Of a stretch of 64,000 bases of DNA, positions 1-64,000 are shown piece after piece. The notes under the pieces are model-generated. The model saw nothing but the letters and a program-made list of their open reading frames with translations. It made no database searches and was not told the origin of the DNA. Each line of letters begins with the position of its first letter. Within the stretch, counting starts at the first letter, position 1. The stretch comes from Tistrella mobilis (GTDB taxonomy: Bacteria; Pseudomonadota; Alphaproteobacteria; Tistrellales; Tistrellaceae). The stretch spans positions 1-64,000 of the forward strand of contig NZ_JBBIAB010000024.1 in NCBI RefSeq assembly GCF_039634785.1. Reading direction: 5' to 3'. The position numbers were made by a program, and so were the translations under genes.

Positions 1-1
1 G

Positions 2-535
2 GTGGTCTCCGACGCCCACGAAGGATTGAAAGCGGCCATCGCCAAGGTGCTGAACGCCACCTGGCAGCGCTGCCGCGTCCATTTCATGCGCAACGTGCTG
101 GCCCATGCAGGCAAACAGGGCCGCCGCGTCGTCTCGGCCTTCATCGGCACCGCCTTCGCCCAGGACACCGCCCGGGCCGCCCGTGCGCAATGGCGCCAGG
201 TGGCCGACCAACTGCGCCCCAGAGCCCGGAAACTGGCGGACGTGATGGACGACGCCGAAACCGACGTCCTGGCATACATGGACTTCCCTGCCGCGCATCG
301 CGCCAAGCTGCACTCGACCAATCCCATCGAGCGCCTCAACGGCGAAATCAAGCGTCGCACCGAGGTCGTCGGCATCTTCCCCAACGAGGCCGCCATCACC
401 CGACTGATCGGCGCCATCCTGCTGGAGCAGAACGACGAGTGGGCCGTCCAGCGATCCCGCTATATGACCCTGGAATCCGTCGCCCCCTTGGGCGATGATC
501 CGCTGACCAGCCTGCAGCCCGTCGCGGCAGCCTGA
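2..535 (+). CDS. IS256-family transposase, C-terminal part (5' end outside window)
   Basis: This is the C-terminal 177 residues of a Mutator/IS256-type DDE transposase that cuts and joins the ends of its own element. The reading frame is already open at the window edge, so the N-terminus and first catalytic Asp lie outside. The second catalytic Asp is in the VVSDAHEG motif at residues 2-8 of the visible part. The catalytic Glu is in STNPIERLNGEIKRR near residue 110, a signature of the family. The end is intact and the frame undamaged. I could not identify the terminal inverted repeat downstream because the other end of the element is not visible. Assignment to IS256 is strong; activity is unknown. 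Confidence 0.93.
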   Translation: MVSDAHEGLKAAIAKVLNATWQRCRVHFMRNVLAHAGKQGRRVVSAFIGTAFAQDTARAARAQWRQVADQLRPRARKLADVMDDAETDVLAYMDFPAAHRAKLHSTNPIERLNGEIKRRTEVVGIFPNEAAITRLIGAILLEQNDEWAVQRSRYMTLESVAPLGDDPLTSLQPVAAA

Positions 536-912
536 CTATCCCGGACAACCTTGCCGGAGATCAAACGGCGACTGCGCTGTTATACCAATCTGCAATAATT
601 AGAACCCATGAGCCCAGCACCTCAATCTGAGGGACATGATCTTCCATGGATGGCTAATGAGCTTGTTCTAGGCACGGCAACATACGGCGATGATCTGATC
701 GTCGAGATCCCCTATCGTGAGTCGTGATCAGCGTTTAGCCATCTTACACCTAACCATGGTTAGGTGTCAGCAGCCACCGTATTCATGGTAGAATTTCTGA
801 TCGTCACTTGCCAAAGCAAGTCCTGAAACAGGCTCCAAAAACGACAGCTTGCGGCGCCTCACCTCCCCCTGCTTGGCAGGGTGTAGCCGTATGTTTCACG
901 CCATCAACCTCG
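536..912. other. Gene-poor stretch between the IS tail and the AraC gene
   Basis: These 377 bases hold no convincing gene. They are clearly less GC-rich than the surroundings and should contain the outer end of the IS256-type element just after position 535. A 39-codon open frame at 608-727 has no recognisable product and no good ribosome site, so it may be a remnant. Other structures are a 22-bp perfect palindrome at 746-767 and a small hairpin at 877-891 (CCCTGC, three-base loop, GCAGGG). The hairpin sits just past the stop of the minus-strand AraC gene but is not followed by a T run. Confidence 0.5.
746..767. repeat. 22-bp perfect palindrome
   Basis: The sequence reads identically on both strands over 22 bases, with outer arm ACACCTAACC and centre AT. 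It lies in the AT-richer stretch next to the IS256 tail and upstream of no obvious plus-strand gene. It could be an operator, an insertion-associated site or part of a lost element. The symmetry is directly visible; its role is unknown. Confidence 0.8.
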
Positions 913-1854
913 CTACACGATGATTTCCCGGCTCAGCCATCTGCTCTTCGCCACAACCCCCCGATACCCCGCCGGCGTCCACCCCGTATGCCGGTGGAAA
1001 ACGCGTGTCAGGTGGCTCTGGCTTGAAAAGCCGCAGGCGGCGGCGATGCCGGCGATGGGTTGGTCGGTTCGAAGCAGGATGCGGGCCCGGGCGACGCGTT
1101 TCCAGGTGACCCAGGCATGCGGTGCGATGCCGCGGGACAGGCGGAACATGCGGTGGAAGTGATAGCCCGACAGGTCGGCCAGGGCGGCGAGGTCGTCCAG
1201 CGTGATCGTCTGGTCCAGATGGGCGTCGATCCAATCGTCGACCCGGCGCAGGATATGCGGGGCAAGGCCCGCGCGCAGGGCGCCCGCCTGCGTGGTGCCG
1301 GCCCGCGTGGAACCCGGCTTCCGGCGCAGGGCGCCGAACAGCTCTGCGAGGGCGGTTTCGGCGTGCAGAACATCCCCGTCGGCGCCGGCCGCGGCGAGGC
1401 GGGCGAGCGGGGCGGCGAGGTCCGGGTTGCGGATGAAGGTCGCTTCCGGCAGGTCCAGGCTGCGGGCGTCGCAGTCATGGGTGCGGGCAAAGCCGCTGCG
1501 CAGCCTGGCTTCCGACAGATAGAGATGCACGAAGCGGAAGGGGGCGTTGATCTCCCAGTCCGAGCCGCAGCCCTCCGGCATCACGCAGATCGCCCCCGGA
1601 TAGCCGGCAACCCCGCCGGCATCCAGCCGCCGCGTGCCGGTGCCGCCCTCAAGATAAAGGCTGAAGGTGGTATGGGCCGGCGCCCGATAGCACACCCGAT
1701 CGCGGGTGTTTTCCCAGACCGTGACCGCACAGCCCTCGCCCAGCTCCATGCCGGCGAGCGCCCTGGCGACCGGCGATCTGCGCAGGACGTCGTAGATGGT
1801 GTCGGGCGTGGAGGGACGGGAGGTCGCAATGTGAGACATGGGGTGGTGGGACAT
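913..1854 (-). CDS. AraC-family transcriptional regulator
   Basis: A DNA-binding regulator of about 313 residues. The C-terminal 100 residues form the double helix-turn-helix of the AraC/XylS family: the first helix pair lies in the ITLDDLAALADLSGYHFHRMF region and the second in IAGIAAACGFSSQSHLTRVF, ending with the family-typical GWTPAGYR. The N-terminal 180 residues are a cupin-like effector domain with no clear ligand signature. Met codons at 1854 and 1839 are both possible starts and neither has a strong ribosome site. The gene is divergent from the DMT permease at 1981, with 126 bp between them, so that permease is the most likely target. The effector is unknown. Confidence 0.88.
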   Translation of the reverse strand: MSHHPMSHIATSRPSTPDTIYDVLRRSPVARALAGMELGEGCAVTVWENTRDRVCYRAPAHTTFSLYLEGGTGTRRLDAGGVAGYPGAICVMPEGCGSDWEINAPFRFVHLYLSEARLRSGFARTHDCDARSLDLPEATFIRNPDLAAPLARLAAAGADGDVLHAETALAELFGALRRKPGSTRAGTTQAGALRAGLAPHILRRVDDWIDAHLDQTITLDDLAALADLSGYHFHRMFRLSRGIAPHAWVTWKRVARARILLRTDQPIAGIAAACGFSSQSHLTRVFHRHTGWTPAGYRGVVAKSRWLSREIIV

Positions 1855-1980
1855 GGGGTGCCGGCCGTTGGGTGCGTCGGCCGATGTTAGGTCGGCCGGC
1901 GCCGCGGGAAAAGTGTCGGCCTGCGGATTTGCGCAAGAAGATGCAAAACTGCCGGGGGTGACCCGGCCTATGCTGCGCGC

Positions 1981-2853
1981 ATGAACACATCCCTTCTCTT
2001 TGTCGCCACCGTGCTGATCTGGGGCACGACGTGGATCGCGATCGCCCTGCAGATCGGTGCCGTGCCGGTCATGGTGTCGATCTTCTATCGCTTTGCGCTG
2101 GCCGGGCTGGTGATGCTCGCCGGGCTTGCGATCCTGGGCCGTCTGGCACGCCCGGCACATTGGCGGTTCGTCGCCGTGCAGGCGCTGTGTCTGTTTTCGT
2201 TCAACTTCGTCGGGCTCTACAAGGCGGCGGGGTTGATCCCCTCGGGCCTGGTCTCGGTGGTCTTCTCGCTGGCCTCCATCTTCAACGCGGTCAATGCCCG
2301 GATCTTCTTCGGGGACCGGATCACGCTCCGCGTCGTCGGCGCCGGGGCGATCGGGGTGGCCGGGCTGGTCCTGCTGTTCTGGCACGATCTGTTCACCACG
2401 CTGGACGGGAACAGCCTGCGCGGCATTGCCTGGGCGGGGTTCGGCACGCTGATGTTCTCGTTCGGCAATATGGCCTCGCGCCGCAACAGTGCGCTCGGCA
2501 CCTCTCCGGTCACCGCGAATGCCTGGGGCATGGGCATGGGGGCCGCCGTGCTGCTGACGCTGATCCTGGCGACCGGGCAGCCGGTGGTTCTGCCCGACGG
2601 CATCACCTATTGGGCGGCGCTCGCCTATCTGGCGGTGATCGGCTCGGTCACCGGCTTCACCACCTATCTGCTGCTGGTGCAGAAGATCGGCTCGGCCCGG
2701 GCCGGCTATGCCACGGTGGTCTTCCCCATGGTCGCGCTTCTGATCTCCACCCTGTTCGAAGGCTATCAGTGGACCTGGACGGCCGCCGCCGGGCTGGGCC
2801 TGATCGTGTTCGGCAATATCGTGATGTTCGCGCGGCGCCGGGCCCGGCCCTGA
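1981..2853 (+). CDS. EamA/DMT-family permease
   Basis: A polytopic inner-membrane protein of 290 residues, the normal length for ten-helix drug/metabolite transporters. It begins with the typical first helix containing LIWGTTW. It shows the duplicated EamA layout, with two repeats of about 140 residues separated near the hydrophilic DLFTTLDGNS segment, and ends with positively charged residues. Members export small metabolites such as amino acids or nucleosides; the substrate here cannot be deduced. It is divergent from the AraC gene at 913-1854 and probably regulated by it. Confidence 0.9.
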   Translation: MNTSLLFVATVLIWGTTWIAIALQIGAVPVMVSIFYRFALAGLVMLAGLAILGRLARPAHWRFVAVQALCLFSFNFVGLYKAAGLIPSGLVSVVFSLASIFNAVNARIFFGDRITLRVVGAGAIGVAGLVLLFWHDLFTTLDGNSLRGIAWAGFGTLMFSFGNMASRRNSALGTSPVTANAWGMGMGAAVLLTLILATGQPVVLPDGITYWAALAYLAVIGSVTGFTTYLLLVQKIGSARAGYATVVFPMVALLISTLFEGYQWTWTAAAGLGLIVFGNIVMFARRRARP

Positions 2854-2868
2854 TGAGCCCGGCCCTGA

Positions 2869-4116
2869 TCAGGCCGCATCCACCAGCGCCTGCCCCCGCG
2901 CATTCAACAGCAAGCCCGCCCCCAGCTTCGTCATCGTATACCCGAATGCCAGTCCGCGGTCCGGATCCGCGAAACCGATCGAGCCGCCGGCGCCGACATG
3001 GCCGTAGGCGCGATGGCCGATGATGACGCTGTCGGCCGGCTGCGGGCGGCGGCGGTTGTCCATGCGGAGCATGAAGCCCGGGCCGAAGCGGGTGGGTTGC
3101 AGCAGGGTGGCGTCGATCTGGGTGGCGGAGCTGGCCTCGGCGAAGCCGGCGACGGTGTCGGCGTCGAAGCCGAGCGCCGCGTCGGGCAGCGTGGCGGCAT
3201 AGAGCGAGGCGAGCGCGCGGGCATTGGTGATGCCGCCGGCCGCGCCGATTTCGGCCGCGTGGCCTTCGCGCGTATTGGCGCCGCGGCTGCTGTAGGTGCC
3301 GTTGTTGAACACGAACAGATGCTGGATCGTGCCCGGCTGCTTTGCCGCGGCAAGGAAGGGCGTGAGGTCGGCACCGCGCTGGGCGCGGCGGACGATCACC
3401 GGGGCGACGCGCGGCTCGACGCTTTCGGGCAGGCCGATCCAGAAATCGAGGCCGAGCGGCCCCGCGATCTCTTCGGCGAAGAAACGGCCCAGGCTGCGGC
3501 CGTCCACCCGGCGCAGCACCTCTGCCGCCATGAAGCCCATGGTGATCGGGTGATAGCCGGTGCGGGTGCCGGGCTGCCAGAGCGGGGCCTCTTCCTCGAT
3601 CCGGGCGATCATATAGGGATAATCGGTGACGCAATCGGCCTTGAGCGGCGCGGTCAGCACCGGCAGGCCGATGCTGTGGTCAAGGATCATCCGCACCGTG
3701 GCGTCGCGCTTGGGCCCCGGATCGGGGGCACGGCCGGCGAATTCGGGCCAGATCTCGACCACCTTCTGATCCAGATCGAGCAGGCCGCGCGCCGCCGCCA
3801 GATGCAGCGCGATCGCCGTCGCGCCCTTGGTGGCCGAGAAGATCACCGAAACCGTGTCTTCCGCCCAGGCGCGGGCCGGGCTGTCGCCACCCGCCCGCAC
3901 CGCCAGCCCGCCCCAGAGATCGACCACCAGCCGGCCGTCCTGAACCAGGGCCACCGAGGCGCCGACCTCGTCGCGCTCGGCGAAATTGGCGGCGAAGGCC
4001 CGGGCCACCGCCTCGTATGCCGGGTGGCAGCGCCCCGCGATCTGCAGCGTCCCGTGTTCGGCACTGTCGACGGTGGCGGTCCAGGCGGCGGCATCGGGGT
4101 GGAGCGGGGCGGTCAT
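2869..4116 (-). CDS. Serine hydrolase of the beta-lactamase/EstB fold (first of two paralogues)
   Basis: A 415-residue hydrolase of the class C beta-lactamase fold, probably an esterase. The nucleophile motif S-x-x-K is SATK at residues 94-97, and the family's second motif Tyr is in TRTGYHP at residue 188. Length and layout match the EstB-type carboxylesterase or D-aminopeptidase-like group rather than a true beta-lactamase. I see no signal peptide, so it is probably cytoplasmic, which also argues for an esterase. The gene runs convergently into the DMT permease gene with a 15-bp gap. It is closely similar along its whole length to the hydrolase at 11198-12415, including a nearly identical stretch around FFAEEIAGPLGLDFWIGLPE. 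The substrate is unknown. Confidence 0.88.
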   Translation of the reverse strand: MTAPLHPDAAAWTATVDSAEHGTLQIAGRCHPAYEAVARAFAANFAERDEVGASVALVQDGRLVVDLWGGLAVRAGGDSPARAWAEDTVSVIFSATKGATAIALHLAAARGLLDLDQKVVEIWPEFAGRAPDPGPKRDATVRMILDHSIGLPVLTAPLKADCVTDYPYMIARIEEEAPLWQPGTRTGYHPITMGFMAAEVLRRVDGRSLGRFFAEEIAGPLGLDFWIGLPESVEPRVAPVIVRRAQRGADLTPFLAAAKQPGTIQHLFVFNNGTYSSRGANTREGHAAEIGAAGGITNARALASLYAATLPDAALGFDADTVAGFAEASSATQIDATLLQPTRFGPGFMLRMDNRRRPQPADSVIIGHRAYGHVGAGGSIGFADPDRGLAFGYTMTKLGAGLLLNARGQALVDAA

Positions 4117-4285
4117 GGGTGGCGCGTGTCCCTGGGATAAGGAAGGTGGTGAGCGGGTCCGTTATAGCCCATCCGCCTTGCGGATCGCCATTGAAGCCGC
4201 CCGCGGCTGGCCTCATGATCGCGTGCGGTCACCCATGGGCGAAGCGATGCGGGTGGCAAGACGCAGGGGCGGGAGGATGGGCCAT

Positions 4286-6601
4286 ATGCCGATGGGCCGG
4301 ATGGTCGGGAACGGGCGGGGCATGATGCTCATGGTCCTGGCGGGTGTGATGTGGCTGATGCTGGCGGCCGGCGGCAGCCCGGCCATGGCGGCCATGCCCC
4401 AGATGATGCTGGCCCAGCAACAGAGCGCCGCGGCCCCGGCGGCCCCCACACCCGCCCCCGCCGATCCCGAGCGGGTGCGGGAATTGATGGGGCTTCTGGC
4501 CGATCCCGCGATCCAGGCCTGGATTGCCGCACAGGCCGCCGCCGGCACCGCCGCGCCCGCATCACCGCCCGCATCGGCCGCCATGCTGCCCGCCGATGCG
4601 GCCGAACGCCGGATGATGGCCGAACGGCTGCTGACGGCGCGCATCGACGGCATCCGCGCCTTCCTCGGCACATTGAAAGACGGGCTGCCGCAGATCCCGG
4701 CCGAACTGGCGGCGGCGGCGGGCACCTTCCGTGCGCGGATCGGTGCCGGGACCGGCGGGGTGATCCTGCCGCTGCTGGGCTTCGCGCTGCTCGGCTGCGG
4801 TTTCGAATGGGCCTTCACCCGGGCGACCCGGCCGCTGCGCCGGCGGATCGAGGCCCACCCGACCGATCGGCCGCGCATGCGGCTGCGCGTGGCGGGGCTG
4901 CGGGCACTTTATGGTCTGGGCGTGCTGGCGGCCTTCGCGCTCGGCAGTATCGGCGCCTTCGCGGTGATGCCCTGGCCGCCGATGCTGCGCCAGGTGGTGG
5001 CATCCTATCTGCTGATCGTGCTGATGCTGCGGCTGGTGACGGGGCTGGGCCGCATTCTGCTTTCGCCCCAGGTGCCGCGCTTCCGGATCGTGCCGATGAG
5101 CGACGCGGCCGCCCGGCACTGGATGCTGTGGTCGGCGGTGCTGGTCGGCTGGTACGGGCTGGGCGATGTTACGCTCGACCTGTTGCACGGGCTGGGCATG
5201 TCGCCCGGGCCCTGGGCGGCGCTGGGGCTGGGCATCGGCCTGGTCCTGCTGCTGCTGACCCTGATCGCCACCTGGACCCGGCCCGAAATCGACGGCGAGG
5301 GCCGCGCCCATCGCCGCCGGGCGCTGGCCACCTGGCTGTTCTCGATCTATCTGGTCGGCGTCTGGCTGCTGCTGTTCACCGGCTCCATCCAGCCCTTCCA
5401 GGTGGCGATCGTGCTGCTGCTGCTGTTCGTGGTGCTGCTGCCGGCCACCCGCCGGGCGGTCGCCCATTTCGTCCGCCCGACCGAACATCCCGACGGCACG
5501 GCGCCGGAGCCCGAACCTGCAACGGCCCTGCCGGTGCATGGCGGGGGTGAGGGCGGCGGCATGATGATCTCCGCCGGTCCCGCGCCGTCGATGATCGCGA
5601 TCTCGGTCGGCCGCGGGCTCCGCGCCTTCTGGCTGCTGGGGGCGGCCGTGCTGATCGCCGGCATCATCGATTACGACCTGACCGAACTGACCCGCCGCGA
5701 AACCCCGCTGCAGCGGGTGATGGGCGGGATCTTCCAGGCGGTGGTGATCGTGCTGGTGGCCGACATCGCCTGGCGGCTGGCGGCGGCCTGGATCGATCAC
5801 CGGCTGATGCGGGCCGCCCATGACGGCGCGACCGGCGGCGAGGACGCCCTGCGCCGGCAGGCGCGGCTGCGCACTTTGCTGCCGATCCTGCGCAACCTGC
5901 TGCTGGCGGTGCTGGGGGTGATCACCCTTTTGATGGTGCTGTCGTCGCTGGGGGTGGAAATCGGCCCGCTGATCGCCGGTGCCGGCGTGGTCGGCGTCGC
6001 GATCGGCTTCGGCGCCCAGACGCTGGTCAAGGACATCATCTCGGGCATGTTCTTCCTGTTCGACGATGCCTTCCGGGTGGGCGAATACATCGAAAGCGGC
6101 AATATCCGCGGTACGGTGGAAAGCTTCTCGCTGCGCTCGATGAAGCTGCGTCACCACCGGGGCGCGCTGCACACCATCCCCTTCGGCTCTCTGGACAAGA
6201 TCACCAATTACTCGCGTGACTGGGTGATCGACAAGCTGACGGTGAAGGTCACCTATGCCGCCGATCTCGACAAGGTGAAGAAGATCATCAAACAGGTCGG
6301 CCGTGACCTGCAGCAGGATCCGGAATTCGCCCCCAACATCATCGAGACCCTGAAAATGCAGGGCGTGGAGCAGTTCGGCGATTATGCCATCCAGCTGCGT
6401 CTGAAGATGATGACCAAGCCCGGCGAACAATTCGTCATCCGCCGCCGCGCCTATGCGCTGATCAAGAAGGCGTTCGAAGCCAACGACATCGCCTTCGCCT
6501 TCCCGACCGTCTCGGTCTCGGGCCAGGGCGGCGACGCGGCCGCGGCGGCCCAGGCGACGCTGGCCGCTTCCGCGGCGGGGGAGGATGGAAAGGCGGGGTG
6601 A
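4286..6601 (+). CDS. Large MscS-family mechanosensitive channel
   Basis: A membrane channel of about 771 residues that should open under membrane tension during hypo-osmotic shock. I place the start at 4286 because GGAGG at 4272-4276 is correctly spaced. This gives a signal-peptide-like N-terminus cleaved after SPAMA. A periplasmic Ala/Pro-rich region and many hydrophobic segments follow, then the conserved MscS core: the pore helix with AGAGVVGVAIGFGAQTLVKD and a beta domain containing FRVGEYIE and IPFGSLDKITNYSRDW. The C-terminus is a short Ala/Gly tail. Length resembles the multi-helix MscK or YbdG/YnaI-like classes rather than the 286-residue MscS. In-frame upstream Met codons (4235, 4247) are less likely starts. 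Confidence 0.9.
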   Translation: MPMGRMVGNGRGMMLMVLAGVMWLMLAAGGSPAMAAMPQMMLAQQQSAAAPAAPTPAPADPERVRELMGLLADPAIQAWIAAQAAAGTAAPASPPASAAMLPADAAERRMMAERLLTARIDGIRAFLGTLKDGLPQIPAELAAAAGTFRARIGAGTGGVILPLLGFALLGCGFEWAFTRATRPLRRRIEAHPTDRPRMRLRVAGLRALYGLGVLAAFALGSIGAFAVMPWPPMLRQVVASYLLIVLMLRLVTGLGRILLSPQVPRFRIVPMSDAAARHWMLWSAVLVGWYGLGDVTLDLLHGLGMSPGPWAALGLGIGLVLLLLTLIATWTRPEIDGEGRAHRRRALATWLFSIYLVGVWLLLFTGSIQPFQVAIVLLLLFVVLLPATRRAVAHFVRPTEHPDGTAPEPEPATALPVHGGGEGGGMMISAGPAPSMIAISVGRGLRAFWLLGAAVLIAGIIDYDLTELTRRETPLQRVMGGIFQAVVIVLVADIAWRLAAAWIDHRLMRAAHDGATGGEDALRRQARLRTLLPILRNLLLAVLGVITLLMVLSSLGVEIGPLIAGAGVVGVAIGFGAQTLVKDIISGMFFLFDDAFRVGEYIESGNIRGTVESFSLRSMKLRHHRGALHTIPFGSLDKITNYSRDWVIDKLTVKVTYAADLDKVKKIIKQVGRDLQQDPEFAPNIIETLKMQGVEQFGDYAIQLRLKMMTKPGEQFVIRRRAYALIKKAFEANDIAFAFPTVSVSGQGGDAAAAAQATLAASAAGEDGKAG

Positions 6602-6631
6602 GGCGGGCAGGGAGCCTGCGCCCTGCTCGCG

Positions 6632-6952
6632 TCACCAGTCGGCAGCCTGAATGATGGCAAGCCAATCCTGCCGTGTACCCAGCAGGCGCAGGATCGTCAC
6701 ATCTGCACCGTCCTCAACATAGACGATGACATGGCGACCATGGGCGTGGATGCGCACCGGCGGATTGATGTCGCGCCGCTCCTGTCCAAGCGACGGCAGG
6801 GTGGCAATGAGGCCGAAAAGGCGCGCCAGATCATCGACATAGCGTCCGGCCTGATCGATCGACCAGGTTTCTGCCGAATACCGCCAGATCTCCTCAAGAT
6901 CGTCGAGTGCGCGCGGAGAGAGCCGGTAACCGGGCGGCTCAGCGGACGACAT
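6632..6952 (-). CDS. ParE/RelE-superfamily toxin
   Basis: A 106-residue protein with the ParE-like plasmid stabilisation fold. The N-terminal YRLSPRALDDLEEIWRYS segment is typical of ParE toxins, as is the late strand pattern VIVYVEDGADVTILRLLG. ParE toxins usually poison DNA gyrase, whereas RelE relatives cleave mRNA; the sequence favours ParE. The gene starts inside the 3' end of the antitoxin gene (14-bp overlap), the normal antitoxin-first order that couples translation. It is convergent to the MscS gene, with 30 bp between them. Confidence 0.9.
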   Translation of the reverse strand: MSSAEPPGYRLSPRALDDLEEIWRYSAETWSIDQAGRYVDDLARLFGLIATLPSLGQERRDINPPVRIHAHGRHVIVYVEDGADVTILRLLGTRQDWLAIIQAADW

Positions 6953-7184
6953 GACGTTCGCGCATCCGCAGCTTGAAGGCCTCGACGTCGAGGGCCTGCG
7001 GCTCGCCGCTTTCAATGCCGTCGGTGACCGCGGCCTGAAGGGCGGCGATCGCTTCCTTGCGGGCGCGGTCGCGGCGGATCAGATCACGCATATAGTCGCT
7101 GGCGTTGCCGTACTGGCCGCCGTCGACCTGGCCTTCGACCCAGGATTTCATCGCATCGGGCAGGGACACATTCATCGTCGCCAT
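6939..7184 (-). CDS. ParD-like antitoxin (type II)
   Basis: An 81-residue antitoxin. The N-terminus MNVSLPDAMKSWVEGQV is the ribbon-helix-helix DNA-binding part. The conserved YGNASDYMRDLIRRD segment is the ParD/CC2985-type signature. The acidic C-terminal half would wrap around and neutralise the toxin encoded just downstream. The ribosome site AGAGGAGA is well placed. The inverted repeat at 7230-7248 in its upstream region is a candidate autoregulatory operator. Confidence 0.9.
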   Translation of the reverse strand: MATMNVSLPDAMKSWVEGQVDGGQYGNASDYMRDLIRRDRARKEAIAALQAAVTDGIESGEPQALDVEAFKLRMRERHVVR

Positions 7185-7229
7185 CGCAGGTCTCCTCTGA
7201 TGCAGAGAGTCTCGTGACGATGGCGGTTC

Positions 7230-7248
7230 TTGTCAATCAATTTGACAA
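7230..7248. promoter_or_regulatory. Inverted-repeat operator candidate upstream of the parD-like gene
   Basis: TTGTCAA, a five-base spacer, and TTGACAA form a perfect 7-bp inverted repeat 46 bp upstream of the antitoxin start. Read on the minus strand it also supplies a TTGACA-like -35 hexamer. Binding of the ribbon-helix-helix antitoxin here would block transcription, the usual autoregulation of such modules. The symmetry is visible; the function is inferred. Confidence 0.55.
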
Positions 7249-7272
7249 AGATTGCCATTAACGACGACGACC

Positions 7273-7983
7273 TCACCCCGGCAACACCGCCGCCACCTCG
7301 GGCGAAAGCGGCGCTTCCAGCGCGCCGCAGAGCGATTCGACCAGGCAGTCGAGCGCATAGGGCTTGCCCCAGAGCCCGCCGCCGGTGGGGTCGGCCTCGA
7401 AGGCGGCTTCGCGCACGGCGAGGCTGGTGTTCATGAACAGCACCATATGGGCCAGACGCTGGCTGATCACCGCGGCGGGCAGGGGGGCCATCAGCCGGCG
7501 CAGATGGTCGATGCAGCGCATATAGCTCGACCGCCAGCGATCGCCCACCGCATCCAGGAACATGGCGCGGTGGTTGATCTGCATGGCGACGATGAAGCGC
7601 ATATGGCCGAAGCCGATCGGCAGGCTGCGATGGGCGTCCGGGTCGCCGGCGCCCGTTGTCTCCACCTCTAGCAGCAGGCGGACGATATCGGCCACCCGCT
7701 CCGGGCCGCCCTCGGCCTCCATCACGTCCAGCCGGGCATTGCGGGCGCGATCGCTGCGCTGGGCCGCTTCGACCACCAGTTCGCGGATCAGCCCCTCTTT
7801 CGATCCGAAATAATAGTGGAGCGAGGCGCCGTTGCGCATGCCGGCTTCGGTGACGATGTTGCGCACCGACACCCCGTCGATGCCGCGGGTCGAGAACAGG
7901 CGCAGGGCCGCGAGCTTCAGCTTCTCGCGCGTGGGATCGGTCTGCGTGGGCTCCGCGGCGAGCGGGGCGGGTTCGGCGGACAT
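7273..7983 (-). CDS. TetR-family transcriptional regulator
   Basis: A 236-residue repressor. After an acidic, Pro/Ala-rich leader of about 18 residues comes the TetR helix-turn-helix, including LAALRLFSTRGIDGVSVRNIVTEA and the LHYYFGSKEGLIRELV recognition region. The C-terminal 170 residues form the variable ligand-binding domain. It lies 52 bp downstream of the TRAP permease genes in the same direction, so it may be co-transcribed with or control them. The ligand is probably an organic acid or related compound handled by the adjacent transporter, which is inference. Confidence 0.9.
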   Translation of the reverse strand: MSAEPAPLAAEPTQTDPTREKLKLAALRLFSTRGIDGVSVRNIVTEAGMRNGASLHYYFGSKEGLIRELVVEAAQRSDRARNARLDVMEAEGGPERVADIVRLLLEVETTGAGDPDAHRSLPIGFGHMRFIVAMQINHRAMFLDAVGDRWRSSYMRCIDHLRRLMAPLPAAVISQRLAHMVLFMNTSLAVREAAFEADPTGGGLWGKPYALDCLVESLCGALEAPLSPEVAAVLPG

Positions 7984-8035
7984 GCGCTACTCCTGGGGTC
8001 TTCCGGCGGCAGTCTACGGATCTTCCGATCATTGG

Positions 8036-9343
8036 TTATCCGAAACGGGTCGGAAGATACATGATCAATTCGGGCACCAGCATCAGCAGGGCCAGAACCG
8101 CCAGATCCATCACCAGGAACCAGAGGATGCCGCGGAAGATCGCCGAGGTCCGGACCAGATCCCCGACCACGCTTTTGATCACGAAGACATTCATGCCGAC
8201 CGGCGGGGTGATCATGCCGATTTCGAGCAGCTTGGTCAGGATCACGCCGAACCAGAGCAGGCCGAAGCCGGTGCCGTCGACGATCGGCAGCACGATCGGC
8301 AGGGTGAGCAGCATGGCGCCGACCGGTTCCAGGAACAGGCCGAGCAGCAGATACACGATCACCACCCCGGCCATGATGAGCACCGGATCGGCGCCCAGCG
8401 CCAGCACCTGTTCCGAGAGATAATCGGCTGATCCCGACAGCGCCAGGAAGCGGGTGAGCAGGGTGGCGCCGATGCCGATGATGATCAGGGTGGATGTGGT
8501 GAGCACCGTGTCGACGATGGCGGCCGAAAACCGCGCGCGGGTGAGGCTGCCCTTGGCGAGCGCGATCACCACCGCCATCAGCGCGCCGACCGCGCCCGCC
8601 TCGGTTGCGGTGAACACGCCCGAGAACAGGCCGCCGAAGATGCCGATCATCAGCAGGATCACCGGCCAGGTGTCCTTGAGCGCCGCGATCCGCTCTGCGG
8701 CGGGCGTGCGGATATCGACCTGCGGCGCCAGCGCCGGGTTCAGCTTCACCCGGATCATGATCACCAGCACATAGCCGATCGCGGTGATGACGCCCGCGGC
8801 GATGCCGCCCAGGAACAGGCCGGTGACCGGCACCTGGGCCACCACGCCATACAGGATCAGGATGATCGAAGGCGGGATCAGCGCGCCGATCGTGCCCGCC
8901 ACCGCCACCGAACCGGTGGCGAGTTCGGGATGGTAGCGCGCCTTCAGCATTTCGGGGATGGCGATCCGGCCCATGGTCGCCGAACAGGCGATGGACGAGC
9001 CGGACACCGCGGCGAAACCGGCCGAGCCCATCACGGCCGCGACCGCGAGCCCGCCCGGCACCCGTTCCAGCCAGACCCGGGCCGCCCGGAACAGGCCCTG
9101 GGTCAGCTGGCCGTGATAGCAGACGAAACCCAGCAGCAGGAACATGGGCACCGAACTCAGCACCCAGTTGGCCGCGAACTGAAAGGGCAGCAGGCCGAGC
9201 GAGCCCCAGGCGACCTTCCAGCCCATCAGCACCCAGAGCCCGCCGAAGGACACGCCGATCAGCGAGATGCCGATGGGGATGCGCAGCGCGATGAACACCA
9301 GCAGCAGGCCCAGCCCGGAGAGGCCGATCTGAACGTCGCTCAC
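8036..9343 (-). CDS. TRAP transporter large permease (DctM-like)
   Basis: A 435-residue membrane protein of the DctM family, the catalytic channel subunit of a tripartite ATP-independent periplasmic transporter driven by a sodium or proton gradient. Typical features are the repeated long hydrophobic helices and the conserved GSSIACSATMGRIAIPEMLK and IPPSIILILYGV regions. Its start overlaps the stop of the small permease gene by four bases (ATGA), so the two are translationally coupled. Together with the genes at 9340 and 9948 it makes a complete system for an unknown organic acid or ketone-related solute. Confidence 0.94.
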   Translation of the reverse strand: MSDVQIGLSGLGLLLVFIALRIPIGISLIGVSFGGLWVLMGWKVAWGSLGLLPFQFAANWVLSSVPMFLLLGFVCYHGQLTQGLFRAARVWLERVPGGLAVAAVMGSAGFAAVSGSSIACSATMGRIAIPEMLKARYHPELATGSVAVAGTIGALIPPSIILILYGVVAQVPVTGLFLGGIAAGVITAIGYVLVIMIRVKLNPALAPQVDIRTPAAERIAALKDTWPVILLMIGIFGGLFSGVFTATEAGAVGALMAVVIALAKGSLTRARFSAAIVDTVLTTSTLIIIGIGATLLTRFLALSGSADYLSEQVLALGADPVLIMAGVVIVYLLLGLFLEPVGAMLLTLPIVLPIVDGTGFGLLWFGVILTKLLEIGMITPPVGMNVFVIKSVVGDLVRTSAIFRGILWFLVMDLAVLALLMLVPELIMYLPTRFG

Positions 9344-9873
9344 AGCCCCGCCTCCCGTCCGGAGGTGGCGGCTGCCAGATCGTCGGGCCGTCGGCGCAGG
9401 AAATTGACGAAGCGGTAGATCACCAGCAGGGTCATCAATCCTGCGCCCACAGGCAGCGCGTAATAGGCCGGCCAGATCGGGATGCTGGACGAGCCCTGGA
9501 TTTGGGCGGCGCCGATCGCCTGCTGTTTCAGCGCCTCTTCAAAACCCCGCCAGGTGAGCAGGCCGGTGACCAGGCCCGTGGGCACCAGCATCCAGCCTTC
9601 GAGCATGTTGCGGCCGCGTCGGGGCAGAAGATCGGTCACGATTTCCATCGAAATATGGGCGCGGCGCAGCTCGGCGAAGGCGAGCGGCACGAAGGCGGCG
9701 ATCACCATGTAGTAATAGGTGACGACGGTGAGGGTGCCGGGCAGGGGCGCACCCAGCAGATAGCGGAAGGCGACGTCGAGCGAGACGTGCAGCATCATCA
9801 GCGCGATCGCGATGCCGGCGATGAGCGTCGCGAGCGAGGTCGTCCGCGCAAGCAGGCGGCCGGGCGTCGACAT
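9340..9873 (-). CDS. TRAP transporter small permease (DctQ-like)
   Basis: A 177-residue four-helix membrane protein of the DctQ family, which pairs with the large permease. Typical regions are the second-helix segment DVAFRYLLGAPLPGTLTVVTYY and the RRAHISMEIVTDLLPRR loop. It sits between the binding-protein gene (74-bp gap) and the large permease gene (four-base overlap), the standard order P-Q-M. Its fully hydrophobic layout and normal length give no sign of damage. Confidence 0.92.
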   Translation of the reverse strand: MSTPGRLLARTTSLATLIAGIAIALMMLHVSLDVAFRYLLGAPLPGTLTVVTYYYMVIAAFVPLAFAELRRAHISMEIVTDLLPRRGRNMLEGWMLVPTGLVTGLLTWRGFEEALKQQAIGAAQIQGSSSIPIWPAYYALPVGAGLMTLLVIYRFVNFLRRRPDDLAAATSGREAGL

Positions 9874-9947
9874 GGGAAGGGGACCTGTCGGGTTCTGGGG
9901 ACCGGGAAAGACCCGCCCCGGCCGGAGTGGCCGGGGCGGCGCGCGCC

Positions 9948-11096
9948 TTACATGCCGTGGGTGTTCACGTCGACCTTGGAATAGATCTCGTCCCAGTAGA
10001 GCCGGGCCAGGTCTTCACGGGTCTTGGCAGTGCGGGCCAGACCCACCCATTTGATCAGGGTCTCACGGAAGTCCGAGAGCATTTCCTCGCCGCGGGTGAC
10101 GCCATAGCGCTGCTGATAGGCGGCGGGCATGGCCTTCAGATAGCCGTCGACGAAGCTGCGGGTCGCCTCCACCACGGCCGGATCGGCCTGATGGACCTGC
10201 ACCCCCTTGGCCTTCACCTTTTCAAGAATGTCGGCCTGGTTGTTCTCGTAGGCGAGGCTCGCTTCGGCCGAACCCAGCGCCGCGGCCTTGAGCAGGGCGG
10301 TCCGGGCCTCCGGCGACAGATCCTGCCAGGTATCGCGGTTGACCTGCGCCATCGAGGCGACATAAACGCCGCCGGGCGCGCCCATGGTGATGTGCTTGAC
10401 CGACTCGCCCATGCCGAAATTCTGGACATCCGGCACCGACAGGATGATGCAGTCCAGCACGCCCTGGCTCAGCGCCTCCAGCATCTCGTTGCCCGACATG
10501 GTGACGGGCGCCGCACCCACGGCTTCCGACCAGCCGGCCCAGTTGGCGCCGCCGATGCGCAGCCGCGCGCCCTTGAGGTCGTCCATGGTGACCACGGGCT
10601 TCGTGCAGTTCAGCGCATAGCCCGGCGTGCCGGCGGCAGCGGTGTAGACCTGGTTCTGCTTCGCGAACTCGGCATTGCACTCAGGGCATTTCGTCAGGAT
10701 GTATTCGGCCATGGCCGCCGAATAGGCCTGTGCCTCCACGCCGGTCGGATCTTCCGGCAGGGTGCTCAGCATCATCGAGGCTTCGAGCAGCAGGTTGGTG
10801 TGCGGAAATTCGGCCGGGAAATAGGTGCTCATCACCGTGCCGATATCGGCAAGCCCGTCGCGCAACCCGCCCGAGGTCTCGGCCATGCTCAAAAGCGACA
10901 TGGGGAAGACCTTGATGGTGACGGCATCGCCGGTCTCTGCGGCCATGGTCTTCGCCATGGTCTCGCCCGCCTTGACCAGGAACGAGGCCGGCGGATGGCC
11001 GATCGCGAAGCGCAGCTGATCGGCCGAGGCGGTAGCGGCGGTCATGGTCAGCGCGGCCAGACCCGCGGCGAGACCGATCCCCTGGATCGTCTTCAT
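9948..11096 (-). CDS. TRAP transporter substrate-binding protein (DctP-like)
   Basis: A periplasmic solute-binding protein of about 382 residues. I start it at 11096, where GGAGG is well spaced and the N-terminus becomes a classic Sec signal peptide (MKTIQGIGLAAGLAALTMTA, cleaved near ATASA-D). The rest matches the DctP family, with ligand-cavity segments such as LKGARLRIGGANWAG and DVQNFGMGESVKHI. A pair of Cys residues in KCPECNAEF may form a disulfide, which is unusual for the family. It would capture the solute and deliver it to the permease encoded downstream. The ligand is not deducible. Confidence 0.92.
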   Translation of the reverse strand: MKTIQGIGLAAGLAALTMTAATASADQLRFAIGHPPASFLVKAGETMAKTMAAETGDAVTIKVFPMSLLSMAETSGGLRDGLADIGTVMSTYFPAEFPHTNLLLEASMMLSTLPEDPTGVEAQAYSAAMAEYILTKCPECNAEFAKQNQVYTAAAGTPGYALNCTKPVVTMDDLKGARLRIGGANWAGWSEAVGAAPVTMSGNEMLEALSQGVLDCIILSVPDVQNFGMGESVKHITMGAPGGVYVASMAQVNRDTWQDLSPEARTALLKAAALGSAEASLAYENNQADILEKVKAKGVQVHQADPAVVEATRSFVDGYLKAMPAAYQQRYGVTRGEEMLSDFRETLIKWVGLARTAKTREDLARLYWDEIYSKVDVNTHGM

Positions 11097-11197
11097 GGTG
11101 GATGTCCTCCCGTGTGGTGCAGATGCGTGCGGCATACCGGACGCTGTGCCGGGTGCCGTCTGTCGTTGTGGCGGTGGTGCGGAAATGTGCCGACCGC

Positions 11198-12415
11198 TCA
11201 GGCGGCGAGGGCGGCATAGGCCGCGTCGACCAGCGACTGGCCGCGCGGGTTGAGCAGCAGGCCCGGCCCCATGCGGGTCATGGCATAGCCGAAGGCGATG
11301 CCGGCCGCGGGATCGGCGAAACCGACCGAGCCGCCGGCGCCGACATGGCCGAAGGCGCGATGGCCGATCACCAGGCTGTCGGCCGGCTGCGGCCGGCGGC
11401 GATTGTCCATGCGCAGCATGAAGCCGGGGCCGAAGCGCATCGGCTGCAGCAGGGTCGCGTCCAGATGGGTGGCCGAGCTGGCCTCGGCGAAGCCGGCCAG
11501 GGTGTCGGCAGAGAAGCCGAGCGGGCCGCCCGGCACCAGCGCCGCATAGAGCCCGGCCAGGCCGCGGGCATTGGTGATGCCGCCGGCGGCGCCGATCTCC
11601 GCCGCATGGCCCGCGCGGGTGTTGACGCCGCGGATGGCGAAATCGCCGCTGTTGAACACGAACAGATTGGCGATGCTGCCCGGCTCGCGCGCCGCCAGCA
11701 GGAAGGGCGTCGCCTGGGCATCGCGCGGCGGGCGGTGGATGATCACCGGTGCCACCCGGGCCTCGTGCTCTTCCGGCAGGCCGATCCAGAAATCGAGGCC
11801 GAGGGGGCCGGCGATCTCTTCGGCGAAGAACCGGCCCAGGCTGCGGCCATCGACCCGGCGGACCACTTCCGCCGCCAGGAAGCCCATGGTCAGCGGGTGA
11901 TAGCCGGTGCGGGTGCCGGGTTCCCAGAACGGGGTTTCGGCGGCCAGATGATCGATCATATAGGCGGCATCGGTGATGCAGTCCGCCTTGAGCTGCGGGC
12001 GCAGCACCGGCAGGCCGATGGTGTGATCCAGGATCATCCGCACCGTGGCGCGATCCTTGCCGTTCCCGGCGAATTCGGGCCAGTAGCCGGCCACCGGCCG
12101 GTCCAGATCGAGCCGGCCGCGTTCGGCCAGAAGATGCAGAGAGAGCGCGGTCGCGGCCTTGGTGGCCGAGAACACCACCACCAGATCATCGGCCTGCCAG
12201 GGGCGGTCTGCGGTGGCCGTGCCGCCCCAGAGATCGACCACCATCCGGCCGTCATGGACCAGCGCCACCGAGGCGCCGGCCTCGTCGCGGTCGGTGAAAT
12301 TCCGGGCGAAGGCCTCGGCCACCGCGGCGAAGCGCGGGTGGCACCATCCTTCGATCGTGACGGTGTCGTTGAGCATGCGCGAGAACCGCGCCGCGTCATC
12401 GTGGCGTGCAGGCAT
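11198..12415 (-). CDS. Serine hydrolase of the beta-lactamase/EstB fold (second paralogue)
   Basis: A 405-residue paralogue of the hydrolase at 2869-4116. The S-x-x-K nucleophile motif is SATK at residues 83-86, and the motif Tyr is in TRTGYHP at 172. It starts at 12415 with GGAGGAG about ten bases upstream and has no signal peptide. It is divergent from the Baeyer-Villiger monooxygenase gene at 12679 and shares a 263-bp control region with it. An esterase here would hydrolyse the ester made by that monooxygenase, as in 4-hydroxyacetophenone-type pathways where a monooxygenase is paired with an esterase. It is also upstream of, and codirectional with, the TRAP genes. Confidence 0.88.
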   Translation of the reverse strand: MPARHDDAARFSRMLNDTVTIEGWCHPRFAAVAEAFARNFTDRDEAGASVALVHDGRMVVDLWGGTATADRPWQADDLVVVFSATKAATALSLHLLAERGRLDLDRPVAGYWPEFAGNGKDRATVRMILDHTIGLPVLRPQLKADCITDAAYMIDHLAAETPFWEPGTRTGYHPLTMGFLAAEVVRRVDGRSLGRFFAEEIAGPLGLDFWIGLPEEHEARVAPVIIHRPPRDAQATPFLLAAREPGSIANLFVFNSGDFAIRGVNTRAGHAAEIGAAGGITNARGLAGLYAALVPGGPLGFSADTLAGFAEASSATHLDATLLQPMRFGPGFMLRMDNRRRPQPADSLVIGHRAFGHVGAGGSVGFADPAAGIAFGYAMTRMGPGLLLNPRGQSLVDAAYAALAA

Positions 12416-12495
12416 CCGGACCCTACTCCTCCCGCGCGGGCGCCCTTCTTCATCCTGCCCCCCAAGCGGGGGTGGTGCGGGGCGCTCCGCCAGTC

Positions 12496-12515
12496 ACGAC
12501 CGATAAGCCGGTCGT
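12496..12515. promoter_or_regulatory. Inverted-repeat operator candidate between hydrolase and monooxygenase genes
   Basis: ACGACCG, six bases, then CGGTCGT form a perfect 7-bp inverted repeat in the divergent control region. Its right arm, extended to CGGTCGTA, recurs at 32666-32673 in front of the CoA ligase operon. Binding of a dimeric regulator, perhaps TetR-type, is likely, but the protein is unknown. Confidence 0.5.
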
Positions 12516-12531
12516 ATAAAGCTATCGACTA

Positions 12532-12542
12532 AAACGTTCGAC
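12532..12542 (-). promoter_or_regulatory. Shared 11-base motif (GTCGAACGTTT), copy 1
   Basis: Read on the minus strand this is GTCGAACGTTT, identical to 32622-32632 upstream of the acyl-CoA synthetase gene. Both copies sit in promoter regions of catabolic operons and both are accompanied by CGGTCGTA. Regulation by one shared factor is inferred. Confidence 0.35.
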
Positions 12543-12678
12543 TTAATTACGGTACCCGGACACCCGATGCGGGTCAAGATGCCCGATGGGGGGCTGCCGG
12601 CCCCGGCAATCAGGGCTCAGGGCGTATCAGAAGCAATGGGCAGGACGAACCTGCCGCCAAGGGTAAGGAAACCTGACG

Positions 12679-14640
12679 ATGGCCGATCACGCGAACCGGG
12701 ACGGCGCCCTTGCGGGTGCCGGCGACATTGACCAGGACGCCGCCTTTCGGGCGGCGGTGGCGATCGCCAATATCCCGACGCTGCTGATGGTGCTGGTCCA
12801 GCTGACCGGCGACACGCGCTGGCTGGAGCCGCCCTATGCGCCCGAACGCGGCCGCGGGCTGGACGACAACGATGATGGCGGCCTGCCCGAAGATGTTCAG
12901 GCGGAGATCCGCGCCGCCGCGACCGAGGCGATCCTGGCCTGGCGGGCGGGTCGGCCGGTGGCGATGCCGCGGCCCGACGACGATCTGCTGGTGCGCATGC
13001 TGAGCGTGTCGATGGCCGAAGAGGTGCCGGCGGAATATGGCGAGATCATCGCCTCGGGGCTGGGGCTGAAGGCGCACCGGCTGGGTGAGCCGGCGGCGGT
13101 GCCGGCCGGCTTCAAGGTGCTGGTGATCGGCGCCGGCGTCTCGGGCATCTGCGCCGCGATCCGTCTGCGCCAGCGCGGCATCGCCTGCGAGGTGATCGAG
13201 AAGGGCTCGGATTTCGGCGGCACCTGGCGCGAGAACCGCTATCCCGGCGCCGGGGTCGACACCCCCAACCACATCTATTCCTTCTCGTTCGCGCCGCATG
13301 ACTGGACGCGCTATTTCGCGCTGCAGGGCGAGCTTTACGGCTATTTCCGCAAGGTCGCGCGCGATCACGGGCTGGAGAGCTGCACCCGTTTCGACACCCG
13401 GGTGTTGAGCGCCGTGTGGCAGGCGGAGGCCCGGCGCTGGGCGGTGACCATCCGCCGGCCCGACGGTGCGGAAGAGGTGCTGACCGCCGATGCGGTGGTG
13501 AGTGCGGTGGGCGTGCTGAACACGCCGCTGGTGCCGCATATCCCCGGCCTCGACAGCTTCCCCGGCCCCTGTTTCCACACCGCCGAATGGCCCGAAGATC
13601 TGGATGTCGCGGGCAAGCGCGTGGCGCTGGTCGGCAATGGTGCCTCTGCCATGCAGGTGGCGCCTGCGATCGCGCCCAGGGTCGGGCAGCTCACCATCTT
13701 TGCGCGGTCGAAGCAGTGGGCGGCACCCTTCCCGCAATTCGGCAAGGAAATGCCGCAGCCGATCCGCTTCCTGATCGCGAACATGCCGCTCTATCGGTTG
13801 TGGTATCGCCAGCGTCTTGCCTGGACCTTCAACGACCGGGTCCATGGCTCGCTGCAGAAGGATCCCGCCTGGCCGCATCCGGACCGGGCGCTGAACGCGG
13901 TCAATGACGGCCATCGCCGCGCCTTCGTGAAATACATGCAGCAGGAACTGGGCGACCGGCAGGATCTGCTGGAGAAGGTGCTGCCCGACTACCCGCCCTT
14001 CGGCAAGCGCATGCTGCTCGACAATGGCTGGTACCGTACCATCGCCCGCGACAATGTCGAACTGATCACCGACCATATGGCCGAGGTGCGCGGCAGCACG
14101 CTGGTCTCGCGCGGCGGGGAGGAACGCGAGGCCGATATTCTGGTGCTGGCCACCGGGTTCAAGGCGACCGAGTTCCTGGGCTCTTACGAGGTGCGGGGCC
14201 GCCAGGGCCAGGTGCTGTCGGATGTCTGGAACGGCGATGACGCCCGGGCCTATCTGGGCACCGCCGTGCCCGGTTTCCCCAATTTCTTCATGCTGCTGGG
14301 GCCCAATGTCGGCCTTGGTCACGGCGGCAGCATCATCTCGGCGGTGGAGCTGCAATGCGACTATCTGTTGAGCGCGCTCGACGAGATGTTCCGCCGCGGC
14401 GCCGCCACGATCGAAGTGCGCGCCGAGATCCATGACGACTACAATCGCAGGGTCGACGAGGCCCATGCGAAAATGGTCTGGACCCATGAGGGCATGGAGA
14501 ACTGGTACCGCAATTCCCGCGGCCGGGTGGTGGCGATCACCCCCTGGCGCAATGACGATTTCTGGCGCATGACCCGCACGGTGGCGCCGGCGGATTACGT
14601 CTTCGACGGCCGGCCGGCCGCCGCCGGCGACGCGGCCTGA
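12679..14640 (+). CDS. Baeyer-Villiger monooxygenase (4-hydroxyacetophenone monooxygenase type)
   Basis: A 653-residue FAD- and NADPH-dependent monooxygenase that inserts oxygen next to a ketone carbonyl, giving an ester. The FAD Rossmann motif GAGVSG is at residues 151-156 and the NADPH motif GNGASA near 318. The Baeyer-Villiger fingerprint F-x-G-x-x-x-H-x-x-x-W-P is at 293-304. The extra N-terminal domain of about 140 residues and the total length match the HAPMO group rather than cyclohexanone monooxygenases. It is followed by a CoA ligase gene and divergent from an esterase-like gene, so a ketone degradation route is likely. The natural ketone is not known. Confidence 0.9.
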   Translation: MADHANRDGALAGAGDIDQDAAFRAAVAIANIPTLLMVLVQLTGDTRWLEPPYAPERGRGLDDNDDGGLPEDVQAEIRAAATEAILAWRAGRPVAMPRPDDDLLVRMLSVSMAEEVPAEYGEIIASGLGLKAHRLGEPAAVPAGFKVLVIGAGVSGICAAIRLRQRGIACEVIEKGSDFGGTWRENRYPGAGVDTPNHIYSFSFAPHDWTRYFALQGELYGYFRKVARDHGLESCTRFDTRVLSAVWQAEARRWAVTIRRPDGAEEVLTADAVVSAVGVLNTPLVPHIPGLDSFPGPCFHTAEWPEDLDVAGKRVALVGNGASAMQVAPAIAPRVGQLTIFARSKQWAAPFPQFGKEMPQPIRFLIANMPLYRLWYRQRLAWTFNDRVHGSLQKDPAWPHPDRALNAVNDGHRRAFVKYMQQELGDRQDLLEKVLPDYPPFGKRMLLDNGWYRTIARDNVELITDHMAEVRGSTLVSRGGEEREADILVLATGFKATEFLGSYEVRGRQGQVLSDVWNGDDARAYLGTAVPGFPNFFMLLGPNVGLGHGGSIISAVELQCDYLLSALDEMFRRGAATIEVRAEIHDDYNRRVDEAHAKMVWTHEGMENWYRNSRGRVVAITPWRNDDFWRMTRTVAPADYVFDGRPAAAGDAA

Positions 14641-14746
14641 CGAGACGCCAGAGACGACAGAGAAGACAGAGAAGACAAGAGGCCGGCGCGGCCGAGGCGC
14701 CTGCGACCGGCCCGGCGTGGACATGAGCAATGGGAGGGACGTCCCG

Positions 14747-16393
14747 ATGACGATCGTGGTCGAGCAGAGCCCCGAGGGTCCGGTCCATTTCGATGCGCGC
14801 ATTCCCCCGCGCGACCGGGTGGTGACCCGCGACCTTGTCGACCGGCTGGCCGTGGAGCAGCCGGACAAGGTTTTCGTGAAATTCGACGACACCGGAGAGG
14901 AATGGACCTATGCCCGCTTCCGCGAGCTGATCGTCCAGACGGCGCTGGGCCTGCAGCAGCAGGGCGTGGTGCAGGGCGCGCATGTCCTGGTCTGGATGCC
15001 CAATGGCCGCGACCAGATCCGGGTCTATTTCGCGCTCAACTATCTGGGCGCGGTCTATGTGCCGATCAACACCGCCTATCGCGGTTCGCTGCTCGCACAT
15101 GTGGTCGATCTGTCGGATGCCAGCCTGGCGATCGTGCATGCCGATCTGGTCGAGCGGCTGTTCGACGTGCCCACCGCCCGGCTGGAACGGCTGATCGTCT
15201 CGGGCGGGCGCATGCCGGAATGCCCCCTGCCGGCGGTGCGGCTGGAAGAGGCGCTGCTGCCCGAGACCGGCACGCTGACGGCGCCCGCGCGCCGGATCGA
15301 GCCCTGGGACCCGATGGCGATCATCTACACCTCGGGCACCACCGGGCCGTCCAAGGCGGTGCTGGTGTCCTATCTGCACATCTATACCAATGCCGGCCCC
15401 GATGCCTGGCCCTTCGTCACGGGCGAGGACCGCTATCTGGTCAATGCGCCGATGTTCCATATCGGCGGCATGGGGCCGATGTTCGTGATGCTGGCCCGCG
15501 GTGCCTCGTTTGCGCTGGTGGAGCGGTTCGACACCGCCACCTACTGGCAGACCGTGCGGCGCAACGGCGTCACCGTCTCGTTCCTGCTGGGGGTGATGGC
15601 GACCTTCCTGGAAAAACTGCCGCCCTCGCCCGACGACCGCAATCACGGACTCAGGCTGGTGCTGGTGGTGCCGCTGGGCGATGCGGCGGTCTTTGCCGAA
15701 CGCTTCGGGGTCGAGGTCCGCACCATCTTCAACATGACCGAGATTTCGAGCCCGATCGTCTCAGAAGCCAATCCGCCGCTGAAGGGCACCTGCGGCCGGA
15801 TGCGGCCGGGGGTGGAGGTCCGGCTGGTCGACGACAATGACTGCGAGGTGCCGGTGGGGCAGGTGGGCGAGATGATCGTCCGCACCGACCGGCCCTGGGC
15901 GATGAACAGCGGCTATTACCGCAACCCCGAGGCGACGGCCAGGGCGTGGCGCAATGGCTGGTTCCACACCGGCGACGCCTTCATCTGCGATGCCGAGGGC
16001 AACTACTTCTTCGTCGACCGGCGCAAGGATGCCATCCGCCGCCGGGGCGAGAACATCTCGTCGCTGGAGGTCGAGGCCGAGGTGACGGCCCATCCTGACG
16101 TCCGCGAGGCCGCCGTGGTCGCGGTGCCGAGCGAGATGGGCGAGGACGACGTGCTGGTCTGCGTCGCCCCGGTCGAGGGCCGGACCATCGATCCCGAAGC
16201 CCTGATCGAATTCCTGCGCCCGCGCATGGCCTATTTCATGATCCCGCGCTATGTCCGCGTGCTCGATGCTTTGCCCAAGACGCCCACGGCCAAGGTGCTG
16301 AAGCACGAACTCCGCGCCGAGGGCATCACGGCCGACGCCTGGGACCGCGAGGCGGCGGGGCTGCGGTTGAAGTCCGAGCGGTTTGCGAGTTGA
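14747..16393 (+). CDS. Acyl-CoA ligase (AMP-dependent synthetase, CaiC-like)
   Basis: A 548-residue adenylate-forming enzyme that activates a carboxylic acid to its CoA thioester with ATP. I start at 14747, where GGGAGGG is well spaced; an upstream in-frame GTG at 14717 is weaker. The P-loop-like motif YTSGTTGPSK is at about residues 195-204. The C-terminal YFFVDRRKDAIRRRGENIS hinge and the catalytic Lys in PKTPTAKVLKHEL are present. It resembles crotonobetaine/carnitine-CoA ligases. It is 106 bp downstream of the monooxygenase gene and probably in the same operon, activating the acid released from its ester product. Confidence 0.9.
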   Translation: MTIVVEQSPEGPVHFDARIPPRDRVVTRDLVDRLAVEQPDKVFVKFDDTGEEWTYARFRELIVQTALGLQQQGVVQGAHVLVWMPNGRDQIRVYFALNYLGAVYVPINTAYRGSLLAHVVDLSDASLAIVHADLVERLFDVPTARLERLIVSGGRMPECPLPAVRLEEALLPETGTLTAPARRIEPWDPMAIIYTSGTTGPSKAVLVSYLHIYTNAGPDAWPFVTGEDRYLVNAPMFHIGGMGPMFVMLARGASFALVERFDTATYWQTVRRNGVTVSFLLGVMATFLEKLPPSPDDRNHGLRLVLVVPLGDAAVFAERFGVEVRTIFNMTEISSPIVSEANPPLKGTCGRMRPGVEVRLVDDNDCEVPVGQVGEMIVRTDRPWAMNSGYYRNPEATARAWRNGWFHTGDAFICDAEGNYFFVDRRKDAIRRRGENISSLEVEAEVTAHPDVREAAVVAVPSEMGEDDVLVCVAPVEGRTIDPEALIEFLRPRMAYFMIPRYVRVLDALPKTPTAKVLKHELRAEGITADAWDREAAGLRLKSERFAS

Positions 16394-16533
16394 CGGGCCT
16401 CCGGTCGGTGCATTGAGCTGGCCAGCAGGACCGACAGGCGTGGCTGCTGATCACCCCCTCCGTTGCTCTCGCACTCCGGTCCCGGACGTGACATGATGCC
16501 GGCCGACGACATCCTCACCTCCGGGACCGCCTC

Positions 16534-17622
16534 ATGCCGATCAGCGCCGATACGCTTGCCCAGCAGCTTCAAGACAAGCCCCTGCCGCTCGCCCGCCTTG
16601 CGGTGGTGCTGTGGGCGAAGGGCAAGAAGGAGGAGGCGCGGGTCGCCGCTCTCCGGGTGCTGGAGGTGGCGGGCGACGGTCATCCCGAGGCGGTGATGGT
16701 GGCGCGGGACATTCTGGCCCGCGACGTGCCGAAATGGCATTTCTCGATCATCCGCGATCAGCGCCGCAACGATCTCTACGAGGCGGCGCTGAAGCGGCTG
16801 GTCCGCCCTGAGTCCCATGTGCTGGAAATCGGCACCGGCACCGGCATCCTGTCGATGATGGCGGCGCGGGCCGGCGCCGAACGGGTCACGACCTGCGAGA
16901 TGAACCCGTCGGTCGCCGAGGCGGCGGCCCGGATCATTGCGAAGAACGGCTATGCCGATCGCGTGACCGTGGTGCCCAAGAAGTCCGATGATGCGCTGGT
17001 GGGCGAAGATATCGATGGCCGCGCCGATCTGCTGGTTCAGGAGATCATCTCCAACGATCTTCTGGGCGAGGCCGTGCTGCCGGCGATGGAGGATGCGGTC
17101 AAGCGGCTGCTGAAGCCCGGGGCGCGGATGATCCCGGATTCGGTCACCGCCCGGGTGGCGCTGGTCGACGATACCCGCGCCGCGAGGCATCGCATGGGCG
17201 AAATTTCGGGCTTCGATCTTGGCGGTTTCGACCATCTGGCCCAGGTCTGCCAGCGGGTGGGGGCCGATACCTCGCGGTTCACGCTCCGCAGTGCCGTCCA
17301 CGACCTGTTGCATTTCGACCTGCGTTCCGGCGGCCCCTATCCGGGCCGACGGGTGATGGCGAAGCTGACCGCCACCGGCGGCCGGGTGGCCGGCGTGGTC
17401 CAGTGGCTGAAGATGGATATGGACGGTACGGGCGAGCTGATTTACGAGAACCGCCCGGATCAGGGGCTGTCTTCGTGCTGGGCGGTGCGCTTCTTCCCCT
17501 TCGACGCGCCACGGGATCTGCCGGCCGGATCGACGGTGGAAATCGGCGCCACCCATGACCGCAACACCATCATGATCTGGTGCGAAAAGGTTGAGGCGAC
17601 GGCGGAAACCGCCGTCGCCTGA
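16534..17622 (+). CDS. PRMT-like SAM-dependent methyltransferase
   Basis: A 362-residue class I methyltransferase resembling protein arginine methyltransferases, particularly the PRMT7 branch. The SAM motif VLEIGTGTGILSMMAARAGA is at about 97-116 and the acidic CEMNP follows. A double-Glu hairpin is visible as QEIISNDLLGE (Glu170 and Glu179), the arrangement that binds the guanidinium group in PRMTs. The first 65 residues are helical and resemble one or two TPR-like units. Later, VQWLKMDMDG matches the position of the PRMT C-terminal barrel. Its target is unknown. The gene stands alone, convergent to a GMC oxidoreductase gene. Confidence 0.8.
   Translation: MPISADTLAQQLQDKPLPLARLAVVLWAKGKKEEARVAALRVLEVAGDGHPEAVMVARDILARDVPKWHFSIIRDQRRNDLYEAALKRLVRPESHVLEIGTGTGILSMMAARAGAERVTTCEMNPSVAEAAARIIAKNGYADRVTVVPKKSDDALVGEDIDGRADLLVQEIISNDLLGEAVLPAMEDAVKRLLKPGARMIPDSVTARVALVDDTRAARHRMGEISGFDLGGFDHLAQVCQRVGADTSRFTLRSAVHDLLHFDLRSGGPYPGRRVMAKLTATGGRVAGVVQWLKMDMDGTGELIYENRPDQGLSSCWAVRFFPFDAPRDLPAGSTVEIGATHDRNTIMIWCEKVEATAETAVA
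17594..17620. terminator. Bidirectional hairpin terminator between convergent genes
   Basis: A perfect 12-bp stem (AGGCGACGGCGG at 17594-17605 and its complement at 17609-17620) has a three-base AAA loop. It forms inside the last codons of the methyltransferase gene. On the minus strand the stem is followed by a CCTTTTC tract, fitting termination of the GMC gene; on the plus strand it is followed by CTTCTTCCT. The structure is clear; termination is inferred. Confidence 0.6.
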
Positions 17623-17634
17623 GCGCCTTCTTCC

Positions 17635-19269
17635 TCAGGCGGCGGCCTTTGCGCCGGCGCTGCGGGCCGCCAGGATCATCGATGCCGCCCGTTCGGCGAT
17701 CATGATGGTGGGGGCGTTGGTGTTGCCGCCCGGCAGGCAGGGCATGACCGAGGCATCCACCACCCGCAGACCCTGAACTCCGCGCAGCCGCAGATCCGGC
17801 GTCACCACCGCGCCGTCGTCATTGCCCATCCGGCAGGTGCCGACGGGATGGTAGATGGTGTCGGCGCGGGCGCGGATATGGGCGGTCAGGGTCTGGTCGT
17901 CAGGCTCGCCGGAGAGATAGAGTTCGCGGGCCCGATAGGGGGCGAGGGCGGGGGCCGAGAGGATCCGCCGGGTGATGCGCGTGCCCTTCAGCATCACCGC
18001 CAGATCGTCCGGATCGGCGAAGAAGGCCGGGTCGATCGCGGGCGCCGCCAGCGGATCGGCCGAGGCCAGGCGCACACTGCCGCGGGATTTCGGCCGCAGC
18101 ACGCAGACATGGCAGCTGAAGCCATAGCCGGCATGCAGTTTGCGGGCGTGGTCGTCGACGATCGAAATCACGAAATGCAGCTGGATGTCGGGCCGGTCGA
18201 GCGTGGGATCGGTCTTGAGAAAGGCGCCGCCCTCGGCGAAGGGGGTGGTGAGCATGCCGGTGCGGTTGCGCCGCCAGTCCCGCCAGGCGCGGACGAGCCG
18301 GCCGGTGCCGGCCATGCCGATGCCGAACATGTCGGTATCGGTCGACGACCAGCCCAGGATGAAATCCGGATGGTCCTGAAGATTGCGGCCGACATTGGCG
18401 AGATCTGCGACCACGGGGATGCCCAGGGCCGACAGCTCGGCCGCAGGGCCGATGCCTGAGAGCATCAGCAGCTGCGGCGAGTTGAAGGCGCCGCCCGAGA
18501 GGATCACCTCGGCACGCGCCCGGACCTCGCCGGTCTCCCGACCGCGCCGCCAGGCGATGCCGGCCGCGCGGCCGTCCTCGATCAGGATCCGGGTGGCATG
18601 GGTGCGGGTCATGACGTGCAGATTGGGCCGCGCCGCCATCACCGGATGCAGATAGGCCGCCGCTGCGGAACAGCGCTCCCCCTTTGCCGGACCCGAATGA
18701 AACTGGGTGACCTGATAGAGCCCGACACCTTCCTGACGCGGACCGTTGAAATCCTCGTTGACGGGGATCTGGCACTCGGCTGCCGCCTCTACGAAGGCGC
18801 GCGAGACCGGGCGTGGCGAGGGCTGGTCCGAGACCTGAAGCGGCCCGTCGGCGCCGTGGAAATCATCGGCGCCGCGCTGATTGCCTTCCGCTTTGCGGAA
18901 CCAGGGCAGCACTTCCTCCCACGACCAGCCCGGGCAGCCCGCCGCCGCCCAGCCGTCATAGTCCGAGGGATGGCCGCGGACATAGAGCATGGCGTTGATC
19001 GCGCTCGACCCGCCCAGCGCCTTGCCGCGTGGCTGATAGCCGCGCCGGCCGCCCAGGCCCGGCTGCGGGACCGTTTCATAGGCCCAGTTGTTGATCTTCG
19101 GCCGCCCCGGCAGCATCGCCACCACGCCGGCCGGCGTGCGGATCAACCGGTCGCGGCCCTCGCCGCCCGCCTCGATCAGGCAGACCTCGACCGACGGGTC
19201 GTCCGTCAGCCGTCGGGCGAGCACGGACCCTGCCGATCCGCCGCCCACGATCACGTAATCGAATACCAT
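17635..19269 (-). CDS. GMC-family oxidoreductase (choline dehydrogenase-like)
   Basis: A 544-residue FAD flavoprotein that oxidises an alcohol. The FAD motif GGGSAGSVLARRL is at residues 9-21. The GMC signature 1 region GKALGGSSAINAMLYVRG and signature 2 region GAFNSPQLLMLSGIGP are present. The catalytic C-terminal area YHPVGTCRMG carries the His of the family. Full length and undamaged. It resembles choline dehydrogenase (BetA) and alkanol dehydrogenases such as AlkJ, but lacks bet-gene neighbours, so the substrate is open. It is convergent to the PRMT-like gene. Confidence 0.92.
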   Translation of the reverse strand: MVFDYVIVGGGSAGSVLARRLTDDPSVEVCLIEAGGEGRDRLIRTPAGVVAMLPGRPKINNWAYETVPQPGLGGRRGYQPRGKALGGSSAINAMLYVRGHPSDYDGWAAAGCPGWSWEEVLPWFRKAEGNQRGADDFHGADGPLQVSDQPSPRPVSRAFVEAAAECQIPVNEDFNGPRQEGVGLYQVTQFHSGPAKGERCSAAAAYLHPVMAARPNLHVMTRTHATRILIEDGRAAGIAWRRGRETGEVRARAEVILSGGAFNSPQLLMLSGIGPAAELSALGIPVVADLANVGRNLQDHPDFILGWSSTDTDMFGIGMAGTGRLVRAWRDWRRNRTGMLTTPFAEGGAFLKTDPTLDRPDIQLHFVISIVDDHARKLHAGYGFSCHVCVLRPKSRGSVRLASADPLAAPAIDPAFFADPDDLAVMLKGTRITRRILSAPALAPYRARELYLSGEPDDQTLTAHIRARADTIYHPVGTCRMGNDDGAVVTPDLRLRGVQGLRVVDASVMPCLPGGNTNAPTIMIAERAASMILAARSAGAKAAA

Positions 19270-19380
19270 TGCCCTTTTCCTCCCCCGGTCGCACCGATGC
19301 GTGCCGGTGCGTCTTGGTTGAGGAAATTGAACGCCCCTCCCGGCCTTATGTCCAGATGGTTGATGCGGTCCGGGGGCGGG

Positions 19381-20316
19381 TCAGATCGATTTCAGCAGCA
19401 CGCGATCGATCGCATGGGTTGCATCCTTGTGCAGGATGACATCGGCACGCATGCGGGTGGGCAGGATGTTCTCGTGCAGGTTCACCCGGTTGATGCCGCT
19501 CCAGATGCCGCGGGCGACCTCGACCGCCTCGTCATGGGGCAGATCGGCGTAGTGGTGGAAATACGAGGCCGGGTTGCGGAAGGCGGTCTTCTGCAGCAGC
19601 AGGAAGCGGTCGACATACCAACGCGCGACATCGGCCTCGTCGGCATCCAGATAGAGCGCGATGTCGCAGAAATCCGACACCACCGCCGGGGCATTGCCGT
19701 CCACCTGCAGCAGGTTCAGCCCCTCCAGAATCAGGATGTCGGGCCGCCGGACCATCTGGAACTCGCCCGGCACGATGTCGTAGGAGAGGTGGGAATAGAC
19801 CGGAGCCGCAACCTCTTCCGCCCCCGCTTTCACCGCGGCCAGGAAGCGGATCATGGCCGCGGTGTCATAGCTTTCGGGGAAGCCCTTGCGCGTCATCAGC
19901 CCGCGGGCCTTGAGCACCGCGGTCGGGTGCAGGAAGCCGTCGGTGGTGACCAGATCGACGCGCGGATGATCGGGCCAGCGGGCAAGGAGCGCGCGCAGCA
20001 CCCGGGCGAAGGTGCTTTTGCCGGCCGCCACGCTGCCGACCAGCGCCACCACATAGGGTGCGCGCCCAGCCGGCCGGCCGAGGAAGGCATCGCGCACCCG
20101 CGACAGGCCGCGGGCGGCGCCGACATGCAGGTTCAGCAGCCGGGAGAGCGGCAGATAGACCTCCGACACGTCGGCAAGCCCGATCGGATCCTGCAACCCG
20201 CGCAGGCCCGCCAGCTCGGCTTCCGACAGGGTGAGCGGCGTGTTGGAGCGCAGCGCCGCCCAGGCGCTGCGGTCGAAGCTCTCATAGCCCGGCAGCGCGC
20301 CGGCAATATCCTGCAT
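19381..20316 (-). CDS. coaA: Type I pantothenate kinase
   Basis: A 311-residue kinase catalysing the first step of coenzyme A synthesis, ATP-dependent phosphorylation of pantothenate. The Walker A motif GSVAAGKST is at about residues 94-102, followed by VDLVTTDGFLHP and the MTRKGFPESYD segment, all characteristic of bacterial CoaA. The length matches the E. coli enzyme of 316 residues. The start at 20316 is supported by GGAGAG seven bases upstream; longer upstream extension lacks support. It stands alone between the GMC and glyoxalase genes. Confidence 0.95.
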   Translation of the reverse strand: MQDIAGALPGYESFDRSAWAALRSNTPLTLSEAELAGLRGLQDPIGLADVSEVYLPLSRLLNLHVGAARGLSRVRDAFLGRPAGRAPYVVALVGSVAAGKSTFARVLRALLARWPDHPRVDLVTTDGFLHPTAVLKARGLMTRKGFPESYDTAAMIRFLAAVKAGAEEVAAPVYSHLSYDIVPGEFQMVRRPDILILEGLNLLQVDGNAPAVVSDFCDIALYLDADEADVARWYVDRFLLLQKTAFRNPASYFHHYADLPHDEAVEVARGIWSGINRVNLHENILPTRMRADVILHKDATHAIDRVLLKSI

Positions 20317-20375
20317 CACAATCTCTCCATTGCCCGGCACAGGCCACAACGCCCGCTCCCCCCGGGCCCTTGCGA

Positions 20376-20900
20376 TCAGCCGCCGGTGACCAGGCCGGCG
20401 AGGCCGTCGGCCGACAGGATCTCGATCCAGTAGCCGTCGGGGTCGCGGATGAAGGCCAGGCCCTTCATCTTGCCGTCGTCGGGCCGCTTCACGAAATCGA
20501 CGCCCAGCTCTTCGAACCGCGCGCAGGCGGCATAGACGTCGGGCACGGTGATGCCGATATGGCCGAAGCCGCGCGGATCGCTGTTGCCGTTGTGATAGCC
20601 GGCAAAGCCGTCATCGCTTTCGGTGCCCCAGTTATGGGTCAGCTCCAGCGCGCCCTTGCGGCGGAATACCCAGGCGGCGGCCTCGGCCGGGGTCTCGGGC
20701 TGCGGCTCGTCCGAGGCGTCGACATAGCCCATGAAGTAGAGCGAGAACTTCATCTCGGGGAAGTCGAAGCGTCTGAGCAGGCGCATGCCCAGCACGTCGC
20801 GATAGAAGGCGACCGACCGTTCCGGATCGCGGACCCGGAGCATGGTCTGGCTGAGGATGAAGTCGCGGGTGGCCGGATCGGCGGCGGCGGTTCCGGTCAT
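20376..20900 (-). CDS. gloA: Lactoylglutathione lyase (glyoxalase I)
   Basis: A 174-residue metal-dependent isomerase that converts the methylglyoxal-glutathione adduct to S-lactoylglutathione. Recognisable segments are [22 protein letters not shown] near the N-terminus, [10 protein letters not shown] in the middle, [13 protein letters not shown], and [13 protein letters not shown] with the metal-ligand Glu. The insertion length resembles the larger eukaryote/Pseudomonas-like GloA form. The start at 20900 has AAGGAGA upstream. It is codirectional with coaA, 59 bp away. Confidence 0.92.
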
Positions 20901-21154
20901 GACCGTCTCCTTGGATAAGCGGCGCGGGCGGTGTGGCATCCGCCGGCGCCCGTGGTGGGCGTCGGGGCAGAGCCTAGCGGCCGGGCGCGCGCTTGTCGCC
21001 TGTCGAAGACGGCCGGGGTGGTCCTCAGCGCGGAGAGACCCGACGATGTGCACCCGCAGGCGAGCGGCCGGCCCCGGCAGCTGCCAGACTGATCAGGCCC
21101 GCAAGAGGCGGCCGCCAAGATGCGGCGTTCAACACGAGACCTGGGAGGACGACC

Positions 21155-21628
21155 ATGCTGATGTCGACGGGCCATATCGCCAAGCCCCATACGCCCGAAG
21201 AATATGTTCAGATCGACGACGGGCCCTGGGCACCGTTCCCCGATGCCTTCTCGGATGGCGGCATCACCTGGAAGCTGCTGCATGTTTCGCCCGAAAGCGG
21301 CGGCTGGACCGCGATTTTCACCTGCCCGGCCGGGTCGTCCTTTGCGGCCCATATCCATACCGGGCCGGGCGAGTATTTCCTGACCCATGGCCGCATGGAC
21401 GTGCGCGGCGGCCGGGATGCCGGCGGCGACACCGCGGTGGCGCCGGGCTATGGCTTCGAATCCTCGGGCGCCCGCCACGACCGCACCTTCTTCCCGGTCG
21501 ACAGCGTGTTCTATATGACGTTCCTCGGCCCGCTCGCCTTCATTCAGCCGGACGGCACGGTCATCGCCAATATCGGCTGGGCCGAAGCCCAGGGGGCCTG
21601 GACCGCCTTCCTTTCGGCGCAGTCATGA
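21155..21628 (+). CDS. Cupin-domain protein (ChrR/dihydroxyacetophenone dioxygenase-like)
   Basis: A 157-residue single-domain cupin. The first metal motif includes HIHTGPGEYFLTHGRMDVRG (two His and Glu, then His). The second motif is partly kept in ESSGARHDRTFFP. Relatives are annotated as ChrR-type cupins or 2,4'-dihydroxyacetophenone dioxygenases; which of these applies cannot be told. The start at 21155 has GGGAGGA upstream. The stop overlaps the start of the next gene (ATGA), so the pair is translated together. The nearby acetophenone-type monooxygenase makes a dioxygenase role attractive but unproven. Confidence 0.75.
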   Translation: MLMSTGHIAKPHTPEEYVQIDDGPWAPFPDAFSDGGITWKLLHVSPESGGWTAIFTCPAGSSFAAHIHTGPGEYFLTHGRMDVRGGRDAGGDTAVAPGYGFESSGARHDRTFFPVDSVFYMTFLGPLAFIQPDGTVIANIGWAEAQGAWTAFLSAQS

Positions 21629-21954
21629 GCACGGCCGCCGTGTTCGACCGCCATCTCGGCGCCTTCGCACAGGGCCTGGATGCGGTTCTGGCCGATTACG
21701 ATGCGGCGGCAGTGGTGATCACCCCGTATGCGGTGCATCATGGGATCGAGGAGATCCGGCAGTTCTTTGCCGGCTTCCTTGCGGAGGCCACGCCCGAATT
21801 CTGGGCGGCATTCCGGGTTGAGACACGTCAGGTGGCGGGGGAGGTCGCCTATCTGGTCTGGTCGGCGGCGCCCTTCGTCACGCGGGCGACCGACACGCTG
21901 CTGGTCCGCGACGATCGGATCCTGGTCCAGACGTTCACCCCCTTCCACGGCTGA
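21625..21954 (+). CDS. SnoaL/NTF2-like domain protein
   Basis: A 109-residue protein with the alpha+beta cone layout of SnoaL/DUF4440 proteins: helix (FDRHLGAFAQGLDAVLADYD), strand, HGIEEIRQFFAGFL helix, then beta strands ending in TDTLLVRDDRILVQTFTPFH. Such proteins are small isomerases, hydratases or ligand carriers. It overlaps the cupin gene by four bases and is 35 bp upstream of an AraC gene, so all three look like one transcript. No specific activity can be assigned. Confidence 0.75.
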   Translation: MSTAAVFDRHLGAFAQGLDAVLADYDAAAVVITPYAVHHGIEEIRQFFAGFLAEATPEFWAAFRVETRQVAGEVAYLVWSAAPFVTRATDTLLVRDDRILVQTFTPFHG

Positions 21955-21989
21955 CATATCCGCCAGCGAGGCGGGGAGGCCAGTCGCCC

Positions 21990-22970
21990 ATGTCCCTGTC
22001 TACCACGTCCCCCTCCACCACGCCGGGCGGCGCATCCTGGCGCGCCGCCGACCACCCGCCGGACCTCCGCCCGGAGGTCTGGCGCACCACGCTCGAGACC
22101 GTCTATGACGGCTGGGCGGCCATCGGCCGGCCGATGCCGGGCTTCGACGCGCGGCTGCTTCAGCGGCGCGCCGGCCCGGTGACGGTCGTCGATTGCATAT
22201 GTGATCCCTGTGCCGGCAGCCGCCGACGGCCGGGGCCGGCGCGCGACGGCCGCGAGCTTGTCGTCATCCAGCTGGTCCTCGGCGGTCGCGAGCAGTTCTC
22301 GATCGGCGAGGCGCAGATCGCCCTCGGCCCCGGCGACGTGCTGGTCTGGACCACCACCCGGCCGATGAGCTTCGAGGTGACGGAACGTCTGCACAAGCGG
22401 TCGGTGGTGCTGCCGCTCGCCCGGCTCCGTCACTGGCTGCCGGGCAGCTGGCAGGGGGCGACCGGCCGCATGGCCGCAGGCACGGCGGGGGCGGCGCTGG
22501 TCTCCGGTGCGGTGGGCGCCATGGCCGGCGGGCTGCTGGAACAGAACCTGCCCGATGGCGAGGCGCTGGGCGAGGCGATGCTGGGCGTGCTGGTCGCAGG
22601 CCTGGGTGCCGAGGCGCCGCGCCGCGCGGGCGGGCTCAGGGCGGCGCAGCTCGACCGGGTCAAGGCGCTGATCGATGCCCGGCTCGACGACCCGGATCTG
22701 GACCCGGCCGGCATCGCCGCCGCGGCCGGCATCTCGCTTCGCCATCTCCACGCCCTGTTCGGCAGCGCCGGTACCACCGTCCGCCGCCACCTGATCACCG
22801 CCCGGCTGGACCGCTGCCGCCGCGATCTGGCCAATCCGGTGATGGCGGGGCGCACCATCACCGACATCGCCTTTTCATGGGGGTTCCAGAACGCGGGCCA
22901 TTTCGGCCGCCGCTTCCGCGACGCCTATGGTCTGTCGCCGCAGGCTTTCCGGCAGGGGCGAGACAGGTGA
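21990..22970 (+). CDS. AraC-family transcriptional regulator
   Basis: A 326-residue regulator. The C-terminal part has the AraC double helix-turn-helix: DLDPAGIAAAAGISLRHLHALF and ITDIAFSWGFQNAGHFGRRFRDAYGLSPQAFR. The N-terminal half resembles the AraC-binding-like domain of the FeaR/NdhR subgroup, with GPGDVLVWTTTRPMSFEV. A good ribosome site (GGGGAGG) precedes the start. It lies immediately after the cupin and SnoaL genes and may autoregulate that operon. Confidence 0.9.
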   Translation: MSLSTTSPSTTPGGASWRAADHPPDLRPEVWRTTLETVYDGWAAIGRPMPGFDARLLQRRAGPVTVVDCICDPCAGSRRRPGPARDGRELVVIQLVLGGREQFSIGEAQIALGPGDVLVWTTTRPMSFEVTERLHKRSVVLPLARLRHWLPGSWQGATGRMAAGTAGAALVSGAVGAMAGGLLEQNLPDGEALGEAMLGVLVAGLGAEAPRRAGGLRAAQLDRVKALIDARLDDPDLDPAGIAAAAGISLRHLHALFGSAGTTVRRHLITARLDRCRRDLANPVMAGRTITDIAFSWGFQNAGHFGRRFRDAYGLSPQAFRQGRDR

Positions 22971-23059
22971 CAGGCGACAGGTGAAAGGCGGACGAGGAGG
23001 CGATATCATCCGCGTCATCTGCACCATAAATTGATGCGGACCGGCCAGGGAGTTTCGTC

Positions 23060-23248
23060 ATGTCCCGGATCAACAGGCAGACCACGGACGCCGATCAACC
23101 GCCAAAGGCGGGGGATGAGAAGCGGGCCGGGGATGAGAAGGGGGCTTTCGACCGTCTGAAGGCGGCGCTGACCGAAGCCTTCGCCGCCCCAGACATGGCG
23201 TACCAGCCATTGACGGCCGCCGAGGTGATCGCCCGGAACCGGCGCTGA
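23060..23248 (+). CDS. Small hypothetical protein
   Basis: A 62-residue hydrophilic protein, rich in Lys, Asp and Ala, with two adjacent GDEK-type repeats (AGDEKRAGDEKGAFD) and a C-terminal helix ending in AAEVIARNRR. The start is preceded by an AGGGAG ribosome site. I do not recognise the family. The gene lies between an AraC gene and the convergent DsbA-like isomerase gene. Coding is plausible from codon positions and ribosome site, but not certain. Confidence 0.5.
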   Translation: MSRINRQTTDADQPPKAGDEKRAGDEKGAFDRLKAALTEAFAAPDMAYQPLTAAEVIARNRR

Positions 23249-23255
23249 CGAAGGC

Positions 23256-23864
23256 TCACGCCTTCGCCAGTTCCTCCTCCACCTGACCCAGCCGTTCCTT
23301 GCCGAAGAACATGTCCTCGCCGACATAGAAGGTCGGGATGCCGAAGGCGCCGCGGGCGACCGCCGCCTCGGTGTTGGCGGCGAGTTCGGCCTTCACCGCC
23401 GCGTCCTGGGTTGCGGCGGCGATGGCGGCACCGTCCAGCCCGGCTTCGTTCAGCGTGGCGACGAAGACCTCGGGGTCGTCCATCTTGCGGCCGGTTTCCC
23501 ACATCGCGGTCTCGACGGCCTCAAGATAGGCGTCGCCCACCCCCATGCGCTTCGCGGCGACGAAGCCGCGCATGGCGAGCAGGGTGTTGACCGGGAAATG
23601 CGGGTTGATCCGGAAGGCGTCGAAGCCGTGCCTGGCCACGAAGCGGCGCAGTTCCAGCGCCTCGTACTCGTTCTTGCCCTTGATGCCGGCGAAGGCGAGC
23701 ATCGGCGCCTGATTGCCGGTCGCCTTGAAGATGCCGCCCAGCAGGCAGGGGATGACATTGACGGTGGCGCCGGTGCGGGCGGCCACCTGGTCCAGCACCC
23801 GGCGCGCCAGATAGGCGTTGGGGCTGCCGAAATCATAGATCATGTCGACGGTGCGGCTGCTCAT
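23256..23864 (-). CDS. DsbA-family 2-hydroxychromene-2-carboxylate isomerase-like protein
   Basis: A 202-residue thioredoxin-fold protein of the DsbA/kappa-class glutathione transferase group, close to 2-hydroxychromene-2-carboxylate isomerase of aromatic degradation. It has the N-terminal YDFGSPNAYLARRVL segment in place of a CxxC motif, the INPHFPVNTLLAMRG region, and the cis-Pro segment GAFGIPTFYVGEDMFFGKERL typical of the family. The start at 23864 is preceded by GGGAGA; starting further upstream would overlap the SDR gene. It is just downstream of the SDR gene in one operon. Confidence 0.88.
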   Translation of the reverse strand: MSSRTVDMIYDFGSPNAYLARRVLDQVAARTGATVNVIPCLLGGIFKATGNQAPMLAFAGIKGKNEYEALELRRFVARHGFDAFRINPHFPVNTLLAMRGFVAAKRMGVGDAYLEAVETAMWETGRKMDDPEVFVATLNEAGLDGAAIAAATQDAAVKAELAANTEAAVARGAFGIPTFYVGEDMFFGKERLGQVEEELAKA

Positions 23865-23878
23865 GCGTCTGGTCTCCC

Positions 23879-24643
23879 TCACCAGGTTTCCGACCAGGGG
23901 CGCAGATCCAGTTCATGCGTCCAGGCCGATTTGGGCTGCCTATGCAGCCAGACATAATTGGCGGCGATGTCTTCGGGCTTCAGGATCAGATCCTGGTCCA
24001 GCAGCGTCTGAACATCCTCGCGGGTGGAGCGGGTGAAGGCGCCGTCGATGGCGCCGTCGACCACGACATGGGCGACATGGATGCCCCGGGGCCCCAGCTC
24101 GCGCGCCATGCTCTGGGCCACGGCCCGAAGGCCGTGCTTGGCGGCGGCGAAGGCGGCGAAGCCTTCCCGGCCGCGGATGCTGGCGGTGGCACCGGTGAAC
24201 AGGATGGTGCCCCGGCCGCGCGGCACCATCACGCGCGCAGCCTCTCGCCCGGCCAGAAAACCGGCGAAACAGGCCATCTCCCAGACCTTGGTGAAGACAC
24301 GGGCGGTGGTATCGCGGATGTCGAAACGGACATTCGCGCCGATGTTGAAGACCACCACTTCCAGCGGCCCGACCTCGGCCTCGATACGGTCGAAGAGGGC
24401 GACCATCTCGTCTTCCGACCGGGCATCGACCCCATAGGCATGGGCGCGGCCGCCCTCGGCGCGGATCTCCTCGGCCAGCGCCTCTACCTGATCCAGATTG
24501 CGCGGCCGGCGGGTCAGGCAGACCGCATGGCCGCGGGCGGCGAACGCCCGCGCGATCGCCCCGCCGACCCCGATGCCGGCGCCGATGACCAGGCAGGCGC
24601 CGGGTGTGGTGCCAGGCTTGGCCTGCGTCGTTGGATGGCTCAT
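23879..24643 (-). CDS. SDR-family oxidoreductase with Phe in place of the catalytic Tyr
   Basis: A 254-residue short-chain dehydrogenase/reductase with the Rossmann cofactor motif at GAGIGVGGAIARAFAARGH. The NNAG-equivalent is FNIGANV. In the catalytic region the usual Y-x-x-x-K reads F-A-A-A-K (within GREGFAAFAAAKHGL), so Lys is kept but the catalytic Tyr is Phe; the codon is clearly TTC. A Ser is present upstream in TGATASIRG. The enzyme may use another mechanism, bind cofactor without classic catalysis, or belong to a subfamily that keeps this change. It is followed by the isomerase gene and divergent from an HxlR gene. Confidence 0.88.
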   Translation of the reverse strand: MSHPTTQAKPGTTPGACLVIGAGIGVGGAIARAFAARGHAVCLTRRPRNLDQVEALAEEIRAEGGRAHAYGVDARSEDEMVALFDRIEAEVGPLEVVVFNIGANVRFDIRDTTARVFTKVWEMACFAGFLAGREAARVMVPRGRGTILFTGATASIRGREGFAAFAAAKHGLRAVAQSMARELGPRGIHVAHVVVDGAIDGAFTRSTREDVQTLLDQDLILKPEDIAANYVWLHRQPKSAWTHELDLRPWSETW

Positions 24644-24693
24644 GGCGTGTTTCTCCTCCCGACCGGGTCATCATATTGCCCGGGGTTATGTAA

Positions 24694-24708
24694 GTCCAGT
24701 TTCTGGAC
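24694..24708. promoter_or_regulatory. Inverted-repeat operator candidate for HxlR
   Basis: GTCCAG, TTT, CTGGAC form a perfect 6-bp inverted repeat centred in the 110-bp region between the divergent SDR and HxlR genes. HxlR dimers bind short symmetric sites near their own promoters, so control of both genes is likely. The binding protein is inferred from position only. Confidence 0.55.
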
Positions 24709-24753
24709 GAAGTTCGTATTGAATCTGGATCGAGTCAATGGAATACTGCGGCC

Positions 24754-25257
24754 ATGAAACGCGATGATCTGAAAGACCAGCCCTGTTCCATGGCGCGCAC
24801 CGTTGCGGTGATCGGCGACCGCTGGACCCTGATGCTGCTGAGGGACTGCTTTCTGGGGGTGCGGCGCTTCGACACCTTCCAGGAGCGGCTGGGGATTTCG
24901 CGCACCATCATCGCCGAACGGTTGAAACTGCTGGTCGATGAGGGCGTGCTGGCGCGGGTCCGCTATCAGGATCGCCCCCCGCGCGACGAATACCGCCTCA
25001 CCCCCAAGGGCTTCGATCTCTATCCCGTGGTGATGAGCATCGTGCACTGGGGCAACCGGCATTATGCGGGGGAGGCGGGGCCACCGATGCTGCACCGGCA
25101 TCGCACTTGCGGTCACGACATCGAACCGGTGCTGACCTGCCGGGCCTGTGGCGAGGAACTGCGCGCCCGCGAGGTGGAGGTGCGCGCCGGGCCGGGGATC
25201 GGTGACGAGGCTGCGGCCGCCGCGGCCCTGCCGCCACGGCGCGGGCGGACCGGCTGA
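24754..25257 (+). CDS. HxlR-family regulator with C-terminal Cys-rich segment
   Basis: A 167-residue winged-helix regulator. The N-terminus CSMARTVAVIGDRWTLMLLRD with its early Cys is characteristic of HxlR proteins that sense electrophiles or aromatic compounds. The recognition region RLGISRTIIAERLKLLVDEGVL follows. Beyond the usual 110 residues there is an extension with C-G-H and C-x-x-C (TCGHDI, CRACGEEL) that could bind zinc, followed by an Ala/Arg tail. It is divergent from the SDR and isomerase operon, which it most likely regulates. Confidence 0.9.
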   Translation: MKRDDLKDQPCSMARTVAVIGDRWTLMLLRDCFLGVRRFDTFQERLGISRTIIAERLKLLVDEGVLARVRYQDRPPRDEYRLTPKGFDLYPVVMSIVHWGNRHYAGEAGPPMLHRHRTCGHDIEPVLTCRACGEELRAREVEVRAGPGIGDEAAAAAALPPRRGRTG

Positions 25258-25369
25258 ACCGACACCTGCCATCGCAGGTCTCAACGCAATCCGATTGGCG
25301 CTCTGGATGCAGCGCATGGCATGATCTTCCTAAGTTCCGCGATACGAGAACGCCAGGGAGGATCCATCC

Positions 25370-26191
25370 GTGAACCAGATCGCCAGGCCGGCATCGACGA
25401 CCAGGGACCACGCCGCCGCTGCCCGGTTGCTGATCGACAACTGGAATGCCGGCACGCGGCTCGCCTGCCTGCCCGAGGCATTGCGACCGCGGAGCCGGGC
25501 CGAGGGCTATGCCATTCAGGCACAGCTCGTCGCCGACCCGGCTGCCCATATCGGCTGGAAGATCGCCGCGACCAGCCTGGCCGGTCAACGCCATATCGGC
25601 GTCGATGGTCCGCTGGCCGGCCGGTTGTTCGCAGAGCGCCTGCTGCCCGATGGGGCGGTGGTGCCGCTCGCCACCAGTCTGATGCGCGTGGCCGAGGTTG
25701 AATTCGCCTTCCGCTTCGGCCGCGAGCTGCTGCCGCGCACCACGGCCTTCACGGTCGACGAGGTGATGGCGGCGGTGGCGAGCCTGCATCCGGCGATCGA
25801 ACTGCCGGATTCGCGCTACACCGATTTCTGTGCGGTGGGCGCCGCCCAGCTGATCGCCGACGACGCCTGCGCCAATCTGTTCATCCTGGGCCCGGCCACG
25901 ACCGCCGCCTGGCGCGATGTCGACCTTGCGGCCCAGACCCCCATGGCCGTGGTCACCGGACCGGATGGCCGGATCCGCAGCCGTCATGACGGGCTGGGTG
26001 CCAATGTGCTGGGCGATCCGCGCCTGGCGCTTGCCTGGCTCGCCAACGAGGTCTCGGCCCTGGGCCTGCCGCTGCGGGCGGGGCAGGTGGTGATCACCGG
26101 CACCTGCGTGGTGCCGATCGCGGTCGAGCCGGGCGACCGTGTCGCGGCGGACTGGGGGGCCTTTGGCCAGCTGTCGGTGTCTTTTGTCTGA
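25370..26191 (+). CDS. 2-keto-4-pentenoate hydratase-like protein
   Basis: A 273-residue protein of the hydratase/decarboxylase family (MhpD/DmpE/HpaH group), which adds water to 2-oxopent-4-enoates in meta-cleavage pathways. Seen features are the N-terminal RSRAEGYAIQAQL, the GWKIAATS segment, the metal-binding E-x-E region VAEVEFAFRFG, the HPAIELPDSRY segment, and a C-terminal VVITGTCVVPI. The start is GTG at 25370, preceded by GGGAGGAT. No ring-cleavage genes are adjacent. It stands alone and is convergent to a DeoR gene. Confidence 0.85.
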   Translation: MNQIARPASTTRDHAAAARLLIDNWNAGTRLACLPEALRPRSRAEGYAIQAQLVADPAAHIGWKIAATSLAGQRHIGVDGPLAGRLFAERLLPDGAVVPLATSLMRVAEVEFAFRFGRELLPRTTAFTVDEVMAAVASLHPAIELPDSRYTDFCAVGAAQLIADDACANLFILGPATTAAWRDVDLAAQTPMAVVTGPDGRIRSRHDGLGANVLGDPRLALAWLANEVSALGLPLRAGQVVITGTCVVPIAVEPGDRVAADWGAFGQLSVSFV

Positions 26192-26202
26192 GAGCCGACC
26201 AG

Positions 26203-26240
26203 TCTGACGTCAGATCAGGCCGGCGTCAGATCAGGCTGGC
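26203..26240. repeat. 12-bp palindrome and 16-bp direct repeat between convergent genes
   Basis: TCTGACGTCAGA (26203-26214) is a perfect palindrome. It runs into two nearly identical 16-bp copies of GTCAGATCAGGC(C/T)GGC at 26209-26224 and 26225-26240. The second copy forms the last codons of the minus-strand DeoR gene. This may serve as a transcription end signal, but there is no T run. Confidence 0.4.
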
Positions 26241-27005
26241 CTGCGCATCCGTCTCGATCAGCCGGACATTGGCGTCGGCGCAGATGCGGCGGATCGGGGG
26301 CAGGTCGCAGCGGTTGGTGATGAAGGTGTTGACCTGAGAGAGGTGGCCGATGCGCACCGGGGCGGTGCGTTCGAATTTGGTCGAATCGGCGACCAGGATC
26401 ACATGGCGGGCATTGGCGATGATCGCCTGGGCCACCTTCACCTCGCGGAAGTCGAAATCGAGCAGCGCGCCGTCATTGTCGATGGCCGACACGCCGATCA
26501 CGGCGAAATCCACCCGGAACTGGCGGATGAAATCGACCGCCGCCTCGCCCACCACGCCGCCGTCGGAACCGCGGACCACGCCGCCGGCGATGATCACCTC
26601 GATCGAGGGATAGATCCGCATCCGGTTGGCGACATTGATGTTGTTGGTGATCACCATCAGCCCGGCATGATCGGTGAGCGCACGGCCGACCGCTTCGGTG
26701 GTGGTGCCGATATTGATGAACAGCGAGGTGTTGTCGCCGATCAGCTGGGCGGCGGCGCGGCCGATCGCGGTCTTTTCGTCCGAGGCGATCAGGCTGCGCG
26801 CCTCGTATTCCATGTTCTGCACGCCCGAGGGGAACAGCGCGCCGCCATGGATGCGGGTCAGCAGCCGGCGCTCGCACAGGTCGTTCAGATCCTTGCGGAT
26901 GGTCTGCGGCGTCACCCCGAAATGTGTCGCCAGCTCGTCGACCAGGATCCGGCCCTTGTCCTTGGCAAGCTGGACGATTTCGGCATGGCGGGGAGACAGG
27001 TACAT
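26226..27005 (-). CDS. DeoR/GlpR-family transcriptional regulator
   Basis: A regulator of about 259 residues. The N-terminal DeoR helix-turn-helix is clear (LVDELATHFGVTPQTIRKDLNDL), followed by LLTRIHGGA. The C-terminal sugar-phosphate sensor shares the isomerase-like fold with INIGTTTEAVGRAL, GGVVRGSDGGVVGEAA, and ADSTKFERTAPVRI. It is very similar to GlpR, which represses glycerol-3-phosphate genes, but no glp genes are visible. I favour the Met at 27005, giving the usual GlpR length; an upstream start at 27074 would add a charged leader without a good ribosome site. Confidence 0.88.
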   Translation of the reverse strand: MYLSPRHAEIVQLAKDKGRILVDELATHFGVTPQTIRKDLNDLCERRLLTRIHGGALFPSGVQNMEYEARSLIASDEKTAIGRAAAQLIGDNTSLFINIGTTTEAVGRALTDHAGLMVITNNINVANRMRIYPSIEVIIAGGVVRGSDGGVVGEAAVDFIRQFRVDFAVIGVSAIDNDGALLDFDFREVKVAQAIIANARHVILVADSTKFERTAPVRIGHLSQVNTFITNRCDLPPIRRICADANVRLIETDAQASLI

Positions 27006-27121
27006 CGGCGGCGCGTCCTCGACTGCGGGTTTCCGGCGGTCCCTTGGGCCCCCGGCTTTCGTTTCAGTCATCATATAGTCAGGAACGAAAGTGCGAAAAG
27101 CCGAACTTGGCCGATCGCGCA

Positions 27122-28162
27122 TCAGCGGTTCAGCCGCCGCCAGCGCGCCGGAGGCTGGCCGGTCCACTGGCGGAAGGCGCGCTGGAAGGCGCTGGGCTCC
27201 GAGAAGTCGAGCCGGTCGGCGATGTCCGCGAGCGAAAGTTCGGTGCGCCTCAACAGGCTGCAGGCCAGATCGCGGCGCAACTCGTCGCGGACCAGCCGGA
27301 ACGACATGCCAGAAGATGCAAGCCGACGGGCGAGCGTCGCCCGTGACATGCCGAGCGCCCGCGCGGCCGCGGTTTCGCTGAGCCCGGCATAGGGGCGGGT
27401 GGCGGCCAGCAGGTGGCGAAGCGCCGCTTCGGCCCCCGCCGGCGCGGTGGGCGCGGTCATCAGCTCGACCAGACGGCGGGTGAAGGCGCCGGCACTGTCC
27501 GGCCGGGCCGTGACCGGCAGGGCCAGACTGCCCGGGGCGAAGTCCAGCCCGCCCGGCGTCGCGCCATGTTCCACCGCCCGGCCGAACAGGAAGGTCGATT
27601 CCGCGGCCAGCGCGCCAAAACGCTCGGGTAGCATCACCCGGCGCAGCGGCGGCGCCTCTCCCGCCAGCCAGCCGATGACATGGATCAGGCCGAGCAGGAT
27701 CAGATGCGGCATCAGCAGGGCATCGGCCTGCACGGCCGTCCGCGGCGTAAGCTCAAGCCGGACCGGACCGGCCGGCCCCTCGGGCAGCGCAACCCGCCAG
27801 GGTGCGGCCCCGTCGAAGACCCGGATCATGCGCGCGGCGGCATCGATCGCGGGGCCGGTCGCGGGCATATGCGCCATCAGCCTCAGCAGTTCCGCCGTCG
27901 CCCCCGGCGGCACCGGCCGGGCCAGATGGCCCAGGAACTCGTCGCCGGCGGCGCCCACCGCCAGCCGCTGCAGGCGCCGATAGGCGATCGGTGCCACCCG
28001 CGGCCCGTCGGCTTCCAGCAGGCGCGGATCGATGCCGGCCCGCTGATGGATGCGCCGCAGGGTGTCGGCCGCCAGCGGCAGCCGGTCGGTCAGCTCACGC
28101 GCGAAGCGGGCCGGGATGGTGGGCGTGATCCAGCGGCGGAGGGGAGGCGGGCTTTCGGTCAT
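27122..28162 (-). CDS. AraC-family regulator of the OruR/ArgR-like type
   Basis: A 346-residue regulator with the long N-terminal arabinose-operon-like domain (about 190 residues) typical of the ornithine-utilisation OruR/QhpR group. It ends with an AraC DNA-binding domain: the ALGMSRATLARRLASSGMSFR region for the first helix-turn-helix, and LADIADRLDFSEPSAFQRAFRQWTGQPPARW for the second. It is divergent from the PhyH-type dioxygenase gene at 28263, 100 bp away, which is its most likely target. The inducer is unknown. Confidence 0.9.
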   Translation of the reverse strand: MTESPPPLRRWITPTIPARFARELTDRLPLAADTLRRIHQRAGIDPRLLEADGPRVAPIAYRRLQRLAVGAAGDEFLGHLARPVPPGATAELLRLMAHMPATGPAIDAAARMIRVFDGAAPWRVALPEGPAGPVRLELTPRTAVQADALLMPHLILLGLIHVIGWLAGEAPPLRRVMLPERFGALAAESTFLFGRAVEHGATPGGLDFAPGSLALPVTARPDSAGAFTRRLVELMTAPTAPAGAEAALRHLLAATRPYAGLSETAAARALGMSRATLARRLASSGMSFRLVRDELRRDLACSLLRRTELSLADIADRLDFSEPSAFQRAFRQWTGQPPARWRRLNR

Positions 28163-28262
28163 GTCGTGTGAGACGCCCCGTCATTGTGCCAGGCGGCGGG
28201 CCGGATCATCCTGAAAGGCCAGAACGGCATGGATACCGCAACCGGAGGAGGAGACCGCGCCC

Positions 28263-29138
28263 ATGGCCCCGCTGATGCTCGACGGCCTCGACGACTATGC
28301 CAGCACCGGTTCGCCGCGCAAATACCGCTCCACCGCCGGCAGCCAGGAGACGGCGCCGCCCGCGCGGGTGGAGGACGCCTGGACGGCGCTGGAGCGCGAC
28401 GGCTATGTCATCCTGGAAAATCTGTTCGCACCCGACGAGGTGGCCCGGATGCGGGCGGCGGTGCTGCCGCATATGGCGCCGCGCGGCGGCCGCAACCCCT
28501 TCGAGGGGCTGAAGACCCGCCGGCTCTATGCCGTGATCGCCAAGACGCTGGCCTGCAACCCGCTGGTCGAACATCCCCTGGTGCTGGCCCTGCTCGACCG
28601 GGTGTTCGAGCCCAATTACCTGCTCTCGCAATTGCAGGTGATCGACATCCTGCCCGGAGAAGAGGCGCAGGCGCTGCATTTCGACGACAGTTTCTACAGC
28701 CTGCCGCGGCCGCGGCCGGTGCTGGGGGCGGCGACGATCATGGCGCTGGATGACTTCACGCCCCTGAACGGCGCCACCCGGGTGATCCCCGGCAGCCATC
28801 GCTGGGGCAACCGCCTGCCCACGCAGGAAGAGGCGGACGGGGCGATCCCGGTGGTGATGCCGGCGGGGTCGGTGGTGCTGTTCCTGGGCACGCTCTGGCA
28901 CAGCGGCGGCGCCAACCGCAGCGACCGCCCGCGCCTGGCGCTCACCGCCCAGTACTGCGCGCCCTGGTGCCGCCAGCAGGAGAATTTCAGCCTGTCGGTA
29001 CCGTTGCCGGTGGTGAAGCAGTGCAGCGAACATGTCCGGCGGATGCTGGGCTATTCGATCCACGCCCCTTTCATGGGCATGGTCGACGGCATGCATCCGA
29101 AGCGCCTGCTTGAAGATCTGCCGTCCGCGGGGCGCTGA
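28263..29138 (+). CDS. Phytanoyl-CoA dioxygenase-family protein
   Basis: A 291-residue non-haem Fe(II)/2-oxoglutarate oxygenase of the PhyH family, hydroxylating an unidentified small molecule. The iron ligands are His139 and Asp141 in LHFDDS and His213 in LWHSGGANRS; the downstream Arg at 222 or 224 would bind 2-oxoglutarate. An N-terminal helix (DAWTALERDGYVILENLFAPDEV) is family-typical. A strong ribosome site, GGAGGAGGAG, precedes the ATG. It is divergent from the AraC gene and followed by two small membrane-protein genes; linkage to those is uncertain. Confidence 0.88.
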   Translation: MAPLMLDGLDDYASTGSPRKYRSTAGSQETAPPARVEDAWTALERDGYVILENLFAPDEVARMRAAVLPHMAPRGGRNPFEGLKTRRLYAVIAKTLACNPLVEHPLVLALLDRVFEPNYLLSQLQVIDILPGEEAQALHFDDSFYSLPRPRPVLGAATIMALDDFTPLNGATRVIPGSHRWGNRLPTQEEADGAIPVVMPAGSVVLFLGTLWHSGGANRSDRPRLALTAQYCAPWCRQQENFSLSVPLPVVKQCSEHVRRMLGYSIHAPFMGMVDGMHPKRLLEDLPSAGR

Positions 29139-29234
29139 GAAGGGGCGCCCCGGGCGGAACACTGCCATCTGCGCCGCGTTGCATCGGGACAGGCGCCGGG
29201 TCCTCCGGCCGCCCCCCGATGGAAGGCCGGTGTC

Positions 29235-29585
29235 ATGGCCGGAACGGCGGAAGACCTGACTGCGGAAGGCGGCCGCCTGCCGCGCTTCCTGATCGCCCAT
29301 GCCGCAGCGGGCTTCGCGCTGGCACTCGGCGTGGTGGCGGCGCTGTTGGCCGGGGATGTCTCGGGGCTGCGCGGGCTGGTGACCGAGGTGCGGGGCGGCG
29401 TGCTGGCGGGCGTCGTCTTCACCCTGCTGATGGGGCAGACGCTCGCCGTGGTGCAGATCGCCTTCGCGCTCTGGCTGATGGCCCGGGCGCCGGGGGATGG
29501 CGGCGGCGGCAGCCGTTCCCGTATCGGCGCCCCGCCGGGCCTGCGACCTTCCGGCATCTTGACCCCTGCGATGGCGGGGCCATAG
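29235..29585 (+). CDS. Small two-helix membrane protein (tandem pair, first)
   Basis: A 116-residue membrane protein. Two hydrophobic segments are visible: residues about 18-40 (HAAAGFALALGVVAALLAG) and 57-83 (LAGVVFTLLMGQTLAVVQIAFALWLM). A hydrophilic Gly/Arg-rich C-terminus follows. It is paralogous to the next gene, sharing the pattern H-A-x-x-GF-x-LA, D-V-S-G-L, then L-x-F-x-x-G-x-TL-x-x-VQ-AFA-W. I do not recognise a named family. Its position between a dioxygenase gene and the duplicated peptide module does not reveal its job. Confidence 0.7.
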   Translation: MAGTAEDLTAEGGRLPRFLIAHAAAGFALALGVVAALLAGDVSGLRGLVTEVRGGVLAGVVFTLLMGQTLAVVQIAFALWLMARAPGDGGGGSRSRIGAPPGLRPSGILTPAMAGP

Positions 29586-29638
29586 TCATGGAAGATGCGT
29601 CACCGCACCGAAATCGCGCTGAAGGGGAGCGCCGCCCG

Positions 29639-29974
29639 ATGCCCATGCTGGTCCGTTTCGTCGTCATGCATGCCCTGGTGGGCTTCGGGCTCGCCTTCGC
29701 CGTGGTCGGCGCCCTGCTCTGGTTCGACGTTTCGGGCCTGGGCACGCTGATGAGCACCAATGCCGACGGGCCGTTGGCCGCGGCGGTGCTGACCTTCTTC
29801 ATGGGGCTGACGCTGGGCAGCGTTCAGGTCGCCTTCGCGGTCTGGTTCCAGGCCGGCGACGACCATGGCGGCTCGGGCGGCAGGCGCATCCGCATCCCGC
29901 AGATCTTCCTGCCGCCGCGGCGGGCGGTTGCCCATGCGCCCGTACCCGCGCGTACGACCGGCGGACGGGCCTGA
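29639..29974 (+). CDS. Small two-helix membrane protein (tandem pair, second)
   Basis: A 111-residue membrane protein paralogous to its neighbour. Helix 1 is FVVMHALVGFGLAFAVVGALLW and helix 2 contains VLTFFMGLTLGSVQVAFAVW; a basic Pro/Arg-rich tail follows. I start it at 29639, about ten bases after AAGGGGAG; an in-frame ATG at 29588 would add 17 hydrophilic residues. The tail sequence, from IPQIFLPPRR to the stop codon, is repeated as an orphan fragment at 30592-30666, showing that this gene's 3' end was caught in the duplication of the adjacent module. Confidence 0.7.
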   Translation: MPMLVRFVVMHALVGFGLAFAVVGALLWFDVSGLGTLMSTNADGPLAAAVLTFFMGLTLGSVQVAFAVWFQAGDDHGGSGGRRIRIPQIFLPPRRAVAHAPVPARTTGGRA

Positions 29975-29977
29975 TCG

Positions 29978-30136
29978 TCAGGATACGAAGACGCCGCCGT
30001 CATCCGTGGAAGCCGGCGCAGCGAGCGTCGACGACGGCAGATCGTCGATCATCAGCTGCGGGCGCCGCCAGACGGCGCGCGGCATTGCGGTGGTGTCGGA
30101 TGTCTCGGCGCCGGAGACCGGGTGACTCTGCTGCAT
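29978..30136 (-). CDS. 52-residue peptide A (candidate RiPP-like precursor)
   Basis: A 52-residue peptide aligning without gaps to peptide B at 30670-30828: 26 identical positions. Conserved are the start MQ, H5, VSG (7-9), R20-A21, W23, RPQL (25-28), IDD (30-32), S35, T37, A40-P41, T44, D46-G47 and the terminal V-S. The W-x-x-P-Q-L spacing equals the Y-x-x-P-x-L of leader peptides recognised by PqqD-like domains, for example lasso peptide precursors; T37 lies close to their penultimate Thr. The putative core after it contains Asp45-Asp46. The ribosome site is weak. No maturation enzymes are adjacent, so the RiPP reading is inference; conserved coding is directly supported. Confidence 0.6.
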   Translation of the reverse strand: MQQSHPVSGAETSDTTAMPRAVWRRPQLMIDDLPSSTLAAPASTDDGGVFVS

Positions 30137-30220
30137 GGCGCGTGGCCTGTCGTACTTTAAAGTTGAGGGCGAAAGTGCCCGACAGAAGTCTACAACAGGC
30201 ACTGCATTTGGCGCCATATC

Positions 30221-30541
30221 TCAGTCTCGCGGATCAAGGTTATGCCGCACGATTATTGACGAGGGCCAGATACGCATCAGGCCGTCGGCCAATGCCGCGC
30301 CCGCCGCGGCCAGCGCGGTGTCGGGCATGCTGCCCAAAGCTTCGAGGATGAACCAGAGTCGGCGCGAGTCCGCGGTCAGGCGGGTGCGCAGCCCCTGGCG
30401 CCAGTTCCAGCGCCGGCAGGTGACGCCGGCCTCGTCGCACCAGACCACCTCGCCCGGGTCGGGTGTTTCGATCGCCGGAGCACCGTCGCGAATGACGCGG
30501 TTGCGCAGGGCTTCTGCCGATGATGGGGTAAGGGCCTGCAC
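30221..30541 (-). pseudogene. Truncated, internally deleted copy of the B3/B4-domain gene
   Basis: A decayed duplicate of the gene at 30906-31613. The C-terminal 85 residues are almost identical to the intact copy (for example the VTCRRWNWRQGLRTRLTADS region). About 60 codons are missing: the text runs directly from VIRDG to APAIETP, joined across a short repeated G-A-rich sequence. The 5' part beyond roughly 30570 is also gone, ending near the duplication junction. An open frame starting at GTG 30541 remains but lacks the N-terminal half of the domain, so function is unlikely. Confidence 0.8.
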
Positions 30542-30591
30542 CTTCCAGGCCGTCGACGGCCACGCCCGCCCGCGCGGCGGGCGAATCTACT

Positions 30592-30666
30592 ATCCCGCAG
30601 ATCTTCCTGCCGCCACGCCGGGCGGTCGCGCCAGTGCCCGTCCGTGTGACGGGCGGACGGGTCTGA
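30592..30666 (+). pseudogene. Orphan 3' end of the small membrane protein gene (duplication scar)
   Basis: Translating in frame gives IPQIFLPPRRAVAPVPVRVTG and a stop codon, matching the last 24 codons of the gene ending at 29974. The first 23 bases are identical to 29894-29916. There is no upstream coding part. This marks the left edge of the second unit of a tandem duplication with a period of about 698 bp at this point. Confidence 0.8.
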
Positions 30667-30669
30667 CCG

Positions 30670-30828
30670 TCAGGACACCTCGATATCGCCATCTTGCGTG
30701 GCAGAAGGCGCGAGCTGCGTGAATGACGCGACATCGTCGATCACCAGCTGAGGGCGCGACCAGATGGCACGCTGTATCAGAATGGTGGCAGGGTTCTTGA
30801 TACCAGAGACGATGTGATTCGTCTGCAT
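30670..30828 (-). CDS. 52-residue peptide B (candidate RiPP-like precursor)
   Basis: The paralogue of peptide A, same length, with the conserved W23-x-R-P-Q-L, I-D-D and T37 positions described there. The N-terminal part MQTNHIVSGIKNPATILIQR would be the leader start; the C-terminal part from A40 (APSATQDGDIEVS) keeps Asp46 and the V-S end. The ribosome site AGAGAGG nine bases upstream is good, better than in copy A. It is 77 bp downstream of the intact B3/B4-domain gene in the same direction and likely co-transcribed with it. Function is unknown; a regulatory or structural small protein is also possible. Confidence 0.65.
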   Translation of the reverse strand: MQTNHIVSGIKNPATILIQRAIWSRPQLVIDDVASFTQLAPSATQDGDIEVS

Positions 30829-30905
30829 GATGTCAGACCTCTCTTGTTTCAGGGGCGGTGAACGCTTTCCGAGGCATACCATATGCAGTGTGTCAGAGGC
30901 GAGGC

Positions 30906-31613
30906 TCAGGCGCGCTGATCAATGGTGTGTTGCACGAATATTGCTGATGGCCAGATACGCGTCACGCCGTCAGCCAACGCCGCGCCCGCCGCCGCCAGCG
31001 CGGTGTCGGGCATGCTGCCCAGGGCCTCCAGGATGAACCAGAGCCGGCGCGAGTCCGCGGTCAGGCGGGTGCGCAGCCCCTGGCGCCAGTTCCAGCGCCG
31101 GCAGGTGACGCCGGCCTCGTCGCACCAGACCACCTCGCCCGGATCAGGTGTTTCGATCGCCGGGGCACCGTCTTTCATCACGTCGAACGGCTCGGTGCCG
31201 CTGGCGCGGATCAGGCGGGGGGCGCCCCGATAGGCCTCCAGATCCTCGCCGCCCACGGGGATGGCGAAGGCCAGGCTGACGGCGTTATAGAGGTCGACCA
31301 CCAGCCCGGCCGGGGGCAGGGCGCCGTCCCGGATGGCGCGCTTGCGCAGGGCTTCCGCCGATGACGGGGTGCGGGCGGGTTTGGCGCCGAAGGCCCGGAA
31401 GGCCGTCCGCCAGTCGTCGAGATGCGCCGCCGCCCAGTCCGGCCCGCCGGCCTGAACCTGGCCGATGGCCCGGGCCAGGGTCTCGGCCACGATCGCATCC
31501 GCATCGGCCACCGCCGGTCCTGCGAGGGTGACGGTCAGGCTGACGGCCCGGAAATCCGGACGCAGGGCGTGGATGGCGGGGTCGATCACGGGGGTGACGG
31601 GCTGGGCGGACAT
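30906..31613 (-). CDS. Stand-alone B3/B4-domain protein (PheRS beta-like)
   Basis: A 235-residue protein of the COG3382 type, related to the B3/B4 tRNA-recognition and editing region of phenylalanyl-tRNA synthetase beta chains. Recognisable segments are AFRAFGAKPARTPSSAEALRKR, VVDLYNAVSLAFAIPVGGED, PGEVVWCDEAGVTCRRWNWRQ and the final helical region. Proposed roles for such stand-alone forms include trans-editing of mischarged tRNA or nucleic-acid binding, but none is established for this branch. It is followed by peptide B; a decayed second copy lies at 30221-30541. Confidence 0.85.
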   Translation of the reverse strand: MSAQPVTPVIDPAIHALRPDFRAVSLTVTLAGPAVADADAIVAETLARAIGQVQAGGPDWAAAHLDDWRTAFRAFGAKPARTPSSAEALRKRAIRDGALPPAGLVVDLYNAVSLAFAIPVGGEDLEAYRGAPRLIRASGTEPFDVMKDGAPAIETPDPGEVVWCDEAGVTCRRWNWRQGLRTRLTADSRRLWFILEALGSMPDTALAAAGAALADGVTRIWPSAIFVQHTIDQRA

Positions 31614-31766
31614 GCAGCAGATCCATGAACCTGGGGTTGGGTGTCTGAGGATATCATAACCGGGCAGCGCCCGGCCGTCGTTGGCCCTGCACGCAAGAGC
31701 TGTGGCATGCGGTGGCCGGTCGTGTCACGCTATGGCAGCGGAGACCCCTGACGGAGATCCCGACCC

Positions 31767-32528
31767 ATGGTCGTGACGGCCGAGCCGCTGATCCGGCGTG
31801 ACCCGGTCGCCGAAGCCGCAATTGCGGACGAGGCGATCACGGGGCGGCTTGCCTGCGACCCGGCGCGGCCCTGGCCGCTGCCGCCGGTCGGCATTGGCGC
31901 CTGGCAGGCACGGCTGCCGGCCTGCGCCGCCCGGCTGATGCGCACGGCGCTGGCCGCGGGGCTGGGGCCGCTTGTCCCCGACCTGCTGAACGTCCGGCTG
32001 TGCCGGCCGATCTTCCATGCCCGGCTGGAACTGGCGGAGCTGCTGGTCCGCCGCCCCGACGGCCGTTTCGCGACCCTGCTTCTGGGCATGCTGCCCGACC
32101 GGCTGGGCCATGTCGACGGCACCTCGCGCCTCGTTCATGCACTGAATGCCGCCGATCCGCCCCTGCTCGACGGGCCCGAACAGGCGATGGACTATCTGCG
32201 CTGGTTCTGCGCCGTGGTCTGCGGCGACCATGGCGGCTTTCTGGTGGTGGAGCGCCTGACCGATCTGCCCTTCACCGCTGTGACGCCCGCGCTGGGCGAC
32301 CGCCTGGCGCAGGTGTTGAAGCCGCTGACGGTCCATGGCCGCACCGTCGGCGGCGACTGGATGATCGCCGGCTGCCTGCTGCATGCCGCCGCCCTCTATC
32401 AGGTCGAAATGCGGGTCGGCCCCGACGGGCTGGTCGAGATGCTGGACGATTGCATCGCCCTGGACAACCTGCCCTGCCGTCGGCCCGGAATCCGGCGGGG
32501 CTATCGGGTCGCGGATGTCGCCGACTGA
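31767..32528 (+). CDS. Conserved-looking protein of unknown function
   Basis: A 253-residue soluble protein preceded by a GGAGAT ribosome site. I do not recognise the family. Visible features are a Pro/Trp-rich N-terminal part (CDPARPWPLPPVGIGAW), a central FHARLELAELLVRRPDG segment, then YLRWFCAVVCGDHGGFLVVE, which holds a vicinal Cys pattern. The C-terminal half has RTVGGDWMIAGCLLHAAALYQVEM and an acidic end. There is no signal peptide or membrane helix. It is divergent from the B3/B4-domain gene by 153 bp. Confidence 0.65.
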   Translation: MVVTAEPLIRRDPVAEAAIADEAITGRLACDPARPWPLPPVGIGAWQARLPACAARLMRTALAAGLGPLVPDLLNVRLCRPIFHARLELAELLVRRPDGRFATLLLGMLPDRLGHVDGTSRLVHALNAADPPLLDGPEQAMDYLRWFCAVVCGDHGGFLVVERLTDLPFTAVTPALGDRLAQVLKPLTVHGRTVGGDWMIAGCLLHAAALYQVEMRVGPDGLVEMLDDCIALDNLPCRRPGIRRGYRVADVAD

Positions 32529-32621
32529 TCGGCCTGCATGCCATGGCATTGAAGCCGCCGCGGCGGTGATACAGATCGCGTTATTGACGCAGCCCTCCAT
32601 CTCCTCAACAATCAGGCCTAG

Positions 32622-32632
32622 GTCGAACGTTT
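32622..32632 (+). promoter_or_regulatory. Shared 11-base motif (GTCGAACGTTT), copy 2
   Basis: Identical to the minus-strand sequence at 12532-12542. Here it extends into TCGAAC-GTTT-GTTCTA, a 16-bp imperfect palindrome of the kind bound by TetR-type repressors. It lies 101 bp before the CoA ligase start, with CGGTCGTA at 32666-32673 further downstream. Regulator unknown. Confidence 0.35.
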
Positions 32633-32732
32633 GTTCTAACTGACCGCCGGTCATCGCCGGGTAAACGGTCGTACCGGACGAACGGATCGATACAAGGCCG
32701 CGACAGACGGCCGCGACGGGAGGACTGCCACC

Positions 32733-34487
32733 GTGAACGCCCAGGCGCTGTTCGCGATGATGGTGCAGCAGGGGGATGTGGTCACCGACCGCTTCCGCGA
32801 TGCCGTGCGCCATCATCCTGACCAAACCTTCATCCGCTATGGCGAGGAGGGCCGCGACCTCAGTTTCGCCGCCTTCGAGGCCGAGGTGGCGACCCTTGCC
32901 GCCGCCCTGCAGGAGATGGGGCTGGAGCCCGACGACCGCGTGTCGGTCTTCACCCGTAATTCCTGGATCGCCACGCTTGCCATGTTCGCGGTGTGGGAGG
33001 CGGGCGCCGTTTATGCGCCGGTCAATTTCAACTATGCCGGCCGGCTGCTGGCCTATCAGCTGAACGACACCGCACCGCGGGTGCTGATCACCGATGCCGA
33101 TCTGGCCCCGGCGGTCGCGGCGGTGCTGGACGAGGTGCGCCTGACCAATATCGTGGTGCACCGGCCGCTGCCCTCGGATCACGACCATGATCCGGCGAAA
33201 GCCGCCCTGCCGCCGGCGCTTCTGGCCCGGCCCGGCCTGCATGATCTGGCAGAGCTGATGCGCACCCCGCGCCGCCACCGGCCGGTGACCCGCGGGGCCG
33301 CCGATATCGCCAACATCATCTACACCTCGGGCACCACCGGCCCGGCCAAGGGCGTGGTGCAGCCCTTCCGCTGGATCAACCAGTACACCTTCAACAGTCG
33401 CGCCTTTCTGACGCCCGAGGACACGATCTATTGCGACCTGCCGCTCTATCACGTCGGCGGCGCGATGTTTCTGGTCGCCAAGGCCTGCTGGACCGGCTGC
33501 GCCGTGTCGCTCTGGGACAAGTTCAGCCCGACCAGGTTCTGGGACCGGGTGCGCGCCCATCGGGCGAGCAATGCCGTGCTGCTGGATGTGATGGTGCCCT
33601 GGCTGATGAGCGCCGACCCCCGCGCGGACGACCGGGACAACACCATGATGCGGGTGCATATGCAGCCGCTGCCGGCGCGCCATCACGAGGTGGCGCAGCG
33701 TTTTGGCATCCCCTTCTCCACCGCCGGCTTCGGCCAGACCGAAAGCGGCAACGGCTTCGTCGCCCTGATCGACCAGTTCGGCGAGACCGAGGCCAAGCGC
33801 CCGGAGTTCCGGGTCGGGCATGACCGGGCGACGGTGCTGGAGATCGCCCGCCGCCGCGGCGTCATGGTGGTGGATGGCGCCGAACCGCTGGCCAAGGGCT
33901 TCATGGGCCGGCCTTCGCCGCTGCTGGAGGCCGCGGTGCTGGATGCGGACGACAATGTGCTGGGGCCCGACGAGGCCGGGCAGCTGGCCTTCCGGCCGCG
34001 CTTTCCGCATCTGCTGTTGAAGAGCTATTTCAACAAGCCGGATGCCACCATCAAGACCTTCTCGAACCTCTGGTTCCACACTGGCGATGCGGTGCGGCGG
34101 ACCGAGGGCGACGTCTATTACTTCATCGACCGCATGGGCGGCTTCTTCCGGGTGCGCGGCGAGAACGTCTCGTCCTATCAGGTGGAGGATCTGCTGAACA
34201 CCCATCCGGACATCCGCGCCACGGCGGCCCTGCCGGTCCCGGCGGAGGAAGGCGAGGAAGAGGACTGCGCCGTCTTCATCCAGCTGGTCGAGGGCTGCAG
34301 CATGACCGAGGCGGAGCTGCGCAGCTTCGCGGCCTCGGTGATGCCGCGCTACATGACGCCGCGCCATGTGCGCTTCGTCGAGGCGCTGCCGGTGACACCC
34401 ACCAACAAGATCGAGAAGTACAAGCTGAAACAATCCCTTCTGGCCGAACTCGCCGCCGCGCGCGCGGCCGCGGAGACGGGCCGATGA
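32733..34487 (+). CDS. Acyl-CoA synthetase (AMP-dependent ligase)
   Basis: A 584-residue adenylate-forming ligase. The ATP motif YTSGTTGPAKG lies around residue 200. The C-terminal hinge DRMGGFFRVRGENVSSYQVED and the catalytic Lys in TPTNKIEKYKLK are present. It starts at GTG with GGGAGGA upstream. The stop overlaps the start of the first transporter ATPase gene (ATGA), so the enzyme is made together with a peptide-type ABC importer. The likely logic is uptake of a carboxylic acid or conjugate followed by CoA activation, though the substrate is unknown. Confidence 0.9.
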   Translation: MNAQALFAMMVQQGDVVTDRFRDAVRHHPDQTFIRYGEEGRDLSFAAFEAEVATLAAALQEMGLEPDDRVSVFTRNSWIATLAMFAVWEAGAVYAPVNFNYAGRLLAYQLNDTAPRVLITDADLAPAVAAVLDEVRLTNIVVHRPLPSDHDHDPAKAALPPALLARPGLHDLAELMRTPRRHRPVTRGAADIANIIYTSGTTGPAKGVVQPFRWINQYTFNSRAFLTPEDTIYCDLPLYHVGGAMFLVAKACWTGCAVSLWDKFSPTRFWDRVRAHRASNAVLLDVMVPWLMSADPRADDRDNTMMRVHMQPLPARHHEVAQRFGIPFSTAGFGQTESGNGFVALIDQFGETEAKRPEFRVGHDRATVLEIARRRGVMVVDGAEPLAKGFMGRPSPLLEAAVLDADDNVLGPDEAGQLAFRPRFPHLLLKSYFNKPDATIKTFSNLWFHTGDAVRRTEGDVYYFIDRMGGFFRVRGENVSSYQVEDLLNTHPDIRATAALPVPAEEGEEEDCAVFIQLVEGCSMTEAELRSFAASVMPRYMTPRHVRFVEALPVTPTNKIEKYKLKQSLLAELAAARAAAETGR

Positions 34488-35479
34488 CGGCGGCGACGCC
34501 GCTGCTGGAGCTGGACCGTGTGGGGATCAACCTGCGCACCGGCGGCGGGATCGTCTCGGCCACCCGCGACGTCTCGTTCAAGGTGGGGGCCGCCGAGCGG
34601 ATCGGCATCGTGGGCGAAAGCGGCTGCGGCAAGACGCTGACCGGGCTTGCGATCATGCAGCTGCTGCCGCGTGGCCTCGCCCGGATCGACGGCGCCATCC
34701 GCTTCGAGGGCCGCGACCTGCTGAAGCTCTCGGGGCGCGAGCTGCGCCGGGTGCGCGGGGCCGGCATCGCCATGATCTTCCAGGAACCGATGAGCGCGCT
34801 CGACCCGGTCTTCACCATCGGCGAGCAGATCGTCGAGACCATTCTGGCGCACGAGGCGGTGTCGCGGCGCGAGGCGAAGGAACGCGCGGTCGACCTGCTG
34901 GCGCGGGTCGGCATCCCGCTGCCGGCGCGGCGGGCGGGGGAATATCCTCACCAGCTGTCGGGCGGCATGCGCCAGCGGGCGATGATCGCCATCGCGCTGG
35001 CCTGCAACCCCAAATTGTTGATCGCCGACGAGCCGACCACGGCGCTGGATGTCACCATCCAGGCCCAGATCATCGATCTGCTGGTCGACCTCAGCGAAAC
35101 CACCGGCACGGCGCTGTTGTTCATCACCCATGATCTGGGGGTGGTCGCCGAGACCTGCACCCGGATGGTGACGATGTATGCGGGCGAGGTGGTCGAGGAT
35201 GCGACGGTCGACGACGCGCTGGTCCGGCCGCGCCACCCCTATACCGCCGGGCTGTTTTCCGCCTTGCCGCGGCTGGTGGAACGCGGCGCGCCGCTGCCCT
35301 CCATCCCCGGCCGGGTGCCGCCCCTGATGGCGATGCCCGAGGGCTGCCGTTTCCGCCCCCGCTGCCCCCATGCCGAGGAGGCCTGCACCACGGCACAGGC
35401 CATGCGTGAGCCCGAGCCCGGCCACCGCGCCCGCTGCCGGCGCACCGGGGAACTCCAGCTGGAGGGCACCGTCGGATGA
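34484..35479 (+). CDS. Oligopeptide-type ABC transporter ATPase (OppD/DppD-like)
   Basis: A 331-residue ATPase driving import of peptides or similar solutes. Walker A is GESGCGKT, the signature [12 protein letters not shown], Walker [13 protein letters not shown], and the family C-terminal Cys-rich segment [14 protein letters not shown] (predicted Fe-S-like or zinc site) is present. It overlaps the CoA ligase gene and the next ATPase gene, each by four bases. Confidence 0.94.
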
Positions 35480-36492
35480 TCACCGTGAAGCCCGCCCATC
35501 GACAGGCAGCCGCCACGACCGCAGACCAGCCGATGCTGTCGGTCGAGGATCTGCGCGTCACCTTCACCACCGCCGACGGCGAAAGCCTGAAGGCGGTGGA
35601 CGGGATCAGCTTCGAGGTCCGCCCGGGCGAGACCTTCGGCGTCATCGGCGAAAGCGGATCGGGCAAGTCGACGCTCGGCCGCGCCATCGTCCGCCTGCTC
35701 GACCCGACCGGCGGGCGGATCCTGTACGAGGGCGACGACCTCGCCCGGCTGAAGGGCCGCCGCCTGCGGCACAAGCGCCGCGAGCTGCAGATCATCTTCC
35801 AGGACCCCAACGCGGCCCTGAACCCGCGGATGAGCATTCTCGACAGCGTTCGTGAGCCGCTGGACGTGGTGGGGGAGGGGGATCGCGCCTCGCGGACCGG
35901 CCGCGCGCTCGACCTGCTCGACCGGGTGGGGATCAGCGCGGAACAGGCGCGGCGCTATCCGCACGAGCTGTCGGGCGGCCAGAAGCAGCGGGTCAACATT
36001 GCCCGCTCGCTGACGCTCAACCCGAAACTGGTGGTCTGCGACGAGGTGGTGGCGGCGCTGGATGTGTCGATCCGCGGCGACGTGCTCAACCTCTTTGCCG
36101 AAATCCAGCGCGAACGCGGCCTCGCCTATGTCTTCATCACCCATGATATCGGCGTGGTCTCGCATATCAGCGACCGGGTGGCGGTGATGTATCTGGGCCG
36201 GTTCATGGAGCTGGGGCCGGTGGCGGCCGTGGCCGAACGGCCGATGCACCCCTATACCCGCGCGCTGATGTCGGCCGAGCCGGTGCCGCTGCCGTCCCAT
36301 CTGCGCCAGAAGCGCCGGATCCTGCTGGAGGGTGAGATCCCGTCGCCGCTGAACCCGCCTTCGGGCTGCCGCTTCCGCACCCGCTGCCCCCATGCGCAGG
36401 CAACTTGCGCCGAGCGGGTGCCCGACTGGCGCCCCGTCGCCCCCGACCATTTCGTCGCCTGCCACTTCGCCGAGGAGCTGGCGCCCGGCTGA
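35476..36492 (+). CDS. Oligopeptide-type ABC transporter ATPase (OppF/DppF-like)
   Basis: A 338-residue partner ATPase. Walker A is GESGSGKST, the signature LSGGQKQRVNIA, and Walker B is LVVCDEVVAALD, so the usual DEP(T/V)SALD reads DEVVAALD, as seen in some family members. The C-terminal segment CRFRTRCPHAQATC matches that of its partner. Transcribed with the ligase and the DppD-like gene through overlapping start and stop codons. Confidence 0.94.
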   Translation: MITVKPAHRQAAATTADQPMLSVEDLRVTFTTADGESLKAVDGISFEVRPGETFGVIGESGSGKSTLGRAIVRLLDPTGGRILYEGDDLARLKGRRLRHKRRELQIIFQDPNAALNPRMSILDSVREPLDVVGEGDRASRTGRALDLLDRVGISAEQARRYPHELSGGQKQRVNIARSLTLNPKLVVCDEVVAALDVSIRGDVLNLFAEIQRERGLAYVFITHDIGVVSHISDRVAVMYLGRFMELGPVAAVAERPMHPYTRALMSAEPVPLPSHLRQKRRILLEGEIPSPLNPPSGCRFRTRCPHAQATCAERVPDWRPVAPDHFVACHFAEELAPG

Positions 36493-36584
36493 CGAAGACC
36501 GGACCCAACCAGAATGACCGCATCAGGCGGCACGGCCGACCGCGACAGAAGATCCGGCGGCGGCCACCAGGGAGGAAGACCAGA

Positions 36585-38192
36585 ATGACCAAGGATCCGT
36601 TCAACATCTCTACGGGCGAGCCGGTCACCGTCGGGGGCCGCCCGGCCTTCGCGATGGACCGCCGCCGTTTCCTGTCGCTGCTGGGCGCCGGTGCCGCCGG
36701 TGCCGCGGCATCCGGCATGCTGCCCGGCCATGTCCGCCGGGCGCTGGCCGCGGGCGGCGTGCTGAAGGTGGCGGCCCCCGCCAACCCGTCGAGCCTGGAC
36801 CCGATGACGGGTGGCTCGGGCCAGGACCATCCCTTCCTCTACACCGTCTTCGACACGCTGGTGGAATGGGAATATGAAAGCCTGGACCCCAGGCCCGGCC
36901 TGGCGCGCGCCTGGAGCTTCCCCGACCCGAAGACCCTGGTGATGGATCTGCAGGAGGGGGTGAAATTCCACGATGGCACCGATTTCAATGCCGAGGCGGT
37001 GAAGTTCAACCTGGACCGCAATCGCGGGGATCAGCGCTCCAACATCAAGGCCGACCTGATCAATGTCGAGGCGGTGGAGGTGAGCGGGCCGCATCAGGTC
37101 ACCATCCGGCTGAAGAACCCCGATGCCGCTTTGCCGATGATCCTGTCGGATCGCGCCGGCATGATGTGCTCGCCCAAGGCGGTGACGGAGAAGGGCGACG
37201 CCCATGACCGCAACCCCGTCGGCACCGGCGCCTGGAGCTTCGTCACCTGGAACGACAACGAAAAAGTGGTCGTGAAGCGCAACGAGGGTTATTGGAAAAA
37301 GGGCACGCCCAAGGTCGACGGCATCGAATTCGCGATCATTCCGGAACTCTCCACCGGGCTGCGCTCGGTGATGGCCGGGCAGAACCATTTCGTCTATTTC
37401 CTGTCGCCCCAGCAGGGGCTGATCGCGAAGCGGGCGCCGAAGCTGACCACCTTTACCGGTCCGACGCTCTATTGCATCCAGATCTATTTCAACTGGGCGC
37501 GCAAGCCGCTGGATGATGTCCGGGTCCGCCAGGCGATCAACCATGCCATTGATCGCGACGCTTTCGTCAAAGTGACGATGAACGGCATCGGCGAGAAGGC
37601 GATCACCAACCTGCCCTCCGCCCATTGGGCCTTCGACAAAGAGCTGGCCGGCTACTACCCCTATGATCCCGAGAAGGCCAAGGCGCTGCTTGCCGAGGCG
37701 GGCTATGCCGACGGGCTGGATCTGCATCTGGGCGGCTATCCCGACCAGAGTTCGGTGCAGCGCCAGGAATTCATCATGGAGCAGCTGCGCCAGGTGGGCA
37801 TCCGGGTGCGCTATTCGATCGGCACCATTCCCGAGGCCTCGGCCGCCTTCTTCGGCAACGAAAAGAAGACCGACGCCCTGGTCTCGGCCTGGACCGGCCG
37901 GCCCGATCCCAGCCTGACCTTCTCGCTGATGTACCTGCCCGACGCCTATTACAATGGCGGCCGCGGCCCGGTGCCCGACGAGCTGGTGCAGGCGATCGCC
38001 GCCAGCCGTGCCTCGCCCGACAAGGAGGCGCGCAAGCTGGCCTTCTCGAAGGTCCAGAAGCTGGTGCTCGACAATGCCCTGGTCTGCCCGCTGGCCTTCC
38101 TGTCGGCGCTGGACGTGGCGGGTGAGAAGGTGGAGGGCTACAAGCCCAACCTGCTGAACAAGCCCAAGCTCTACGACGTGTCGCTGGCCTGA
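36585..38192 (+). CDS. ABC transporter substrate-binding protein (family 5), Tat-exported
   Basis: A periplasmic solute-binding protein of about 535 residues of the SBP_bac_5 family. The start at 36585 has GGAGGAAG upstream. A twin-arginine signal follows a 24-residue hydrophilic leader: DRRRFLSLLGAGAAGAAASG, cleaved before GGVLKVAAP. Family segments include SLDPMTGGSGQDHPFLYTVF, LQEGVKFHDGTDFNAEAVKF, and FVYFLSPQQGL. The Tat route suggests folding in the cytoplasm before export. It should feed the permeases encoded just downstream. Confidence 0.92.
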   Translation: MTKDPFNISTGEPVTVGGRPAFAMDRRRFLSLLGAGAAGAAASGMLPGHVRRALAAGGVLKVAAPANPSSLDPMTGGSGQDHPFLYTVFDTLVEWEYESLDPRPGLARAWSFPDPKTLVMDLQEGVKFHDGTDFNAEAVKFNLDRNRGDQRSNIKADLINVEAVEVSGPHQVTIRLKNPDAALPMILSDRAGMMCSPKAVTEKGDAHDRNPVGTGAWSFVTWNDNEKVVVKRNEGYWKKGTPKVDGIEFAIIPELSTGLRSVMAGQNHFVYFLSPQQGLIAKRAPKLTTFTGPTLYCIQIYFNWARKPLDDVRVRQAINHAIDRDAFVKVTMNGIGEKAITNLPSAHWAFDKELAGYYPYDPEKAKALLAEAGYADGLDLHLGGYPDQSSVQRQEFIMEQLRQVGIRVRYSIGTIPEASAAFFGNEKKTDALVSAWTGRPDPSLTFSLMYLPDAYYNGGRGPVPDELVQAIAASRASPDKEARKLAFSKVQKLVLDNALVCPLAFLSALDVAGEKVEGYKPNLLNKPKLYDVSLA

Positions 38193-38276
38193 CCTCTGCG
38201 CCCCGCGGCCGGGTGGGGACGTCCTGCCCGGCCGCGCCTCGCGGCTCCCTCCCCCTTGTCGAGGACCTCTTATCCG

Positions 38277-39230
38277 ATGTCCAGCCGCCGCGCGATCCGC
38301 ACCGTGCGCCGCCGCCTGATCCAGGTGGTGCCGGTGATCCTGATCGTGACCTTCGTGGTGTTCGGGCTGATCCAACTGATCCCCGGCGACATCGCGGTGA
38401 CGCTGGCCGGCGACAATGCCAGCGATCAGCGCCTTGCCGAAATCCGGGCACTCTACGGTCTCGATCGTCCCTTCCTGGTTCAGTATTTCGACTGGTTGTG
38501 GGGGGCGGTTCATGGCGACCTCGCCCGGTCGCTGATTTCGGGCGAGGAGGTGATGACCTCGCTCTCCCGCACCTTTCCGCTGACCTTGCTGATCGTGGTG
38601 CTGGCGATGCTGATCTCGATGGTGATCGGCATTCCGCTCGGCATTCTGGCGGCGCTCCGGCCCAATTCGATCATCGACGGCGCGGTGATGGGGCTGGCCT
38701 CGGTCGGCATCGCCATTCCGAATTTCTGGCTGGCGATGATCCTGGTCGCGACCTTCGCCCTCTCGCTCGGCTGGTTGCCGGCGACCGGGGCGGTGGCCTT
38801 TTCGGATGATCCGATCCGGGCGCTGGAACATGCGATCCTGCCTGCGACCGCGCTTGCCGCCGGCGGCATCGCCGAAGTGGCGCGCCAGCTGCGCACCTCG
38901 CTGGTCGATATTCTGGGCTCGCAATATGTCCGCACGCTCCATGCCAAGGGCCTGCCCGGCGGCGCGGTGCTCTGGAAGCACGGGCTCAAGAACGTTTCGG
39001 TCAACCTGCTGACGGTGATCGGCCTGCTGGCCAACCGCCTGCTGGCAGCGACCGTCGTGGTCGAGACGGTCTTCGCCATCCCGGGTGTCGGCAATCTGAT
39101 CGTCAACGCGGCGCTCGCCCGCGATTTCCCGGTGGTGCAGGGGGTGGTGCTGACCATGATCATCTTCGTGGTCGGGCTGAACCTGATCATCGACATGCTC
39201 TATGTCGTCTTCGACCCGAGGGTACGCTGA
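38277..39230 (+). CDS. ABC transporter permease (DppB-like)
   Basis: A 317-residue six-helix permease. It has the family N-terminal helix with VVPVILIVTFVVFGLIQLIPGD, the ALYGLDRPFLVQYFDWL segment, and the EAA-type coupling loop in YVRTLHAKGLPGGAVLWKHGLKN. The ATG at 38277 gives the normal length; a TTG 21 bases upstream is also in frame. It ends at the start of the next permease gene. Confidence 0.93.
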   Translation: MSSRRAIRTVRRRLIQVVPVILIVTFVVFGLIQLIPGDIAVTLAGDNASDQRLAEIRALYGLDRPFLVQYFDWLWGAVHGDLARSLISGEEVMTSLSRTFPLTLLIVVLAMLISMVIGIPLGILAALRPNSIIDGAVMGLASVGIAIPNFWLAMILVATFALSLGWLPATGAVAFSDDPIRALEHAILPATALAAGGIAEVARQLRTSLVDILGSQYVRTLHAKGLPGGAVLWKHGLKNVSVNLLTVIGLLANRLLAATVVVETVFAIPGVGNLIVNAALARDFPVVQGVVLTMIIFVVGLNLIIDMLYVVFDPRVR

Positions 39231-40114
39231 TGAGCCGGACCGCAACCCCTTCTGCCGCCGGGGCGGCGCCCCGCCGGCGCAACCCGGTGCTCGCCTGGAT
39301 GCTGCGCGATCCGCGCGGCGCGCTCAGCCTGCTGGTGGTGGCGATCATCGCGCTCACCGGCATCTTCGCCGACCAGTTGGCGCCCTATTCGCCGATCGAG
39401 CAGAATTTCGACCTGATCCTGATGCCGCCCTCGGCCGAAAACTGGCTGGGCACCGACGATCTGGGCCGCGACGTGTTCAGCCGGCTGATCCATGGCGCCT
39501 CGGCCAGCATGTATGCCAGCGTGCTGTCGGTGTCGATCGCCCTGGTGATCGGCCTGCCGATCGGCCTGCTCGCCGGTTTCGCCGGGGGCTGGGTCGACGA
39601 GGTGGTCAGCCGGGTGATCGATGCGCTGCTCTCCTTCCCCGCCATCGTGCTGGCGATCGGCGTCACCGGCGCGCTGGGGGTCGGCCTCACCAACGGCATG
39701 ATCTCGGTCGGCATCGTGTTCTCGCCGCTGATCGCGCGCCTGGCCCGCGCCCGGGCGCTGGTGGTGAAAGAGGAATTGTTCGTCGATGCCGCCCGCTGTT
39801 TCGGGGCAAGCCCGGTGCGCATTCTGGCCCGCCACATTCTGCCCAACGCCATCCAGCCGATCCTGGTGCAGGTGACCCTGCTTCTGGCCGGCGCGCTGCT
39901 GGCCGAAGCCTCGCTCTCCTTCCTGGGGTTGGGCGTTCAGGCGCCGGATGCCAGCTGGGGCTCGATGCTCGCCAAAGCCTATCTCTATATGGAGATTGCG
40001 CCCGAACAGATGGTCACCCCGGGCCTCGCCATCCTGGTGACGGCGCTCGCCTTCAACGGGTTGGGCGACAGCGTGCGCATGTTGCTGGACCCGACCACGC
40101 GCAGCGGCCGCTGA
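39230..40114 (+). CDS. ABC transporter permease (DppC-like)
   Basis: A 294-residue permease partner. It carries the GTDDLGRDVFSRLIHGA segment and the ILARHILPNAIQPILVQ coupling region typical of DppC/OppC. With the DppB-like protein it forms the membrane channel; the start shares a base with the previous gene's stop codon. Normal length, no damage seen. Confidence 0.93.
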   Translation: MSRTATPSAAGAAPRRRNPVLAWMLRDPRGALSLLVVAIIALTGIFADQLAPYSPIEQNFDLILMPPSAENWLGTDDLGRDVFSRLIHGASASMYASVLSVSIALVIGLPIGLLAGFAGGWVDEVVSRVIDALLSFPAIVLAIGVTGALGVGLTNGMISVGIVFSPLIARLARARALVVKEELFVDAARCFGASPVRILARHILPNAIQPILVQVTLLLAGALLAEASLSFLGLGVQAPDASWGSMLAKAYLYMEIAPEQMVTPGLAILVTALAFNGLGDSVRMLLDPTTRSGR

Positions 40115-40147
40115 CCGCGGCCGTGCCATCCTCCCGGAACGCTCACT

Positions 40148-40167
40148 GGAAGCGGCCTGCCGCTTCC
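40148..40167 (+). terminator. Hairpin after the transporter operon
   Basis: GGAAGCGG, CCTG loop, CCGCTTCC form a perfect 8-bp stem 33 bp after the DppC-like stop codon, followed eight bases later by a short GTTTT tract. Likely a weak intrinsic terminator separating the operon from the PAP2 gene. Confidence 0.4.
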
Positions 40168-40211
40168 GGTAGCGTTTTCGCGTGTCCGATCATGGAACTG
40201 CGGGAGGAAAC

Positions 40212-40880
40212 ATGTCCGAAGGTGCGGCCGAGGGCCGGCGGAAGCTGATCGACCGCTGGTGGCCCCTGGGCCTGGTGACGGCGGCGATCGTGTTCTTCGT
40301 CTGGCTGGCCGACGAGGTGATGGAGGGGGAGACCGAGGCGCTGGATCGCGCCGTGCTCAAAAGCCTGCGCAACCCCGCCGACCCGGCCGATCCGCTGGGC
40401 CCCCACTGGCTGGAAACCGGCTTCGCCGACCTGACCGCACTTGGCAGCACCACGGTGCTGGGGCTGATGACCCTGGTCGTGGTCGGCTATCTGCTGATCC
40501 GCCGCAGCCGCGCGGCTGCGCTGACCGTGGCGCTGTCGGTGATCGGCGGCACGGTGTTGAGCTTCGGCCTGAAACTGGTCTTCGAGCGGCCGCGGCCGGA
40601 TCTGGTCGCCCATCTGGTGGAGGTGCAGACGGCGAGCTTCCCCTCTGCCCATGCCATGCTGTCGGCCACCACCTACCTCACGCTCGGCGCCCTGCTCGCA
40701 CGGTTCGAGGACCGGCGGCGGCTGAAGAGCTATGTGCTGGCGGTCGCGATCGGGCTCACCTTTCTGGTCGGGATCAGCCGGATCTATCTGGGCGTCCACT
40801 GGCCGACCGACGTCATCGCCGGCTGGTGCGCAGGCGCCGCCTGGGCGGTCGCCTGTGCACGGGCCGTCTCTGGTCGATGA
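40212..40880 (+). CDS. PAP2-family membrane phosphatase
   Basis: A 222-residue membrane phosphatase with the three-part PAP2 active site: K-x6-RP as KLVFERPRPD, PSAH in FPSAHAML, and SR-x5-H in SRIYLGVHWPTD. Several hydrophobic helices surround these. Members act on undecaprenyl pyrophosphate, phosphatidic acid or phosphatidylglycerophosphate. The start at 40212 is preceded by GGGAGGAA. It is 97 bp downstream of the transporter genes and probably independent. Confidence 0.92.
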   Translation: MSEGAAEGRRKLIDRWWPLGLVTAAIVFFVWLADEVMEGETEALDRAVLKSLRNPADPADPLGPHWLETGFADLTALGSTTVLGLMTLVVVGYLLIRRSRAAALTVALSVIGGTVLSFGLKLVFERPRPDLVAHLVEVQTASFPSAHAMLSATTYLTLGALLARFEDRRRLKSYVLAVAIGLTFLVGISRIYLGVHWPTDVIAGWCAGAAWAVACARAVSGR

Positions 40881-41022
40881 TGCCGGCGATCTTGTGGACG
40901 GCGCCCGCACCCTCGACAGTATCCGGCCCAGCCGTTGCCGGCCTTCATACCTGGAGCAGGTGGACGTCTGCCGTCAGGCGGGGGCCATGCCGCGCCGGCA
41001 TCCCCGAGCACCTACTGCATGA

Positions 41023-41454
41023 TCAGCCTTTGGCAAACAGCCGCCCGTCATCGTCGAAGGCCTTGAATTCAAGGGCATTGCCCGAGGGGTCCAGAATGAA
41101 CAATGTCGCCTGTTCCCCCGGCTGGCCCTCGAACCGGATGCGCGGGCGGATCACCCAGCGCGTGCCCTCATTGGCCTCCAGACGCGCTGCCAGGGCCCGC
41201 CACTGATCCATGGTCAGCACCACGCCGAAATGCGGCACGGGCACGTCGTCGCCGTCGACCGGATTGCGGGCAGCGATGGCGCGGTCGAGCTTCGGGTCCA
41301 GATGGGCCACCACCTGATGGCCGTAAAGATCGAAATCGATCCAGTGCACGTCCTCGCGGCCGGTGCCGCAGCCGAGCACACCGACATAGAAGCTGCGGGT
41401 CTCTTCCAGGTCGAGCACCGGGAAGGCGAGGTGGAAGGGGCGGATGGCGGTCAT
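41023..41454 (-). CDS. VOC-family protein (glyoxalase/dioxygenase superfamily)
   Basis: A 143-residue protein with two beta-alpha-beta-beta-beta units. The N-terminal unit begins [23 protein letters not shown], typical of the vicinal oxygen chelate fold, and the C-terminal unit ends [15 protein letters not shown] with the metal-ligand Glu. The other ligands are His residues in the FHLAF and VPHFGVVL strands. The Met at 41454 is my choice; one five codons upstream is possible. Divergent from the LysR gene at 41587, which probably controls it. Confidence 0.88.
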
Positions 41455-41586
41455 GGCGCGTGATCCCATGTCTGATTGGCGCGGAGTCTCTCTGCGCGGG
41501 TGTGCAGTCGTCCTCGGCTGCCATCATCTCTCATGGCGTTGGCGGATCAAATGGTGCCGGTTATCATATGCTGATGCTTCTGGTGC

Positions 41587-42609
41587 ATGAAAGGCGCCCC
41601 CTTGGCTACCGATGCCGCCGCCCGCCTGCTTGCCGCCGAACTCGCCGTGATCGAGGCGGCCTGCCGGCATATGAACCTGACCGCCGCCGGCCGTGAACTC
41701 GGCCTGGGCCAGAGCGTGATGAGCCGGCGGATCGCGGCGGTCGAGGCGGCGCTGGGCGTGCCGATCTTCCTGCGCGACGGCCGTCGGCTGCGGCTCAGCC
41801 CCCAGGGTGCCGCCCTGCTGCCGGCGATCCGGGCGGCGTCGGACCGGCTGGAAGCGGCGGTGGCCATGCTGGGTGCGGCCGGGCCGGACGAGGTGGCGGG
41901 CACGCTCAGGCTCGGCACCCTGCCGACCTTCGCCGCGGCCTGGCTGGCGCCGCGGCTGGCGGGGTTCGCCGTCCGTCATCCGGCGGTTGCGATCGATCTG
42001 TCGACCATCGGGGCTGATTTCGCCGATGGCCGCAAGGATGCCGTCACCTGGGATGGAGAGGCGGTGGACGCGGTGATCAGCTGGGGGCGGGGCGGCTGGC
42101 GCGGTTTTGCCGCCCGGCGCCTGTTCGACGAACGGGTCATACCGGTCGCCGCCCCCGGCCTTGCCCTGCCCGACGATCCGGCTCGGCTGGGCCGCGAGGG
42201 GCCGCCGCTCATCCGCCACACCACCCGGGCCGATCTCTGGCCCGACTGGGCCGGGGCTGCGGGCCTGCCGCCGCAGGGCTTCCGGCCCTCGCCGCAGGGG
42301 GCCGGGACCGATGGTGCGGCGGGCCGGCGGGCGGAGCCGCGCTTCGAGCACTTCTTCATGATCCTGGCGGCGGCAGTGGCGGGGCTGGGCATCGCGCTGG
42401 TGCCCGAAGCCTTCGCCCGGGCGGATCTGGCTGCGGGTCGGCTGCAGAGGGTGGCGCCGGCCTTGCCGGCCCTGCGGAGCGGCGCGGCCTATTGGCTGAT
42501 CACCACCGATGCCCTCAGCACCCATCCGCGTATTCGCGCCTTCAGGGAGTGGATCACCGAAGAGGCCGCAGAGTGTGCAACCGAAACCGCCCAGTATCTG
42601 GCGAAATAA
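41587..42609 (+). CDS. LysR-family transcriptional regulator
   Basis: A 340-residue regulator. The N-terminal winged helix-turn-helix is VIEAACRHMNLTAAGRELGLGQSVMSRRIAAVEAALGVPIFLR, here within about residues 19-61, followed by the linker helix and an effector domain resembling GcvA-type regulators (LGIALVPEAFARADLAAGRL). Position suggests control of the divergent VOC-family gene 132 bp away and perhaps of itself. The effector is unknown. Confidence 0.92.
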   Translation: MKGAPLATDAAARLLAAELAVIEAACRHMNLTAAGRELGLGQSVMSRRIAAVEAALGVPIFLRDGRRLRLSPQGAALLPAIRAASDRLEAAVAMLGAAGPDEVAGTLRLGTLPTFAAAWLAPRLAGFAVRHPAVAIDLSTIGADFADGRKDAVTWDGEAVDAVISWGRGGWRGFAARRLFDERVIPVAAPGLALPDDPARLGREGPPLIRHTTRADLWPDWAGAAGLPPQGFRPSPQGAGTDGAAGRRAEPRFEHFFMILAAAVAGLGIALVPEAFARADLAAGRLQRVAPALPALRSGAAYWLITTDALSTHPRIRAFREWITEEAAECATETAQYLAK

Positions 42610-42665
42610 ATCCATCTATGGGATAGTTTGTTGCATTGCGCGTCATAACCGGAGCTTCCCAACCG

Positions 42666-44480
42666 ATGACTGCCCGTGCGGATCCAGAGCTGACCTGTGA
42701 CGTGATCATGAAAGGGGGGATCACCTCCGGCGTCGTCTACCCCAAGGCGATCCTGCAACTGGCGGCGATGTATCGTTTTCGCAGTGTCGGCGGGACATCG
42801 GCCGGCGCGATCGCGGCCTCGATCACGGCTGCGGCGGAATACGGCCGGGCATCCGGCGGCTTCGAGACCCTGGGCGCCATCCCCGACACTTTGCAGACCC
42901 GGCTGCTGGATCTGTTCCAGCCCGATCCGCGGGCGCGGGATCTGTTCGATCTGATCCTGACCGCGGGGCTGCAGCGCCGCCCGATGGCTGCGCTGCCGCT
43001 GCTGATCCGCGCGGGCCTGCCCTGGAACCTGGTCGCCCTGCTGCCGGGGCTGCTGCTGATCTGGTTCGCCGATGGCTGGGCCGGCTGGCTGGCGGGCGGC
43101 TTGCTCGCCCTGTTCCTGACGCTGATCGCCAGCGCCGGGATCGCGATCTGGCGGTTGTACCGCCTGTTGCCGACGCTGGATTACGGCCTCTGCCCCGGTT
43201 CGGCGCCGGACGGGGCGAGCCCCGGTTTTCCGCCGCTCTCGGACTGGCTGACCGACACGATCGACGCCGCGGCGCATGTGCAGGGTCCGGGGCAGGGGCA
43301 GGGGCGGGGCGGCCGGCCGCTGATCTTCTCGGATCTCTGGGCCGGCGGACCCGGTGGTATCGAGGGTACGCCGGCGCATCCCGCGATCAATCTGCGCACG
43401 GTGACCACCAGCCTGGGCGAACGGCGCCCGCGTGCGCTGCCCGATCTGGGCGACCGGAATTTCTACTTCGACCCGGCGGAGATGCGGCGCGCCTTCCCCG
43501 CCCGGGTGGTCGACCAGATGGTCGCCGCCGGCACCCGGCTTCTGGACGAGGCGAAGGCCCGCGACGGCGACAGGTTCATCTGGCCGGAATATGACGGCCG
43601 GCGGCTGATCGCCTTTCCCGCCCCCGGCGATCTGCCGGTGGTGGTGGCGGCGCGCATGAGCCTGAGCTTCCCCTTCCTGATCTCGGCCATTCCGCTCTAC
43701 CGGATCGACTGGCCGACGAAACAGGCGGACGGCAAGGCGGTGATGCGCCGGTTGCTGTTCAGCGATGGCGGGATTTCGAGCAATTTCCCGATCCATTTCT
43801 TCGATGCCCTGCTGCCCACCCGCCCGACCTTCGGCATCAGCCTGGACCAGTATTCCGAAGACCGGCCCAGGCGACGGGTGCATCTGCCGATGCCGGCGAT
43901 CCAGGGCCAGTGGATCGCGTTGCAGACCGTGGGCAGCCTGGGCGGTTTCGTGATGTCGCTGTTCAATGCCGCCAGCGAATGGCAGGACGAGCTGCGCACC
44001 GTGCTGCCCGGCTATCGCGAGCGGGTGGCCCATATCTATCTGAAGCCCGACGAGGGCGGGCTGAACCTGGCGATGCCGCCCGAAACCATCCGGACCCTGA
44101 CGGATCTTGGGCAGCGCGCCGGCCTGCTGATGACCGGAACCGCGCCCGAGGACGGGCCCGACGCCGCGAATTTCGATTTCGACGACCATCGCTGGCGTCG
44201 GTTCCTCAGCCTTTATGCGGCCTTCGAGGCGGCACTTCAGGGCGCCGCACCGGTCTGGGGCGATGCCGGGGATCCCGACAGCTATGCCGCTTTCATCGCC
44301 CGCACCCTCGACCATCCGGCCAGCTATTTTCAGTCCGACCCGGCCGACCGGCAGGAGGTTTTCCGGCGCATGGATCGGCTGATGCGCCTGGTGCGTGACG
44401 ACTGGCCGACCCCCTTGCGCGACCACAAGGGGCTGGTCCCCAAGCCGGAGACGAAGCTGAGGATCACGCCGGAGTTCTGA
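42666..44480 (+). CDS. Patatin-like phospholipase with inserted membrane hairpin
   Basis: A 604-residue protein of the patatin family. The nucleophile motif G-x-S-x-G is GTSAG with Ser45, close to the N-terminal glycine-rich GGITSGVVYPKAIL. The Asp of the catalytic dyad is Asp367 in LLFSDGGISSNFP. Between them, residues about 120-165 form two strongly hydrophobic segments (LVALLPGLLLIWFADGW and LAGGLLALFLTLIASAGIAIW), likely a membrane hairpin. It should hydrolyse acyl ester bonds of lipids at the inner membrane. The start at 42666 follows GGAG; a TTG upstream is unlikely. Confidence 0.85.
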   Translation: MTARADPELTCDVIMKGGITSGVVYPKAILQLAAMYRFRSVGGTSAGAIAASITAAAEYGRASGGFETLGAIPDTLQTRLLDLFQPDPRARDLFDLILTAGLQRRPMAALPLLIRAGLPWNLVALLPGLLLIWFADGWAGWLAGGLLALFLTLIASAGIAIWRLYRLLPTLDYGLCPGSAPDGASPGFPPLSDWLTDTIDAAAHVQGPGQGQGRGGRPLIFSDLWAGGPGGIEGTPAHPAINLRTVTTSLGERRPRALPDLGDRNFYFDPAEMRRAFPARVVDQMVAAGTRLLDEAKARDGDRFIWPEYDGRRLIAFPAPGDLPVVVAARMSLSFPFLISAIPLYRIDWPTKQADGKAVMRRLLFSDGGISSNFPIHFFDALLPTRPTFGISLDQYSEDRPRRRVHLPMPAIQGQWIALQTVGSLGGFVMSLFNAASEWQDELRTVLPGYRERVAHIYLKPDEGGLNLAMPPETIRTLTDLGQRAGLLMTGTAPEDGPDAANFDFDDHRWRRFLSLYAAFEAALQGAAPVWGDAGDPDSYAAFIARTLDHPASYFQSDPADRQEVFRRMDRLMRLVRDDWPTPLRDHKGLVPKPETKLRITPEF

Positions 44481-44495
44481 CCCGAGGGGCAGCGA

Positions 44496-44987
44496 TCAGT
44501 CTTCCGCCAGCAGCCAGGCGATTTCGGCCCCGAGACGCAGGTCGTCGACATGGCCGAAGGTCTTGCGCCGCACCCGGCCGGCACGGTCGAGCAGGATAAG
44601 GCTGGGCGTGCCCTGCAGGTTCCAGGCCGCCATCGTCAGCGGCAGCGGGCCGCGGGGCCCCGGCGCATCGATGCCCACCGGCACGGTGACGCGGTTTTCA
44701 TGCAGGAAGGCGGTGAGCGCCTCGACCGTGTTGGCGGCGTGGTGTTCGAACACCGTATGCAGGCCGATCACCGCCACCCGGTCTTCGGGAAAGGTCTGGC
44801 GGACGCGCATCATCTGCGGCACGGCCTCGCGGGCGCAGCCGGTGCAGAACATCTGGAAGGCCAGGATCATTACCACGCGGCCCTCCAGATCCGGCAGCCG
44901 GATTGGCTGTGACGTGTTCAGCCAGAGCGCGATTTCGGGCTCGGAGGGATGGGCAGGAAGGCGGCCAGCAGGGGTGTCGCGCAGCAT
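44496..44987 (-). CDS. Redoxin/TlpA-like thioredoxin-fold protein
   Basis: A 163-residue protein with a thioredoxin fold. The redox motif C-x-x-C is in FQMFCTGCAREAVPQM near residue 55, and the cis-Pro segment GTPSLILLD comes later. It resembles redoxins used for disulfide or peroxide chemistry. No signal peptide is seen from the start at 44987 (ribosome site GGAG), so a cytoplasmic place is likely. An in-frame Met at 45053 would add a Cys-containing leader (STCEGCHQD). Convergent with the patatin gene. Confidence 0.82.
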   Translation of the reverse strand: MLRDTPAGRLPAHPSEPEIALWLNTSQPIRLPDLEGRVVMILAFQMFCTGCAREAVPQMMRVRQTFPEDRVAVIGLHTVFEHHAANTVEALTAFLHENRVTVPVGIDAPGPRGPLPLTMAAWNLQGTPSLILLDRAGRVRRKTFGHVDDLRLGAEIAWLLAED

Positions 44988-45088
44988 AAGCGGGGCTCCA
45001 TGAACGGCAGGGATGTCCTGATGACATCCCTCACAAGTTGATTTTTGTCGCATTAATATAAGAAAAAATCGAGGGCGTCTGTTACCTG

Positions 45089-47182
45089 ATGCGCGCGCAC
45101 CGTTTTCATGGCATCCGTAACCGTGAGCGACGGCAAGGCAGAGCGGCAAACGTGCAGAGCGACACGAACTTGGTGGGGAGTGACGGCTACCGGCCGGATA
45201 TTGATGGCCTGAGAGCGATCGCCGTCCTCGGTGTAATGGCTTATCACCTTGATCTTCCCTTGTTTAGCGGAGGATTCGTCGGCGTTGATGTATTTTTTGT
45301 CATATCCGGTTATCTGATTACTTGTCTTATACTGCGAGAGGCGCGCGCAGAATCGTTTCGTTTCGGCAATTTCTGGCTGCGACGGTTTCGTCGACTTATG
45401 CCGGCGATGTTGGTCATGCTGGTGGCAACCGCAGTTGCCGCCTATCTTATGCTTTATCCACTTGAATTTCGGTCTCATTTCAGGTCACTGCTTATGCAGG
45501 CCCTGTCGATGGGTAATTTTTTCTTCTACCGGCAGGATCCCTATTTCTCTCCCCATACCGAGTTGATGCCGCTTCTACATACCTGGTCTCTGGCAGTGGA
45601 AGAGCAGTTCTATCTGATCTATCCGTTACTGTTGCTCCCTCTGTTTCAGGCGTCGCCACGTCGGCGACTGATATGGCTGTCGCTGGGCTGCGGGGCCGGC
45701 ATCATGATTGCGGAGGTGCTCGTCCGGAGCGACATGCGCGCGGCATTCTATCTGCTGCCCGGGCGCCTGTGGGAACTGCTGGCCGGAGGATGGCTCGCTG
45801 TGCTGCCCGCTGTCCGACCCTCAGGGCGTACAGCGATTCTGCGACGGGAGGCACAGGCTCTCGTCGGCTTTCTGGTCATCCTGATGGCCATGATCGCCTT
45901 TCATGCGCACATGTCGTTTCCGGGACTGGCGGCTCTGCTCCCCGTCGTCGGTACCATGCTCGTCCTCCGGGCCGGACAGACTCCGACGCCAACCTTTGTC
46001 GGACGGGTGCTGGCCATGCGCCCGATGGTGTTCGTGGGCCTCATTTCCTATAGTCTTTATCTCTGGCACTGGCCTCTTATTGTATTTGCCCGCTATCTCG
46101 ATGCTGATCTCTCTCTCCCCTGGGCCGCCCCGCCACTCAGCTCAACCGCGACTGCAGTGGTGGGTTTTTTGTGTTTCCCTATCGCCTGGATGAGCTGGCG
46201 CTACGTCGAGCGCCCGTTCCGTCAGCGGCAATTGTTGGTCAAGAGCCGGCGTTTCCTGACGGTCATGACGGTGTCTGTCCTGGCTCTGGTATCCTATGCT
46301 CTGGCTATGGACATGGATCTGGTGCGGCGTTATCCACCGGCCGAGGCGGCTCTTCTACAGGCTGAAATTGAGCCGGCAAATCGTTGCCGCCATTGGAGTG
46401 ATGAACTCTGGTATACGCCGTTTTGCGAGGTAGAAGCCGGTGTACCGGCCCGGGGGAGCGTTCTGCTGTTCGGTGACAGCCATGCGGGCATGGTCTGGCC
46501 TGCGGTCGCAGAGGTTGCGAGAGAAATGGGGGTCGGTGTTTATGTCAATCGTCAACGCTGCCCGGTTCCGGCACTGAAAGAGGATCGGTGGTGCAATCTC
46601 ACTCTGGCGGAACTGGGGGCCGTGATACGGCGTCATGATGTGCGGCTGGTGATTCTGGCGAGCCGCTGGGACAGATGGGTCATCGGCGCCGAGCCGGGCG
46701 GCGTGGATGAGACCCTGGGTCTGCCGGTACTGACGAAGGCTGAACAGAGCCACCGGGCCGCGGAACTTGGTGCGGTCCTGGATCACGCGCTCACCATTTT
46801 CCGCGATATGGGCGTCGAAGTGGCGATCATGAAACAGGTACCGCTCATGCTCGCCCATCCTCCCCGGGCTTTGGCGGCCATCATACGCGATGGCGGCAAT
46901 CCAAGGCATGCAGGTAAACCCCTCGAGGTTCACCGCAGGGTCAACGCGCCGGTTGAACAGGTCATTGACCGGGCGGCAGCCGGCAGAGCACGCGTGCTTG
47001 ATCCGGCCCGATGGTTGTGTGTACCAGACGATCTGTGTCCGATGATTGATGATAAGGGCCAAAGTCTGTATCAGGACGATAATCACCTCTCCAAGAGCGG
47101 CGGAAAGGTGCTGGCCCCGATGTTCGACGCATTGATGACCGCGGTATTCAAGAGTGAGGCAAAGGTCCGGCCGATGCGGTGA
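45089..47182 (+). CDS. OafA-type acyltransferase with SGNH domain
   Basis: A membrane acyltransferase of up to 697 residues that O-acetylates a surface glycan. The acyltransferase-3 domain begins YRPDIDGLRAIAVLGVMAYH, with the catalytic His, and contains VDVFFVISGYL. About ten helices follow. After about residue 420 comes a periplasmic SGNH hydrolase domain with LLFGDSHAGM and the catalytic D-x-x-H in DDNHLSKSGG. The start at 45089 has a poorly spaced ribosome site; GTG at 45152 is a reasonable alternative. This gene is noticeably less GC-rich than its neighbours, suggesting transfer. Its 3' end overlaps the convergent ABC gene by 35 bases. Confidence 0.9.
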   Translation: MRAHRFHGIRNRERRQGRAANVQSDTNLVGSDGYRPDIDGLRAIAVLGVMAYHLDLPLFSGGFVGVDVFFVISGYLITCLILREARAESFRFGNFWLRRFRRLMPAMLVMLVATAVAAYLMLYPLEFRSHFRSLLMQALSMGNFFFYRQDPYFSPHTELMPLLHTWSLAVEEQFYLIYPLLLLPLFQASPRRRLIWLSLGCGAGIMIAEVLVRSDMRAAFYLLPGRLWELLAGGWLAVLPAVRPSGRTAILRREAQALVGFLVILMAMIAFHAHMSFPGLAALLPVVGTMLVLRAGQTPTPTFVGRVLAMRPMVFVGLISYSLYLWHWPLIVFARYLDADLSLPWAAPPLSSTATAVVGFLCFPIAWMSWRYVERPFRQRQLLVKSRRFLTVMTVSVLALVSYALAMDMDLVRRYPPAEAALLQAEIEPANRCRHWSDELWYTPFCEVEAGVPARGSVLLFGDSHAGMVWPAVAEVAREMGVGVYVNRQRCPVPALKEDRWCNLTLAELGAVIRRHDVRLVILASRWDRWVIGAEPGGVDETLGLPVLTKAEQSHRAAELGAVLDHALTIFRDMGVEVAIMKQVPLMLAHPPRALAAIIRDGGNPRHAGKPLEVHRRVNAPVEQVIDRAAAGRARVLDPARWLCVPDDLCPMIDDKGQSLYQDDNHLSKSGGKVLAPMFDALMTAVFKSEAKVRPMR

Positions 47183-48956
47183 CCCGTCCCTCTTCAAGCC
47201 GCAATACCTGATCGGCGACCTCCAGGATGGCCGGGCGATGGGTGATCACCACCACCGTCGTCTGCCCCTTGAGTGCGGCCAGGGTGGCGCAGAGACGCTG
47301 TTCGGTTTCGGCATCGAGCGCGCTCGACGGTTCGTCGAGCAGCAGCAGCCGCGGCCGGCGGATCAGGGCGCGGGCGATCGTCACCCTTTGGCGTTCGCCG
47401 CCCGAAAGCCGGCTGCCGCGATCGCCGAGCGGCGTGTCCAGCCCGTCGGGCAGTCCGGCGACCACCGGTGCCAGCCCGGCCGCCTCTATCGCCGTCATCA
47501 GCGCTGCATCATCGGTGGCATGGCGCTCGGGATCGGCGGACCAGAGCAGATTCTGGCGCAGGCTGGCATCGGTCAGGAAGGTCTCCTGCGGGACCCAGCC
47601 GGCGCGTGGCCGCCAGGCCGCGGCAAGGGCTTCGTCGAGCGGCCGGCCGTCGAAGGTGACGGTGCCGTCATCCGGTGGCAGAAGACCGAGCAGCAGATCG
47701 ATCAGCGTGGTCTTGCCGGCACCCGACGGGCCGATGATCGCGGTGACGCTGCCGGCCGGGAAGCTGGCATCGACGCAGTCGAGCACCGTCTGGCTGCCGC
47801 TCGTCTCGGGCGCCGAGGGGTCGCCCGGATGGCTGAGCCTCACGCCCTTCAGCCGGATTTCGGGGGCATGATCGGCAGCGGACAGTGCCGGACGGGCAAC
47901 CGCCGGTCCCGCCTGGCGGGCCAGGCGGGCGGCGGCGGCGTTCACCGCCACCAGCGCCGGCAGCATATGCGCGACCCTCTGGGCCGATTGCTGGAATTCC
48001 TGTGCCATGGGGAGCAGGCGGCCGCAGATCACCGCAAGCAGGATCAGCTCGGGGCCGGGCACCTTCAGGATCAGCGCGCCCATCACCACCAGGCCCGACA
48101 GGGCAATGACGCCCACCACCTGCATCATCAGCCGGGCGTTGGCGCTTGCCCGGACGAAGGACAGCATGCCAAGCCCCGTCTCGCGGAGCGCAGTCGCCGA
48201 GACGGCGGCGTGCCGTGCTTCCACGCCCTGGCCCTTGGCGGGCTTGAGCCCGTCCAGGAAGTCGCGGACTTCGCGGGAGGCGGCGGCGTGCAGGCCGGTC
48301 TGCCGCGTGCCTTGCGCGAAGCTCGATCTGGAGCGGCGGCGGACGGCAACCCCGCTCAGACCGCCGATCGCCAGTGCCGCCAGGGTGAGGGTCGGGCTGA
48401 TCAGCGCGGCGACGGTGATCTGCGCCACGGCCATCACACCGAGGGCGGGGAGCCTGAGGAGCATGACCGTGCCGGTCACGATCCGGTCGACCTCGGTGGT
48501 CAGCAGGCCAAGCAGATGGCCACGGGGTTCCGAGGCGAGAACCCGCCACGGAGCACGGGCAGCGGCGCCGAACAGGTCAGCCCGCAACTGGGCCGCCAGA
48601 TCGACCGTCAGATGAAAGCTGTGGACCTCGCGACCATAGAGCAGCAGGCCGCGGATCACGGTCAGGAAGACGAAGACAAGCAGCACCGCGATCAGCCCTG
48701 CAGCGGGGTCCAATGCCCCGATCAGCCGATCCAGCGGCGCGAAGCCGGTGCCGGCACTTTCGCCCAGCTCTGCCGGTGCATCGCCGCCCGGCAGCTGGAT
48801 CATGCGCAGCAGCGGCAGCAGCATGGCGAGACCCAGGCTTTCGGATACCGCCGCACCCAGCTGAAGGCCGGCGAGCTTCGCGACGCGGCGGCGTCCGCCG
48901 GCTCGGACCATGCGGCGGATGAGATCGCGGAACGCCGCGCCTGAGGTCATGGTCAT
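47148..48956 (-). CDS. ABC exporter, fused membrane and ATPase domains
   Basis: A 602-residue half-transporter. The N-terminal 330 residues are a six-helix exporter-type membrane domain. The C-terminal ATPase shows Walker A (GPSGAGKTTLID), signature (LSGGERQRVTIA) and Walker B (LLLLDEPSSALD). Such proteins export lipids, glycans or peptides. It overlaps the nucleotidyltransferase gene by four bases and is translated after it. The combination of this exporter type with that nucleotidyltransferase is known from lasso peptide and exopolysaccharide clusters; neither biosynthetic core is visible here. Confidence 0.9.
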   Translation of the reverse strand: MTMTSGAAFRDLIRRMVRAGGRRRVAKLAGLQLGAAVSESLGLAMLLPLLRMIQLPGGDAPAELGESAGTGFAPLDRLIGALDPAAGLIAVLLVFVFLTVIRGLLLYGREVHSFHLTVDLAAQLRADLFGAAARAPWRVLASEPRGHLLGLLTTEVDRIVTGTVMLLRLPALGVMAVAQITVAALISPTLTLAALAIGGLSGVAVRRRSRSSFAQGTRQTGLHAAASREVRDFLDGLKPAKGQGVEARHAAVSATALRETGLGMLSFVRASANARLMMQVVGVIALSGLVVMGALILKVPGPELILLAVICGRLLPMAQEFQQSAQRVAHMLPALVAVNAAAARLARQAGPAVARPALSAADHAPEIRLKGVRLSHPGDPSAPETSGSQTVLDCVDASFPAGSVTAIIGPSGAGKTTLIDLLLGLLPPDDGTVTFDGRPLDEALAAAWRPRAGWVPQETFLTDASLRQNLLWSADPERHATDDAALMTAIEAAGLAPVVAGLPDGLDTPLGDRGSRLSGGERQRVTIARALIRRPRLLLLDEPSSALDAETEQRLCATLAALKGQTTVVVITHRPAILEVADQVLRLEEGRVTASAGPLPHS

Positions 48957-50176
48957 GCCCGGGCCTGCCGTCCCAGGCGGTGGGCGATATGGTGGCGGGC
49001 CGATCGCCAGCCGCGAACCGCCGGGTAGAGCCAGAGCCAGCGATCGCCGAGACCGGAGCTTTCGAGGCCGCCGGGGAAGTTGAGATCCATGATGATCTGG
49101 GCCGCCAGAAATCCTGGTTCGCGCCGCAGCCGGTAGCTGTGCAGAACCATGCGGAGCGCGAAGCGCCGGTCCACGGCGAGGCCCACCGCCGAGGCGTCGT
49201 GGTGGTGCAGCGCCTCCAGCGCGAAGCCGTCGAGCGCTTCCCGCCGGGGGGCGCGGGCGACGCGGTCTGTCTCTTCGGCCGTCAGCGGTATGGCGAAGAG
49301 ACGATGGGCGAGCGACAGCGCATGGTCGAAGACCGGGCCGACACCCTGTTCCCGGGCAAGCGCTGCCGCGGCCCTGCGGTCTTCGGGCGGCGTGGCACAG
49401 AAAACCGCGGCGAAATCAGCCACCCATTTCAGCCGGAACCAGGCATGGTAAGCGCCGTGCACCGCCAGATAGACCAGCTGCTGGAGATTGCCCACCATCG
49501 GGATTTCGACATCGTTCACCACTTCGACATGCCGGCCACGCCACAGCATCTCGAAGTCGAACGGCAACAGCCTTTGGTTGTCAAAGATCCGCCAATGGCA
49601 TTCGATCATCGGGCCGCCATCCTGTGGCAGGAAGGCCGAGTCCTTCCGCCATTTGCGGTAATGCGCCACCCAGGCCGGACGCCAGCTGGCCGGTGGAAGA
49701 TGCCGGGTATAGCCGAAGCCGGTGATCACCGCCTCGGCCTCGTCGATCCGTTGCGGGTCGACGAGCACATCGAGATCGTTGGACAGTCTGAGTTCCGGTC
49801 GCGCCATGAACCGGTGTCCCAGCATCGCCCCTTTCAGCGCAATCGCCCGGATTCCGTGCTGTTGCAGCGCCGTCAGCACGCGCAGCAGCAGATCCATCTG
49901 CTTGCGCTGGGCCTGCACGGCCAGCATGGTCGCCCGAATCAGACTGGTTTTCAGATCGACCGGCATGGCACCGCCCGACACCTTCAACAGGGTGGGCGAG
50001 GCCAGCCCCTGGACGCGATGGCGTGCAATCAGCCGGGCAGTTTCCGTCCAGTCGCCAAGCGGCCCTCCGGGCCCCAGATCGACCGGCCGCGCCGCCGCCG
50101 CCACCGGGCCGCCGATGCCCTGCGCGACCGCCACGGCCAGGGCCGCCAATCCGGGATCGATCCCGCTTTCCGTCAT
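48953..50176 (-). CDS. Nucleotidyltransferase-family protein (NTP_transf_5-like)
   Basis: A 407-residue protein with the polymerase-beta-like nucleotidyltransferase pattern: ALKGAMLGHRFM and then LSNDLDVLVDP, with the two metal-binding Asp residues, near residues 125-150. A second conserved region is PMIECHWRIFDNQ, followed by VYLAVHGAYHAWFRLKWVADFA. This matches the family of uncharacterised nucleotidyltransferases found next to ABC exporters. The start at 50176 (AGGTGG upstream) is favoured over one 15 codons earlier. It is the first gene of a two-gene unit with the exporter. Confidence 0.85.
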   Translation of the reverse strand: MTESGIDPGLAALAVAVAQGIGGPVAAAARPVDLGPGGPLGDWTETARLIARHRVQGLASPTLLKVSGGAMPVDLKTSLIRATMLAVQAQRKQMDLLLRVLTALQQHGIRAIALKGAMLGHRFMARPELRLSNDLDVLVDPQRIDEAEAVITGFGYTRHLPPASWRPAWVAHYRKWRKDSAFLPQDGGPMIECHWRIFDNQRLLPFDFEMLWRGRHVEVVNDVEIPMVGNLQQLVYLAVHGAYHAWFRLKWVADFAAVFCATPPEDRRAAAALAREQGVGPVFDHALSLAHRLFAIPLTAEETDRVARAPRREALDGFALEALHHHDASAVGLAVDRRFALRMVLHSYRLRREPGFLAAQIIMDLNFPGGLESSGLGDRWLWLYPAVRGWRSARHHIAHRLGRQARA

Positions 50177-50288
50177 CCACCTGTCCCCGTTGACCGGCCG
50201 CCATGGCCTGTTGCGGCGCAACTTTCGCCGAAGAGGGCGGCAGGGGCAAGGGGGGAGGTGGCGTATCTGCAGAACCTGCGCCCGGTGG

Positions 50289-50618
50289 TCAGTGGCTGAA
50301 CATCCACGGCCGCTTCGCCGGAAAGGTCTTCATGGCCGGCTTTTCCGCGACCGCGGAGAAGCCCTTCGATCCGCCGCCATGGCTGCAGCCGGGGCCGCAG
50401 ACATGGGAGCTGCGGCGGGGTTCGTGCGATGCGCGTTCATTGGTCGCGTGGGCGGCGCGTGCCGCTTTCGACAGGCCGGCGAGGCGCGGGGCCGAGATGC
50501 GGCGCGGCGCGGCGGTGCCGCAGGCGGGGCAGGGGCTGGGGCGTGCGGCATCGGACATCGGCCGGAAGGCGTCGAATTCGGTGGCGCAGGCCGGGCAGGC
50601 GTAATCATAGAGCGGCAT
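50289..50618 (-). CDS. fmdB: FmdB-family zinc-ribbon protein
   Basis: A 109-residue regulatory zinc-ribbon protein. It starts MPLYDYACPACATEFDAF, with the second half of the ribbon in PCPACGTAAPRRI. The C-terminal half is a His/Cys-containing low-complexity tail (CGPGCSHGGG) that may also bind metal. The start at 50618 follows GGAGAC. It lies 68 bp downstream of the formamidase gene, the usual fmdA-fmdB arrangement, and FmdB is regarded as a regulator of amide use. Confidence 0.88.
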   Translation of the reverse strand: MPLYDYACPACATEFDAFRPMSDAARPSPCPACGTAAPRRISAPRLAGLSKAARAAHATNERASHEPRRSSHVCGPGCSHGGGSKGFSAVAEKPAMKTFPAKRPWMFSH

Positions 50619-50686
50619 GGGGGCGTCTCCGGTCGTTCGTAGCACGAGGCACCGGCCGGCGACAGGCCGGCCGATGCCGGGTGGGA

Positions 50687-51922
50687 TCAGGCCTTGTCCT
50701 TCCAGAAGGCGATCGGCAGTTCGGCGCCCTCCACACCCTTGAAGGGCCCGGATGCCGTGGGCGAGATGTCGAAATCGAAGATCTCGGTCGGCAGGAACAG
50801 GGTGGCGCAGGCATTGGGCACGTCGACCACGCCCGAAATCTTGCCCTCGACCGGGGCGGTGCCCAGGATCGAATAGGCCTGGCCGCGCGAATAGCCGAAT
50901 TTGGTCAGGTATTCGATCGCGTTCAGGCAGGCCTGGCGATAGGCGATGTGGACGTCGAGATAGTGCTGTTTGCCGGCCTCGTCGACCGAAATGCCCTCGA
51001 AGATCAGATAGTCGTTATAGGTCGGCTTGATCGGGCTCGGCTTGAAGATCGGATTCCTGATCCCGTATTTCGCGCAGCCGCCCTTGATCAGATCGACCTT
51101 CAGATGCGCCCAGCCGGGCATCTCGATCGCACCGCAGAAGGTGATCTCGCCGTCGCCCTGGCTGAAATGAAGGTCGCCCATCGACAGGCCGGCACCGTCG
51201 ACATAGACCGGGAAATAGATCTTGCAGCCGCGCGACAGATCCTTGATGTCGCAATTGCCGCCATGTTCGCGCGGCGGCACGGTGCGGGCACCGGTTGCGG
51301 CCGCGGTCTCGGCGGCGGAGCCCTTCAGCCGGCCCATATGGGCGGTGGGCGCATAAGGCAGGTTGGCCAGGCCCGGCACGCGGGTGGGATCGGTGTCGAA
51401 CAGCGCCTTCTCACGCGTGTTCCAGGTGTCGAGCAGATCCGGCGAGGGCAGGCAGCCGATCAGGCCCGGATGGATCAGCCCGGCGAAGCGCACGCCCGGG
51501 ATGTGGCGCGATTTCGCGAACAGGCCCTCGAAATCCCAGATCGACTTGCGGGCGTCGGGGAAATGCTCGGTCAGGAAACCGCCACCGTTTTCCTTGGCGA
51601 ACACGCCGTTGAAGCCCCAGCGCGCGCCGTCGAGCGTGCCGATGTCGAGGATCTCGACAACCAGCAGGTCGCCGGGCTCCGCACCCTTCACACCCACCGG
51701 GCCCGACAGGAAATGCACCTGACTGAGGTCGACGTCGCGGATATCGGCTGCGTCGTCATCATTCTTGATCTGACCACCGGTCCAGTCATAGCACTCCAGG
51801 ATGAAGTCCTCGCCGGGCTTGACCCAGGCGATCATCGGAATATCCGGGTGCCAGCGATTGTGGACGTTCTCGTTCTCATAGGCCGAAGACGAAAGATCCA
51901 CCTTGACGAGCGTTTCAGTCAT
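50687..51922 (-). CDS. fmdA: Formamidase (acetamidase/formamidase family)
   Basis: A 411-residue amidase that hydrolyses formamide, and often other short amides, to the acid and ammonia. The full length and segments such as WHPDIPMIAWVKPGEDFILECYDWTGGQI, FAGLIHPGLIGCLPS, HGGNCDIKDL and GDLHFSQGDGE match FmdA of Methylophilus and relatives. It follows the five urt-type transporter genes in the same direction across a 273-bp repeat-rich spacer, so imported amide or urea analogues could be broken down at once. No urease genes are visible. Confidence 0.94.
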   Translation of the reverse strand: MTETLVKVDLSSSAYENENVHNRWHPDIPMIAWVKPGEDFILECYDWTGGQIKNDDDAADIRDVDLSQVHFLSGPVGVKGAEPGDLLVVEILDIGTLDGARWGFNGVFAKENGGGFLTEHFPDARKSIWDFEGLFAKSRHIPGVRFAGLIHPGLIGCLPSPDLLDTWNTREKALFDTDPTRVPGLANLPYAPTAHMGRLKGSAAETAAATGARTVPPREHGGNCDIKDLSRGCKIYFPVYVDGAGLSMGDLHFSQGDGEITFCGAIEMPGWAHLKVDLIKGGCAKYGIRNPIFKPSPIKPTYNDYLIFEGISVDEAGKQHYLDVHIAYRQACLNAIEYLTKFGYSRGQAYSILGTAPVEGKISGVVDVPNACATLFLPTEIFDFDISPTASGPFKGVEGAELPIAFWKDKA

Positions 51923-51995
51923 GCGGCGCTCCGTTTCTGATCGGATTGCGGGACGAAAAAAGGCGGGAAGACGGGGGATCGGGCCGTGATGGGGC

Positions 51996-52015
51996 GGTGG
52001 CCGGTTCCGGCCACC
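51996..52015. repeat. Perfect inverted repeat between urtE and fmdA
   Basis: GGTGGCCGG, TT, CCGGCCACC form a 9-bp perfect stem with a two-base centre, 74 bp before the formamidase start. It could form an mRNA hairpin in the urt-fmd transcript, either an attenuator or a stabiliser, because no T run follows. Confidence 0.6.
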
Positions 52016-52020
52016 GAAGC

Positions 52021-52170
52021 CGCCATTGAGGCGGCGGCCAAGGCCACGGCAGTGGCCGCCCGGCGAGGGACTAACAGACTCCCGCCATTGAGGCGGCGGC
52101 CAAGGCCACGGCAGTGGCCGCCCGGCGAGGGACTAACAGACTCCCGCCATTGAGGCGGCGGCCAAGGGCG
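52021..52170. repeat. 62-bp tandem repeat, about 2.4 copies
   Basis: Two exact 62-bp copies, at 52021-52082 and 52083-52144, are followed by a partial third copy, diverging after about 52170. Each begins CGCCATTGAGGCGGCGGCC and holds a small hairpin (GGCCAC, GGCA, GTGGCC). The array fills the spacer between urtE and fmdA on the minus strand. Open frames through it have repetitive, low-complexity translation and are not genes. Confidence 0.85.
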
Positions 52171-52195
52171 CGGATGCGCCCGCTTGGGCAGAGGG

Positions 52196-52885
52196 CTAAA
52201 CGGATAGATAGGCGGAAATGCGGGCCTCATTGACGTCGGCGCGGCGGTCTTCGTGGACCAGGCGGCCGTTTTCGATCACCAGGAAGCGGTCGGCGACGTC
52301 TAGCGCGAAGCTCAGCACCTGTTCCGAGACCAGGATGGTGAGGTTCATCATGTCGCGGATCTCGCGCAGCGACCGCGCCATGTCCTTGATGATCGAGGGC
52401 TGGATGCCCTCGGTCGGCTCGTCGAGCAGCAGCACCCGGGGCTCGGTGACCAGCGCCCGGGCGATGGCGAGCTGCTGCTGCTGGCCGCCCGAAAGATTGC
52501 CGCCGCGCCGGCGGCGCATCTCGTGCAGCACGGGGAACAGGCTGTAGATGTCGTCGGGAATGTGGCGCCGGCCGCGGGCGACCAGGCCGGTGCGGATGTT
52601 CTCTTCCACCGTCAGGGTGGGAAAGATCATCCGGCCCTGCGGCACGAAGGCCAGGCCCTCGCGCACCCGCTGATGGGGTTCGGTGCCGACCAGCTCGGCC
52701 TGTCCCAGCCGGATCCGGCCGCCGCGCGCCGGCAGGATGCCGATCAGGGATTTCATCAGCGTGGTCTTGCCCATGCCGTTGCGGCCCATCACGGCGACGA
52801 TCTCGGCCTTTGCGGCAGTCAGGCTGAGGCCGTGGAGCACTTCCGACTGGCCATAGGCGACGGTGAGGTCATCGACGGTCAACAT
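52196..52885 (-). CDS. urtE: Urea/short-amide ABC transporter ATPase (UrtE)
   Basis: A 229-residue ATPase of the branched-chain amino acid (LivF) superfamily, closest to UrtE. Walker A is GRNGMGKTTLMKS, the signature LSGGQQQQLAIA, and Walker B LLLDEPTEGIQP, whose GIQP ending is typical for UrtE. It is the last transporter gene of the five-gene set. Confidence 0.93.
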   Translation of the reverse strand: MLTVDDLTVAYGQSEVLHGLSLTAAKAEIVAVMGRNGMGKTTLMKSLIGILPARGGRIRLGQAELVGTEPHQRVREGLAFVPQGRMIFPTLTVEENIRTGLVARGRRHIPDDIYSLFPVLHEMRRRRGGNLSGGQQQQLAIARALVTEPRVLLLDEPTEGIQPSIIKDMARSLREIRDMMNLTILVSEQVLSFALDVADRFLVIENGRLVHEDRRADVNEARISAYLSV

Positions 52886-52958
52886 GGCGGATCTCCCTCG
52901 GGCAATTCATGCACATGTGCGGTTATGGTACGAGCGATCCGGATCGCGTGACGCGCGA

Positions 52959-53741
52959 TCAATGCCCGAGATAGACCTCGATGACCTTCGGGTCCGACTG
53001 CACCTTGTCGATATCGCCCTCCGACAGGATCCGGCCCTGGTGGAGCACGGTCACCTTGTGGGCGATGTCCTTGACGAAGTTCATGTCGTGCTCGATGACG
53101 ATCACCGACCGGCCGCGGGTGATGCGGTTGAGCAGGTCGGCGGTCTTGGCGCGTTCGGCGACGCTCATCCCCGCCACCGGCTCGTCGAGCATCAGCAGGG
53201 CCGGGTCCTGGATCAGCAGCATGCCGATTTCCAGCCACTGCTTCTGACCGTGGGCCAGCTCGTCGCCGCGGCGGGTGAGCTGGTCGGCCAGGAAGATCTC
53301 TTCCGCGATCCGGGTCACCCGCTCCACCACCGCCCGGTCGCGCCGGAAGCCCAGCGCCTTGAAAACATGGCGGGTGCCGGGCATGGAGAGTTCCAGGTTC
53401 TCGAAGACGGTCAGGTCCTCGTAGATCGACGGGGTCTGGAACTTGCGGCCGACGCCGGCCCGGACGATTTCGTGCTCGGACATCTTCGTCAGTTCCCGGC
53501 CCTCGAACCGGATCGAGCCGGCGGTTGCCCGGGTCTTGCCGCAGATCAGGTCGAGCACCGTGGTCTTGCCGGCACCGTTGGGGCCGATGATCACCCGGAT
53601 CTCGTCGCGGTCGACATAGAAAGAGAGGTCGTCGACCGCCTTGAATCCGTCGAAGGAGACGGTGAGACCTTCGACCGCGAGCAGGAAATCATTGTTGGTG
53701 GCGGAGACGCCGACGGCACTGGTGGCTGTGGCTGCATTCAT
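52959..53741 (-). CDS. urtD: Urea/short-amide ABC transporter ATPase (UrtD)
   Basis: A 260-residue ATPase. Walker A is GPNGAGKTTVLD, the LivG-like segment RAGVGRKFQTPSIYEDLTVFEN follows, the signature position reads LAHGQKQWLEIGM, and Walker B is LLMLDEPVAGMS. These features are standard for UrtD. The start at 53741 has AAGGAGA nine bases upstream. It lies between urtC and urtE in the conserved order. Confidence 0.94.
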   Translation of the reverse strand: MNAATATSAVGVSATNNDFLLAVEGLTVSFDGFKAVDDLSFYVDRDEIRVIIGPNGAGKTTVLDLICGKTRATAGSIRFEGRELTKMSEHEIVRAGVGRKFQTPSIYEDLTVFENLELSMPGTRHVFKALGFRRDRAVVERVTRIAEEIFLADQLTRRGDELAHGQKQWLEIGMLLIQDPALLMLDEPVAGMSVAERAKTADLLNRITRGRSVIVIEHDMNFVKDIAHKVTVLHQGRILSEGDIDKVQSDPKVIEVYLGH

Positions 53742-53755
53742 CGATCGGATCTCCT

Positions 53756-54940
53756 TCACTCGCCCGGTGCCGGTGCTGCGGGGCCCGCGGGGGCGGTGGG
53801 GCTGCGGCGGGTGAGCGCGCGGCCGATCAGCGGCTGAACATATTGCTGCCAGAGGCCGGCCAGCCCCGTGGGGAAGGCCACGACCACGCCGATGAAGAGG
53901 GCGCCCATGGCGAAGAGCCAGAGTTCGGGGAAGCTTTCCGAGAAGCTGGTCTTGGCGTAGTTGACGATCAGCGCGCCATAGGCGGCACCCAGCAGCGACA
54001 GCCGCCCGCCGAGCGCACAGAACACCACCATTTCGATCGACGGCACGATGCCCACGAAACTGGGCGACATGAAGCCGACCTGCAGGGTGAACATGGCCCC
54101 GCCGATGCCCGAGAAGGCGGCGGCGATGCAGAAGACGAAGGTCTTGTAGGCCGCGACGTCGTAGCCGGTGAAGCGGACCCGGTCTTCCTTGTCGCGCAGC
54201 GCCACCAGGATGCGGCCGATCTTGCCGTTCTTGATGAACTGTGCCGCCAGGATGACCAGGATCAGCAGCCCGCCATTGACGTAATAGAGGATGTATTTCG
54301 CGGCATCGGTGCGGATGTCCCAGCCGAGCAGGGTGCGCAGATCGGTGATGCCGTTGATGCCGCCGGTCAGCCCCTGCTGGCCGATGATCAGGATGGTGAG
54401 GATCGAGGCGACGGCCTGGGTGATGATCGCGAAATAGACGCCGCCCACCCGCCGCCGGAACAGCATGGTCCCCAGGAAGAAGGCGAAGATGGTGGGCACG
54501 GCCACGACCGCGATGATGGTGAAGGCCAGGTTGTGGAAGGGTTCCCAGAACCAGGGCAGGGCGGTCAGCTGGTTCCAGTCCATGAAATCGGGGATGCCGG
54601 GGGTGGACTGGATGGCGGTGGCTTCGGGCGACGAGGCTTCGAGCTTCAGGAACATGGCCATCGCATAGCCGCCGAGGCCGAAGAACACCCCCTGGCCCAG
54701 CGACAGCACGCCGCCCAGCCCCCAGCACAGCACCAGGCCCACCGCCACGAAGGCATAGGTGAGGTATTTGCCGATATTGTTGAGCCGGAAGAGATCGAGG
54801 CCGAGCGGCAGCACGACCAGGATGAACACGGCGAAGAGCAAAAGGCCGATCATGTCCCGCTTCGTGCCCAGCATCAGCGCCAGACGGGACGGGGTGGGAA
54901 TGGCGGGTGAGGTGGCGGTCCGGGTCGTCGTATCGGTCAT
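53756..54940 (-). CDS. urtC: Urea/short-amide ABC transporter permease (UrtC)
   Basis: A 394-residue LivM-type permease. It carries about eight to ten helices, with the conserved LGQGVFFGLGGYAMAMFLKLE region, a long periplasmic insertion characteristic of UrtC (PDFMDWNQLTALPWFWEPF), and GLTGGINGITDLRTLLG. A Pro/Ala-rich C-terminal tail follows. The gene starts four bases before the urtB stop. Confidence 0.94.
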   Translation of the reverse strand: MTDTTTRTATSPAIPTPSRLALMLGTKRDMIGLLLFAVFILVVLPLGLDLFRLNNIGKYLTYAFVAVGLVLCWGLGGVLSLGQGVFFGLGGYAMAMFLKLEASSPEATAIQSTPGIPDFMDWNQLTALPWFWEPFHNLAFTIIAVVAVPTIFAFFLGTMLFRRRVGGVYFAIITQAVASILTILIIGQQGLTGGINGITDLRTLLGWDIRTDAAKYILYYVNGGLLILVILAAQFIKNGKIGRILVALRDKEDRVRFTGYDVAAYKTFVFCIAAAFSGIGGAMFTLQVGFMSPSFVGIVPSIEMVVFCALGGRLSLLGAAYGALIVNYAKTSFSESFPELWLFAMGALFIGVVVAFPTGLAGLWQQYVQPLIGRALTRRSPTAPAGPAAPAPGE

Positions 54941-54944
54941 CGCA

Positions 54945-55874
54945 TCAGGCCTTTCGCACTTTGAGGACGAACAGCCCCTGCGGCCGGACCAGCAGGATCA
55001 GCACCACGACCAGCAGCGTGAACACCTTGGCCATGCTGCCCGAGAGGAAGAATTCCAGCGTCGACTGCGACTGCGAGATGGTCAGGGCCGAGGCGATGGT
55101 GCCGAGCAGGCTCTGTGCGCCGCCGAAGACCACCACCAGGAAGGTGTCGACGATGTAGAGCTGGCCCGAGGTGGGGCCGGTGGAGCCGATCATGGTGAAG
55201 GCCGAACCCGCGACGCCGGCGATGCCGCAGCCGAGGGCGAAGGTCATGGCGTCGACCCGGCGGCCGTTGATGCCGGCGGCACCCGCCATCACCCGGTTCT
55301 GGGTGACTGCGCGCACCTGCAGCCCCCAGGAGGAGCGGAACATCAGCAGGAAGACGATGCCCGAGATGACCAGCGTCAGCGCCATCACGAACAGGCCGTT
55401 GATCGGCACTTCGATCGTGTCGGTGAGCGACATCGCGCCCATCATCCAGTCGGGCAGGGTGACGCCCACCTCGCGGGCGCCGAAGATCGAGCGGTAGAGC
55501 TGCTGCAGGATCAGCGACACGCCCCAGGTGGCAAGCAGCGTGTCGAGCGGTCGCCGGTAGAGATGGCGGATCAGCGCCCATTCCAGCAGCAGGCCCAGCG
55601 CGCCCGCGACGATGAAGGCCACGATCATGGCCAGGAAGAAATAGCCCCCGAACAGGCCGGGCGCGTAGTCCTGAACCAGATGCGAGGTGAGATAGGTCAT
55701 GTAGGCGCCGAGGATCATGAATTCGCCATGCGCCATGTTGATGACGCCCATCTGGCCGAAGATGATCGCGAGACCCAGCGCCATCAGCAGGAAGACGGAG
55801 AAGAGGATCAGGCCGGCGAAACCCTGCATGGCCAGGATCGAGACCAGCTCGGACGCCGTGTAGCCGTCGAACAT
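54945..55874 (-). CDS. urtB: Urea/short-amide ABC transporter permease (UrtB)
   Basis: A 309-residue LivH-type permease. It has GLAIIFGQMGVINMAHGEFMILGAYM, characteristic of the family, and the coupling segment QVRAVTQNRVMAGAAGINGRRVD. The start at 55874 is backed by GGGAGG; this lacks the long N-terminal extension that some UrtB proteins have. Located 218 bp after urtA, in a Gly/Arg-rich spacer of repeated GAGAGCGTGAGG-like sequence. Confidence 0.94.
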   Translation of the reverse strand: MFDGYTASELVSILAMQGFAGLILFSVFLLMALGLAIIFGQMGVINMAHGEFMILGAYMTYLTSHLVQDYAPGLFGGYFFLAMIVAFIVAGALGLLLEWALIRHLYRRPLDTLLATWGVSLILQQLYRSIFGAREVGVTLPDWMMGAMSLTDTIEVPINGLFVMALTLVISGIVFLLMFRSSWGLQVRAVTQNRVMAGAAGINGRRVDAMTFALGCGIAGVAGSAFTMIGSTGPTSGQLYIVDTFLVVVFGGAQSLLGTIASALTISQSQSTLEFFLSGSMAKVFTLLVVVLILLVRPQGLFVLKVRKA

Positions 55875-56092
55875 GCGACACCTCCCGGACGGACGGCGGC
55901 AGCGCCCCGATCGGGGCGGCGCGCGCCGTGGTGGGATGGACAGGAACGGGTGGGGGAGAGCGGGAGGAGGAGAGCGTGAGGGGGAGAGCGTGAGGGGGCA
56001 GGCGCGGGAGCGAAGGGAGCGGCTTCGGCCGGTTGCGGCGGCAGGCGCGGGCAGGGGGAAGCACTGCCTGCGCCCTGCCGCCGGCCCGCGCC

Positions 56093-57367
56093 TTACTGAT
56101 AGCCCTTGGGGAAGGGATCGGGCTCCATCAGCTCGGCGGTTTCGTAGAGCACCTCGAACTGGCCGTCGGGCTTGGCGAGGCCGATGCGGGTCTTGCTCCA
56201 CAGATGATGGTTCGGGTGGATCTTGACATAGCCTTCGGGCGCGGTGGTCAGCTCGATCCCGGGCGAGGCCTCGCGGACCTTGTCGACGTCGAAGGAACCG
56301 GCCTTTTCGACCGCGGCCTTCCACAGCCAGGGGCCCAGATAGGCGGCCTGGGTGACGTCGCCGATCACCATGTCCTGGCCCCACATGTCCTTGAAGGCCT
56401 TGACGAACGCCTTGTTGTTCTCGTTGTCGAGCGACTGGAAGTACTTCATCGCCGCATAGGCGCCGGCGATGTTCTCGCCGCCGATGCCGCGGACCTCGTC
56501 CTCGGTGACCGAGATGGTCAGCAGGGTCTGCTTGCTGAGGTCGATACCGGCGGCCTTGAGCTGCTTGTAGAAGGCGACGTTGCTGCCGCCGACGATGATG
56601 GCGTAGATCACGTCGGGCTTGCGCAGCTTGATCTTGTTGATGACCGAATTGAACTGGGTGTGGCCCAGCGGGAAGTATTCCTCACCCAGAACCTGGGCGC
56701 CGTTCATCTCGATATGCTTGCGGGCGATCTTGTTCGAGGTGCGCGGCCAGATATAGTCGGAGCCGAGCAGATAGAACGACTTGGCACCCTTGTCCTTCAT
56801 CACCCAGTCGATGCCCGCCAGAATCTGCTGGGTGGCTTCCTGGCCGGTGTAGAACACGTTGGGCGACTGCTCCAGGCCTTCATAGAAGGTCGGGTAGTAG
56901 AGCAGGCCGTTTTCCTTTTCGAACACCGGCAGCACCGCCTTGCGGCTGGCCGAGGTCCAGCAGCCGAACACCGCCGCGGTCTTGTCGTTGACCAGCAGCT
57001 TGCGGGCCTTCTCGGCGAAGGTCGGCCAGTCGCTGGCGCCGTCTTCCTGGATGATCTTGATCTGCCGGCCCAGGATGCCGCCCGAGGCGTTGATCTGCTC
57101 GATGGCGAGCTTTTCCGCCTGAACCGACCCGGTTTCCGAGATCGCCATGGTGCCGGTGACCGAGTGCAGGATGCCGACGGTGACCTCGGTATCGGTGACG
57201 GCCAGGCCCGTGGTGTTGACCTCGGCGGTGGCCGGCGCCGCCTGCGCGACGCCGCCGCCGATGCCGGCCATGGCGGCCAGCGAGGTGGTGACGGACACGG
57301 CCACCGCGGCCGCCAGCCGCTTCAGGCCGAACCGGGGCGCGTGGCCCGCTGAATGGGTCAGGGTCAT
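56093..57367 (-). CDS. urtA: Urea/short-amide ABC transporter substrate-binding protein (UrtA)
   Basis: A 424-residue periplasmic binding protein. A long Sec signal peptide (residues about 1-42, cleaved near AQAAPA) is followed by the UrtA segments VGILHSVTGTMAISETG, QIKIIQEDGASDWPTFAEKA, GCWTSASRKAVLPVFE and NVFYTGQEATQQILAG. These match urea-binding UrtA rather than LivJ. It is the promoter-proximal gene of the operon; GGAGGGG lies just before the start. Confidence 0.94.
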   Translation of the reverse strand: MTLTHSAGHAPRFGLKRLAAAVAVSVTTSLAAMAGIGGGVAQAAPATAEVNTTGLAVTDTEVTVGILHSVTGTMAISETGSVQAEKLAIEQINASGGILGRQIKIIQEDGASDWPTFAEKARKLLVNDKTAAVFGCWTSASRKAVLPVFEKENGLLYYPTFYEGLEQSPNVFYTGQEATQQILAGIDWVMKDKGAKSFYLLGSDYIWPRTSNKIARKHIEMNGAQVLGEEYFPLGHTQFNSVINKIKLRKPDVIYAIIVGGSNVAFYKQLKAAGIDLSKQTLLTISVTEDEVRGIGGENIAGAYAAMKYFQSLDNENNKAFVKAFKDMWGQDMVIGDVTQAAYLGPWLWKAAVEKAGSFDVDKVREASPGIELTTAPEGYVKIHPNHHLWSKTRIGLAKPDGQFEVLYETAELMEPDPFPKGYQ

Positions 57368-57472
57368 GTCCCCTCCTGATCGATGGAGCTTCGGGACACG
57401 GCCGCCGGGGGAACGGTCCGCATCGCGCCATCGAATGGTCGGGGATTTGCTGCGCTGCGAAAATACGGCGGG

Positions 57473-57484
57473 CTGCGTACGCAG
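57473..57484. promoter_or_regulatory. 12-bp palindrome upstream of urtA
   Basis: CTGCGTACGCAG is a perfect palindrome 106 bp upstream of the urtA start, next to a further GCAG-containing copy (GATTACGCAG). It lies in the only sizeable spacer before the urt operon. I see no clear sigma-54 promoter of the nitrogen-regulated type nearby. Confidence 0.4.
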
Positions 57485-57511
57485 GATTACGCAGTTGCGA
57501 AAGAAACCCGA

Positions 57512-57938
57512 TCAGCCGCCATCCTTCTGACCGGCCCGGAAGCGCGCGATCAGGGCTTCGGCATCGCGCCGGGCGTCGGCCAGCAGTTTGTCGACATCCG
57601 GGCGCTCGCCCCCGAACGGCTGTTCGGCGGGGCGGGCGGGGGCCGGGCCAGGGCTATGGTCAGGGCCATGGTCAGGGCCATGGTCAAGGGGGCTGGCGGC
57701 TGCGGGCGGGTTTCGGCGGGCCTCGCGCAGCTGGCGCCCCTTTTCCTGCTGCGCCTTCAGCCAGAGCTCGTCGCCCATGGCATTCAGCGCCAGCAGGGCG
57801 TTGGTCACGGCATCCTTGCGCGGATCGCGGGGCGGCAGGCGTTTGACGCCGATCTCGCGCGTCAATGCCTCGGCCTCGCTGTCGGTCAGCTTCCCATCAT
57901 AGTAGTCGCGCAGGCGGATCATGCGGGTGACGTCGTTC
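57512..57938 (-). CDS. Protein of unknown function with RLxDYYxGxL motif and DHGP repeats
   Basis: A protein of about 141 residues. Its N-terminus MIRLRDYYDGKLTDSEAEAL shares a clear motif with the gene at 59649-60314. A basic, charged middle (KAQQEKGRQLREARRN) is followed by the low-complexity run DHGPDHGPDHSPGP, encoded by 12-bp tandem repeats, then a helical C-terminus (DVDKLLADARRDAEALIARF). I do not recognise the family. Start at 57938 or 57950; spacing to the GAAGGG site is imperfect for both. It runs toward urtA and is divergent from the diguanylate cyclase gene. Confidence 0.65.
57648..57689. repeat. 12-bp tandem repeats inside an unknown gene
   Basis: About three copies of a 12-bp unit close to GGTCAGGGCCAT, encoding Asp-His-Gly-Pro repeats on the minus strand. 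The unit length is a multiple of three, so copy number can vary without frameshift. Confidence 0.75.
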
Positions 57939-58154
57939 ATGATGCGGTTCATCCCTTCAGGGCTGCTGCAGTGTCGCGATCTGCAGCACATCATGCGCGC
58001 CGCCGTGCCGGCGCACCAGCCGGTCTGTGGCCCGGCGGGCACCCGTGCCAGGCAAGCCGTCACATTCAGGCGGTGACGGATCAACTGGCTTTTGGCAAGT
58101 TGCCTGAAACGATGATAAGAACGCCCCGCTATACGACCGCAGCGGACAAGGGGG

Positions 58155-59639
58155 ATGGGGACGATGCCGCCGCAGGGGACGACGATATCGGGGCCGCCGG
58201 GCGGGCTCCTGCCGGTCTGGCGCCGCCATGTCGCCCGGGCGGGGATCGTGTTTCTGATCATCTTCATCGCGGCGCTGTTCGGGATCTTCACCCGCCCGGT
58301 GGGCTTTCTTGCGGCGGTCTGGCCGGCCAATGCCATCCTGCTGGGCCTGATGCTGCGCTGGAAGGGGATGGCGGGCCCTGCGGGGTGGATCGGGGCGGCG
58401 GCCGGCTATGTGCTGGCCGATTGTCTTACCGGATCGCCGCTGGATGTCAGCCTGTGGATGACGGCGGCCAACATGGCCGGGGTTGCGGTGGGGGTGCTGC
58501 TGCTCCGGCGGCTCACGCCTGCGCAGCTGGCGCTCACCCGGTCGTCCGGGGTGTTGGCGCTGGCGGGCACGGCGCTGGCGGTCGCGACCGTCGGTGCCGG
58601 GCTGGGGTGCCAGGCCGAGGCCGTGCTGTTCGGCCGCTCGCCGGTCGAGGCCTTCGGCAACTGGTTCGGTGCCGATCTGCTGAACGTGATGGCCATCCTG
58701 CCGGTGATCCTGACCATGCCCGAGCGGCTGGGCGCGCCATCCGTGCCCCCGGCCCTGCCGCCCCGCCCCGAACGCCGGCGCCGGCCGCCGATCCAGCATC
58801 CCGCGGAGACCGACCCCTGGCGTTGGGCGCCGGCGGCGGCGCTCGCCCTGTCGCTGCTCGCCACCGTGCTGGTCGGCGGTGCCGGCGCGCTGACCTTTCC
58901 GGTGCCGGCGCTGCTCTGGTGCGCGCTGCGCTACCGGCCGTTCGGCACCGCGGTACTGGTTCTGGTTTCGGCGCTCGCCATGGTGCTGATGGTGTCGGCG
59001 GGGCATGTGCACCTCGCACCCGCGATCCCGCGCGAGGACATGATCTCGATCCGCATCGGCATCACCCTCACCGCGCTGGCGCCGCTCACCGTGGTCGCGG
59101 TCACCGCCAGCCGCGAAGAGCTGATGGGACGCCTGCATCATGCCGCCACCCATGACGGGCTGACTGGCACGCTGGCGCGTGCTGCCTTCATGGAGAAGGC
59201 GCGGGCGTTGACCGACCGTCTGGCCGGGGAGGGCCGGCCGGCCGCGGTGATCACCGTCGATGCCGATCATTTCAAGCGGGTCAACGACAACTGGGGGCAT
59301 CCGGCCGGCGACCGGGTGCTGGCCAGGCTGGCGGGTGTGATGCAGGCAAGCCTGCGCCGCGAGGATCTGCTGGGCCGGATCGGCGGCGAGGAATTCGCCG
59401 TGCTGCTGGCCGATGTCGACGGGGTGGAGGCGCGGAGGATCGCCGTGCGGCTGCTCGATGCCATCCGCAGCGTCGAGGTGCCGCTCGGGCCCGGCGACGA
59501 GACCTATTGCGGATCGGCCAGCCTGGGGGTGGCGCTGGTCACGCCCGACGGCACCGGGCTGGAGGCGGCGCTTGCCGCGGCCGATCGCGCCATGTACCGC
59601 GCCAAGCAGAACGGCCGCAACCGGGTGGAGATGGCCTGA
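58155..59639 (+). CDS. MASE1-like membrane sensor with GGDEF diguanylate cyclase
   Basis: A 494-residue membrane protein that should make cyclic di-GMP. The N-terminal 310 residues contain about eight helices with the MASE1-like signature AAVWPANAILLGLMLRW. The C-terminal GGDEF domain has HDGLTGTLARAAF, the catalytic RIGGEEF motif, and an RRED inhibitory I-site five residues before it, so product feedback is expected. AMYRAKQNGRNRV closes the domain. It is flanked by two genes of the RLxDYYxGxL motif family. The signal sensed is unknown. Confidence 0.92.
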   Translation: MGTMPPQGTTISGPPGGLLPVWRRHVARAGIVFLIIFIAALFGIFTRPVGFLAAVWPANAILLGLMLRWKGMAGPAGWIGAAAGYVLADCLTGSPLDVSLWMTAANMAGVAVGVLLLRRLTPAQLALTRSSGVLALAGTALAVATVGAGLGCQAEAVLFGRSPVEAFGNWFGADLLNVMAILPVILTMPERLGAPSVPPALPPRPERRRRPPIQHPAETDPWRWAPAAALALSLLATVLVGGAGALTFPVPALLWCALRYRPFGTAVLVLVSALAMVLMVSAGHVHLAPAIPREDMISIRIGITLTALAPLTVVAVTASREELMGRLHHAATHDGLTGTLARAAFMEKARALTDRLAGEGRPAAVITVDADHFKRVNDNWGHPAGDRVLARLAGVMQASLRREDLLGRIGGEEFAVLLADVDGVEARRIAVRLLDAIRSVEVPLGPGDETYCGSASLGVALVTPDGTGLEAALAAADRAMYRAKQNGRNRVEMA

Positions 59640-59648
59640 CCGCCGCGA

Positions 59649-60314
59649 TCAGGCAGTGCCCGCGGCCGCGAGTGCATCACGATAGGCCTGCATCGCGCCG
59701 GTTGCTGCGGCGTTCAGTTGCTGAAGCCGCTGCACGATGGCGGCAACGGCATCGGGATCCGCCTTCGGATCCTCCTGAAGACGCCGCAGGTCTTCGACCG
59801 CGGATTGAAGATCGCGGTTTAGCGCGTCCAGCTGTTGACGCCGGGTTTCGATCTCGGCGGCGGGGGTCGGCTCAGGCTTCGCAGCCGGTGCCGCCTCTCG
59901 CTTTGCCGCCGGCGTCTCGGCCGTCTTTGTCTCGGGCTTTTGTGTGTCGGGCTTCTGTGTGTCGGGCGCCGGCGGCGCGGTGGTCTCGAACCCGCCGAAG
60001 CCGCGCAGCGTGCCGGCGGCCGCCTGGCGCCAGGCTTCCATCGCCGGGGCTGCCGCCGCCGCCATGGCCATGGCGGCGGCTCCCATCCGGGCCGGATCGG
60101 GCAGGCCGCCGGGGGCTGCGGTCATCGCCTCGAACATCGCCTTGTTGGCGGCCATGCCGCGGGTCCAGGCATCCTGCATGCCGGCCCCGGCGGTACCGGC
60201 GGGCATCAGCGCCGGCCAGCCCAGATCGCGGCGCAGGGCCTCGGCCTCGTCGGCCGACAGCCGGCCGGCGTAGAAATCCTGCAGCCGGCGCGCCTTCTCC
60301 ATCCAGTCGATCAT
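59649..60314 (-). CDS. Protein of unknown function with RLxDFYxGxL motif and coiled-coil C-terminus
   Basis: A 221-residue protein. The N-terminus RLQDFYAGRLSADEAEAL parallels that of the gene at 57512. A Met/Ala-rich middle (residues about 60-100) and a Pro/Lys linker with PDTQKPDTQKPETK repeats follow. The C-terminal 70 residues form a likely coiled coil (IETRRQQLDALNRDLQSAVE). The Ala-rich helical layout faintly recalls phasins, but I would not name it so. The start at 60314 is preceded by AAGGAAAGG. It is convergent with the diguanylate cyclase gene, ten bases apart. Confidence 0.65.
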   Translation of the reverse strand: MIDWMEKARRLQDFYAGRLSADEAEALRRDLGWPALMPAGTAGAGMQDAWTRGMAANKAMFEAMTAAPGGLPDPARMGAAAMAMAAAAAPAMEAWRQAAAGTLRGFGGFETTAPPAPDTQKPDTQKPETKTAETPAAKREAAPAAKPEPTPAAEIETRRQQLDALNRDLQSAVEDLRRLQEDPKADPDAVAAIVQRLQQLNAAATGAMQAYRDALAAAGTA

Positions 60315-60415
60315 GATGCGGACCTTTCCTTCCCGGGCGATTCTCGGGCATCTTCGTGCCAGACCCGCATCATGCCTGCGACCGGCCGCCAGTGCCACTC
60401 CGCAAGGTCAGCCGC

Positions 60416-60462
60416 CCCGGATCAGCCCCCCCCCCCGGATCAACCCCCACCCCGGATCAACC
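60416..60462. repeat. Short tandem repeat with a C10 run
   Basis: About three degenerate copies of a CCCCGGATCA(A/G)CC unit, with a run of ten C bases, just beyond the 3' end of the minus-strand hydrolase gene. Homopolymer runs like this are prone to slippage or sequencing error, but no gene is affected. Confidence 0.6.
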
Positions 60463-61339
60463 GAATAGCGGCTTCGGCCAGCGGTGTGCCGGGGGTGCCC
60501 AGCCGGCGGGCAATGTCGAAATGGTTGCAGTCCTCCATGGCCACGAAACGGCCGGGATGGCCGTGCCCGGTCCAGGCGGCCAGATAGTCGTCGGTCTGGC
60601 GCTTGAATTCGGCCGTTTCCGATCCGCCGTAAGAGACGATCAGCGGGCAGCCATCGGCCGGATCGGTGGGCAGCAGATGCAGCGGGCTCAACCGCCGGGC
60701 GCGGGGCGCATCCAGCCCCAGCCAGTCGTTGACCCGGCCGAGCCGCACCGGTTCCAGGTCGTAAAGCCCGCTCAGCGACACCGCGCCCTTGATCACGTCC
60801 TGCGGCAGCCCCGCCTCTGCCCGCCAGCCGTCTGCGGCGAGCAGCATGCCGGTCAGATGCCCGCCGGCCGAAGAGCCGCCGACGAAGATCCGGCCGGCAT
60901 CGATGCCATGCGTGGCGGCATGGCGATGGATCCAGGCGACCGCGGCGCGGGTCTGGCGGGTGATCTCTTCCAGCGTCGCCGCCGGGGCGAGGGCATAGTC
61001 GATCACCGCGACACTGATCCCGGCGGCGACCAGCGCCGGGGCGATGAAGGCATTCTCCTGCTTCGAGAGTGCCCGCCAATAGCCGCCATGCACCCAGACG
61101 AAAACCGGATGCGGCCCCGGCCCCGCGGCTGGGTAGAGGTCGAGTGCGGCGCCCGAGGCCGGATCGAAGACCAGATCGGCGCGCCGGTCGAGGGTCGTCA
61201 TTGCGGCGACGCTGTCTTCGGCATAGGCCCGGGCCTCGACCTCGTAATCGGCGACGGTGCCACGGGCATCGTATTGATGGTCCAGGGCGGCGCGGTCGAA
61301 GCCGCGCCAGAGGCGATCGGTGGGCGGCAGGGCGGTCAA
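60440..61339 (-). CDS. Alpha/beta hydrolase (kynurenine formamidase-like)
   Basis: A 299-residue hydrolase. The oxyanion motif is HGGYW, the nucleophile elbow GGSSAGGH with the central Ser, and the catalytic His is in EDCNHFDIA. The HGGYW motif and spacing match the esterase/lipase-like arylformamidase group (KynB-type alpha/beta form) and related carboxylesterases. The start overlaps the stop of the flavin reductase-like gene by four bases. In this operon it probably hydrolyses an amide or ester intermediate; the substrate is not deducible. Confidence 0.85.
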   Translation of the reverse strand: MTALPPTDRLWRGFDRAALDHQYDARGTVADYEVEARAYAEDSVAAMTTLDRRADLVFDPASGAALDLYPAAGPGPHPVFVWVHGGYWRALSKQENAFIAPALVAAGISVAVIDYALAPAATLEEITRQTRAAVAWIHRHAATHGIDAGRIFVGGSSAGGHLTGMLLAADGWRAEAGLPQDVIKGAVSLSGLYDLEPVRLGRVNDWLGLDAPRARRLSPLHLLPTDPADGCPLIVSYGGSETAEFKRQTDDYLAAWTGHGHPGRFVAMEDCNHFDIARRLGTPGTPLAEAAIRLIRGGG

Positions 61340-61980
61340 GATGCGGTCTCCGGAAGCAGGTGATCGGCCCAGACCGGCCGGTCGAGCTGGAACATGTCGG
61401 TGCCGGCGCGGTCATACCAGCCGGCGCCGTGCATGCGCGCGACCAGGCCCAGCCGTTCGGTGGCGAAATGGCAGCGGCCGGCATCGAGCACGGCATCGTC
61501 GCGGACATGCGCGGCCAGGACCTCGCCGACCACCAACATCTGCGACGGGCCGGTGGCGATGGCGGCGCGGCTGACGCATTCGAAGGCGACCGGGGCATCG
61601 ACCAGCCGCGGCAGCCCGGTCTTCGTGCCGGGGGTGGTGGCGAGGCCGGCGAGCGCGATCTCGTCCACCCCGGGCGGCGCGTCGATGCAGGTCAGGTTCA
61701 TCGCCGGCGCCAGCGCTTCCGAGACCAGATGGACGATGAAAGCGCCCCCTGCGACGATGTTCGCCGCCGTGTCTTTCAGCGTGCCGTCGGGCCGGGCGAG
61801 GATGCCCAGCGCCACCACCGGCGGGTTCGAGCCCATCACGTTGAAGAAGCTGTAGGGGGCGGCATTGGCGGTGCCGTCGGGCGCCCGGCTGGTCACCCAG
61901 GCGATCGGCCGCGGCACCACGGTGGAGGCCAGCACCTTGTAGCGGTGGGCGGCATCGAGGGTTGCGAAATCGAACTCCAT
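61336..61980 (-). CDS. Flavin reductase-like domain protein
   Basis: A 214-residue FMN-binding split-barrel protein. It begins with YKVLASTVVPRPIAWVTSRAPDG, typical of the flavin reductase-like (DIM6/NTAB) family, followed by NAAPYSFFNVMGSNPPVVALG and DTAANI. Such proteins reduce flavin or act as small oxidoreductases. It sits between the nitrilase and alpha/beta hydrolase genes with only 12 bases before and an overlap after, so it belongs to the same pathway. Confidence 0.88.
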   Translation of the reverse strand: MEFDFATLDAAHRYKVLASTVVPRPIAWVTSRAPDGTANAAPYSFFNVMGSNPPVVALGILARPDGTLKDTAANIVAGGAFIVHLVSEALAPAMNLTCIDAPPGVDEIALAGLATTPGTKTGLPRLVDAPVAFECVSRAAIATGPSQMLVVGEVLAAHVRDDAVLDAGRCHFATERLGLVARMHGAGWYDRAGTDMFQLDRPVWADHLLPETAS

Positions 61981-61992
61981 CCGGCCCGCCCC

Positions 61993-62940
61993 TCAAAGCC
62001 CACCATCGCGGCGCAGCACCGCGGGCTTCGCCGCCGTGTCGACCTCCAGCCGGAAGATGTCGGGACGGGCGTAATGGCCGGTGGCATCGAAATCATACTT
62101 GCCGCGCAGGATCTCCGCCGGGTCGATGCGGGCGGTGAGCACGGTCTCGCCGTCGAAATCCGGCCCCGCCAGCACCTGGCCGAGCGGCCCCACGATGGCG
62201 CTGCCGCCGCGCATCAGCACGGTGTCGGGGGCATCACCCAGCGCGCAGTCGTAATCGGCGGGATAGGCGCCGCGGCGGATGAACTGGCAGGCGGTGAGCA
62301 CGAAACAGCGACCTTCAAGTGCGATATGACGCATGGAAGAGAGCCAGCTGTCGCGATCATCCGCGGTCGGCGCGCAGTAGAGCGTCACGCCCTGCGCGTA
62401 CATATGCATGCGCAGCGCCGGCATGTAATTCTCCCAGCAGATCACCGCGCCGACGGTACCGAGGCGGGTTGGCACCGCCTCCATGGTCGAGCCGTCGCCG
62501 AAGCCCCAGATCAGCCGCTCGGCCGCCGTCGGCATCAGCTTGCGGTGCCGGCCGGCCAGCCCGCGTTCACCGTCGAAGGTGAGCGCCGTGCAATAGAGCG
62601 TGCCGCCGTCGCGCTCGATCACGCCCAGCACCACCACCATGCCCGTCTCTGCCGTCGCCTCTGCCACCAGCGCCAGTTCGGGGCCGTGGAGGTCGATGGC
62701 CGCCTCGTGATAGCGGCGAAAGGCCTCGCGGCCCTCGGGCAGGCGCATGCCGACCGGCGTCGAGAAGCTGGCGCCCTTGGGGTAGCCGCCGATACAGGCT
62801 TCGGGGAAGACCAGCAGGGCGACGCCGTCACCGGCGGCCCGGCGGATGGTGGCGGCGACCTTCACGGCCGAGGCCATGGGGTCGAAGGGATCGGCGCCGA
62901 TCTGGGCGACGCCGGCCAGGAAGGGGAGGGGAGAGGACAT
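61993..62940 (-). CDS. Nitrilase-family carbon-nitrogen hydrolase
   Basis: A 315-residue hydrolase of the nitrilase superfamily. The Glu-Lys-Cys triad is visible: Glu in LLVFPEACIGGYP, Lys in GRHRKLMPTAAER, and Cys in GAVICWENYMPALRM. The CWENYMP context is that of true nitrilases rather than ureidopropionases or amidases. It should turn an organic nitrile (or related cyano compound) into the acid and ammonia. The start could also be the Met two codons upstream. It follows the LivF-like ATPase gene within 15 bases. Confidence 0.9.
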   Translation of the reverse strand: MSSPLPFLAGVAQIGADPFDPMASAVKVAATIRRAAGDGVALLVFPEACIGGYPKGASFSTPVGMRLPEGREAFRRYHEAAIDLHGPELALVAEATAETGMVVVLGVIERDGGTLYCTALTFDGERGLAGRHRKLMPTAAERLIWGFGDGSTMEAVPTRLGTVGAVICWENYMPALRMHMYAQGVTLYCAPTADDRDSWLSSMRHIALEGRCFVLTACQFIRRGAYPADYDCALGDAPDTVLMRGGSAIVGPLGQVLAGPDFDGETVLTARIDPAEILRGKYDFDATGHYARPDIFRLEVDTAAKPAVLRRDGGL

Positions 62941-62954
62941 CGGCAAAGGCTCCG

Positions 62955-63650
62955 TCAGAGGCCGAGATGGCGATGGGCGAGATCGGGTTCGCGTGCCAGC
63001 GCCTCGGGGGAGCCGGCCCAGACCACGCGGCCTTTCTCGATCAGGTGATGGCGGTCGACCAGGCGGGCCATCTCCTTCAGGTTCTTGTCGATCACCAGAA
63101 TGGTCTGGCCCTCGGCCTTCAGCCGGCCGAGACAGGCCCAGATCTCCTGGCGGATGATCGGTGCCAGCCCCTCGGTCGCCTCGTCCAGGATCAGCAGGCG
63201 GGGGTTGGTGAGCAGCGCCCGGCCGATCGCCAGCATCTGCTGTTCACCGCCCGACAGTGTGCGCGCCGATTGCCGGCGGCGTTCCTGCAGGCGCGGGAAC
63301 AGGCCGAAGACATCGGCAAGGCCCCAGCGGGCCCCGGCGCCGCGGCGGGCGGTGGCGACCAGGTTTTCTTCCACCGACAGCGAGGCGAAGACCCGCCTTC
63401 CTTCCGGCACCAGGCCGATGCCCGCGCGGGCGATGCGGTTGGGGGCGCGGCCGGCGATGTCGGCGCCGTCGAAGCCGATCCGGCCGCGGCGCACCGGCAG
63501 CAGGCCCATCAGCGTGTTGACCGTGGTGGTCTTGCCCATGCCGTTGCGGCCGACCAGCGAGACGACCTCGCCCTCTTCGGCCGCCAGCGTCATGCCGAAC
63601 AGTACCTGCGAGCGGCCATAGCCCGCTTCCAGACCATCGACCTTCAGCAT
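62955..63650 (-). CDS. Branched-chain-type ABC transporter ATPase (LivF-like)
   Basis: A 231-residue ATPase. Walker A is GRNGMGKTTTVNT, the signature LSGGEQQMLAIG, and Walker B LLILDEATEGLAP. It is LivF-like rather than UrtE: the segment after Walker B is LAPIIRQEIW. Stop and start codons overlap the neighbouring LivG-like gene (TGATG). Its solute is probably linked to the nitrilase operon downstream. Confidence 0.93.
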   Translation of the reverse strand: MLKVDGLEAGYGRSQVLFGMTLAAEEGEVVSLVGRNGMGKTTTVNTLMGLLPVRRGRIGFDGADIAGRAPNRIARAGIGLVPEGRRVFASLSVEENLVATARRGAGARWGLADVFGLFPRLQERRRQSARTLSGGEQQMLAIGRALLTNPRLLILDEATEGLAPIIRQEIWACLGRLKAEGQTILVIDKNLKEMARLVDRHHLIEKGRVVWAGSPEALAREPDLAHRHLGL

Positions 63651-64000
63651 CAGACACCGTCTCCCAGATAGGCGGCCCGCACCTCGGGATGGGCGCGGAC
63701 CTCGTCGGGCGTGCCGGTGAACAGGGTGCGGCCATAGACCAGCACCGTCACCCGGTCGGCCAGCGCGAAGACCGCATCCATGTCATGTTCGACCAGCAGG
63801 ATGGCATAGCGGCCCTTCAGCCCCTGCAGGATCCGGGTCATCTGCCGGCTCTCCTCGGGGCCGAGCCCGGCCATCGGCTCGTCCAGCAGCAGCAGCGAGG
63901 CTTCGGCGGCCAGCGCCACCGCCAGTTCCAGCTGCCGGCATTCGCCATGGGCGAGATCCGCCACCACCTCGTCGGCGCGATGACCCAGGCCGACCGCGGC
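63650..64000 (-). CDS. Branched-chain-type ABC transporter ATPase (LivG-like), 3' part
   Basis: The last 116 or so codons of a LivG-type ATPase; the start and Walker A lie beyond the right edge. The visible part holds the signature region LAHGECRQLELAVALA (in the usual LSHGEQRQLE place), Walker B LLLLDEPMAGLGP, and the C-terminal DEVRAHPEVRAAYLG. The partner of the LivF-like protein encoded next. Confidence 0.92.
   Translation of the reverse strand, partial: AAVGLGHRADEVVADLAHGECRQLELAVALAAEASLLLLDEPMAGLGPEESRQMTRILQGLKGRYAILLVEHDMDAVFALADRVTVLVYGRTLFTGTPDEVRAHPEVRAAYLGDGV

Follow-up and report, generated by a model that had tools for sequence, protein, structure and literature searches.

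Gene clusters are the usual starting point of lasso genome mining. Discrete lasso RREs bind the motif [Y/W]xxPx[L/V/I/F/A], the tryptophan of which is nearly invariant in the paeninodin-like precursors of Bacillota (PMC13381572, in part). The residue at position -2 is usually threonine and an Asp8 ring has been described (PMC10368454, in part); the conserved C-terminal serine is phosphorylated by kinases of the HprK-like type (PMC9266682, in part).

The window analyzed here, a stretch of 64,000 nucleotides of Tistrella mobilis DNA, encodes two short peptides, A and B, which probably are orphan precursors of paeninodin-like lasso-type (macrolactam) RiPPs that would be matured in trans. The basis of this assignment at the sequence level is a W-x-R-P-Q-L leader, a threonine located 14 residues later, and a C-terminal segment of 14 residues with aspartate at position 8 and serine at the end, an anatomy which is also that of the precursors found beside PqqD and/or cyclase genes in Tistrella.

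Peptides A and B and their locus

The locus is composed of the following features.

29639..29974, plus strand: convergent gene coding for 111 aa, annotated in T. mobilis as a hypothetical protein, which flanks the duplicated unit
29978..30136, minus strand: peptide A gene, putative orphan lasso-type precursor, 52 aa plus stop
29981..30022, minus strand: predicted core of A, AAPASTDDGGVFVS, from the geometry common to the precursors of the genus
30053..30070, minus strand: W23-R-R-P26-Q-L28 of A, putative RRE-binding leader segment, from the sequence and the motif of PMC13381572 (in part)
30221..30541, minus strand: second copy of the B3/4 gene, a remnant with internal deletion, from tandem duplication
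30543..30666, plus strand: 3'-end remnant of a duplicate of the convergent 111-aa gene (repeats D3, D4)
30670..30828, minus strand: peptide B gene, putative orphan lasso-type precursor, diverged paralogue, 52 aa plus stop
30673..30714, minus strand: predicted core of B, LAPSATQDGDIEVS, from the same geometry
30745..30762, minus strand: W23-S-R-P26-Q-L28 of B, putative RRE-binding leader segment, from the sequence and the motif of PMC13381572 (in part)
30838..30845, minus strand: Shine-Dalgarno-like run AAGAGAGG 5' of the ATG of B, from the sequence
30906..31613, minus strand: intact gene of a B3/4-domain protein; T. mobilis KA081020-065 and the sister species likewise have it 5' of their peptide gene(s)

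Both ORFs were recovered at the positions given in the initial annotation, though on the minus strand, the plus strand of B being interrupted by a stop; their gapless alignment gives 26/52 identical residues, as that annotation had described. The residues W23-x-x-P26-Q-L28, A40, and D46, to which it had drawn attention, are identical in the alignment, as is T37. The predicted cores are parsed as AAPASTD-D8-GGVFVS for A and LAPSATQ-D8-GDIEVS for B; in either case Thr37 is found at position -2, an acid at core 8 (in A also at core 7), and serine at the C-terminus. On inspection of the region upstream of A, no run as good as that preceding B was found. With B as query against the entire genome (E up to 10), the only matches were B itself and A (1.1e-10). 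Neither peptide matched a curated family (NCBIfam at E up to 10, Pfam at E up to 1), and the Rfam scan of the window at gathering thresholds gave no matches.

Homologues beyond the locus, on which the initial annotation had made its reading depend, were looked for and found in two further Tistrella genomes, so that chance ORFs are excluded. T. mobilis KA081020-065, which belongs to the same species as the window genome, carries two tandem family members (copies 1 and 2, here also Tm1 and Tm2; annotated as hypothetical proteins under WP_187297863.1 and WP_014753259.1) on plasmid pTM2, directly after a B3/4-domain gene. The sister species has a single member at the corresponding site (49/52 residues identical to A; 52% to B). 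Invariant in all five members are M1, Q2, H5, V7, S8, R20, W23, R25, P26, Q27, L28, D31, D32, T37, and the terminal serine, which is a candidate kinase site. All five agree with the RRE-binding motif through W23-x-R-P26-Q-L28, and with the predicted cleavage site the acid is located at core 8 in A, B, the sister copy, and Tm2 and at core 9 in Tm1. A search of 58 relatives with B (E up to 1) gave matches in 18, those below 0.08 being confined to the window genome and the sister species; the matches in the remaining relatives, none below 0.08, were read as chance. With a three-sequence profile, two loci were found among GTDB contigs, one in T. mobilis and one on an Alistipes fragment, the latter being dropped as a homologue because the match is short (21 residues) and chance-like. 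A search of plasmid records with the peptide matched a single record, from Tistrella.

A and B had initially been taken for selected coding sequences. Nei-Gojobori dN/dS values of 0.67 for A versus B and of 0.53 for A versus the sister-species copy (three non-synonymous and two synonymous changes) retain the purifying direction of that claim but are not clearly below 1, with few sites in either comparison; as proof of selection, dN/dS was dropped because of this small number of sites.

Read along the minus strand, the order is complete B3/4 gene, B, 3'-end remnant of the convergent gene, B3/4 remnant, and A, as delimited by the repeats D1, D3, and D4. Both B3/4 copies have a Pfam B3_4 match, which in the remnant does not reach the Pfam cut-off. 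A role of the B3/4 gene as functional partner of the peptides is unsupported, homologues of this gene being found in many plasmid records that lack the peptide. A PhyH-type 2OG oxygenase gene (window 28263-29138) is located near the peptides also in KA081020-065 and, judged by its ORF, in the sister species; it could be a candidate tailoring enzyme.

Peptide A is a hybrid of the KA081020-065 copies, with a 5' half like copy 1 and a 3' half like copy 2. At the sites discriminating the copies, it follows copy 1 at 17/18 before base 57 and copy 2 at 22/28 thereafter (Fisher p 1.7e-6; of the breakpoints tried, 57, 66, and 84, the second and third yield p values for A of 3e-6 and 4e-6). The sister-species copy is likewise a hybrid (copy 1 at 18/19, then copy 2 at 23/30; p 8e-7), and a weaker trend of the same sign is seen in B (p 0.004-0.009). 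The site is thus occupied by two tandem precursors in KA081020-065, by a diverged pair including a hybrid in the window strain, and by a single hybrid in the sister species. The switch point adjoins the codons for R20-x-x-W-x-R-P-Q-L, and recombination at this place would therefore swap the cores and retain the recognition element. It appears that the hybrids arose by recombination between tandem copies and that the locus evolves by tandem duplication plus recombination at the recognition segment, by which different cores would be placed behind one type of leader. If true, the A/B locus would be a natural experiment in core shuffling.

Precursor geometry in the genus

Tistrella genomes contain many short precursors of A/B-like anatomy, that is, W-x-x-P-x-L, threonine 13-14 residues later, a core starting at Thr+2, Asp or Glu usually at core 8, and a C-terminal serine. 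Several PqqD and/or cyclase genes are adjoined by short W-x-x-P-x-L ORFs, and a profile was built from nine precursors in such positions, with A and B excluded. It was run against 3,702 sequences, namely 3,697 ORFs, taken from the window and from most of the loci retrieved, and five ATG-trimmed peptides of the A/B family; the loose motif is found in 183 of these sequences and W-x-x-P-x-L in 38. The trimmed peptides were matched at E-values of 5e-9 (A), 2.5e-8 (sister copy), 8e-6 (B), 1e-4 (Tm2), and 7e-3 (Tm1), and the untrimmed window ORFs at 1.6e-8 (A) and 1.5e-5 (B). In the ranking, the nine source precursors are followed by A, the sister copy, further precursors, B, and, lower, the KA081020-065 copies, while the best ORF outside the precursor set has an E-value of 0.17. 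Two W-x-x-P-x-L peptides, L105 and L106, are also counted as precursors; they conform to the geometry, with profile E-values of only 1.5 and 4.6. When a sister-species precursor (L102) was used as lone query, its best matches in the window were A (0.001) and B (0.01).

For the geometry, a threonine 13-16 residues past W/Y was sought and the core was begun two residues on. Among 25 precursors, including the five A/B-family members and one from Azospirillum, an acid is present at core 8 in 19 (shuffle mean 2.8; 0/20,000 shuffles as high) and at core 7-9 in 23, and a C-terminal serine in 24, the 25 rows being not all independent because some are orthologues of one another. If the A/B family is left out, the acid is found at core 8 in 15/20 and at core 7-9 in 18/20. 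The geometry is broken by L112b (no acid at 7-9, Trp end), by the sister-species precursor G001_C4_3371k (acid at 10), and by the Azospirillum precursor (acid at 7). A wider profile (A4, 17 rows) finds more precursors. In 16 of 17 further loci, retrieved from the stronger matches and with a readable motif ORF, at least five of which are orthologues of set members, an acid at 8 or 9 is combined with a terminal serine, a check that is not fully independent because profile A4 itself holds geometry columns; one of the 17 (L148) is without threonine at the expected spacing. At L131, L144, and L150, the scripted search recovered no precursor frame. A regular expression for the full rule, partly tuned on the precursor set on which it was scored, retrieved 16 of 4,275 ORFs, all of them in that set (five from the A/B family), and none of 5,267 ORFs from reversed sequences.

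These results bear out the leader and the lasso-type anatomy of the initial annotation, both of which match the Tistrella precursor profile, but not its placement of the ring. With Thr37 at position -2, the rule followed by the other precursors lets the core begin at residue 39, and the seven-residue ring from Ala40 to Asp46 is therefore replaced by a predicted eight-residue ring, Xaa39-Asp46. Threonine 14 residues after the tryptophan had been seen as a departure from a classic spacing of 15; for Tistrella precursors, +13/+14 is usual.

Candidate maturation enzymes and proposed pathway

On the 72-kb contig of the window, PqqD, Transglut_core3, and Asn_synthase gave no matches over cut-off, in agreement with the initial annotation, and A and B are not clustered with B1, B2, or C, none of which is present on that contig. 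The search within the same genome that the annotation had suggested located RRE-type PqqD proteins, cyclase-like proteins, and one leader peptidase B2, all encoded off the A/B contig. A and B would therefore represent an orphan lasso (paeninodin-like) precursor family; of the new RiPP precursor family envisaged at the outset, the orphan family is retained, and the RiPP class as such would not be entirely new.

The Pfam cut-off is exceeded by seven PqqD-type proteins in the window genome, seven in the sister species, and ten in KA081020-065; in each of the first two, one PqqD gene adjoins a putative pqqA, as judged by reading. Two PqqD proteins compared with NCBIfam were below the curated cut-off (best 51.6 of 80 bits). 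For one Tistrella PqqD, the closest solved chains in the PDB are 9x90 ('Lasso peptide biosynthesis PqqD family chaperone') and TbiB1 (5v1u). The cyclase-like proteins are over the Pfam Asn_synthase cut-off and below that of the NCBIfam lasso cyclase, six of them (four from the window genome, two from the sister species) reaching 92-252 of 525 bits; the lasso cyclase is the best NCBIfam model for five and the second best for the sixth (L081). One cyclase-like protein was not supported as lasso cyclase by the PDB, where its best match is a hydroxyamidotransferase, followed by beta-lactam synthetase. HprK-like genes are weak matches below the curated cut-off (best 44.7 of 200 bits), several of which, by position, lie near precursors or PqqD genes.

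The lasso B2 protein exceeds the curated NCBIfam cut-off (73.6 versus 33 bits) and occurs once per Tistrella genome, with a second, weak match below cut-off in the sister species. Cys and His are found in like contexts in four aligned rows; PDB sequences gave no match to B2, and no PqqD or Asn_synthase match lies beside its gene. In the sister species and KA081020-065, both well assembled, B2 and the A/B family share a replicon at a distance of ~81 kb and ~85 kb, respectively. In the sister species, this replicon also carries a PqqD/cyclase pair; in KA081020-065, no PqqD gene was found on it at E up to 0.001. As a guess, A and B might be served by the C17-type PqqD/cyclase pair, which is apparently present in all three genomes.

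The proposed pathway would start with a PqqD-type RRE protein, which would bind the W-x-x-P-x-L segment and, acting in trans, present the precursor to the single B2. This peptidase would cut A and B after residue 38, whereupon an asparagine-synthetase-like cyclase would link the side chain of Asp46 to the residue-39 amino group. The predicted product would have an eight-residue ring and a six-residue tail, GGVFVS in A and GDIEVS in B. Phosphorylation of the C-terminal serine by an HprK-like kinase would be possible. This order of steps is put forward for both peptides.

Several observations stand against a lasso product. The first core residue in the family is Ala, Leu, or Phe, not Gly; tails of six residues offer little bulk for holding the thread; Tm1 is matched weakly by the profile, and some precursors of the set depart from the geometry; A and B have no RRE, cyclase, or B2 in their vicinity, and the enzyme matches other than B2 are below curated cut-offs. 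The short tails also speak for RRE-dependent RiPP precursors of a non-lasso kind, which would be processed by another tailoring enzyme to a linear product or an unthreaded macrolactam, with the HprK-like kinase, a TylF-like methyltransferase, a sulfotransferase, or a 2OG oxygenase as candidate partners. In Tistrella, one PqqD gene that has no cyclase-like match in its vicinity adjoins a TylF-type methyltransferase gene (C2:429329) and an HprK-like gene, and the PqqD/HprK system of Bacilli (LPP), the leader of which is lasso-like, yields linear phosphorylated intermediates (PMC13381572, in part). However, the acid at core 8/9 and threonine at -2 are common to the precursors beside cyclase-like genes, and linear products would need neither, which makes this reading rather unlikely.

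That A and B are decaying relics, non-functional copies at a locus once tied to a maturation set, would accord with the B3/4 and convergent-gene remnants between them and with dN/dS values not far below 1. Both frames are open, though, the family is conserved in two species, and W, R25-P-Q-L, T37, and the terminal serine are invariant in 5/5 members, with the acid kept at core 8 or 9; decay is accordingly considered improbable. It would be more surprising still if the peptides were an unmodified small-protein family with another role, for instance together with the B3/4-domain protein, whose likeness to RiPP leaders would be convergence. The B3/4 gene precedes the peptides by ~80 bp on the same strand in all three Tistrella genomes, but B3/4 genes have matches in 139 plasmid records of many genera as against the one Tistrella record for the peptide, and A and B match the profile of cluster-linked precursors. 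The assignment as orphan lasso-type precursors is thus preferred.

Dispersed precursors and comparison with known systems

In a class-wide profile search (E up to 1e-4; up to 23 candidates scored per genome), at least 5 of 289 genomes were matched, three of them Tistrella, which leaves at least 2 of the 286 other alphaproteobacterial genomes. At this threshold, there are at least 16 matches in the window genome, at least 11 in the sister species, and at least 11 in KA081020-065. Among the matches listed, 5/16, 3/11, and 1/11, respectively, are within 10 kb of PqqD on the same contig, as counted with circular wrap ignored and on 62 contigs for the window genome. With PqqD or Asn_synthase nearby, the counts among the matches listed are 6/16, 5/11, and at least 2/11, the family-wide cyclase search having covered the first two genomes. 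Some precursors thus lie beside an Asn_synthase match instead of PqqD, which argues against complete dispersal. Since few precursors are near PqqD, most of them, if matured, would need a distant RRE, and removal of the leader would depend on one B2. It is possible, if not quite probable, that a dispersed, prochlorosin-like combinatorial system exists, in which one megaplasmid-borne B2 serves at least 12 precursors on several replicons, RREs and cyclases act in trans, and A/B-like loci swap cores at the RRE-binding segment. If so, the entire precursor repertoire could be probed together by knocking out one B2 gene; and if maturation in trans by one leader peptidase is routine, such precursors are overlooked by cluster-based mining.

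Orphan precursors also occur in neighbouring groups of about three, at G000:C6:52600-53697 and G000:C2:339888-347636 in the window genome and at G001:C4:942130-942995 in the sister species. The first and the last of these are within ~2 kb of an HprK-like match, and the last has, in addition, a sulfotransferase-like ORF close by, as judged by reading and unscored. A lasso-type locus of the window genome (L080, G000:C13) contains three precursors (7872-8126, 13343-13597, and 14925-15101) and an unusual tailoring set, with a TP_methylase (tetrapyrrole-methylase-family) gene at 8608-9657, PqqD, a cyclase-like gene, and two 2OG-oxygenase-like proteins. At L098, L099, L083, L094, and L117, in two genera, precursors are near small proteins that by eye resemble phage tail-collar proteins; these are annotated 'tail fiber protein' in Azospirillum oryzae, and two that were tested had no NCBIfam match. 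In the sister species (L102:1462-3002), a precursor and a transposase-like ORF share a 1.5-kb segment that is missing at window 16394-16465; an orthologue of this precursor at ~16.4 kb of the window is absent together with the whole segment, which suggests that precursors are gained or lost by mobility. G093, an alphaproteobacterium from a different family, has 18 matches of PqqD type and three B2 proteins that exceed the cut-off, and is a candidate for a second lineage possessing a large system.

Summarizing, the kind of precursor is a known one. Paeninodin-like lasso peptides share with A and B the WxxPxL leader, threonine at -2, an acid at core 8, and the C-terminal serine, and their systems share with the Tistrella genome the presence of PqqD, B2, cyclase-like, and HprK-like genes. 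In contrast to them, A and B are unclustered with the enzymes, and their cores begin with Ala, Leu, or Phe, comprise 14-15 residues, and have short tails. The lasso-type locus of Azospirillum oryzae NZ_CP054615.1 resembles the present case in a precursor-like ORF with W-H-K-P-A-L and a serine end; it includes PqqD, a B2 over cut-off, and cyclase-like, HprK-like, and tail-fibre-like genes but forms a single cluster and, by the same rule, has its acid at position 7. The caulosegnins of Caulobacter segnis are similar in that three precursors share one enzyme set giving rings of 8-9 residues, yet those precursors lie inside one cluster (PMC13352647, in part). For the genus-wide scatter around a single B2, with core exchange at the recognition segment, no description was found in open-access titles and the starts of abstracts. 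These likewise held no Tistrella lasso peptides or unclustered lasso precursors, some review texts naming both 'lasso peptide' and 'Tistrella'; the subscription literature was largely outside this search. A leader protease encoded away from its precursors is known from lanthipeptides with unclustered protease genes, which are lanthipeptides and not lasso peptides (PMC8960859, in part). The closest working analogue of the dispersed Tistrella precursors may be seen in the prochlorosin system (ProcM/ProcA) of marine picocyanobacteria, in which many scattered precursors are likewise served by one promiscuous enzyme (PMC10783134, in part). Prochlorosins differ in their lanthipeptide chemistry and LanM synthetase, whereas Tistrella would combine lasso-type enzymes, with several RREs and cyclase-like proteins, around one B2.
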